Virus record (IMG/VR): IMGVR_UViG_3300036407_000017
Span: 1-26,947 of that record
Source of the DNA: a virus
Length of the DNA: 26,947 bases
Direction: 5' to 3' (one strand)
The stretch's first letter is position 1; every line of letters starts with the position of its first letter. The notes under the pieces were generated by a model, which saw nothing but the letters and a program-made list of their open reading frames with translations, did no database searches and had not been told where the DNA came from. Of the stretch, positions 1 through 26,947 are shown in pieces. The translations under genes and the position numbers were made by a program.

Positions 1-186
1 ATGCCCTGGAAGTTTGTAAGCTTGTTCGTACGCTGCACTTTCTGCAGCCTGCTCCTCAAGCCGTTTACGGCTCGCTTCCAGTTCCTCCCTGAACTTATCG
101 GTGGCACTGTCTAAAACTTCTGGCGCAACAGTTGTTCTGCTAGATCGCCTCGCGGGGCGTTTGGTTGGCGGAAGCTGATCGGCCAA
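1..186 (-). CDS. Partial ORF running off the left edge, charged coiled-coil-like
   Basis: An open minus-strand frame runs from a stop at 211-213 out of the window. The first usable start is a TTG at 184-186 with a weak GAGAG upstream. The visible 62 residues begin ADQLPPTKRPARRS, a basic proline-rich stretch, and continue as a Glu/Ala/Lys/Arg-rich segment (KFREELEASRKRLEEQAAES) that would form a coiled coil. GC appears lower than in the phage body. I do not recognise the gene. It could be a host gene next to the insertion or a last right-end phage gene. A 36-codon plus-strand ORF (1-111) overlaps it and looks less like coding sequence. Confidence 0.4.
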   Translation of the reverse strand, partial: MADQLPPTKRPARRSSRTTVAPEVLDSATDKFREELEASRKRLEEQAAESAAYEQAYKLPGH

Positions 187-270
187 TTGGGGGCTCTCGG
201 TACTGAATGCTCAACCATTTCATTGCACCGAGAAACCGTCAATCGGCCAAGTCAGCTTTAGACGTCACCG

Positions 271-1182
271 TCAGCCGAAGGCAGCCTTGAGAGTGCGCCA
301 CGCATACGCTGCTTCCAACGGGACAACTCCGTTACCGCCTGCATGGGATCGCTCCAGCCGATAGGCCATCCCATCAGCCAGTCCGAAAAGTTGGGGTTGA
401 AGGTCCATTCGCCGTCCAAGGACCTGGTCCCAGGCCGCAAGCTCAAATGGAGCGGGCGGGAAAAGCGGTAGTTCGTCAGGTCCGCCATCTGGACGCCCAT
501 CAGCTTGGCCAGCATGACCAGCTGCGACCAGAGCCTGGCTGCCGTCGCCAGCGACACCTGGTTGCCCGACTGACCCAAGGCAATCCGGAAGCGCATCCCC
601 TTCGGGCTGAACTCGATGTCCGTGCGGTTCCCGCCGATCGAAGCGGTCGGCGTGGGCCAGTATGAAGACGCGGCGCCGTAAGTGGGTAGCGCCGACTTCA
701 GCCGCCGAAAAGAGGCCTGCTTTTGCCGTGTAGCCCATGCTTTGTAAGTCTGCGATGACTTCGGGCAATCCCAAATTGAGATGGCCTTCGACGTTCTCGC
801 AGAAGATCCATTCGACATCGGCCTCGATGGCGATACGAGCGACTTCTGGCCAGAGATGGCGAGGGTCGTCGGCGCCTCGCTTCTGTCCGGCGCTGGAGAA
901 TGGCTGGCATGGATATCCGGCAGAGAGCATATGAACCTTGCCACGCCAGCGGCTGCCGTTGAAGGTTCTAAGGTCGCTCCAGACAGGAGCTTGATCCAGG
1001 GCCTTGTCCGCCATCCGACCCACGAGAGTGGCCGCTGCACCAGCTTCTCGCTCGACAAAACAAACAGTTCGATATCCGGGCTCGGCAAGATGGAGCCCGA
1101 GTTCAAGGCCTCCGACGCCGGCGCAGAGGGAGATTCCGGCAAGATCAGCGCCGGCAGGTACTTTGAGGGAATGTAGAGCCAC
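271..1182 (-). CDS. DNA (cytosine-5) methyltransferase
   Basis: This 303-residue protein transfers a methyl group from S-adenosylmethionine to C5 of cytosine in duplex DNA. The family motifs appear in order: motif I LCAGVGGLELG (residues 19-29), motif IV GYPCQPFSSAG with the catalytic Cys92, motif VI ENV (129-131), motif VIII RRRVFILA (169-176) and a C-terminal motif X GNGVVPLEAAYA. The region between about 180 and 275 would be the target-recognition domain; it is short, as in solitary phage enzymes. No restriction endonuclease gene is nearby, so the likely role is protecting or masking phage DNA, the job done by Mom in phage Mu. The GTG start has a GGAG 9 nt upstream and overlaps the end of the Com-like gene by 38 nt. 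That GGAG lies in a hairpin (see 1176-1232), which suggests translational control. The sequence specificity cannot be read from the sequence. Confidence 0.93.
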   Translation of the reverse strand: MALHSLKVPAGADLAGISLCAGVGGLELGLHLAEPGYRTVCFVEREAGAAATLVGRMADKALDQAPVWSDLRTFNGSRWRGKVHMLSAGYPCQPFSSAGQKRGADDPRHLWPEVARIAIEADVEWIFCENVEGHLNLGLPEVIADLQSMGYTAKAGLFSAAEVGATHLRRRVFILAHADRFDRREPHGHRVQPEGDALPDCLGSVGQPGVAGDGSQALVAAGHAGQADGRPDGGPDELPLFPPAPFELAAWDQVLGRRMDLQPQLFGLADGMAYRLERSHAGGNGVVPLEAAYAWRTLKAAFG

Positions 1183-1432
1183 ACCCGTATTCTCCGATGG
1201 AAGGACGCTCTTGGCGTTCGGAGGGCGGGCTCGATGGCCTCAGATGATTGACGATGCCGCACCTGCGGCACTTGATCTCGATTTCGGTCGTGATCTCCGG
1301 CGAGGCCTTGAACAGCAAGGCGCCGCAGCCGCAACGTACCTCAACTAGGGGACCGGCAACAAGATGGCTGGCGTCATTGTCGGCCAGGGTCCCGATCGGG
1401 CGAGTGCCCGGCATTTGAACGAATTTACTCAC
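1145..1432 (-). CDS. com: Com-like zinc-finger translational regulator
   Basis: This 95-residue protein has a core VRCGCGALLFKA (residues 32-43) followed by IEIKCRRCG (51-59). It matches the layout of phage Mu Com, where a CxxC pair, the LLFKA segment and an IEIRCPRC motif form a zinc finger. Here the first pair is C34-x-C36 and the second C55-xx-C58. In Mu, Com binds the com-mom mRNA and unmasks the mom start. The gene overlaps the methyltransferase start by 38 nt, so it should be the activator of that gene's translation. The GTG start at 1432 has no clear Shine-Dalgarno, and an in-frame ATG at 1414 is an alternative. Compared with Mu Com there are about 30 extra N-terminal residues, so the shorter start deserves weight. 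The C-terminal tail after residue 65 is low complexity and encodes the hairpin. Confidence 0.85.
   Translation of the reverse strand: MSKFVQMPGTRPIGTLADNDASHLVAGPLVEVRCGCGALLFKASPEITTEIEIKCRRCGIVNHLRPSSPPSERQERPSIGEYGCGSTFPQSTCRR
1176..1232 (-). promoter_or_regulatory. Hairpin masking the methyltransferase ribosome-binding site
   Basis: On the minus strand, CTCCGA (1223-1218) is perfectly complementary to TCGGAG (1197-1192). The second arm contains the GGAG Shine-Dalgarno of the methyltransferase. An outer pair, GAGCC (1232-1228) with GGCTC (1180-1176), would also close over the GTG start codon (1182-1180). The 20-nt loop contains a further small stem, ACGC/GCGT. The structure lies inside the com reading frame. 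Mu uses the same arrangement, a translation-inhibiting stem-loop opened by Com, to silence mom. The pairing is seen directly; the regulatory role is inferred by analogy. Confidence 0.65.
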
Positions 1433-1466
1433 GTTGTTTTACTCGCGATCTGGTTCAACCGCCCTG

Positions 1467-1600
1467 CCCTCTCCGGAGGGTGGCGGGTCGAAGTGTCGCG
1501 TTCGTCACTTTGGGGTAGGACGCCAATCCAAAGCCCCAGTCGAGGTGTTGGTGCACCTCGTCCGCCCGTCGCCGATTGCGACAGGTTTAGTCTGAAACCT
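1467..1600. other. Hairpin-rich gap between com and the plus-strand gene
   Basis: The 215 bases between the divergent com-like gene and the 1648 gene hold three inverted repeats. CCCTC/GAGGG lies at 1467-1480 with a 4-nt loop. CGAGGTG/CACCTCG lies at 1541-1560 with a 6-nt loop. AGGTTT/AAACCT lies at 1583-1600 with a 6-nt loop. None is followed by a T-run in either direction, so they are not obvious rho-independent terminators. The region must carry a promoter for com on the minus strand and possibly one for the plus-strand gene, so the repeats may be operator or leader structures. I could not fix -35/-10 boxes. Confidence 0.45.
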
Positions 1601-1647
1601 CGACTCTTGCCCTTCGTTGATCTCCAGTTTGGAATACGAGGGGCGAT

Positions 1648-1890
1648 ATGGGAGCGAGTTTCCGCGTAATTGACCTTCGCGCAGGGCGCGAACCGGTCGA
1701 AGTCGAGGTCGATGCAAGCTCGCCCGAGGAGGCGGGCATGAAGGTCTTTGGGGAGAAGCTGGTCCGCAGCGGCAGCCGCAAGCATTGCTGGGCCAAGGTC
1801 TATTATCAGTTTGCCGGTCAACCTCCCTGCATGATCAGGCTCTACCGTCCCATCAAGCAAGCTCCCTCTACCCCAGCATCGCCGCAGTAA
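1648..1890 (+). CDS. Small plus-strand protein of unknown function (moron candidate)
   Basis: This 80-residue ORF starts at an ATG with a good GAGGGG site 5-6 nt upstream. It begins MGASFRVIDLRAGREPVEVE and contains a hydrophobic/aromatic stretch KVYYQFAGQPPCMIRLYRP (residues 49-68) that looks like folded-protein sequence rather than a shadow frame. It reads against the phage genes, divergent from com and convergent with the SGNH hydrolase gene, whose 3' end it overlaps by 23 bp. I recognise no family. Its position and strand suit a lysogen-expressed accessory gene. Its last dozen codons double as the antisense of the hydrolase C-terminus, so the true end is as written only if no frameshift exists. 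Confidence 0.6.
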   Translation: MGASFRVIDLRAGREPVEVEVDASSPEEAGMKVFGEKLVRSGSRKHCWAKVYYQFAGQPPCMIRLYRPIKQAPSTPASPQ

Positions 1891-3205
1891 GCGCGCCTGA
1901 GGCGGCGATCTGGCCGTAGGCGTAGGGGCTGGGGTGCAGCCCGTCCGAAGTCCACTTATTGGCGGTTCCGTCGACCTTCCACTTGCCCGAATTGCGGGCC
2001 GATTCGACAACGTCCGCAAACTCGATGACCTGGTAGAGCGGATGATCGGCATTACCGGCGCGGATCGAGCCGGTGGTGGCGCCGATCGCGGCCGGGGCGC
2101 CGTTGATCAGCGGGGCACCATCGCGCAGCCAATCGTTGAGCAGTTCGCGGGTGCCGGCGCCGCCCGTCGAGAAGTTCGCAGCCGCCGTCTGGTTGGCCGT
2201 GGTGGCGTAGCTGTCCGACGAGGTGACGGAAGGCGTGATAGTGGTTTGGAACACGCGCTGCGCACCCGACAGCATCGCCTTGGCCTCGGTCCAGCGGGCA
2301 ACCATGTCGAGCTTGATAGCCGCCAGGGTCCGCGCCGAGCCGATATCGTTGACGCCCATTGCGCAGATCGCGTTGCGGGTGAAGGGCAGAACGGCCAGGC
2401 GCCGTGCCGAGGATAGAAGGGCGAGCTCCAGGCGGTCGCCTGACTGGCTGAGATTGATGTAGGAGGCGCCGGAGATCGAGCGCGCCACGCTGCCGACCGC
2501 GTCGGTCGCATCGGCCGTATCGTTGAGGCCCTCGGCAATCGAATCGCCCACGATCGCTGCCGCCTTGTTGGCGGTCCGGCCAAGCAGCGCCAGCGGCCAA
2601 AAGCCATAAACCTGCGCCGTATTGGCGCCGCCGCCGCCCGTGTAGTCCGTGACGCTGACCGTGTTCACGGTCGCCTTCTCGCCATTGGCCGAAACCTGCC
2701 CGGTCGAGGCGCTGTAGAACACGATAGACGTGGTGGCCTGCATCCAGACATTGGTCCAGAACTCGGCATTATCGGGAATGGCCAGGCCAAGGAAGTCAGA
2801 CACCAGAACCGTGCCGCCCTGGCAGGCCTCGCGGTTCGCCCCGGTAAAGCGCAGCCGGTTGAAGACGCCGGCCGGATATTCGATGGTCGCGGTGAACTGG
2901 ATGTCCCCGTCATTGGGCAGTTCGAATTTGCCGTTGGCGCGATCGACGTACCAATTGGGCAGCACCATTGCGATCTCGGTAATGGCGCCTACCGCCCGGT
3001 GGTGCGAGCGGGCCATCAGCCCCTTGTTGGACGCCGCCCGGCTGTTGAGAAGGCGGCAATTGGTGGCCACCTGGCCGTAAATCTGCCCGGCGCCGAGCGG
3101 GTAGGCGGCATAATTGGCCGGAAGCATGACGCGGCGGCGCAGGCCGTGAAGACTCGACGCGATGCGCAGGCTGTCGGCCAGATTGTCGGTAAAGGCGTCT
3201 GCCAT
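1868..3205 (-). CDS. SGNH/GDSL-family hydrolase, tail-associated
   Basis: This 445-residue protein starts at the ATG at 3205, preceded by AGGGG 8 nt upstream. A longer in-frame ORF upstream is ignored because it overlaps the previous gene. The C-terminal half carries the SGNH hydrolase blocks: block I VGDSIAEG with nucleophile Ser222, block III GVNDIG (284-289) and block V SDGLHPS with Asp421 and His424. The enzyme family cleaves esters, for example acetyl groups on surface polysaccharides. The N-terminal 200 residues are beta-rich and probably anchor the enzyme to the tail or form an accessory module. It follows the DUF2793 gene by 1 bp, at the place where Mu-like and GTA-like phages keep host-surface-binding proteins. 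A role in modifying the host capsule or LPS during adsorption is inferred. No signal peptide is visible. Confidence 0.85.
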   Translation of the reverse strand: MADAFTDNLADSLRIASSLHGLRRRVMLPANYAAYPLGAGQIYGQVATNCRLLNSRAASNKGLMARSHHRAVGAITEIAMVLPNWYVDRANGKFELPNDGDIQFTATIEYPAGVFNRLRFTGANREACQGGTVLVSDFLGLAIPDNAEFWTNVWMQATTSIVFYSASTGQVSANGEKATVNTVSVTDYTGGGGANTAQVYGFWPLALLGRTANKAAAIVGDSIAEGLNDTADATDAVGSVARSISGASYINLSQSGDRLELALLSSARRLAVLPFTRNAICAMGVNDIGSARTLAAIKLDMVARWTEAKAMLSGAQRVFQTTITPSVTSSDSYATTANQTAAANFSTGGAGTRELLNDWLRDGAPLINGAPAAIGATTGSIRAGNADHPLYQVIEFADVVESARNSGKWKVDGTANKWTSDGLHPSPYAYGQIAASGALTAAMLG

Positions 3206-3206
3206 T

Positions 3207-4118
3207 TTAGGCCCCTGTCTTGAAAATGATGCGGTCGCTTGCCGCGGCGCTGCCGACGCGGATGGTCGTGGCGTTCGATGGTGTCGAGCCAAGGCTCATT
3301 GCCGCGTAGCCGGCCGGAACGCCCGCGCCGTCATTGGCGCCCAGGCGCAGCCATTCGAGGGTCGATCCAGCCCGCAGGATACTTGCCGAGGCATCGACCA
3401 AGCCCTGCGCCCATTGCAGCGCAAAGGCGCCGGCATTGGCTCCATTCTCGACAACCAGCTCGGCAAACAGAAATCCGTAATCTAGGAAGTTGCCCGCCAC
3501 GATCGTCGAGGCTGGATAGATCAGCCCACCCCCGACCGTTTCAGCCGTCGCGCCGGGCGCGCGCAGGCGCTGTTCGGCTTGGACGCGGATGGCGCTGGCG
3601 GGGCCGGTCATGGCGTATTTGAACCCGGGCGCGGCCGGCGCCGAGAAGTAGAGCTTGAGCGTGATGGCGTAGTTGGTGTTTGCCGCCATCTGGAATTGGA
3701 GGTCGGGGTCGTTGGCCAGCACGGTGGTATTGGTCCGGCTGGTCGAAACCGCTTTGCTGGCCAGCCCGCGCGAGCCGCCGAGCGCGGCCCAGATCGAGCC
3801 CGTCCAATGGATTTGCGCGCCGCCTTCGCCGACCACGGCCGCGACCATCCCGACCGAAGGAATAACCCGGCGCCAGCGGCCATCGATGCGCAGCGCCAAA
3901 TCATTGGCGCTAAAGCCGGTCCAGGCGCCCGTCCCGGTCCCCGCAAGAATATAGACCGCGCCGTCGAGGGCGGCAGGCGGGGCGGAAAGGGAGCGGCTGA
4001 CCACGGGAATGACGCCGGTCAGCAAGTCCAGCTGCAGCAGGGCTTCGTTGTGGGTGACATGCTTCTGCGCCTGGGCGGCGTCCATCAGCGGCAGTTTAAG
4101 ACGGGGCGTGTCAACCAT
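3207..4118 (-). CDS. DUF2793-type phage tail/fibre protein
   Basis: This 303-residue protein has the N-terminal signature TPRLKLPLMDAAQAQKHVTH (residues 4-23) followed by NEALLQLDLL. That is the hallmark of the DUF2793 family found next to baseplate genes in alphaproteobacterial phages and gene transfer agents. The middle repeats a GxW/WxG pattern (AGTGTGAWTGF; IHWTGSIWAALGG), typical of this domain. The C-terminal half is a beta-rich, Ala/Gly-rich segment likely to be a receptor-binding or carbohydrate-binding module. The start overlaps the 3' end of the megatron remnant by 8 bp. Its structural partner genes upstream are deleted, so it may no longer be assembled into particles. Confidence 0.8.
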   Translation of the reverse strand: MVDTPRLKLPLMDAAQAQKHVTHNEALLQLDLLTGVIPVVSRSLSAPPAALDGAVYILAGTGTGAWTGFSANDLALRIDGRWRRVIPSVGMVAAVVGEGGAQIHWTGSIWAALGGSRGLASKAVSTSRTNTTVLANDPDLQFQMAANTNYAITLKLYFSAPAAPGFKYAMTGPASAIRVQAEQRLRAPGATAETVGGGLIYPASTIVAGNFLDYGFLFAELVVENGANAGAFALQWAQGLVDASASILRAGSTLEWLRLGANDGAGVPAGYAAMSLGSTPSNATTIRVGSAAASDRIIFKTGA

Positions 4119-6618
4119 CGCTGCGAATCCAGATCAGGGCCTCGGCGGGAATGCCGGCGCCAAAACTTGCGCTCATCTGCCGGACGCGGGCATAGAAGCT
4201 GTAAAGCGGCTGGCCGAAGTCCGCGATCTGCTGCTCGGCACTGTAGAGCAAGGCCGGGCTGGTGATGGCCACCGTGCGCAAGGGCGAGCCACCGGCGCCC
4301 GTCAGAACGTCCAGCTGATAGGCTTCGCTGGCCTCGCCCAGGGGCACTTCCACTTGCTCCCAGCTGTCGCCACCGATGCGGGTGCGGCGCACCCAGGACA
4401 AAGCCCAATCGCCTGTCTCAGCCGAGCGCCGGCCGAACAGATGGGCTGGGGAAAGCGGGCGCCGGGCCTTGCCGTAAAGCGTCTTTGAAAAGGCGTTGAA
4501 GCGGCTCGATGCGAAGTTCTCCCCGATGGGCCCGACGCGCCAGTTCTGCTCGACGCCTATCAGCGCCTCCGGCAAACCGGTCTGCTTGACCGCCGCGTTG
4601 ACCAGGACGATTCTTGCCCCGGCCGGGACGGGCGAACGCATCGCGTGTTCGGTGCCGCGCTGCCCGCGCAGGAGGTCGGTCAGCTTGTAGCTCCTGGCGC
4701 CGGTTTGGGTGGCGGTGGCGAACTGGACGAGTTCCCACTCGCCGTCCTGGTTCTCGATCAACATGGCATTGGCGCCGTTGAGCACCTGGAGCTCGTCAAC
4801 GGAGGTGAGCGAACCTTGCGCGAGCTCGAGGTAAATCTCGTTGCCCCGGTCCCAGCGGCCGGTCGGCCCGGAGAAGAGTTCGCCCGTCGTGGCGCCGATC
4901 GTCGCGGCCAACGGCAGGACGGTGTCGATGCCAAAGCCTGAAGTGGAGGGCGAGCGGGCCGCGATCATGCCCGACCGGAAGGGTGCGATGGAGGCCGCGA
5001 CGTAAGGGGCATAGTCGTTGTCGCTGTCGTTGAGCAGCGGGCCATCGATCAGCGCCACCCGGGCTAGCGAATAGATGATCGGCGTCACAACCTTGCCGGG
5101 CGAGCCCTGCCTTGCCATCGGAGCGACGGATTGCGGATCGACTTCGAAGGCCGACATGCCGCGGCTCAAATCGTCTTCAACGGCTTCAAGCCGCAGCAGG
5201 CGCCCGGTGGGCCCAAAGTCGACAACGTCGCCCGCGTCGAGCGCCAGGCGCGACGGGGGCAAGGCAAAGCGGGTGCGCTCGCGGCCCAGCCAGGTAGAAT
5301 AAAGCTCACGCTCGCAAAGTGCGGTAGCCTGCGCCTCGCCCATGATGACGGGAAGCGAGATCTCCGGGATGCGTTGCGAGCCGCCCAGCGAGCGGCGGGC
5401 TTCGGTGGACGCCGGCTGATCGTCGCGCGCCAGATCGCCGTAGCGGAGCTTAAGGGCGCGGGGCAGTTCGGTTTCCTGTCCGCGCGTCTGGCGCCAGCCA
5501 GTGCCGCCCGTTTCGTCCGCAACCAATTCATCGAGGGTGATCTGGGCGACCGAGGCGCGGCCCTGGCGGGCCTGGAACTTGATCACGCCATCGCTTTCGC
5601 TTGCGTCGAACTGGAAGGCGGGCCGCAGCGCATCGAGCATCGAGCGGGCGCTGGCCAGATTGCCGGTCGTGACGCCATCGACCACGGCCGGAATCGGCTC
5701 GATGGTGAAGCGGGTGAACTTGGCGTCCGCAAGCACGGCCGCGATCGTCTCGCTGGCTGATGCCGAGCCAAGCCGGCCGGAGAGCCAATGGCCGGTGTTC
5801 CAATTGGCGCTGTCGCCCCAATCGTTGTCGAGCGCGAAAGATGGCCAGGGCCGGGCATCCCAGCACCAGACATGCGACGCGCCAAGGTCCAGCATCGCGG
5901 CGCCGTAAACCGCCGAGACGGGATTGTTGGCCGGGTCGGTGTAGTGCCCGATCAGCGCCGCAAGGTACGCGCGCTGCATGGCGTCGTCGCGCGCCTGGTT
6001 GGAAAAGTACGGAAACGAGCCTTCCGAGCTTTTCGGATCGGGGAACAGATTGGGCTGGTTGGCGCCCTTGTCGACGGCCGGGCAGCCCATCTCGATAAAC
6101 CGCAACGGTTTGCCCTGCGGCACCCAAGCAGTGGCGGCGCCAGCTTCGATACCGGCCGGCCGGTCGAAATGCTGATTGGTCCACCAGGCGCGCAAATCCT
6201 TCTGCCGGTAAACCCAGGGCTTGCCATAAGCGCCATCGGTAATTGGCGTCCGCGCCTGCGCCTCGCGGGCAGCAGCGTCAGGATAGAACCAGTCGAAATA
6301 TTCCCCACCCTCGACGTTCCCGCTGAGATAATCGGCGTCGTAGATCGTGGTGGGTCCGGAACCGGAGAAGTCCAGATGATCGCTGCCATCGCGCCAGTCG
6401 CTTAGGGGGAAGTAGTTGTCGATGCCGACGAAGTCGATGTTGGCGTCGCTCCAGAGCGGGTCCAGGTGGAAGTAAAGGTCGCCCGACGCGTCGGCCGGCC
6501 GGTGCGAATTGAACTCGCTCCAGTCGGCCGCGTAGCTGATCTTGGTGGCGCCGCCCACGATCGTGCGGACATCGGCCGCCAGCGTCTTGAGCGCCTGGAC
6601 GAACGGGTAAAGATCGCC
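4111..6618 (-). pseudogene. Baseplate megatron protein (GTA TIM-barrel type), 5'-truncated
   Basis: The frame is open from just left of a stop at the junction to 4111, about 835 codons. The first residues after the break, GDLYPFVQALKTLAADVR, continue into KISYAADWSEFNS and DNYFPLSDWRDG. These are diagnostic of the GTA TIM-barrel-like domain of gp15-type host-specificity proteins. A phage tail domain follows around EISLPVIMGEAQATALCERE, with beta-rich C-terminal domains ending IWIRSDG. Full-length relatives exceed 1,200 residues, so the N-terminal third or more is gone. The only in-frame start near the break is a GTG at 6558, which would begin inside the TIM barrel. The frame differs from that of the portal remnant, so no fusion protein is made by simple readthrough. 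The lack of stops over 2.5 kb suggests the deletion is recent. Confidence 0.85.
6608..6618. other. Deletion junction between portal and megatron genes
   Basis: On the minus strand the segment GGCGATCTTTA can be read as the end of portal DWAIF or, one frame over, as the start of megatron GDLYPF. It therefore probably marks a short homology of up to about 10 bp at which the two genes were joined. The missing block would normally hold the rest of the portal, the head morphogenesis, scaffold/protease, capsid, tail tube and tape-measure genes, the GTA-like gp12-gp14 equivalents and the megatron N-terminus. I infer well over 10 kb from typical gene content. Confidence 0.75.
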
Positions 6619-7295
6619 CAGTCACGCATGGTGAAGGCCTTGAACATCCAGGCCCAAGCGGTGATGCGCGACAGGCCGGACCGGGTGGGGATGCCCGATT
6701 TGGCCGGCATGCGGTTGTAGATGAACTTCCCGCCCGGCAGCGGCACGCTCTGGCCGCCCTCGGTCAGCAGCAGGGGCGTCGTCAAATCGCGCCTGTCGAA
6801 GTCGAACCAGCGCGGGTCGCGCCATTCGAGGCGCTCCGGCCGCCACTGCCCCTCCGAAGCCGACCAGATGATTTCCGTGAAGCTATAACCCTTGTGGATG
6901 GCATCGAGCATGTCGAACAATTCGCTTTGCAGCTCGTCGCGTGCCAGCCAGTCGCGTACCATTTCGGCTTGCTTCTTGTGCAGCGGGTCGGACGAGGCCG
7001 CATCCACGATGATGTCGAGCTGGCTGACCGAGCGGCGCCGCGTTCCCAGGACGCCAATCAGATGCGGGTCACGCTCCTCGATGGTTTCGGCCAGTTCCAG
7101 CTGGCGCACGGGATGGCCCTGGTCCGCCTCCTTCATGATGGCGGCAAGGCGAATGGGGTTAAGACCATCGGCGGGGTAGCCGGTGTGCGGCGTCCGCACG
7201 CCTGTCAGCGTTGCACCGGCCACTTCCTCGGTCAGCACGCGTTTCTCGATCGGGCGCCCGCGCTGGTCGATCAGGCCCTTCCAGAAATCCGGCAT
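6608..7295 (-). pseudogene. Mu-like portal protein (DUF935, gp29-type), 3'-truncated
   Basis: The ATG at 7295 overlaps the terminase stop (TGATG) and has a GAGGGGAAG site upstream. About 229 residues match the portal family: an early GLNPIRLAAIMKEAD segment, HLIGVLGTRRRSVSQLD (residues 78-94), GYSFTEIIW (136-144), WRDPRWFDFD (158-167) and finally WAWMFKAFTMRDWAIF (214-229). Normal DUF935 portals are about 500 residues, with the clip and crown domains C-terminal to this point. After residue 229 the reading frame enters megatron DNA out of frame and ends at 6402 after about 70 nonsense residues. The product cannot form a portal ring. The genes that should follow (gpF-like head protein, protease/scaffold, capsid) are absent. 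Confidence 0.88.
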
Positions 7296-8959
7296 CAAAC
7301 GCTTCCCCTCAAACGCGCACCCAGGGGGCTTGCCCACCAGCCACGCGCGTCGGCGGCATCGGGGTCATCGAAGCGGTCGGCAGCAGGCGCATCACGCTGG
7401 GCCGGAACAGCCTCGTAGGCATACTCCGACCAGGTCAGGCGCGTTGCGTAATCGGCCAGTGCCAAGCAGATGGCATAGTCGCCATGGCGCTTCTTGCCAG
7501 CGGTGCCGGTGCGGATGTCGGGCACCCGCGGGACGCCGCGGATCATCTTGACCAGGCGCAGATCGACCAGGTGCTCGGCATCCCGGCCGATCGAGATCAC
7601 GTCGTCCTCGAAGTGCACCTTGAGCGGAGGCATTTCGAGCCGGTACCATTCCTCGGAAAACTTGATGGCGCGAACGAGGCCCGTCTCGTTATGCGTCTTG
7701 TCGTAGAGGCCAAACAGCCGCCCCATATCCTCCGCCACCGTCCAGCCCATGCCGGTGGCATCGAAGGCCGCGCCGATCAGCCGCTCCCGGACATGGTTCA
7801 AAACGGTCCGCGTGATCATTTTCTGCTCGTCGCCCGGCACGTTGCGGAGCTCGAAACTAAGCGCCTCGCGGCGGCGCAGCATGCCCTCAAGGGCGAGGAG
7901 CGAGCCTGTCGACAGATCCGCGACACGCCCGAAGTCGAACCCGAAACCGTAAAAGGCCGACATGTCTAGCTTGGCGAGTTCGGCTTCCAGTTCTTCCATG
8001 AAGGGCCGCAGGCGCGCCTGGCGGGCGAGTTCGGGCATGTGCAGATAGTCGGCCGGCAATTCGAGCCGCAGGCATTTTGCGGCACTGGTCATGCGCGCTT
8101 CGATCAGGGGCGAGGGCAGCCAGGTGCCGGAGCCCTGCGATGGTATGCAGAACAATTCTTCGTCGGCGCCATCGCCATAGAAGTCGATGATCTCCTGACG
8201 CCATTCGGCCTCGCCTTCAGGGGACCAGGCCAAGCCACGCACGAAACAGATGCGCTGGTAAAGTCCGTCCCGCAGCGCCTGGTCGAAGTCGATCCGGACA
8301 TGGCGGAACTTGGACCGGCCGCCCAGGATATCCTGCACCTGGACGTTGAACTCATTATCGGCACCGTTGTGCGTCGAGCAGACGACGACCTGGCCGCCCC
8401 ACATCAGGAAGGCCAAAGCCGCTTTCAAAAGCTCTTTAAGGCTGTCGACGAATGCCGCCTCGTCGATGATGACAACGCCCTGCTTGCCGCGCAGGGTGCG
8501 CGGCGCCGAGGACAGTGCAAGGATTTCAAAGCCAGACGCGAAGCGGATGCGGAAAGCGTTGATCGAGCGGTCCCCGGTGTCGTCGCTGTCGTCGAACAGG
8601 AACTCCTCGGCTTCCAGGGCGCCATGGTTGAAGGCACGAGCCCACATGCCGCAGGCGTCGATGAACTCACGCGTCATCTCCTGCGAATAGGAAATATACA
8701 TGGCGTCCATGCCGCCCGCCGCCTTCTGGCGTGCGGCCCGCAGCACGGCATAGGATGCCAGCCCCCAGGTCAGCCCGATCCGTCGCGACTTCTCGACAAA
8801 CAGGACGCGCGTCGAGACTTCCTCCAGATCGCGCAGGACGCCCGACTGATAGCCCAGCAGCGCCTTGGGAAGGCCCAGTTCGGCGATGAGCGCCGGCACG
8901 GCCTCGGTCGAGGCGCGCCGGATTTCCGCCCATTGCTCTTTGGTGAAGGGGGCGGTCAT
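7295..8959 (-). CDS. Large terminase subunit (Mu gp28-type)
   Basis: This 554-residue protein is the packaging motor ATPase/nuclease that fills proheads with DNA. It shows a Walker A-like FVEKSRRIGLTW (residues 54-65), Walker B VVIIDEAAF with D166/E167, a coupling motif CSTHNG (194-199) and an RNase H-type nuclease start FGFDFGRVADLSTG (D342, D348). The length fits the FluMu gp28 family. The ORF is intact, although its portal partner downstream is broken. It starts 29 bp from the divergent plus-strand gene at 8989; the site upstream is weak (GGATAG). In Mu-like phages it acts with the DUF3486 small subunit, encoded just upstream at 9560-10162. Confidence 0.93.
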   Translation of the reverse strand: MTAPFTKEQWAEIRRASTEAVPALIAELGLPKALLGYQSGVLRDLEEVSTRVLFVEKSRRIGLTWGLASYAVLRAARQKAAGGMDAMYISYSQEMTREFIDACGMWARAFNHGALEAEEFLFDDSDDTGDRSINAFRIRFASGFEILALSSAPRTLRGKQGVVIIDEAAFVDSLKELLKAALAFLMWGGQVVVCSTHNGADNEFNVQVQDILGGRSKFRHVRIDFDQALRDGLYQRICFVRGLAWSPEGEAEWRQEIIDFYGDGADEELFCIPSQGSGTWLPSPLIEARMTSAAKCLRLELPADYLHMPELARQARLRPFMEELEAELAKLDMSAFYGFGFDFGRVADLSTGSLLALEGMLRRREALSFELRNVPGDEQKMITRTVLNHVRERLIGAAFDATGMGWTVAEDMGRLFGLYDKTHNETGLVRAIKFSEEWYRLEMPPLKVHFEDDVISIGRDAEHLVDLRLVKMIRGVPRVPDIRTGTAGKKRHGDYAICLALADYATRLTWSEYAYEAVPAQRDAPAADRFDDPDAADARGWWASPLGARLRGSV

Positions 8960-8988
8960 AGTGCTATCCGCAGCAGGAGGTTATCGAA

Positions 8989-9282
8989 GTGACGGACGAT
9001 CTTTTTTGGACCGAACAGAAGCGTCACCTGATCAAGCAGGCGCTGGGCGCCGCCTTCGTTCAAATGTTCTTTGCGCGCGCGATTGCAGACGACGTTCCTT
9101 TGCCTAAAGCGGAGGACTTGCGGCTGGCCATTATCGCAGCCATGGAAACTACCATCATCATGGGACCGCAGGCACCTCGCCAGGACGCATTGCATGCTGC
9201 AGCGCGTGCCATCGCCCACAGAGGCCAAACCGATACGCAAACCAATGAGATTCTGAACTACATTCGCGCTGCGCTTCCTTAA
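8989..9282 (+). CDS. Small plus-strand protein of unknown function (moron candidate)
   Basis: The GTG start has a perfect AGGAGG at 8975-8980, 8 nt upstream. The product is 97 residues, mostly helical and alanine-rich, beginning MTDDLFWTEQKRHLIKQAL and ending NEILNYIRAALP. There is no signal peptide or cysteine pair. It lies on the opposite strand to the late operon, 29 bp from the divergent terminase start and 5 bp from the convergent end of the next minus-strand gene. Codon third positions are richer in A/T than in its neighbours, which hints at a separate origin. No family is recognised. Expression from the lysogen, independent of late transcription, is an inference from its strand. Confidence 0.78.
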   Translation: MTDDLFWTEQKRHLIKQALGAAFVQMFFARAIADDVPLPKAEDLRLAIIAAMETTIIMGPQAPRQDALHAAARAIAHRGQTDTQTNEILNYIRAALP

Positions 9283-9287
9283 GTGGG

Positions 9288-9563
9288 TCATGCTGTCAGC
9301 CCCGTTGCCCGCTCGATGGCGCTCATCTTGACCGCTTCCCAGGCCTGGACGAACAGCACGATCTGCGCCAGGCCTTGGCTGCCCTGCAGTTCCACACGGG
9401 CGTCGCGGAACAGCATCACGCGATCAGGCGCTGCCAGCGCCATATGAGCGCTGCACAGGCCCTCGGTCAGATCGAGAGGGCCATATGCCATCCGCATGGT
9501 CGTCAACTGCACGTTGGCGGTGCAATGGGGAACGCAGCATCGGCAGGTGACAGAGGCGCTCAT
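9288..9563 (-). CDS. Small Cys-rich protein between terminase subunit genes
   Basis: This 91-residue protein starts at an ATG overlapping the DUF3486 stop (ATGA). Residues 7-14 carry a cluster C-x-C-C-x2-H-C, and a second C37-x2-H40 follows, so a small zinc-binding fold is plausible. The C-terminal half is helical (LAQIVLFVQAWEAVKMSAI). I do not recognise a named family. The longer ORF extending upstream in this frame is a shadow of DUF3486 and was discarded. The product is probably co-translated with the small terminase. Confidence 0.72.
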   Translation of the reverse strand: MSASVTCRCCVPHCTANVQLTTMRMAYGPLDLTEGLCSAHMALAAPDRVMLFRDARVELQGSQGLAQIVLFVQAWEAVKMSAIERATGLTA

Positions 9564-10162
9564 GCGGCTTTCACCTCCACGCCGAGAATTTGTCCCAAGA
9601 TCTGTTCGGCCGTCTCGGCGCTCAAGCCCTTGGCCTTCGCCACCACGCCAACAGCGGCCTTGGCCTTTGCTTCGAACTCCGCCTCGACGACCTGGCGCCG
9701 CTTGGTCGAAAGCCCTTGTGCGGCCACGGCCGAACGCAATGCGTTGGCAAGGTTCATGGCGCCGATCGGATCGATGCCTGCAGCGCCGGCGCCCTGGAGC
9801 ACTTCCCATACCAGCGTCTTGATGGCTTCTGCCGCGATCAGGGTCAGATCGTCGCTGGCCTCCGCATCGAAGCGCTTGGAGATGGCCGCGGCGATCTCGC
9901 GGGTTTCCTCGAGCCGCCGCGTCATGGTGGCGAGCCGGATCGAGTAGCGGTTGAACGCTGACTTGGACGGCACTGCAAACTGCAGTTCGCCATGGCTTTC
10001 CCGCATCAACTCCATGCAGCCATCGTAAAAGGCGGTGTAGATTTCCAGTTGGGTTTTGTCGCGATCCTGCAGCGCCGTTGCCGCCTCCGCGATCAGCCCA
10101 TCGCACTCCTCCGGCAATTGCTCGAACGCATTGATGCGGCCGCGGCCGCGCCGATCTGCCAT
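9560..10162 (-). CDS. DUF3486 protein, small terminase subunit (Mu gp27-type)
   Basis: This 200-residue protein begins MADRRGRGRINAFEQLPEE, the conserved opening of DUF3486 proteins, which act as the small terminase subunit in Mu-like phages. Its N-terminal basic helix should recognise DNA; the rest is predominantly helical with a Lys/Ala-rich C-terminus (EAKAKAAVGVVAKAKGLSAE). The gene overlaps the next by ATGA and is followed two genes later by the large subunit. It would recognise the phage pac end for packaging, a function that still requires a prohead this element no longer encodes. Confidence 0.88.
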   Translation of the reverse strand: MADRRGRGRINAFEQLPEECDGLIAEAATALQDRDKTQLEIYTAFYDGCMELMRESHGELQFAVPSKSAFNRYSIRLATMTRRLEETREIAAAISKRFDAEASDDLTLIAAEAIKTLVWEVLQGAGAAGIDPIGAMNLANALRSAVAAQGLSTKRRQVVEAEFEAKAKAAVGVVAKAKGLSAETAEQILGQILGVEVKAA

Positions 10163-10165
10163 GGC

Positions 10166-10468
10166 TCAAACTCCCGGAGGGGAGGGACGGGCAACGCCCT
10201 CGATGATGGAACGGCGCTCTACATGATCAAGGCCCTGACGGGTCAGGGCGCCGATCATGACGGTACCCGCCTCCGTCAGCTTTATGGCGCCGACATCGGC
10301 CAGGTGTCGCATCTGCTGGCGCACCCAATCGCGGCTCCGGTTATGCCCGAACGTCACCAGCGCGGCATGCAACATGGTTTCGTTGAGGCGCCCGTCCAGC
10401 TGCTCACCCAAGGTACGCAACATGACCAGGCGGGCATCCTGAGTGAGAAAGATATCGAAGTCGCTCAT
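10166..10468 (-). CDS. Winged-helix protein in the Mu gp26 position
   Basis: The product has 100 residues, starting MSDFDIFLTQDARLVMLRTL. The region from about 20 to 75 (LDGRLNETMLHAALVTFGHN, then a QQMRHLADVGAIKLT segment) has the spacing of a winged helix with a recognition helix and wing. This small ArsR-like protein is regularly found between DUF2730 and DUF3486 genes in Mu-like phages. Its exact role is unknown. It is tightly packed, with a 4-bp overlap (ATGA) with the DUF2730 gene and a 3-bp gap to DUF3486. Confidence 0.8.
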   Translation of the reverse strand: MSDFDIFLTQDARLVMLRTLGEQLDGRLNETMLHAALVTFGHNRSRDWVRQQMRHLADVGAIKLTEAGTVMIGALTRQGLDHVERRSIIEGVARPSPPGV

Positions 10469-10854
10469 TTCCTGCCCTGCTCCAAAAGGAACTGCTCGAC
10501 GCGGCCGGCCGTGCGCTGCGTCGCTTCGGACGTTGCGGCCATGCCGGCAATCTTGGTGTTCATCTGCTCCAGCTGCAGCGCCAGGCGGTGGATCGAATCC
10601 TTGTCGGGCAATTGCGTAATGATGGCCTCCATGGAGGTGACGCGCGCCTTGGTGTCGTCGATGGCGGTGTCGAGGAACTTGATGTCCTCGCCCACGGCCT
10701 TGCGGAAGGGGCCAAAGATTTCGGCGATGAACTTGGCCAGCTCCTCGGCATTTTTCTTGGCCGGGGACTGCAGGAACGTCCAGATGGACAAGCCCGCAGC
10801 CAGGGCTGCGGCGATGCCGACGAGGAGGTCTTTGGCAGTGACGAGATCGGGCAT
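10465..10854 (-). CDS. DUF2730 membrane-anchored coiled-coil protein (Mu gp25-type)
   Basis: The ATG at 10854 is preferred over a TTG six bases upstream because it leaves a GGA site about 8 nt upstream. The product, about 129 residues, has one N-terminal membrane helix (LLVGIAAALAAGLSIWTFL, about residues 10-28). A long helical, probably coiled-coil segment follows (KFLDTAIDDTKARVTSMEAI and DSIHRLALQLEQMNTKI). This is the layout of DUF2730 proteins that lie between lysis and terminase genes in Mu-like phages. A spanin-like or holin-accessory role has been suggested for such position and topology; I cannot confirm it here. Confidence 0.83.
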   Translation of the reverse strand: MPDLVTAKDLLVGIAAALAAGLSIWTFLQSPAKKNAEELAKFIAEIFGPFRKAVGEDIKFLDTAIDDTKARVTSMEAIITQLPDKDSIHRLALQLEQMNTKIAGMAATSEATQRTAGRVEQFLLEQGRK

Positions 10855-10869
10855 CGACAAGGTCCGGTG

Positions 10870-11421
10870 TTACTGGTGTTTCCAGGTCTTGACCGCGTCA
10901 ATGGCGCTCTTGCCCAGTTCTTTGATGGTATGGCCGCCCATGTAGAGGGCGAGGAACCAGGAGGTGAGCGTCAAAAGGATCGCTGCCTCAATGGTTTGAA
11001 TACGAACAACGCTCCCCAGCGCCTGCAGGATTGCATTGAGGATCGGGAACAGCAGGATGTAGAAAAGCCAGAATAAGGCCAACAGGTACATCCAGCCCCA
11101 GCGCCAGCCCGACTGCAGCGGACCTTCGGCGCTTTCAGCCTGCAGCAGCTTGAACTGCCCTTCGATGCCCGCTGTGTAGAGCGCAACCAATTCGGGCGCC
11201 ATGCGCTCCGCATCCAGAATCGCATCCCTGACCAGCTGCGGTTCGCTCGCAGCCAATTCCGGCAGCTGTTCGGGCGTAACGCCAGCATGATTGGCAATCG
11301 AGCCGATCACGGCATCGGCGATCTTGCCGCTTCCGTGGCCAAACTTCTCCTCCAGGACCGATTTGACGAGCGGAGCGCCGACCTGGGCGGCAAGCCCGAT
11401 CAGAACGGAAGTAAGGTCCAT
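10870..11421 (-). CDS. Holin-like protein (GTA/3TM holin type)
   Basis: This 183-residue protein has a soluble N-terminal half (residues 1-105) and two strong membrane helices, about 109-131 (MYLLALFWLFYILLFPILNA) and 145-163 (EAAILLTLTSWFLALYMGG), followed by a basic tail (KELGKSAIDAVKTWK). The arrangement matches the 3TM holins of alphaproteobacterial phages and gene transfer agents, although only two segments are convincing here. It lies directly after the endolysin gene: its start codon shares its last-in-frame base region with that gene's stop at 11421-11423. A role in releasing the endolysin across the inner membrane is therefore likely. Confidence 0.8.
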   Translation of the reverse strand: MDLTSVLIGLAAQVGAPLVKSVLEEKFGHGSGKIADAVIGSIANHAGVTPEQLPELAASEPQLVRDAILDAERMAPELVALYTAGIEGQFKLLQAESAEGPLQSGWRWGWMYLLALFWLFYILLFPILNAILQALGSVVRIQTIEAAILLTLTSWFLALYMGGHTIKELGKSAIDAVKTWKHQ

Positions 11422-12218
11422 CAGACGGCTCCCGTCAAAGTAGCTTCAAGGGCGACTTGCCCATAGGCTTTGGCGCGCTGCGCGTTGATGCGGGCACGGA
11501 TCAGGAGGAACGCGGCCAGCAGCAGGCCCATTACGAGGATGCCGCCCAACACATAGCCGGCCAGCTGATCGGCCGTGGCGGGATCAAGCGCCAACGAGCC
11601 ACCCGATCCGGCACCGGCCGCGCCGGTCGCAGTTGCGCCCTTGGTCTGTATGCCTGCAGTCTTGCGGGCACCGGTGGCCTCGTCCTCAAGCCGGGCCACG
11701 ATTTGGCTATTATCGTTTGCCGTCATAGCCGCCATGGCAAAGGCGACGCCGCGCGCCTCGACATCCGCGATACGGTTGCCCCAACCCTTACCGAAGGTTT
11801 CCCAGACTTTAAGCGATTGCACGAAGCTCAGGCGCTTGGCGCATATGGTCTTGACGGTGCGGGCATGATCGTCGCCCTTGTCGAGCGATGCCAGCAGCCA
11901 TTTGCGGCCGCGCGAAACGCCGGAATTGACGGCGGCGTCATAGGTCGCGAGATCGACGCCGGGGAACAAGGGCTCGCAGCCAGCCAGAACCCAATAGCGC
12001 TGGTAAAAGATCGCCTCGGCTTCCGCGCGGGTGATGCTGGCTACGGGGCGCCGCGGCTTGCGGCTTAGATCAAGCCATTCCCAGAACACGGCCTCAGTGA
12101 TGCCGTACATGGTCTTGCCACCAAGATCAGCCTTGTGGTTGGACCAGCCGCCCTCCCAGTTGGCCGTAGTAGGATGGCAGCGCCTGAAATCGGCGCTGGT
12201 GTTGACGAGAGCAGACAT
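11421..12218 (-). CDS. GH108 endolysin with C-terminal membrane anchor
   Basis: This 265-residue peptidoglycan hydrolase has the GH108 catalytic signature WEGGWSNHKADLGGKTMYGI (residues 21-40), where Glu22 is the expected catalytic acid. It is followed by the family's peptidoglycan-binding region with FYQRYWVLAGCEPL (71-84) and YDAAVNSGVSRGRKWL. After an Ala/Gly/Thr-rich linker (about 190-210) there is a single hydrophobic helix GYVLGGILVMGLLLAAFLLI (221-240) and a 25-residue basic/polar tail. The start ATG is preceded by GGGGAA. It is the first gene of the late lysis/packaging block, about 66 bp downstream of the palindrome at 12284-12301 that may be the late-promoter operator. Confidence 0.9.
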   Translation of the reverse strand: MSALVNTSADFRRCHPTTANWEGGWSNHKADLGGKTMYGITEAVFWEWLDLSRKPRRPVASITRAEAEAIFYQRYWVLAGCEPLFPGVDLATYDAAVNSGVSRGRKWLLASLDKGDDHARTVKTICAKRLSFVQSLKVWETFGKGWGNRIADVEARGVAFAMAAMTANDNSQIVARLEDEATGARKTAGIQTKGATATGAAGAGSGGSLALDPATADQLAGYVLGGILVMGLLLAAFLLIRARINAQRAKAYGQVALEATLTGAV

Positions 12219-12283
12219 GAGCTTGAGTTCCCCGCAAAGCGTTTAGCTGGGACCAAGATCATCGATTTTCGGGATGGGAAGCC

Positions 12284-12301
12284 TTGCTGCATATGCAGCA
12301 A
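12284..12301. promoter_or_regulatory. 18-bp perfect palindrome upstream of the late lysis genes
   Basis: TTGCTGCAT followed by ATGCAGCAA forms an uninterrupted 18-bp dyad between the end of the Mor-like gene (12308) and the endolysin start (12218). Mor and C of phage Mu bind dyads just upstream of middle/late promoters, about 40 bp before the transcript start. Here the centre is about 74 bp from the ATG, which leaves room for a promoter and leader. I infer it is the binding site of the Mor-like protein encoded immediately upstream. A -10 such as GATGAT lies at plausible spacing but is not convincing on its own. Confidence 0.6.
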
Positions 12302-12307
12302 TGCTCG

Positions 12308-12667
12308 TCAGAACAAATCGAGTTGTGACGTGGGGCGCTGGGGTAGCCAACGCTGCACCGTAACGCGGTCGACATGGAGCAGCCGGGCAATCTCGCTCAC
12401 GGGCACGTCCTTGTGCCAGTAATATGATGCGATGAAGGGTTTGGCCAGAGGGGGGCGGATCAGGCCGCGCCCGAGTTTTCTACCCAGGGCCGTTGCGGCC
12501 TCGACGCCGAGAAGCTTCACAATGGCGCTGCCCTGCCGCGCCCGCGTGTCGGGCAGGTAGAGCGGTGAGCCGCCGAATTCCAGCAGCAGCTTGACGGTCC
12601 GGTCCAGCCCCAGCACGTCGACATAGGGGGCTACATTTTCCGGGACTGCTGGCGGCTCGCCCCTCAT
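12308..12667 (-). CDS. Mor-family middle/late transcription activator
   Basis: This 119-residue protein has an N-terminal segment with FGGSPLYLPDT (residues 31-41), corresponding to the GG-x-Y-IP strand of Mor/C dimerisation domains. It has a C-terminal helix-turn-helix PVSEIARLLHVDRVTVQRWL (about 89-108). In Mu, Mor activates the middle promoter and C the late ones; here a single protein lies at the end of the early operon directly before the lysis genes, so it probably turns on late transcription. The palindrome 7 bp beyond its stop is the obvious candidate target. It overlaps the preceding gene by ATGA. Confidence 0.82.
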   Translation of the reverse strand: MRGEPPAVPENVAPYVDVLGLDRTVKLLLEFGGSPLYLPDTRARQGSAIVKLLGVEAATALGRKLGRGLIRPPLAKPFIASYYWHKDVPVSEIARLLHVDRVTVQRWLPQRPTSQLDLF

Positions 12668-12945
12668 GAGGTGGGGCCTTCCTTGCGCTGAGGCAAAAAG
12701 ATGCCGTCGCGGTCCAGCGCCGTTGCCACCACAACCTTGTCGGCATGGGCGACGATCGCGGCGGTGTCACGCAGCACGAAGCGTACCTTACCCAAGCATA
12801 CCGCGGCAGCGCCGAGCGCAGCGCCCTCCCCGACTATGCCGGCGATATGCGCTTTGAGCAGGATCACATCGAGCCCATGCTCGCGCTCCAGCCAGCGCAG
12901 AACCGCATGGTCGCTTACCTCCACATGAACTGGACGCCTTTTCAT
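12664..12945 (-). CDS. Conserved small phage protein of unknown function
   Basis: This 93-residue protein starts at an ATG preceded by AGGGGTGA. It begins MKRRPVHVEVSDHAVLRWLE; the SDHAVLRWLEREHGLDV segment (residues 11-27) and the following VRFVLRDTAAIVAHADKVVV strands look like a compact alpha/beta fold. Proteins with this SDHA-x-x-RW opening occur in Mu-like prophages, but I know no function. It is co-translated with the Mor-like gene by a 4-bp overlap and is divergent, by 29 bp, from the secreted protein gene at 12975. Confidence 0.78.
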   Translation of the reverse strand: MKRRPVHVEVSDHAVLRWLEREHGLDVILLKAHIAGIVGEGAALGAAAVCLGKVRFVLRDTAAIVAHADKVVVATALDRDGIFLPQRKEGPTS

Positions 12946-12974
12946 GCGCTCACCCCTGCGCTAGTGTTTCTTTC

Positions 12975-13289
12975 ATGAAAGTTTTGGCCGTCCCATTGCT
13001 GTTCGTTCTGGCCGGTACCGTGCCTGCTGAAAGCGTCACGCCCGAGTCCATGGCCCGCACGATCGGCATGCTCCGGCTGTCGGTCAGCTTGTGCGATTTT
13101 GGCCTGACCCAGCCCGCGATCGACGTGCTGCAGGCCGGGGCGGAGATGGCCTATAGTCGCGGCCTCAACAGCCAAATCTTTGCCCAGCAGGAGGAGTTCC
13201 TGCCCCTGACGGAGAACTGGAGCGCCGAGCAGCATGCAAGCTTTTGCGAGGCCACCAGAGAACTGGCCCGAGAGCTTGAGCTGATCTAG
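12975..13289 (+). CDS. Small exported protein (moron candidate)
   Basis: This 104-residue plus-strand protein has a clear signal peptide: MK, a hydrophobic core VLAVPLLFVLAGTV, then a likely cleavage after PAES (about residue 20). The mature part is helical and has two cysteines (SLCDF and SFCEA) that could form a disulfide in the periplasm. Codon use is strongly coding-like, with G/C at most third positions, and the overlapping minus-strand ORF looks like a shadow. No Shine-Dalgarno precedes the ATG, so leaderless translation or weak initiation is possible. The gene interrupts the early operon, 29 bp from a divergent start and 5 bp from a convergent end. A lysogenic conversion role is inferred from its export and strand; no family is recognised. 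Confidence 0.78.
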   Translation: MKVLAVPLLFVLAGTVPAESVTPESMARTIGMLRLSVSLCDFGLTQPAIDVLQAGAEMAYSRGLNSQIFAQQEEFLPLTENWSAEQHASFCEATRELARELELI

Positions 13290-13294
13290 GCCGG

Positions 13295-13531
13295 TCATTG
13301 TTGCCACCAACTGCGCCGCGGCTCCTGCTCGTCCTTGTCGTCGACCGTCTTGGCGTTCTTGCCTGTTTCGCGTTCAAGCTCCTCCCGAACCAGCCTGGCG
13401 AGTTCGGCTTCCAACTTTTTGCGCCGCTTGCTCCCCACTGGCGCCCAACGCAGCCGCTCGCATAATTCATGCTGCCGCGACACAAACATGCGGGCGGGCA
13501 TATGCATGCCCTGGGGCCACGTAACCATCAT
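13295..13531 (-). CDS. Small charged phage protein of unknown function
   Basis: This 78-residue, highly charged protein starts at an ATG overlapping the gemA stop (ATGATG). It has the helical segment KLEAELARLVREELERETG (residues 39-57) and a basic RRKK just before it. A Cys-containing HELCERLRW lies near residue 22. No family is recognised. Its position after gemA in the early operon and translational coupling to gemA support it as real. It ends 5 bp from the convergent exported-protein gene. Confidence 0.7.
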   Translation of the reverse strand: MMVTWPQGMHMPARMFVSRQHELCERLRWAPVGSKRRKKLEAELARLVREELERETGKNAKTVDDKDEQEPRRSWWQQ

Positions 13532-14115
13532 GCTGCCCCGGCTTTGCTTGCACGGATTTCCTCGCCCAGGAGCGCCATCAAGGCATGCCGGGCAGTCGTT
13601 CTCACCGCTTCCTTGCCCGCCTCGCTAGTGACGCCTGTGGCGCTGAGGCCTATGCTGCCGAACGGGCGGCCAAGCAGGCGCAGCTGGGCGGCGATGACGC
13701 ATTCGGCAGGATCGAGATGTTCGGACCAGTCGACGCCCGCTTCGCGCCCCAGCCAGGCCTTGAGCGCCTCGACGGCTTTCCGGGCATGGGCGGCGTCGCG
13801 CAAGAACTTGGTATGATCGATTCCCGTTTGCCCTTTGACGAAAGCCAGCAGCGCAGCATTATCCCGATTGCGGACCACGCCCAAATGGTAGCCGGATATC
13901 CAAAGGGCCTGCAGCTTGGGGCCGAACGGACCTTGCAGGCTTCCCTTGGCGCCGCCGCCCACCCTGCGCAACTCGCCCGCGACATTGTTCAGTTCTACGT
14001 CGCTCATCAGCTTTAGCGATGCCTTGCCGGTGACGCGGGCCAGCATGGCGCGATAGTCGCCCTCCTCAAGACCAAGCTCTTGTCTCATGGCGTTGATGGC
14101 TTTGATCGCGCTCAT
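13528..14115 (-). CDS. gemA: GemA-type regulatory protein (Mu gp16 family, DUF1018)
   Basis: The 195-residue protein opens with IKAINAMRQELGLEEGDYRAML (split here over residues 4-25), the typical start of Mu gp16/GemA proteins. It continues with LQALWISGYHLGVVRNRDNA (69-88) and FVKGQTGIDHTKFLRDAA, both family hallmarks. Mu GemA modulates host gene expression and DNA supercoiling-linked functions during lytic growth; the molecular activity is not well defined. It is translationally coupled on both sides through ATGA overlaps, well inside the early operon. Confidence 0.88.
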   Translation of the reverse strand: MSAIKAINAMRQELGLEEGDYRAMLARVTGKASLKLMSDVELNNVAGELRRVGGGAKGSLQGPFGPKLQALWISGYHLGVVRNRDNAALLAFVKGQTGIDHTKFLRDAAHARKAVEALKAWLGREAGVDWSEHLDPAECVIAAQLRLLGRPFGSIGLSATGVTSEAGKEAVRTTARHALMALLGEEIRASKAGAA

Positions 14116-14408
14116 TGCGGTGAACTTTGCGAAAAGGCGGCCAGGGCGACGCGCCAGTTTTCAAGGGGAAGGGACGCGGCGTCGGGCAGCCTGCCGGCGC
14201 GGTCCCGCACGGCATCCATGGCCACCTGGCGCATGAGGATGAACTGCGCCCCCTCGGTGAAGCGCGCCTTGCGGCACTCCGCCATCAGCACTTCGCCATG
14301 GGCGAGCAAGACCGCATCGGGCAGGCGCAGGATGATGGCGGCAATCTCGCGACTGCTGGCGGCGCAGCGGATTTGCTCGACGATTGGCAGCTTGTCCGAA
14401 GTGCTCAT
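14112..14408 (-). CDS. Small helical early phage protein of unknown function
   Basis: This 98-residue protein begins MSTSDKLPIVEQIRCAASSR and is predicted helical throughout, with a moderately hydrophobic centre (LPDAVLLAHGEVLMAECR). It has no membrane helix or motif that I can name. It overlaps gemA and the upstream HTH gene by 4 bp each (ATGA), so it is part of the same translationally coupled block. No function can be given from the sequence. Confidence 0.72.
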   Translation of the reverse strand: MSTSDKLPIVEQIRCAASSREIAAIILRLPDAVLLAHGEVLMAECRKARFTEGAQFILMRQVAMDAVRDRAGRLPDAASLPLENWRVALAAFSQSSPQ

Positions 14409-14992
14409 GTCCCGAACGCCCTGGCCTTGCAGAAGCGGGCATTGGCGAATTGAGTGCGGGCGGCCTGCACAGCCGCGCTGGTGCCTTGCCAGGCCTCTCC
14501 GGGCTCGTCGGTAAAGCCCTTGCCGTCACGCGTGAGCCACTTCCCATCCGGCCTGCGCAGCCCGACCCTGCCAGGGGCCGGTTTGGCAGCCCTATTGCTG
14601 TCCGGTCGGGTTTCGGGCTGCTGCGCGCTCACGCCAGGATCAGGCATCAGCGCAAGTGTGGTGCCGGGTGCCGCCTTGGCCGGCTCTGCCTCGATGGTTT
14701 CGGGTATGGCCGGCCGTAAAGGCGCCAGCTGTTTGGCAATATCCTTGGGCGTGGTGCCGAAGGCCTCTGCTATGACTTGCAGCGCTGCTGCATGGATGCG
14801 GTGCAGCTTGTCGAGGCGCTCTTGCGGCCAAGACTCGCGAGCCTTCCGCCGTTCGGCCAGGCGGGCATAGACTGTCGGCCGGGGCGTTCCGAGCTTCTCC
14901 GAGATCTCCTGGGCAGTAAGCCCATTATCCTCTAGGGCGTAGATCGCAGCCTTTTGCGTGGGATAGCCCAGATAGGGCGTCTGCTTGATCAT
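14405..14992 (-). CDS. HTH DNA-binding protein of the early operon
   Basis: This 195-residue protein has an N-terminal helix-turn-helix: LEDNGLTAQEISEKLGTPRP (residues 20-39) followed by TVYARLAERRK, the pattern of sigma-like or transposase-type HTH domains. A Pro/Ala-rich linker (about 90-140) leads to a C-terminal module with VGLRRPDGKWLTRDGKGF (residues 143-160), possibly a small beta fold. The combination suggests a bifunctional DNA-binding protein, but I recognise no characterised homologue. It overlaps the GcrA-like gene by 4 bp, placing two DNA-binding regulators together in the middle of the early operon. Confidence 0.75.
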   Translation of the reverse strand: MIKQTPYLGYPTQKAAIYALEDNGLTAQEISEKLGTPRPTVYARLAERRKARESWPQERLDKLHRIHAAALQVIAEAFGTTPKDIAKQLAPLRPAIPETIEAEPAKAAPGTTLALMPDPGVSAQQPETRPDSNRAAKPAPGRVGLRRPDGKWLTRDGKGFTDEPGEAWQGTSAAVQAARTQFANARFCKARAFGT

Positions 14993-15615
14993 GGGAGCAC
15001 CTTGGCGATACTGAGGCGCTGGTGATGATCGCAGTAAGGGTTTGGCTGGCCGCGACGGTCAAAGATGGTGACGGCGCAGCCGCAAAAGATCATCGGCGCC
15101 GTATCGAACAGCGGCCAGCGGCATTCCCCTTTTTCAAGATCGACAAGGCCGACCAGGCGGGCGCCTTCGGGTGCGCTCGCCGGGTCGAAATTGCGCTGCC
15201 GTGCGGTGGCCTGCAAATTGGCCTTGGCATGATCCTGCGCAGCAGCGGCGGGCGTATGGACCCAGCCTGTTACCAGCGACAGGCGTGGCAGATTGGGTTT
15301 GTCTCTAAGCGCTGCACCTTGTTTGGATGGTTTGTCTTGTTTGGTTCGGCCGTCCTTCGGGGCCTTGGCAGCGCGGTCTTCCTGGCGTTCGCGCAGTTGG
15401 GCCGTGCGGCCCTCGACACCATGCCGCGCATTGCCATAGGTGCCGCCGTTGGTCGAGATGTTGAGGCGGTGGCTTTTGCCCAGCACGGCGCTCCTCGTGA
15501 GCCCGCCGCCCATGATGGTACAAATCTGCCCGGCGCTGTTGTCTTGCGCGACGAGCAGCCTGAGGGTCGCAACGGCTTCCTCGGTCCAGTCGAAACGTTC
15601 GGCCGAATTGACCAT
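14989..15615 (-). CDS. GcrA-like cell-cycle transcription regulator, phage-encoded
   Basis: I chose the ATG at 15615, which overlaps the upstream stop (TGATG) and leaves 208 residues; the longer frame is a shadow. The N-terminus has the GcrA-type HTH: FDWTEEAVATLRLL (residues 8-21), then SAGQICTIMGGGLTRSAVLG (27-46) and KSHRLNI. The C-terminus has the GcrA signature GECRWPLFD, FCGCAV and PYCDHHQRL. Cellular GcrA of Caulobacter and its relatives binds sigma-70 holoenzyme and activates promoters bearing GANTC sites methylated by CcrM. A phage copy could redirect or compete for that circuit. The middle is Lys/Ala/Gln-rich and longer than usual. It is translated with the early operon, so it acts during lytic development. 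Confidence 0.85.
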   Translation of the reverse strand: MVNSAERFDWTEEAVATLRLLVAQDNSAGQICTIMGGGLTRSAVLGKSHRLNISTNGGTYGNARHGVEGRTAQLRERQEDRAAKAPKDGRTKQDKPSKQGAALRDKPNLPRLSLVTGWVHTPAAAAQDHAKANLQATARQRNFDPASAPEGARLVGLVDLEKGECRWPLFDTAPMIFCGCAVTIFDRRGQPNPYCDHHQRLSIAKVLP

Positions 15616-15887
15616 CACGCCACCCCGTCCAGTTCCGCGATCGCGCGATTGGCGGCGCGGTGGGCAATCTCCAGCGCACTCAGTTCGCGCCGGTCGTCGG
15701 CCATCTGGCGCCGCAGCCGGGCGATCTCCTCCTCGGTATTTTCCATGCGCAGATCGATAGCCTTGATCGCAGACGCCGAGCGCTGCGCCTCGGCCTCGAA
15801 ACCGGCGCGGGCGAAGGCCAGATGATCCAGCGGCGGATCGATCGGCCGGTTGTGCAGTTCGGCGCTGTTCCCCATTGCAGAAATCAT
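15615..15887 (-). CDS. Small coiled-coil early phage protein
   Basis: This 90-residue protein starts at an ATG preceded by GGGGGACC, 11 bp after the DUF3164 stop. Residues 30-80 form a continuous charged helix with heptad-like spacing (IDLRMENTEEEIARLRRQM, then DDRRELSALEIAHRAA), so it is likely a coiled-coil dimer. There is no membrane segment and no named family. It is coupled to the GcrA-like gene through a TGATG overlap, which could keep the two in a fixed ratio or mark them as partners. Confidence 0.72.
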   Translation of the reverse strand: MISAMGNSAELHNRPIDPPLDHLAFARAGFEAEAQRSASAIKAIDLRMENTEEEIARLRRQMADDRRELSALEIAHRAANRAIAELDGVA

Positions 15888-15898
15888 TTGGTCCCCCT

Positions 15899-16549
15899 TT
15901 AGGCCTGCGCAAGATCAATGGTGACCGCCGTCCAAGGGGCGGTCGTCGATGCCCGCTCGTAGAAGCGGATGTATTGCTTGGAGCCCGTGATCCGGATGGC
16001 ATCATGGATCGCTTCCATGGCCCTCACCCAGCGCTCGTCCTGGATGTCGAGATGAAACAGGGAATAGAGTTCGGCCTTGTTGATCTGGCCCTCTTTTTCG
16101 ACCTTGAAGGCGCGCAGGATAATGGCCCGGATCTCGGGCTTGCCTTCGTCGGTCCATTCCACCAGGCACTCGTCGATCAATGTCTTGGCCTGCTGCAGTT
16201 CGGGACCGAAATCGATCTGGTCCGCGATCTGGATTTGCACCTTGGCCAGGCCATCGCGCTGCTGATAGGTTCGGTTGCCCTTGGTGCCGCCGCGCTTGAC
16301 CTGGTAGCGTTCTGCCAGGAGGGCATCGAGGGCGGACAAGTCGTCGAAGGTATGGCCCTTGAACCGGCCGATCTGGGCAGAAAGCGAGCGCGCGTGACCC
16401 ATGATCAGGCGCACGGCCTGATCCTCCAGCATGTGCTGCGGCTTCACCAGTTCCAGGGGAACGAAACCGCCCCTGGCATCGGGCATGTAGTGCTTGCCGT
16501 TGATGATGACGGTACCGTTCGCCGCCGCGGGCTGGTCAACTTCCGACAT
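15899..16549 (-). CDS. DUF3164 protein of Mu-like phages
   Basis: The ATG at 16549, with AAGGAG 8 nt upstream, is preferred over the ATG at 16567. The 216-residue protein carries the conserved opening YMPDARGGFVPLELVKPQHM (about residues 22-41) and the central LLAERYQVKRGGTKGNRTY. Both are typical of DUF3164, which is sometimes mislabelled sulfate transporter in Mu-like prophages although it has no membrane helix. Its C-terminal part, with YSLFHLDIQDERWVRAMEAI, is also conserved. The family always sits in the early region between the transposition genes and gemA, and the function is unknown. The start overlaps the upstream gene by 14 bp. Confidence 0.9.
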   Translation of the reverse strand: MSEVDQPAAANGTVIINGKHYMPDARGGFVPLELVKPQHMLEDQAVRLIMGHARSLSAQIGRFKGHTFDDLSALDALLAERYQVKRGGTKGNRTYQQRDGLAKVQIQIADQIDFGPELQQAKTLIDECLVEWTDEGKPEIRAIILRAFKVEKEGQINKAELYSLFHLDIQDERWVRAMEAIHDAIRITGSKQYIRFYERASTTAPWTAVTIDLAQA

Positions 16550-16901
16550 GCGCAAACTCCTTTTCAAAGATGGTTTTGAGGACGTTCAAGGCCAGATGAG
16601 TGGCCAGCCGCGCGTCGCGGTTGGCATCGACAAGGGCGTCGGTGGTTTGCCCGGCGGGCGTATCCAGCAGATTAGTCTGCGCCCGGCAGGCCTCGTCATG
16701 GCGCAGCAGGACGCTTGCCACGGCGGCCGCCAGGCGGGCATTGAGGGGCGGCGCGTGTTCCAGCGCATCAATCTGCTGGTCGAGGCCAATCAGGCACCCG
16801 GCCATTGCAAGGACTTCACGGTCTGTGGCCCGGAAGCGGGTCGGCGTGGCGAGCAACCGCCGTGCCACGGCAAGGGCGTCGATATCGTCCGGGCTGCTCA
16901 A
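16536..16901 (-). CDS. Small helical early phage protein
   Basis: This 121-residue, strongly helical protein begins MSSPDDIDALAVARRLLATP and ends TIFEKEFAHVGS. It contains one Cys-bearing helix (EVLAMAGCLIGLDQQIDAL) and Ala/Arg-rich helices (ARLAAAVASVLLRHDEACRA). It is coupled to the next gene by a 14-bp overlap and to the previous one by ATGA. No family or function is recognised. The consistent frame, codon use and coupling support it. Confidence 0.72.
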   Translation of the reverse strand: MSSPDDIDALAVARRLLATPTRFRATDREVLAMAGCLIGLDQQIDALEHAPPLNARLAAAVASVLLRHDEACRAQTNLLDTPAGQTTDALVDANRDARLATHLALNVLKTIFEKEFAHVGS

Positions 16902-17290
16902 AACACACCGCCTGGCATGGCCGGATCGTTCGCAGGTTGAGGATGATAGGAGCCGGTGAAGACGAGCACATTGGACGGCACGATCGGCGCGACCGGCGCG
17001 GCTGGTGCTCCGATGACCCGGTCGAACAATGTCATGGCTTCACGCAGGAGCTTGGCGCTCTGCTCCAGCTGCTGCTGCAGGCCCTCGACGATTCCCGCCG
17101 TCTCACGCTCGTGCGCCATGATGTCGAGGCGGATATTGGCAAGCGCAAAGTTCGACGCGATCAGCAGGCGCTCGAACGCCTGGGGGTCCGTGATGGGCCT
17201 GACGCCAGTGCGGTGATAGTTCCAGGTAATCATGGTTTCCCGCAAGGCATCCTGCAGTTCCATGAGCTCGGCGGCGAACCTATTGGCCAT
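16898..17290 (-). CDS. Small early phage protein, helical with Pro-rich tail
   Basis: The 130-residue product begins MANRFAAELMELQDALRETM. It has a long helical segment from about 50 to 92 (NIRLDIMAHERETAGIVEGL, then QQQLEQSAKLLREAM) and ends in a Pro/Ala-rich stretch with VLVFTGSYHPQPAND. There is no transmembrane helix. It overlaps the upstream gene by 11 bp and the downstream gene by 4 bp. I do not recognise a family; an accessory role in transposition or replication is only suggested by position. Confidence 0.72.
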   Translation of the reverse strand: MANRFAAELMELQDALRETMITWNYHRTGVRPITDPQAFERLLIASNFALANIRLDIMAHERETAGIVEGLQQQLEQSAKLLREAMTLFDRVIGAPAAPVAPIVPSNVLVFTGSYHPQPANDPAMPGGVF

Positions 17291-17693
17291 CGGTTCCTCC
17301 TTGGCGAAAATTGGGGCACCCCGCGCGGCAGGCCCGATACATGCGGGCCCGCAGCGAACTGGTCGGGGCGTTGGGCTTGTCCTGCCAGTCGAGGCACGTC
17401 TTGCGGCTCATGGGGCGGCCCAGTCCGGGGCACTGGACGGTTTCGCCCAGCAATTCGCCCATGACCTTCTGGCGGACCTTGTCGACGTCGCCCTGGTAGG
17501 TGTTAGACAGCACCGTCGACACCAGCGAGCCGGAATAGCCGATGGCATCGCCCGCGCCCTTGAGGCGCTTGCGGTCCGCCAGTTCGGCCAGGGCAATGAC
17601 CCAGTCGGGACAATGCTCGCCCCAGGCCAGCCTTGCCTTGTCCACGAAGCTGCGCTGATCCATGCGGGCGCCGGGTGCGGGGCCGCGGTTCAT
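17280..17693 (-). CDS. XRE-like DNA-binding protein with Cys motif
   Basis: This 137-residue protein (an in-frame ATG at residue 11 is an alternative start) contains a helix-turn-helix around KGAGDAIGYSGSLVSTVLSN (residues 45-64) followed by TYQGDVDKVRQKV, resembling XRE-type domains. The C-terminus has four cysteines, C88, C100, C122 and C126 (VQCPGL, KTCLDW, YRACRAGCPNF), spaced as a possible zinc site. Proteins of this layout are common in the early region of Mu-like phages between the B gene and DUF3164. Its targets are unknown. It overlaps both neighbours (ATGA upstream, 11 bp downstream). Confidence 0.78.
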   Translation of the reverse strand: MNRGPAPGARMDQRSFVDKARLAWGEHCPDWVIALAELADRKRLKGAGDAIGYSGSLVSTVLSNTYQGDVDKVRQKVMGELLGETVQCPGLGRPMSRKTCLDWQDKPNAPTSSLRARMYRACRAGCPNFRQGGTDGQ

Positions 17694-18274
17694 GGCGCCA
17701 CCTCATCGGCCTGAACGATCGAAACGCAGACGGCGCGCCGGTTTGGATCGACGGGCACGAGCGCCTCGTAGAGCCGCGGTGCAAGTGGTCCGGTATTGTG
17801 AGCGGGCAGCAGGCGCAGGCCCCGCTCGTCCTCACGCAGCACTCCAGCCCGCACCAGTGCGGATAGATAGTTTTCGATGCTGTCGTCCAGCTTCAAGCTT
17901 TGCGTGGACGCCAGGAGGCGCAATTCGGACCGGCCAATGCCGTTGCGGCCCGACGAGCCCCGCAGCACGTTCCAAACCTGCTGTTGCCCCTGGTCAGCAA
18001 GGGGCTGGGCGCCCTTGGGCGGCAACTCCGGTACTGGCTTGACCAGAAGGTAACGCCCGGACCGGGCCTGTCCTTCGATGACGCCTTCGGCCAGCAGAAA
18101 GCGGATGAAGCTCCTGCCGGCGCCCAGGTAATGCACCTGCGCGGCGCGGCGCAGTTCCCCAATGGTGAAACGCTCGCCCACCTCGACCATCGAGGCGAGG
18201 GTGCGGGCGAGCAGTTCCAACGCGCTTGGTGCCGTTTCGCCCTTGGCCAGGCTGATTTCAAGCTTGATGGCCAT
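17690..18274 (-). CDS. Winged-helix-like early protein after the MuB homologue
   Basis: The 194-residue product starts at an ATG overlapping the MuB-like stop (TAATG). Two segments look like winged helices: FTIGELRRAAQVHYLGAGRS (residues 36-55) leading into FIRFLLAEGVIEGQAR, and GIGRSELRLLASTQSLK (around 110-127) leading into LVRAGVLREDERGLRLLPA. The rest holds short basic and proline-rich linkers. It belongs to the transposition operon and is coupled to the ATPase, so an accessory role in transposition or replication is a fair guess, but the family has no known function that I can name. Confidence 0.75.
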   Translation of the reverse strand: MAIKLEISLAKGETAPSALELLARTLASMVEVGERFTIGELRRAAQVHYLGAGRSFIRFLLAEGVIEGQARSGRYLLVKPVPELPPKGAQPLADQGQQQVWNVLRGSSGRNGIGRSELRLLASTQSLKLDDSIENYLSALVRAGVLREDERGLRLLPAHNTGPLAPRLYEALVPVDPNRRAVCVSIVQADEVAP

Positions 18275-19017
18275 TACGCAGCCCGCCCATGGCGACGGGG
18301 CGCAGCGCCGGTAAACAGGCGCCCGCCATAGCTTGAAGCATCCAGACGATCCAAGCCCTCGCGTCGGGCAAAGCTTGCCACGTCATGCAGCGAAACCACG
18401 ATGCGGCGCGCGCGCCCTTCCGCTTGCTGGCGGATCAGGTCGAGCAGATCGGCGCCAAGCTCAAGCTTGGGGCACACGATGCCGGCAAGTGCCGCCGTGT
18501 CGTCCTGATCGCATGGTTCGGCCAGTACCCAGTCCAGCACCCGGTTGTGGACGCGCTCGAATTCGGCCAGCTTCTGCGGCAGCAATTCCTCGCCAACCAG
18601 CAAGACTGGAACTTGCGTGGTTTCGTAGATGTCGCGGACCAGTTCGATTGCGCGGATATCGACCAGCACATCGGCCTCGTCGATGATCAGCGGCCGGTCC
18701 GGATTGTTGCCGAGGACCGTAATGATCTCTCCCATCAGATGGGCGATCGTGCCGCGTGGCCGGGGCATGCCGAGCTCGATCAGCAGCTGCTCGCAAAAGG
18801 TTTTGCGTGTCCAGTAGTTGCGCGCCTCGATGTAGATGGCGCCCAACTCGTTCTGTGCGTATTGGCAGGCGATCGTCTTGCCGAAACCCGATGGTTCCGA
18901 CATGACGCCCAGGCCCGGCAGGCCGGGTGGGCGGGCGATGAGCGTCTCCAGCAGCACCATGGCGGCTGTGACGTTCTTGAGAACCGCAATGGTTTGCGGC
19001 GTAGGCGTGGTCGTCAT
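18274..19017 (-). CDS. MuB-type transposition ATPase (AAA)
   Basis: The ATG at 19017 with GAGAGGG 11 nt upstream is preferred; a GTG at 19041 would add eight residues but lacks a well-spaced site. The 247-residue protein has Walker A SEPSGFGKT (residues 40-48) and Walker B PLIIDEADVL (109-118), then sensor-like LLVGEELLPQKL and the C-terminal AAA lid with a basic end. MuB-type proteins bind ATP and DNA, capture target DNA and stimulate the transposase. The C-terminal DNA-binding domain seems shorter than in Mu. The gene follows the transposase after a 67-nt gap that contains a stem-loop. Confidence 0.9.
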   Translation of the reverse strand: MTTTPTPQTIAVLKNVTAAMVLLETLIARPPGLPGLGVMSEPSGFGKTIACQYAQNELGAIYIEARNYWTRKTFCEQLLIELGMPRPRGTIAHLMGEIITVLGNNPDRPLIIDEADVLVDIRAIELVRDIYETTQVPVLLVGEELLPQKLAEFERVHNRVLDWVLAEPCDQDDTAALAGIVCPKLELGADLLDLIRQQAEGRARRIVVSLHDVASFARREGLDRLDASSYGGRLFTGAAPRRHGRAA

Positions 19018-19053
19018 TTTGTGGATGTCCCTCTCCGACACGTGTTCGCATTA

Positions 19054-19071
19054 CCTGGCTCCGCAGCCAGG
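19054..19071. other. Stem-loop between transposase and ATPase genes
   Basis: CCTGGCT (19054-19060), CCGC and AGCCAGG (19065-19071) form a perfect 7-bp stem with a 4-nt loop, centred in the only sizeable gap of the early operon. No T-run follows in the direction of transcription, so it is not a standard terminator. It could stall processing or ribosomes and set the ratio of transposase to ATPase. The hairpin is seen; the function is inferred. Confidence 0.45.
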
Positions 19072-19084
19072 GCCTTCGCGGGGG

Positions 19085-21280
19085 TCACTGCCCCGCCGCT
19101 TCCGCTCTTTCGCGCATCCTCTTCATGGCTTTGAATTCAGGATCGGCCTGATATCCACCCAGCCAGCGCGCCTCCTCCGGCGCTACAGGCTCGGCAGCGG
19201 CGATCCGCCCCTCGATGGAAAGCGCGCGGGCGAACCGCTGCTCGCGCGTTTCGGTGGTCCGCAATTGGCGGACATTGCGCGGCAATGGAGCCGCCGCAGG
19301 CTTGGCCAGCAGTTCGGCATGCCGCTTCGCCTGTTCGACTGATTGCGGACGCGCCTCGTGGCTGGCGCCGGCCAAGCTCGCCGCACGAAGCGCTGCTGTG
19401 TCGTGCGGCACGGACGGGCGTTCGAACGCGACAAGATTTCCGGCGCGGCGCTGGCCGGCCGCGCGTTGCGCATCGGCGATGTCACGCGGGCCAATCTTGC
19501 GCATGGCCGCCCGGATGGGCTTGAGATTGCCGTCCAGGAAGGCCTTTTGCTGCGCCTTGACTTGACCAGCCACAACTACCGGATCAAGTCCGCTGAGCAG
19601 CGGGCAGATGGCATGGCCAAGGAAAGTTTCCTGGTCCAGCGCGTAGACGTATAGGCGCCCCAGATCGGCAGGATCGTGACGGCAGAACACGTCCGTTCCC
19701 GGCATTACGGTGCCGATCAGGTAATGCTCGCCATTCACCCGGATGCCGGTCTTTGTGACCTTGCGTTGTCCGTCGCTGCCCACGACCGGCGCGAGAAGCA
19801 GATCAAGTCCGCGCAGTTCCTCGATGCGGCGGATCGGCCCGGCGAAGCTGGCGGCCTTTGCGAACGGCGTCATGCCGCCAAGGCCATCATGCGCGGTGTG
19901 GGCGTAGTTGGTTCCTGCCCAATCGTCGGCATAGGCCTGGATGTCGGCATCGGCCATGTCGGCGTCGAACAGATGGGCGTCGTCCTCGCCCAGGCGCCGG
20001 GAAAACGCCTTGCGATTCTCGATGACCTTGCGCTGCGCAACAGAGTGGCCGACGAAACCAGGCAGGCGCGCAGCAAAGTCCCGCTGAAACGTGCCGATCA
20101 CACGTTCGACGATGGCCTTGGCGCGCGGCGTATAGGGTGGCGAAAGCTCGATCTCGATACCGAGCCCGGACAGGAGGCGCCCAATTGCATGGGCGGTGAA
20201 GTCCGAGCCGTTATCGGTCTTGATGCGTTCGGGAACACCCCAGGCGAGCAGGCACTTCCGGATCAGGACGCTCACTGCAGCGGCGCGCGGTGTCTCGGTA
20301 ACGAGAATGATGCACCGCCGCGAAAACACATCGATCGCAGCATAGATGGTCGGGCGACGCCCTTCCGTCGTGATCGCATCGAGCGGGCTGGCGTCGATCT
20401 GCCAGACTTCATTGAGCCGGTCGGCCCGTTGGGTGCCAATGGCGACGAACTCATATTTGCTGCGATAGCCGTCCGGGTCCGCGAGCTTGGCCAGCTCGTT
20501 GCGATACTGCGTTTTCCAACTTTTGAGGGCGCGTTGGAACGCGCGAATCGGTGGTACCGGCACTGTCTTGCCTTTGCGGACCGGCAGGCCCTGCGGATAG
20601 CGCGCTGCCACCATGTCGAGCACGGTTTCAGCCTTGGTCAGCGGCTGCTTGGCCAGGACGGCAAGGATCAGCGTCTTGACCGCTCCACCATCGGCAAGGT
20701 CCAGGACGCCCGTCCCGGCGCGATTGCGGGCAGCTTCCACGCCAAGGCGCAACTCGTTTGTGCGGGCGGTCTTGCGCCAGCGCGCCAGGGTCGGTGCACT
20801 GATCGCCTTGACCGTCTGGCGCACCCAAGGCGCCACGACGATGTGCCCTCCATTGTAGAGCGAGGAAAGATAAGTGTCCGAAGCGATGACCGACAACGCA
20901 GACTCGCTGCGGAGCCGGTCGGCCAGTCCGACAAGAACCAGGCGGGCATCACGTTGGCGCCGTGCCGAGCCGGTGAGGCCCTCGTCGGCTGGTATCGATG
21001 GACGCGGTGGCTTGAGTGCCGAGACGAAGCTGGCGGCATAGGCCAGCCGCGTCGGAAGCGGCAACAAGTCCAAATGGTATTCAAGCCCGCCGCCGCCCTC
21101 GCGGCCCTGACGGGGCCGGGCTTGCGCGCAGCGCGTCGCCCAGCCCTCGCGTTCGGCCAGCTTCTGGATGCCGCGCTGGGTGGCAGGCAGCCCGGGCATC
21201 GCGCCTTCCACTGCGCGATCCGCCAATTCGCCCGCTGTAAACCAAACCTGCATGGTCCGGCTCGCTTCGCCTTGGTTCAT
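19085..21280 (-). CDS. MuA-type DD(35)E transposase
   Basis: This 731-residue protein performs donor cleavage and strand transfer during phage integration and replicative transposition. Residues 11-50 match the Mu DNA-binding HTH (WFTAGELADRAVEGAM, then GLPATQRGIQKLAEREGW). The integrase core shows WQIDASPLD with Asp296, TDNGSDF with Asp356 and PRAKAIVERVIGTFQ with Glu392. Exactly 35 residues separate the last two, a classic DD(35)E triad. The C-terminal domain is basic and should bind the ATPase. It is longer than MuA (663 residues), partly from extra C-terminal sequence. The ATG overlaps the upstream stop (ATGA). All catalytic residues are present, so the element may still transpose. Confidence 0.95.
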   Translation of the reverse strand: MNQGEASRTMQVWFTAGELADRAVEGAMPGLPATQRGIQKLAEREGWATRCAQARPRQGREGGGGLEYHLDLLPLPTRLAYAASFVSALKPPRPSIPADEGLTGSARRQRDARLVLVGLADRLRSESALSVIASDTYLSSLYNGGHIVVAPWVRQTVKAISAPTLARWRKTARTNELRLGVEAARNRAGTGVLDLADGGAVKTLILAVLAKQPLTKAETVLDMVAARYPQGLPVRKGKTVPVPPIRAFQRALKSWKTQYRNELAKLADPDGYRSKYEFVAIGTQRADRLNEVWQIDASPLDAITTEGRRPTIYAAIDVFSRRCIILVTETPRAAAVSVLIRKCLLAWGVPERIKTDNGSDFTAHAIGRLLSGLGIEIELSPPYTPRAKAIVERVIGTFQRDFAARLPGFVGHSVAQRKVIENRKAFSRRLGEDDAHLFDADMADADIQAYADDWAGTNYAHTAHDGLGGMTPFAKAASFAGPIRRIEELRGLDLLLAPVVGSDGQRKVTKTGIRVNGEHYLIGTVMPGTDVFCRHDPADLGRLYVYALDQETFLGHAICPLLSGLDPVVVAGQVKAQQKAFLDGNLKPIRAAMRKIGPRDIADAQRAAGQRRAGNLVAFERPSVPHDTAALRAASLAGASHEARPQSVEQAKRHAELLAKPAAAPLPRNVRQLRTTETREQRFARALSIEGRIAAAEPVAPEEARWLGGYQADPEFKAMKRMRERAEAAGQ

Positions 21281-21726
21281 GACGAAGCCTTCCAGCGCAG
21301 TTCAAGCGCCTTTTTCTTCCGGTCGATCTGTTCTTGATGTTCGCGGATAAGTTGCAGGCCGATCAGCGCCTCATATCGCTGGTCTACCGCGATCATGCCC
21401 ACGCGGTCGGCTACGAAGCCGACCAGGTCACGGCGGCCCGTTACCTCGATAAGTGCAATGAAGCGGTCGAGCGGGATGGTGTGCGGCTTGCCCTCGGCTG
21501 CATAGGCGTCGAGCGTGGCCTTGCCGATCGGCGTGCCCAGGCGCTTGCTCATGAGCTCCGCGATCTGGGCACGGCTTTGCAGGCAATCGTCCAGCGCAGC
21601 CTTGATGGCGCGCGCCACCTGGCTGCCCAGGGTGTTTCCCTCGATCGCCACGGTCGGCCGCTCCGCTACTGCGGGCAGCTGGAAATCCAATATGTCGCCC
21701 ATGGCGCCATTCTTGATGCGCGCCAT
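21277..21726 (-). CDS. HTH protein upstream of the transposase
   Basis: This 149-residue protein has a central helical DNA-binding region, SRAQIAELMSKRLGTPIGKA (residues 51-70) followed by PLDRFIALIEVTGRRDLVG, resembling the HTH proteins encoded just before the A gene in alphaproteobacterial Mu-like phages. The C-terminus is a long basic helix (LIREHQEQIDRKKKALELR). An in-frame ATG at residue 9 (MGDILDF) is an alternative start. It overlaps the ParB-like stop by one base (TGATG) and the transposase by ATGA. Its function is unknown, but the context is transposition control. Confidence 0.8.
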   Translation of the reverse strand: MARIKNGAMGDILDFQLPAVAERPTVAIEGNTLGSQVARAIKAALDDCLQSRAQIAELMSKRLGTPIGKATLDAYAAEGKPHTIPLDRFIALIEVTGRRDLVGFVADRVGMIAVDQRYEALIGLQLIREHQEQIDRKKKALELRWKASS

Positions 21727-22637
21727 CAGACGAGGCCCTTCGACTTCACGAAGGCCACGATCTCGTCCTCATACATCTTGAACAGGGCAAGCCGCTGTTC
21801 GCGGGAAGCCCGCGCCATCTTGTTGGTGAGGGCCTGCCAATGGATGTCGGCCGGGCGCAGCAATGCCTTGCCCTGTGCCAGAGCGAGCGCCTCGGCAACG
21901 GTTTCCGCTTGTCGCGTTTCGACCGGGGCAAACAGAAGGTCCAGAATAGCCGTCTGCAGCGCTGCGTCCTGTTGCGCCAGAAGGGACAAGCCCGCCTGGT
22001 GGTTGGCGAGCCACGTGCCCGTCAGGCGGGCCTTGATATTGGCGCTGAGGTTGCGGGCAATCGCCACGCTGATCTCGATCGCGCGGGCGGATAGCCCGGT
22101 GCGTTCGGCTGCAACCGAACTGAACGAAAAAATTTCGTTCTGGTCGCGCTTGGCCCGTGCATCGGCGCTGCGCCGGTCCCCGCCATTGCGGGCGTCGGGA
22201 TGCATTCCCTCGTGCAGCGCCTTGAGCTCGGCAAGCATAACCGCCCGCTCCAGCGCTCTAAGGTCGGGCCGAATGATGTTCTCGAAGATTTCGGAGAGGC
22301 GGCGCTGATGAGCGGAATGGTTTTCGATCGCGGTCACTATTGTGTCGACCTGCCAGCCCAAGCTCTTGGCGGCATGCAGCCGGTGCAAGCCCACATCCAG
22401 ATGGTAGATGCCCTGTGCATCGATGCTCACCCGGATTGGCTGCAACTGCCCGACCAGTTCAAACGATCGTGCGATGGCTTCGGCCGCGCTCATATCCAGA
22501 ACGCGCAGCCGTTGCGGGCTGACGATGATCTTATTTGGGTCCAGCTGCGTTAGGTTTTGTGGCTTGGCCGGTGGCTCGGTGGATGTTACCTGCCCCTTGT
22601 CCGCGCCGCGCCTTTTGGTGGACGGTGCAGAGGTCAT
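21726..22637 (-). CDS. ParB/Srx-domain DNA-binding protein
   Basis: This 303-residue protein has an N-terminal ParB-like nuclease/CTPase domain from about 30 to 105, with LDPNKIIVSPQRLR, FELVGQLQPIRV (59-70) and a motif GLHRLHAAKSLGW (83-95) in place of the canonical GERR motif. The central HTH region (SVAAERTGLSARAIEISVAI) and a helical C-terminus follow. ParB-like proteins occur in the early region of many Mu-like phages, but without a partner ParA or an obvious parS cluster; their role may be transcriptional or in transposition-target handling. The altered GERR motif leaves CTP binding uncertain. It overlaps the Ner-like gene by ATGA. Confidence 0.85.
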   Translation of the reverse strand: MTSAPSTKRRGADKGQVTSTEPPAKPQNLTQLDPNKIIVSPQRLRVLDMSAAEAIARSFELVGQLQPIRVSIDAQGIYHLDVGLHRLHAAKSLGWQVDTIVTAIENHSAHQRRLSEIFENIIRPDLRALERAVMLAELKALHEGMHPDARNGGDRRSADARAKRDQNEIFSFSSVAAERTGLSARAIEISVAIARNLSANIKARLTGTWLANHQAGLSLLAQQDAALQTAILDLLFAPVETRQAETVAEALALAQGKALLRPADIHWQALTNKMARASREQRLALFKMYEDEIVAFVKSKGLV

Positions 22638-22933
22638 GCGTGTTTACTCCTGTCAGAACTTGCGTGCGATAATTGACTTTTCCGGCCACCGGCTTTCGGA
22701 CTAGGTATCGGGCGGCACCGGTCTTCGTCGTCGAACCATTCCGGCCAGAGCTCGTGACGCTTGACGCCGAGGGTTTTGGCGATGGCGTAATTGGCGGAGG
22801 GAATGCAGCGGCGGAGGGCGTGGCTAACCGTGCTCGGGTGGGCTTTCATTCCTTTGGCCACGGAACTAAGTGAACCTCCGCTCTTGCGGAGGCGGGCCAC
22901 TATGTCGGCAGGGTGAGAGTTCTTTTGGGGCAT
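22634..22933 (-). CDS. ner: Ner/Nlp-type early regulator
   Basis: This 99-residue protein is the first gene of the leftward early operon. It has a lambda-like HTH, SLSSVAKGMKAHPSTVSHAL (residues 21-40), and the Ner/Nlp family signature TLGVKRHELWPEWFDDE (54-70). In Mu, Ner turns down early and repressor transcription after induction. The start codon lies 2 bases from operator O1, so its own transcript begins among the operators. The basic tail (SPKAGGRKSQLSHASSD) has no match that I know. Confidence 0.88.
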   Translation of the reverse strand: MPQKNSHPADIVARLRKSGGSLSSVAKGMKAHPSTVSHALRRCIPSANYAIAKTLGVKRHELWPEWFDDEDRCRPIPSPKAGGRKSQLSHASSDRSKHA

Positions 22934-22935
22934 CG

Positions 22936-23019
22936 GTCACTTTTGTGATTCTAGGTCACATATGTGACTAAATGGATAGGTGAGAGCTTGGATGTCAAGC
23001 AGAAAGTCACAATTGTGAC
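22936..23019. promoter_or_regulatory. Repressor operator array O1-O3 (GTCAC-N4-GTGAC)
   Basis: Three dyads share the form GTCAC-N4-GTGAC. O1 (22936-22949) has TTTT in the middle and one mismatch at the end. O2 (22955-22968) has ATAT and is perfect. O3 (23006-23019) has AATT and is perfect. Centres are 19 and 51 bp apart. They occupy the gap between the divergent Ner and repressor genes and flank the TTGACA early promoter. They are the expected binding sites for the phage repressor and perhaps Ner. A GATTC site (22947-22951), a possible CcrM methylation target, overlaps the right arm of O1. Confidence 0.85.
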
Positions 23020-23851
23020 CAACGGCGATGCGTGGGCGGAACAATCGTTCAGTTTTGCTTGGGGTGAGAGCCAGATTGCCGACCGGCTGAGGGCACTTGA
23101 GGCCTTGATCGGGACGCAGGCCGATCTGATCCGCATGGCTCAAATCGAGCCGACCGCGTACAAAATGGCACTCAAGCGCAACAGCTCGATGCCAGCGGAA
23201 CGCATCGGCGCCATTGCCAAGGCGACAGGCGTTAGCCTCGACTACCTGATCTGGGGCACGCCGGTGAACCAGATGGACGCAGCTTGCGAAGAAAAGCGCT
23301 TCGACCTGGCCGCCCAGGCTTTCGCGACGCCCTCATCCAAAACCAAGCGCGACGCGCGCCACGCACTCATCGCCAAGAGCCGTGCCGAAGTAGAGGACAA
23401 GCTTGCAGCTTTTTCCGATGCCGCGACGATGCCGGCTGATCAGGGCGACAATCCGGTCGCCCCGCCCGAAGGCTTCGTTCAGGTGCCGCATCTTTTGGCA
23501 CGCGGTGGCCGGGCAGATCCGGCTCCGGTCGCCCTGTCCGCCAAATGGCTCAAGCAGCAAGGGCTGATCGCTAACGTCCTAGCATTCGTGAAAATCGAAA
23601 AGGATGAAGGGGGCCCGCAGTTTCCACCCGGCAGCATCGTGCTGGTCGACCGGAGCGAAACCGCACTGCAGCCGGGCGTGCTCCTGGCTCTGGACTTCGG
23701 GGGCGAGGTGCAGTTACGCCGCCTGGTGCGGCGCCTCGACGGACGTCATGAGCTCGTCCACGTCAATCCCGCCTGGCCGATGGAGCCCGTCGACGAGCCC
23801 CAGGCCATCAAAGCCCTGGGCCGCGTCGCCTTCGCTTTCCTGCCTGTGTAG
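22964..23851 (+). CDS. Phage repressor with degenerate S24-like domain
   Basis: This immunity repressor candidate has up to 295 residues and is divergent from ner. The HTH lies around SQIADRLRALEALIGTQADL (residues 36-55) through TGVSLDYLIWGTP. The C-terminus resembles S24/LexA-type domains (FVQVPHLLARGG, then FPPGSIVLVDRSE). The catalytic Ser of the GDSM motif is replaced (IEKDEGG region) and the usual Lys is Arg (LRRLVRR), so RecA-stimulated self-cleavage is unlikely. The start is uncertain. The GTG at 22964 lies inside O2; a TTG at 22988 has AGGTGA 4 nt upstream and fits the proposed promoter better; a GTG at 23015 lies in O3. All give the same domains. Confidence 0.87.
   Translation: MTKWIGESLDVKQKVTIVTNGDAWAEQSFSFAWGESQIADRLRALEALIGTQADLIRMAQIEPTAYKMALKRNSSMPAERIGAIAKATGVSLDYLIWGTPVNQMDAACEEKRFDLAAQAFATPSSKTKRDARHALIAKSRAEVEDKLAAFSDAATMPADQGDNPVAPPEGFVQVPHLLARGGRADPAPVALSAKWLKQQGLIANVLAFVKIEKDEGGPQFPPGSIVLVDRSETALQPGVLLALDFGGEVQLRRLVRRLDGRHELVHVNPAWPMEPVDEPQAIKALGRVAFAFLPV
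22969..22998 (-). promoter_or_regulatory. Putative early promoter
   Basis: On the minus strand a perfect -35 box TTGACA lies at 22998-22993, followed after 18 bp by CATTTA (22974-22969) as the best -10. O2 lies immediately downstream, where it would cover the start point, and O3 lies 7 bp upstream of the -35 box. This promoter would drive ner and the whole early operon. On the opposite strand TTGTGA (22943-22948) with GACTAA 17 bp downstream could serve the repressor; O1 overlaps it. The -10 assignments are tentative. Confidence 0.55.
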
Positions 23852-23915
23852 CTGTTCCACCCTCAGCGGCCCTGCGAGATGACAAAACCAAGTTTTCCGC
23901 CCTTGCGCCCAGGGG

Positions 23916-23929
23916 CGAACAATTGTGAC
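23916..23929. promoter_or_regulatory. Fourth operator-like site downstream of the repressor gene
   Basis: The sequence shares ACAATTGTGACCA (23919-23931) exactly with operator O3 and its right flank, so 11 of 14 operator positions match. The left GTCAC arm is degenerate. It sits about 65 bp past the repressor stop, near the presumed phage left end. It could be an auxiliary repressor site allowing looping to O1-O3, or a site coupling repressor binding to end recognition. It may also be chance. Confidence 0.5.
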
Positions 23930-23958
23930 CAGCAAACCTGGCCGTTCCATCCTCGATA

Positions 23959-23989
23959 CCCTTGAAGCCTTGTTTCGGGGCCCTTGAAG
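23959..23989. repeat. CCCTTGAAG direct repeat, 22-bp period
   Basis: CCCTTGAAG occurs at 23959-23967 and again at 23981-23989, 22 bp apart, or about two helical turns, which places both on one face of the DNA. The spacing resembles adjacent transposase-binding sites at Mu ends. No copy was found in the first 270 bases in the inverted orientation expected for the other end. Confidence 0.5.
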
Positions 23990-24083
23990 GCCACCGTGCG
24001 AGTGCAGAAACCAAACGCCAGAATCTCACCCGAACTGACGCGCCGTTACCACTGACCAGCCGAGACGCCCAATTTCCGGCCCC

Positions 24084-24110
24084 TCCCACCTAATCCCACC
24101 TAATCCCAAA
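24084..24110. repeat. Tandem TCCCACCTAA repeat near the phage left end
   Basis: The 10-bp unit TCCCACCTAA occurs twice without gap (24084-24093, 24094-24103) and a third partial copy TCCCA follows. It lies between the repressor and the host GH2 gene. It may be a protein-binding site or replication-slippage product at the border of the inserted element. No second copy was seen at the left side of the window. Confidence 0.6.
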
Positions 24111-24290
24111 CAACCATCCGATCTGTCGCGTTACATAAAGGCGCCAGTCTACTGGGCTGACGTCGCTAGCGGTTCAGTCGGACCACGACAATGGCGAGAA
24201 GGAGCGGGCGCAACCTCGAACAGCGCTAGTATTGCACATTTCGAGATCCGCGCCCTGCCCGGTGATGCAGTGCTGTAGAAGAGCTATGTT

Positions 24291-26144
24291 CTAGTCGTTG
24301 TTCTCGTTCTTGGCAGCCTCCAGGGCAATCTGGCGCTGCAGGTCGAGGAACTCGGCAGCGATTGCGCGGCTCGGCTTGAGGATAATAGGGCGCAGCCGCT
24401 CGATTGGGAATTTTGGCTTGCGATCCTCTGTCAGAAGACCATTGGCTTCCTGCATGGTGTCGGTAAACTGGGTATAGCAATAGCCAGCAAGGTTGGGGCT
24501 GTCGTGGATGGCGTCGAAAAGCCCACGCAGCTTTTCGATGTACTCGTCCTCGGTTTGCACCGTCGCATAGCCGAACCATGCCTCGCCCTCGGATGGGCGG
24601 AAGCTGATGCCGCCGAACTCGGTGATTACCACCGGCTGCTGACGCTGATCATCGGGCTGGAGCAAGACCTGGCGCCGTTGCGGACCGCCGCCGGTCAGGG
24701 TTTCGTGCAAAGCCTCCTGCGTGTCATAGCGCTGCTTGATAATGGCAGGGTCGTCCGAATAGTCGTGCACGCCCCAGATATCGGAAACTGTGTGTTCCCA
24801 GCCTTCGTTGGACAGCGCCGGACGGGTTGGGTCTAGCGCCTTGGTCAAATGATACAGCGCCGAGATATAGTGTTGCTGGTCTTCCCGCACAAGGATGTCG
24901 TGTACGCCCCAGCTTTCATTGAGCGGCACCCAGGTGACGATGCAGGGGTGGTTGCGGTCGCGCGCCACAACGCTCAGCCATTCCCGCGTAAAGCGGTCTA
25001 CCGCCTCGGGCGTGAATTCATAGGCATTGGCCATTTCGCCCCAGACCAGCAGCCCAATCCTGTCGCACCAATAAAGGAAACGCGGGTCTTCCACCTTCTG
25101 GTGAATGCGCAAGCCATTGAAGCCGAGCGCCTTGATCAGTTCCACCTCCTGGCGGATGACGTCTTGGCTGGGCGCGGCCAAATGCGATTGCGGCCAGTAG
25201 CCTTGCTCAAGCACAAGACGGAGGAAATAAGGCCGGTTGTTGAGCAGGAATCGTCCGCTGCCGAAGCTGCAGGAGCGCAAGCCAAAATAGCTATGGATAG
25301 TGTCGGCGGCACCATTGGCTTCCAGCGTCACGTCGAGGTCGATCAGATTGGGCGCTTCGGGCCGCCACACGAGCCTGTAGCGATCCTCGCCTGGCCGGGC
25401 GGCATCAAGCGTCAGCGTCGTGCTCACGCTGTTGCGGGTAATTGTTACACTCTGCTCGGCAAGCAGCTCGTCTCCGAACTGCGCTTTGAGCTTGAGCACT
25501 GCCCCTTGCGCGGGAATGCGGTTCAGGATGGCTTCGACCCGGACGGTTGCATTGGCGATATCGGGAAGGAGGCGGAGGTCTTTGATGAAGAGATCGGGAA
25601 GCTGTTCGATCCAGACCGGCTGCCAGATGCCGGTGGTCCGATTGTACCAGATGGCATGGGTCTTGGGCTGCCACTCCTGCTTGCCGCGCGGCTGGGTCAG
25701 ATCGCCTGGCTGATCCTCAGCGCGGACCACGATCGTCTGCTCGCCCGTAGCGGTCAGCGCATGGGTGATGTCGACCGAAAAAGAGGAATGGCCACCCTGG
25801 TGTTCGCAGACCAACTGACCATTGACCCAGACATGGGCGCTGTAATCTACCGCACCAAAGTTGAGAATGGAGCGATCGGTGTTTAGCGCGTCGCGGGAAA
25901 AAGTCCGGTGATACCAGACGACTGGATGATAGCCCGTGTCACCTATTCCTGAGAGCTCGGACTCCGGCGGGAACGGAACGGTGATCTGCCGGGAGAAATG
26001 CTCAGGCGCATCCTGCCAGTTCTCTCCAAAACCTTCGTCCTTGTCATCATAGGCAAAATTCCAAGTGCCGGTGAGGTCCAGCCAGCCGGGGCGTGTCATT
26101 TGCGGGTTGGGGTGCAGGCCTTCGCCAGCGCTTGTCACGGACAT
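24291..26144 (-). CDS. Glycoside hydrolase family 2 (beta-glucuronidase/galactosidase-like)
   Basis: This 617-residue enzyme has the three GH2 parts: an N-terminal sugar-binding beta domain (WLDLTGTWNFAYDD at residue 21 on, HVWVNGQLVCEHQGGHSSF), an immunoglobulin-like domain and a C-terminal TIM barrel. The barrel carries the acid/base motif WVPLNESWGV (NE pair) and the nucleophile motif VVITEFGGI. HVWVNG and the GFNGLRIHQK segment are also family hallmarks. There is no signal peptide, so it acts in the cytoplasm on imported oligosaccharides or glycosides. The ATG has a GAGGAAAG site 3 nt upstream. It reads in the same direction as the phage but has its own 278-bp upstream region and looks like a host gene. 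The exact sugar specificity cannot be told. Confidence 0.9.
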   Translation of the reverse strand: MSVTSAGEGLHPNPQMTRPGWLDLTGTWNFAYDDKDEGFGENWQDAPEHFSRQITVPFPPESELSGIGDTGYHPVVWYHRTFSRDALNTDRSILNFGAVDYSAHVWVNGQLVCEHQGGHSSFSVDITHALTATGEQTIVVRAEDQPGDLTQPRGKQEWQPKTHAIWYNRTTGIWQPVWIEQLPDLFIKDLRLLPDIANATVRVEAILNRIPAQGAVLKLKAQFGDELLAEQSVTITRNSVSTTLTLDAARPGEDRYRLVWRPEAPNLIDLDVTLEANGAADTIHSYFGLRSCSFGSGRFLLNNRPYFLRLVLEQGYWPQSHLAAPSQDVIRQEVELIKALGFNGLRIHQKVEDPRFLYWCDRIGLLVWGEMANAYEFTPEAVDRFTREWLSVVARDRNHPCIVTWVPLNESWGVHDILVREDQQHYISALYHLTKALDPTRPALSNEGWEHTVSDIWGVHDYSDDPAIIKQRYDTQEALHETLTGGGPQRRQVLLQPDDQRQQPVVITEFGGISFRPSEGEAWFGYATVQTEDEYIEKLRGLFDAIHDSPNLAGYCYTQFTDTMQEANGLLTEDRKPKFPIERLRPIILKPSRAIAAEFLDLQRQIALEAAKNENND

Positions 26145-26175
26145 TTTCTTTCCTCACTTGATTGTACGGCCCCAG

Positions 26176-26193
26176 CCGATTTCATTGAATCGG
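26176..26193. promoter_or_regulatory. Operator-like inverted repeat upstream of the GH2 gene
   Basis: CCGATT, a 6-nt spacer and AATCGG form a perfect 6-bp dyad 32 bp upstream of the GH2 start, with further partial symmetry outside (GCC...GGGC). Its size suits a LacI- or GntR-type regulator of sugar use, or a hairpin in the leader. The right arm includes a GAATC. No regulator gene is in the window. Confidence 0.35.
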
Positions 26194-26422
26194 GGCATGC
26201 GTTCGGTCTTATTTACCGATCATTCCATTGTTCGCCAGCCTTTCCTATGCAAACAAGGCGGTATGGCCGTTCATCCTTGGCGGCGCTCTTTGTCATTCAG
26301 CGCAGTTTTGGTGACGCGGCCAATTGGGCTTTGTTGCCGAGGCTCTTCGCTCGCATCCTCGCACTCAGTGGATGGGAAGCGCAGCGAAGAAGGAGTCGCT
26401 CGGTCACTTCAAAAGCAGGTGA

Positions 26423-26947
26423 CTACCTGAACGTCAGCGGCGCCGCGGCCTCGAAGGCGTTCGCTGCCATGGCGTCGACCTTGGCTTGGTCCGCACCATA
26501 AACGCGGACGATCAATTGCTGCCCGTCGCTCCAGAGTTGGTAGGTTGCCGAATAATCCCCGGTGGCGATCCGGGCACGGGTTTTGAAGCCCATGGCGGAA
26601 CCGAATTCGATTGCTTTGGTGCCGAAATAGGCTGCATCGCCGCCAATTCGCCCTGCGTTGGTCCCGCCGATTTCGGTGAAGGTTTGGGCCGTGGTTTCGC
26701 CGGAGCGCACGCGCCTTCCCGTGCCATCGTCGGGTACGGTCTTGATTTCGAGCATCATGGATCCGTCGCAGGTCAGGCACATGCCGATGTAAGCGTCTTC
26801 GCGGACACCGGCGACCCAGTCGGGCTGCTGGACTCCATTAATGCTCAAGGTCGCCCAGTCGGGCGCCAGGAACTCCGCATGGGCCACTGCCGGTGTAAGG
26901 ACAGAAGCAAGGACGAAAACGGCAGCGATCGGCGTGATCTTGAGCAT
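26423..26947 (-). CDS. Exported protein of unknown function
   Basis: The 174-residue frame starts at an ATG at the very edge of the window, so its upstream control is not visible. It has a clear signal peptide (MLKITPIAAVFVLASVL) with a likely cleavage after AVAHA, giving a periplasmic or secreted protein of about 150 residues. The mature part contains a CLTCDG pair of cysteines that could form a disulfide or bind metal, and beta-rich segments such as SATYQLWSDGQQLIVRVYG. I do not recognise the family. It lies 278 bp upstream of the GH2 gene on the same strand and is probably a host gene. Confidence 0.8.
   Translation of the reverse strand: MLKITPIAAVFVLASVLTPAVAHAEFLAPDWATLSINGVQQPDWVAGVREDAYIGMCLTCDGSMMLEIKTVPDDGTGRRVRSGETTAQTFTEIGGTNAGRIGGDAAYFGTKAIEFGSAMGFKTRARIATGDYSATYQLWSDGQQLIVRVYGADQAKVDAMAANAFEAAAPLTFR

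Follow-up and report, generated by a model that had tools for sequence, protein, structure and literature searches.

The 26,947-nucleotide viral stretch analyzed here (the window; IMG/VR record IMGVR_UViG_3300036407_000017) probably carries a Com-operated translational switch, and the enzyme it controls, a phage C5-cytosine methyltransferase, is probably itself the product of two overlapping reading frames. Comparison with relatives establishes, at the level of sequence, the com-effector module, a pair of hairpins with covariation in their stems, pairing between cognate arms, a boundary at which effectors are exchanged, and the second overlapping frame.

The com gene lies on the minus strand at 1145–1432 and begins with GTG. 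Its product, a Com-like zinc finger, matches the Pfam family Zn_ribbon_Com (PF10122, E = 1.4e-11, 44.1 bits, above the curated cutoff of 22.9) and the PHROG family phrog_6417, annotated as "translational regulator" (E = 9.6e-9). All four Cys residues are present, the first pair as CxC and the second as CxxC. The CxC first zinc knuckle (RCGCG or RCRCG) is seen in the window Com and in L004, two divergent relatives, with CxxC in most relatives. Also on the minus strand and also starting with GTG, frame A (271–1182) encodes the C5-cytosine methyltransferase (PF00145, E = 2.5e-29), and the two genes overlap by 38 nt (1145–1182), as the first-pass annotation of this DNA had stated. The Pfam match covers residues 16–181 only. 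The catalytic motifs IV, VI, and VIII are present; PCQPFS, ENV, and RRR (catalytic) are found together with a motif-X-like GNGVVP, and GYPCQPF and ENV are unchanged across 17 methyltransferase relatives. The predicted model of frame A resembles M.HaeIII/M.HhaI over about 173 residues (E = 4.5e-11), and both the Pfam and the PDB matches stop at motif VIII. Since the effector is PF00145 rather than Mom (PF25680), we class the locus as a variant predicted to work like com-mom, not as com-mom itself. Between com and the lipase-like gene, an 80-aa ORF on the plus strand (1648–1890) has no Pfam match. Upstream the IMG/VR fragment carries GTA-type tail genes, a Mu-type portal, and a GDSL-lipase-type protein; at 4111–8959 (minus strand), GTA_TIM and Rcc01698_C tail proteins sit beside the Mu-type portal and a terminase, forming a mosaic late region.

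PF10122 is rare in whole genomes, with 5 of 385 over the cutoff in one class and 3 of 369 in another, and viral contigs were therefore used for the survey. Methyltransferase relatives were collected from viral contigs and bacterial genomes, and com was located with a Com profile. The gene is found just upstream in 93 of the approximately 190 relatives, mostly in alphaproteobacterial phages and prophages (strains of Shinella and Roseibium are examples of hosts with such a prophage), and the layout with com directly upstream of the effector, usually overlapping it, recurs among them. The pairing of Com with a C5 methyltransferase is not a one-off, and the com-less half of the relatives serves as a natural control. 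In the open-access literature, which leaves most subscription papers outside, we found no description of this pair or of the overlap between frames A and B.

The 80 non-redundant junctions that contain com share a common order of elements: TTGAGGCC, a short spacer, GAGCCC, a small hairpin with a C-N2–4-GA loop, the Shine–Dalgarno sequence, and NTG-TGG. Two Com-motif hairpins are seen on the minus strand of the window. The distal one, HP1 (1228–1239), reads GGC-C-AUC-GA-GCC, and its GAGCC strand (1228–1232) has an alternative partner, GGCUC, at 1176–1180; perfect 4-bp versions of HP1 with altered pairs occur ahead of other effectors. The proximal one, HP2 (1205–1217), reads ACGC-C-AA-GA-GCGU. 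Across 39 aligned sequences 96.2% of HP2 cells are paired and all four of its pairs are changed on both sides, counts that ignore phylogeny, and sliding the partner lowers the share of the two-helix structure from 82% to 23–49%. The loop is constant while the stems vary (ACGC/GCGU, TCGC/GCGA, CCGC/GCGG, GCGG/CCGC, GCGA/TCGC, GCCG/CGGC, and CUGC/GCAG). Hairpins with a C-N2/3-GA loop and a stem of at least 4 bp occur in 56% of the 80 junctions with com, as against 1.7% of 59 com-less junctions and 3.7% of shuffles; for GAGCC the corresponding values are 94% with com and 7% without. In the alignment used, HP2 pairing reaches only 77% for subgroup A4. L134 contains extra sequence within the HP2 loop together with one frame B stop and is perhaps a decaying copy. 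An Rfam search returned nothing near the gathering score.

The SELEX-derived Com motif is CC(N)2–3GAG, in which the GA is essential (PMC6483171), and the HP2-type loop fits it. In Mu, the counterpart of HP2 is AUGC-C-UGC-GA-GCAU, right ahead of the mom Shine–Dalgarno sequence. By analogy with Mu, HP2 is the predicted Com-binding hairpin. As to whether Com binds a hairpin or a duplex, a conflict with an earlier study has been reported (PMC6483171); the relatives now supply natural covariation for this disputed site, which becomes directly testable. The likeness to Mu com-mom extends to a PF10122 Com gene placed just ahead of, and running into, a DNA-modification gene (late in Mu, presumably late here) with a GTG start, and to a stem-C-N3-GA-stem hairpin directly before GGAG. 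The differences are that the Mu effector is Mom whereas that of the window is a C5 methyltransferase, that Mu has its predicted inhibitory stem (CCCAC/GUGGG) on the downstream side of the Com hairpin whereas the predicted inhibitory arms in the window enclose the hairpin, and that Mu has one Com-motif hairpin where there are usually two here.

The predicted mask over the translation start is built from the sequences on either side of HP2. On the minus strand, an anti-Shine–Dalgarno arm, CUCCGA (1218–1223), pairs with UCGGAG (1192–1197), which holds the Shine–Dalgarno GGAG (1192–1195), and GAGCC pairs with GGCUC over the start codons; both stems are present in the MFE and in the centroid fold (−39 kcal/mol). 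These are the stems that the first-pass annotation had put forward, together with the suggestion to fold the minus-strand RNA. The fold as a whole stands out only mildly from shuffled sequence (z = −1.58, with 12 of 200 shuffles folding equally well), and single-sequence folding was dropped as proof, so that the case must rest on relatives. There conservation is seen not for the exact 6-bp stem, which belongs to this locus, but for HP1 and HP2, neither of which had been named, and for an anti-Shine–Dalgarno:Shine–Dalgarno pairing around HP2 whose letters vary.

This pairing emerges from an alignment-free test in which the 32 nt before HP2 were combined with the sequence that begins at HP2 and runs to the start, in true versus swapped combinations. 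With com, cognate arms give −17.5 kcal/mol and swapped arms −16.3 kcal/mol (permutation p < 1e-4, z = −4.1); in the com-less relatives the same test shows no difference (−14.3 versus −14.5 kcal/mol, p = 0.64). Pairing of the Shine–Dalgarno region likewise exceeds that of shuffled-upstream controls (p = 2e-5) and of com-less relatives (p = 7e-4). For start-codon pairing, the com-containing set and the shuffled-upstream controls are not distinguishable (p = 0.13), and start-codon accessibility was given up as a discriminating measure in favor of the cognate-arm test. The GAGCC:GGCUC helix in subgroup A3 has 71% of its cells paired in a MAFFT alignment, a count spoiled by one-column shifts and given no weight for or against. 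An absence of stem conservation in homologues, which the first-pass annotation had named as grounds for refutation, is not what is seen, given the double changes of HP2 and the covarying arms that flank it. Together, the MFE fold and the cognate-arm test support an inhibitory structure over the Shine–Dalgarno sequence and start, and the comparison supports control of the methyltransferase through its RNA. HP1 and the GAGCC:GGCUC stem appear mutually exclusive, which is clear from geometry but only in part borne out by forced folding: imposing HP1 and HP2 raises start accessibility only from 0.27 to 0.45, at a cost of about 7.7 kcal/mol, and leaves the Shine–Dalgarno sequence masked. Given the small gain in accessibility, the energy cost, and the masked Shine–Dalgarno sequence, an exchange of pairing based on HP1 is the weakest step of the model.

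On the precedent of Mu, we propose that Com would be produced first, from a transcript shared with the methyltransferase. Without Com, the arms flanking HP2 would pair with each other and mask the Shine–Dalgarno sequence and both start codons, those of frame A and of the overlapping frame B. Binding of Com to the C-N2–4-GA loops of HP2 (and HP1) would open the mask, and the methyltransferase would then be made late, near the time of phage DNA packaging, and would protect the phage DNA from restriction. The binding by Com, the direction of the switch (activation), the late timing, and the anti-restriction role are all modeled on Mu. The hairpins could also be real and yet mark a site of Com autoregulation, or they could belong to a translational coupling in which ribosomes completing com open the stem, with Com not required in trans for the methyltransferase in either case. 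The classic layout for coupling is indeed present in most loci, where com terminates within the stem or shortly before the start. However, com stops 730–924 nt upstream in L011, L021, and L154 and 68 nt upstream in L013, too far for ribosomes ending on com to open the stem, and yet all four retain GAGCC, and three of them (L013, L021, and L154) Com-motif hairpins as well. Coupling would also leave the conserved C-N2–4-GA loop with its covarying stems unexplained, and we consider this explanation unlikely.

The second start codon belongs to frame B, a full-length overlapping +1 ORF (258–1184, minus strand) whose GTG-TGG start lies 2 nt before that of frame A and whose N-terminal MWLYIP is conserved. 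With a GC content of 0.64, it might be supposed that frame B is untranslated and stays open merely through high GC and the constraint on frame A, the more so as much of it lies over well-conserved codons of frame A, and there the substitution pattern is dominated by frame A alone. The frame is, however, conserved in about 95% of relatives, being open in 71 of 73 with com and in 23 of 25 without, where synonymous shuffles predict 5.6 and 5.9, respectively, and a comparable overlapping frame is found in only 0 of 20, 1 of 5, 0 of 11, and 0 of 12 members of the other Com effector groups. Low-GC Paenibacillus phages have this nested frame too, under the annotation "g49 internal gene". Finally, over the 80-codon region after motif VIII, close pairs differ by 392 synonymous and 164 nonsynonymous substitutions in frame B and by 90 and 458 in frame A, so that substitutions in the presumed recognition region track frame B and not frame A. 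We therefore regard an untranslated frame B as very unlikely. By these substitution counts purifying selection acts on the conserved C-terminal domain of frame B (258–704, minus strand) but not on frame A in that region. Variation in the first codons of the frame (W-L-Y-I-P) falls at frame B third positions.

The structural models and PHROG matches point in the same direction as the substitution pattern, marking the C-terminal domain of frame B as the probable target-recognition half. The frame A model drops below a pLDDT of 50 over residues 181–235 and to around 30 after motif VIII, and that of the frame B segment has a pLDDT of about 80–89 across residues 31–90 of the segment. All 48 relatives match phrog_27243, and 47 of the 48 match phrog_1008, "DNA methyltransferase"; Foldseek and HMM searches of the domain against the PDB gave no match. 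From its position and from the piece missing in frame A, rather than from its fold, frame B apparently encodes the target-recognition half of the methyltransferase. No universal slippery sequence for a programmed frameshift between A and B was seen by eye in the junctions with com. Among the com-less relatives (L022 and L046–L111), an ATG-N-ATG junction is frequent: the frame A ATG is followed 4 nt later by a frame B ATG that stands just before TGG, which gives each frame a start of its own.

There is a precedent for such a division in M.EcoHK31I, whose smaller gene is nested, in a different frame, within the larger. Frame B differs in that it spans the whole gene, starts 2 nt before frame A, and is under predicted Com control, the two systems being likened by description. 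PMC3404938 (citing Lee 1995) assigns motifs I–VIII and X of M.EcoHK31I to the larger polypeptide and has a second polypeptide supply the missing part. By this analogy frames A and B would jointly make the enzyme, and a two-polypeptide methyltransferase like M.EcoHK31I appears to be the most economical reading of the two frames. In Paenibacillus phage Diva, gp49/gp50 likewise consist of a C5 methyltransferase and an internal ORF that is homologous to frame B and in the same relative frame; the pair differs from that of the window in that com is absent and the start of the internal ORF lies some 180 nt into the gene.

The hairpin elements themselves also overlap a coding sequence, that of com, and codon usage and reading frame there indicate that the conservation acts at the RNA level. 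The 5′ arm of HP1 is formed by the codon for the LRP-motif Arg, and this codon is AGG in 71 of 73 com genes, although AGG accounts for about 12% of the other Arg codons of com and for 7% of those of the methyltransferase. GAGCC falls in one com frame in 49 loci and in another in 19. The least probable of the alternatives is that the DNA elements mirror the C-terminal protein sequence of Com (LRP..EP..ERxER) rather than RNA structure, since, although in most loci they lie within com and code for recurring residues, protein sequence would not account for the choice of AGG, the use of two reading frames, the survival of the elements where com stops upstream, or HP2 pairs that change together.

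Beyond the C5 methyltransferases, Com loci were gathered with Mu-seeded and alphaproteobacterial Com profiles, giving 160 loci, many of them near-copies within a group. The effectors include C5 methyltransferases (49), N6_N4 methyltransferases (21), Mom (18), Dam-like proteins without a Pfam match (18), D12 methyltransferases (17), and ABC-ATPase/GNAT fusions (15). The C5 methyltransferase is thus one among at least six Com effector groups, and the description of the locus as having this enzyme "instead of Mom", while right about the effector, is too narrow. In Mu-like prophages (e.g., Hia5/Hin1523), a Com homologue ahead of an adenine methyltransferase in the mom position has been noted before; those effectors are m6A enzymes, whereas that of the window is of the C5 type, and we know of no description of a conserved Com hairpin for the Com-linked adenine methyltransferases. 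Hairpins of the type seen in the C5 loci are found upstream of N6_N4 (18 of 19), D12 (9 of 11), and Mom (5 of 6) effectors, with 6–15% in shuffles, and ahead of these non-C5 effectors they often occur as a pair, about 22 nt apart. A covariance model built solely from C5 junctions detects (E < 0.01) 38 of the 65 Com loci with other effectors and none of 65 com-less loci, a result to which com homology contributes.

Three locus pairs have com DNA that is 89–95% identical and different effectors. Over the initial 150 nt of com, L289 (a C5 locus) matches L308 (a GNAT-ATPase locus) at 95% identity; the near-identity runs through HP1 and HP2 and ends just after HP2. A boundary just past HP2 is also seen in L330/L336 (C5/N6-N4) and L312/L335 (N6-N4/Mom). 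That near-identical com genes diverge exactly at the 3′ end of the hairpin argues that effectors were exchanged there. On the Com tree, which is weakly resolved with few resolved branches, 32 effector-type changes are counted against a minimum of 5. These data support a portable unit of com, HP1, and HP2 that recombination just 3′ of HP2 would have joined to different effectors. They agree with the first-pass proposal that the control module was kept while the effector was exchanged, a reading that is supported by comparison and more general than originally stated. On balance, though with less assurance than for the switch in the window, we favor the view that com and tandem C-N2–4-GA hairpins constitute a general, self-contained on-switch that has moved between unrelated DNA-modification effectors at the 3′ edge of the hairpin, and that in the C5 branch, where the starts are 2 nt apart, a single Com event would set both halves of a split methyltransferase.

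Most work on the com-mom system has regarded it as something particular to Mu. The loci collected here suggest a family of Com switches with a recognizable RNA operator before at least six effector groups, the GNAT-ATPase among them, and provide a set of candidate protein-activated translation switches. The C5 branch would in addition be a widespread case of two proteins encoded by one stretch of DNA, frame B being the predicted one. The ABC-ATPase/GNAT fusion is a protein of about 370 aa; it lies 100–180 nt downstream of Com in L303, L306, L308, L309, L313, L317, L320, L326, L333, and L347. It is possibly a DNA modification enzyme of a new type.
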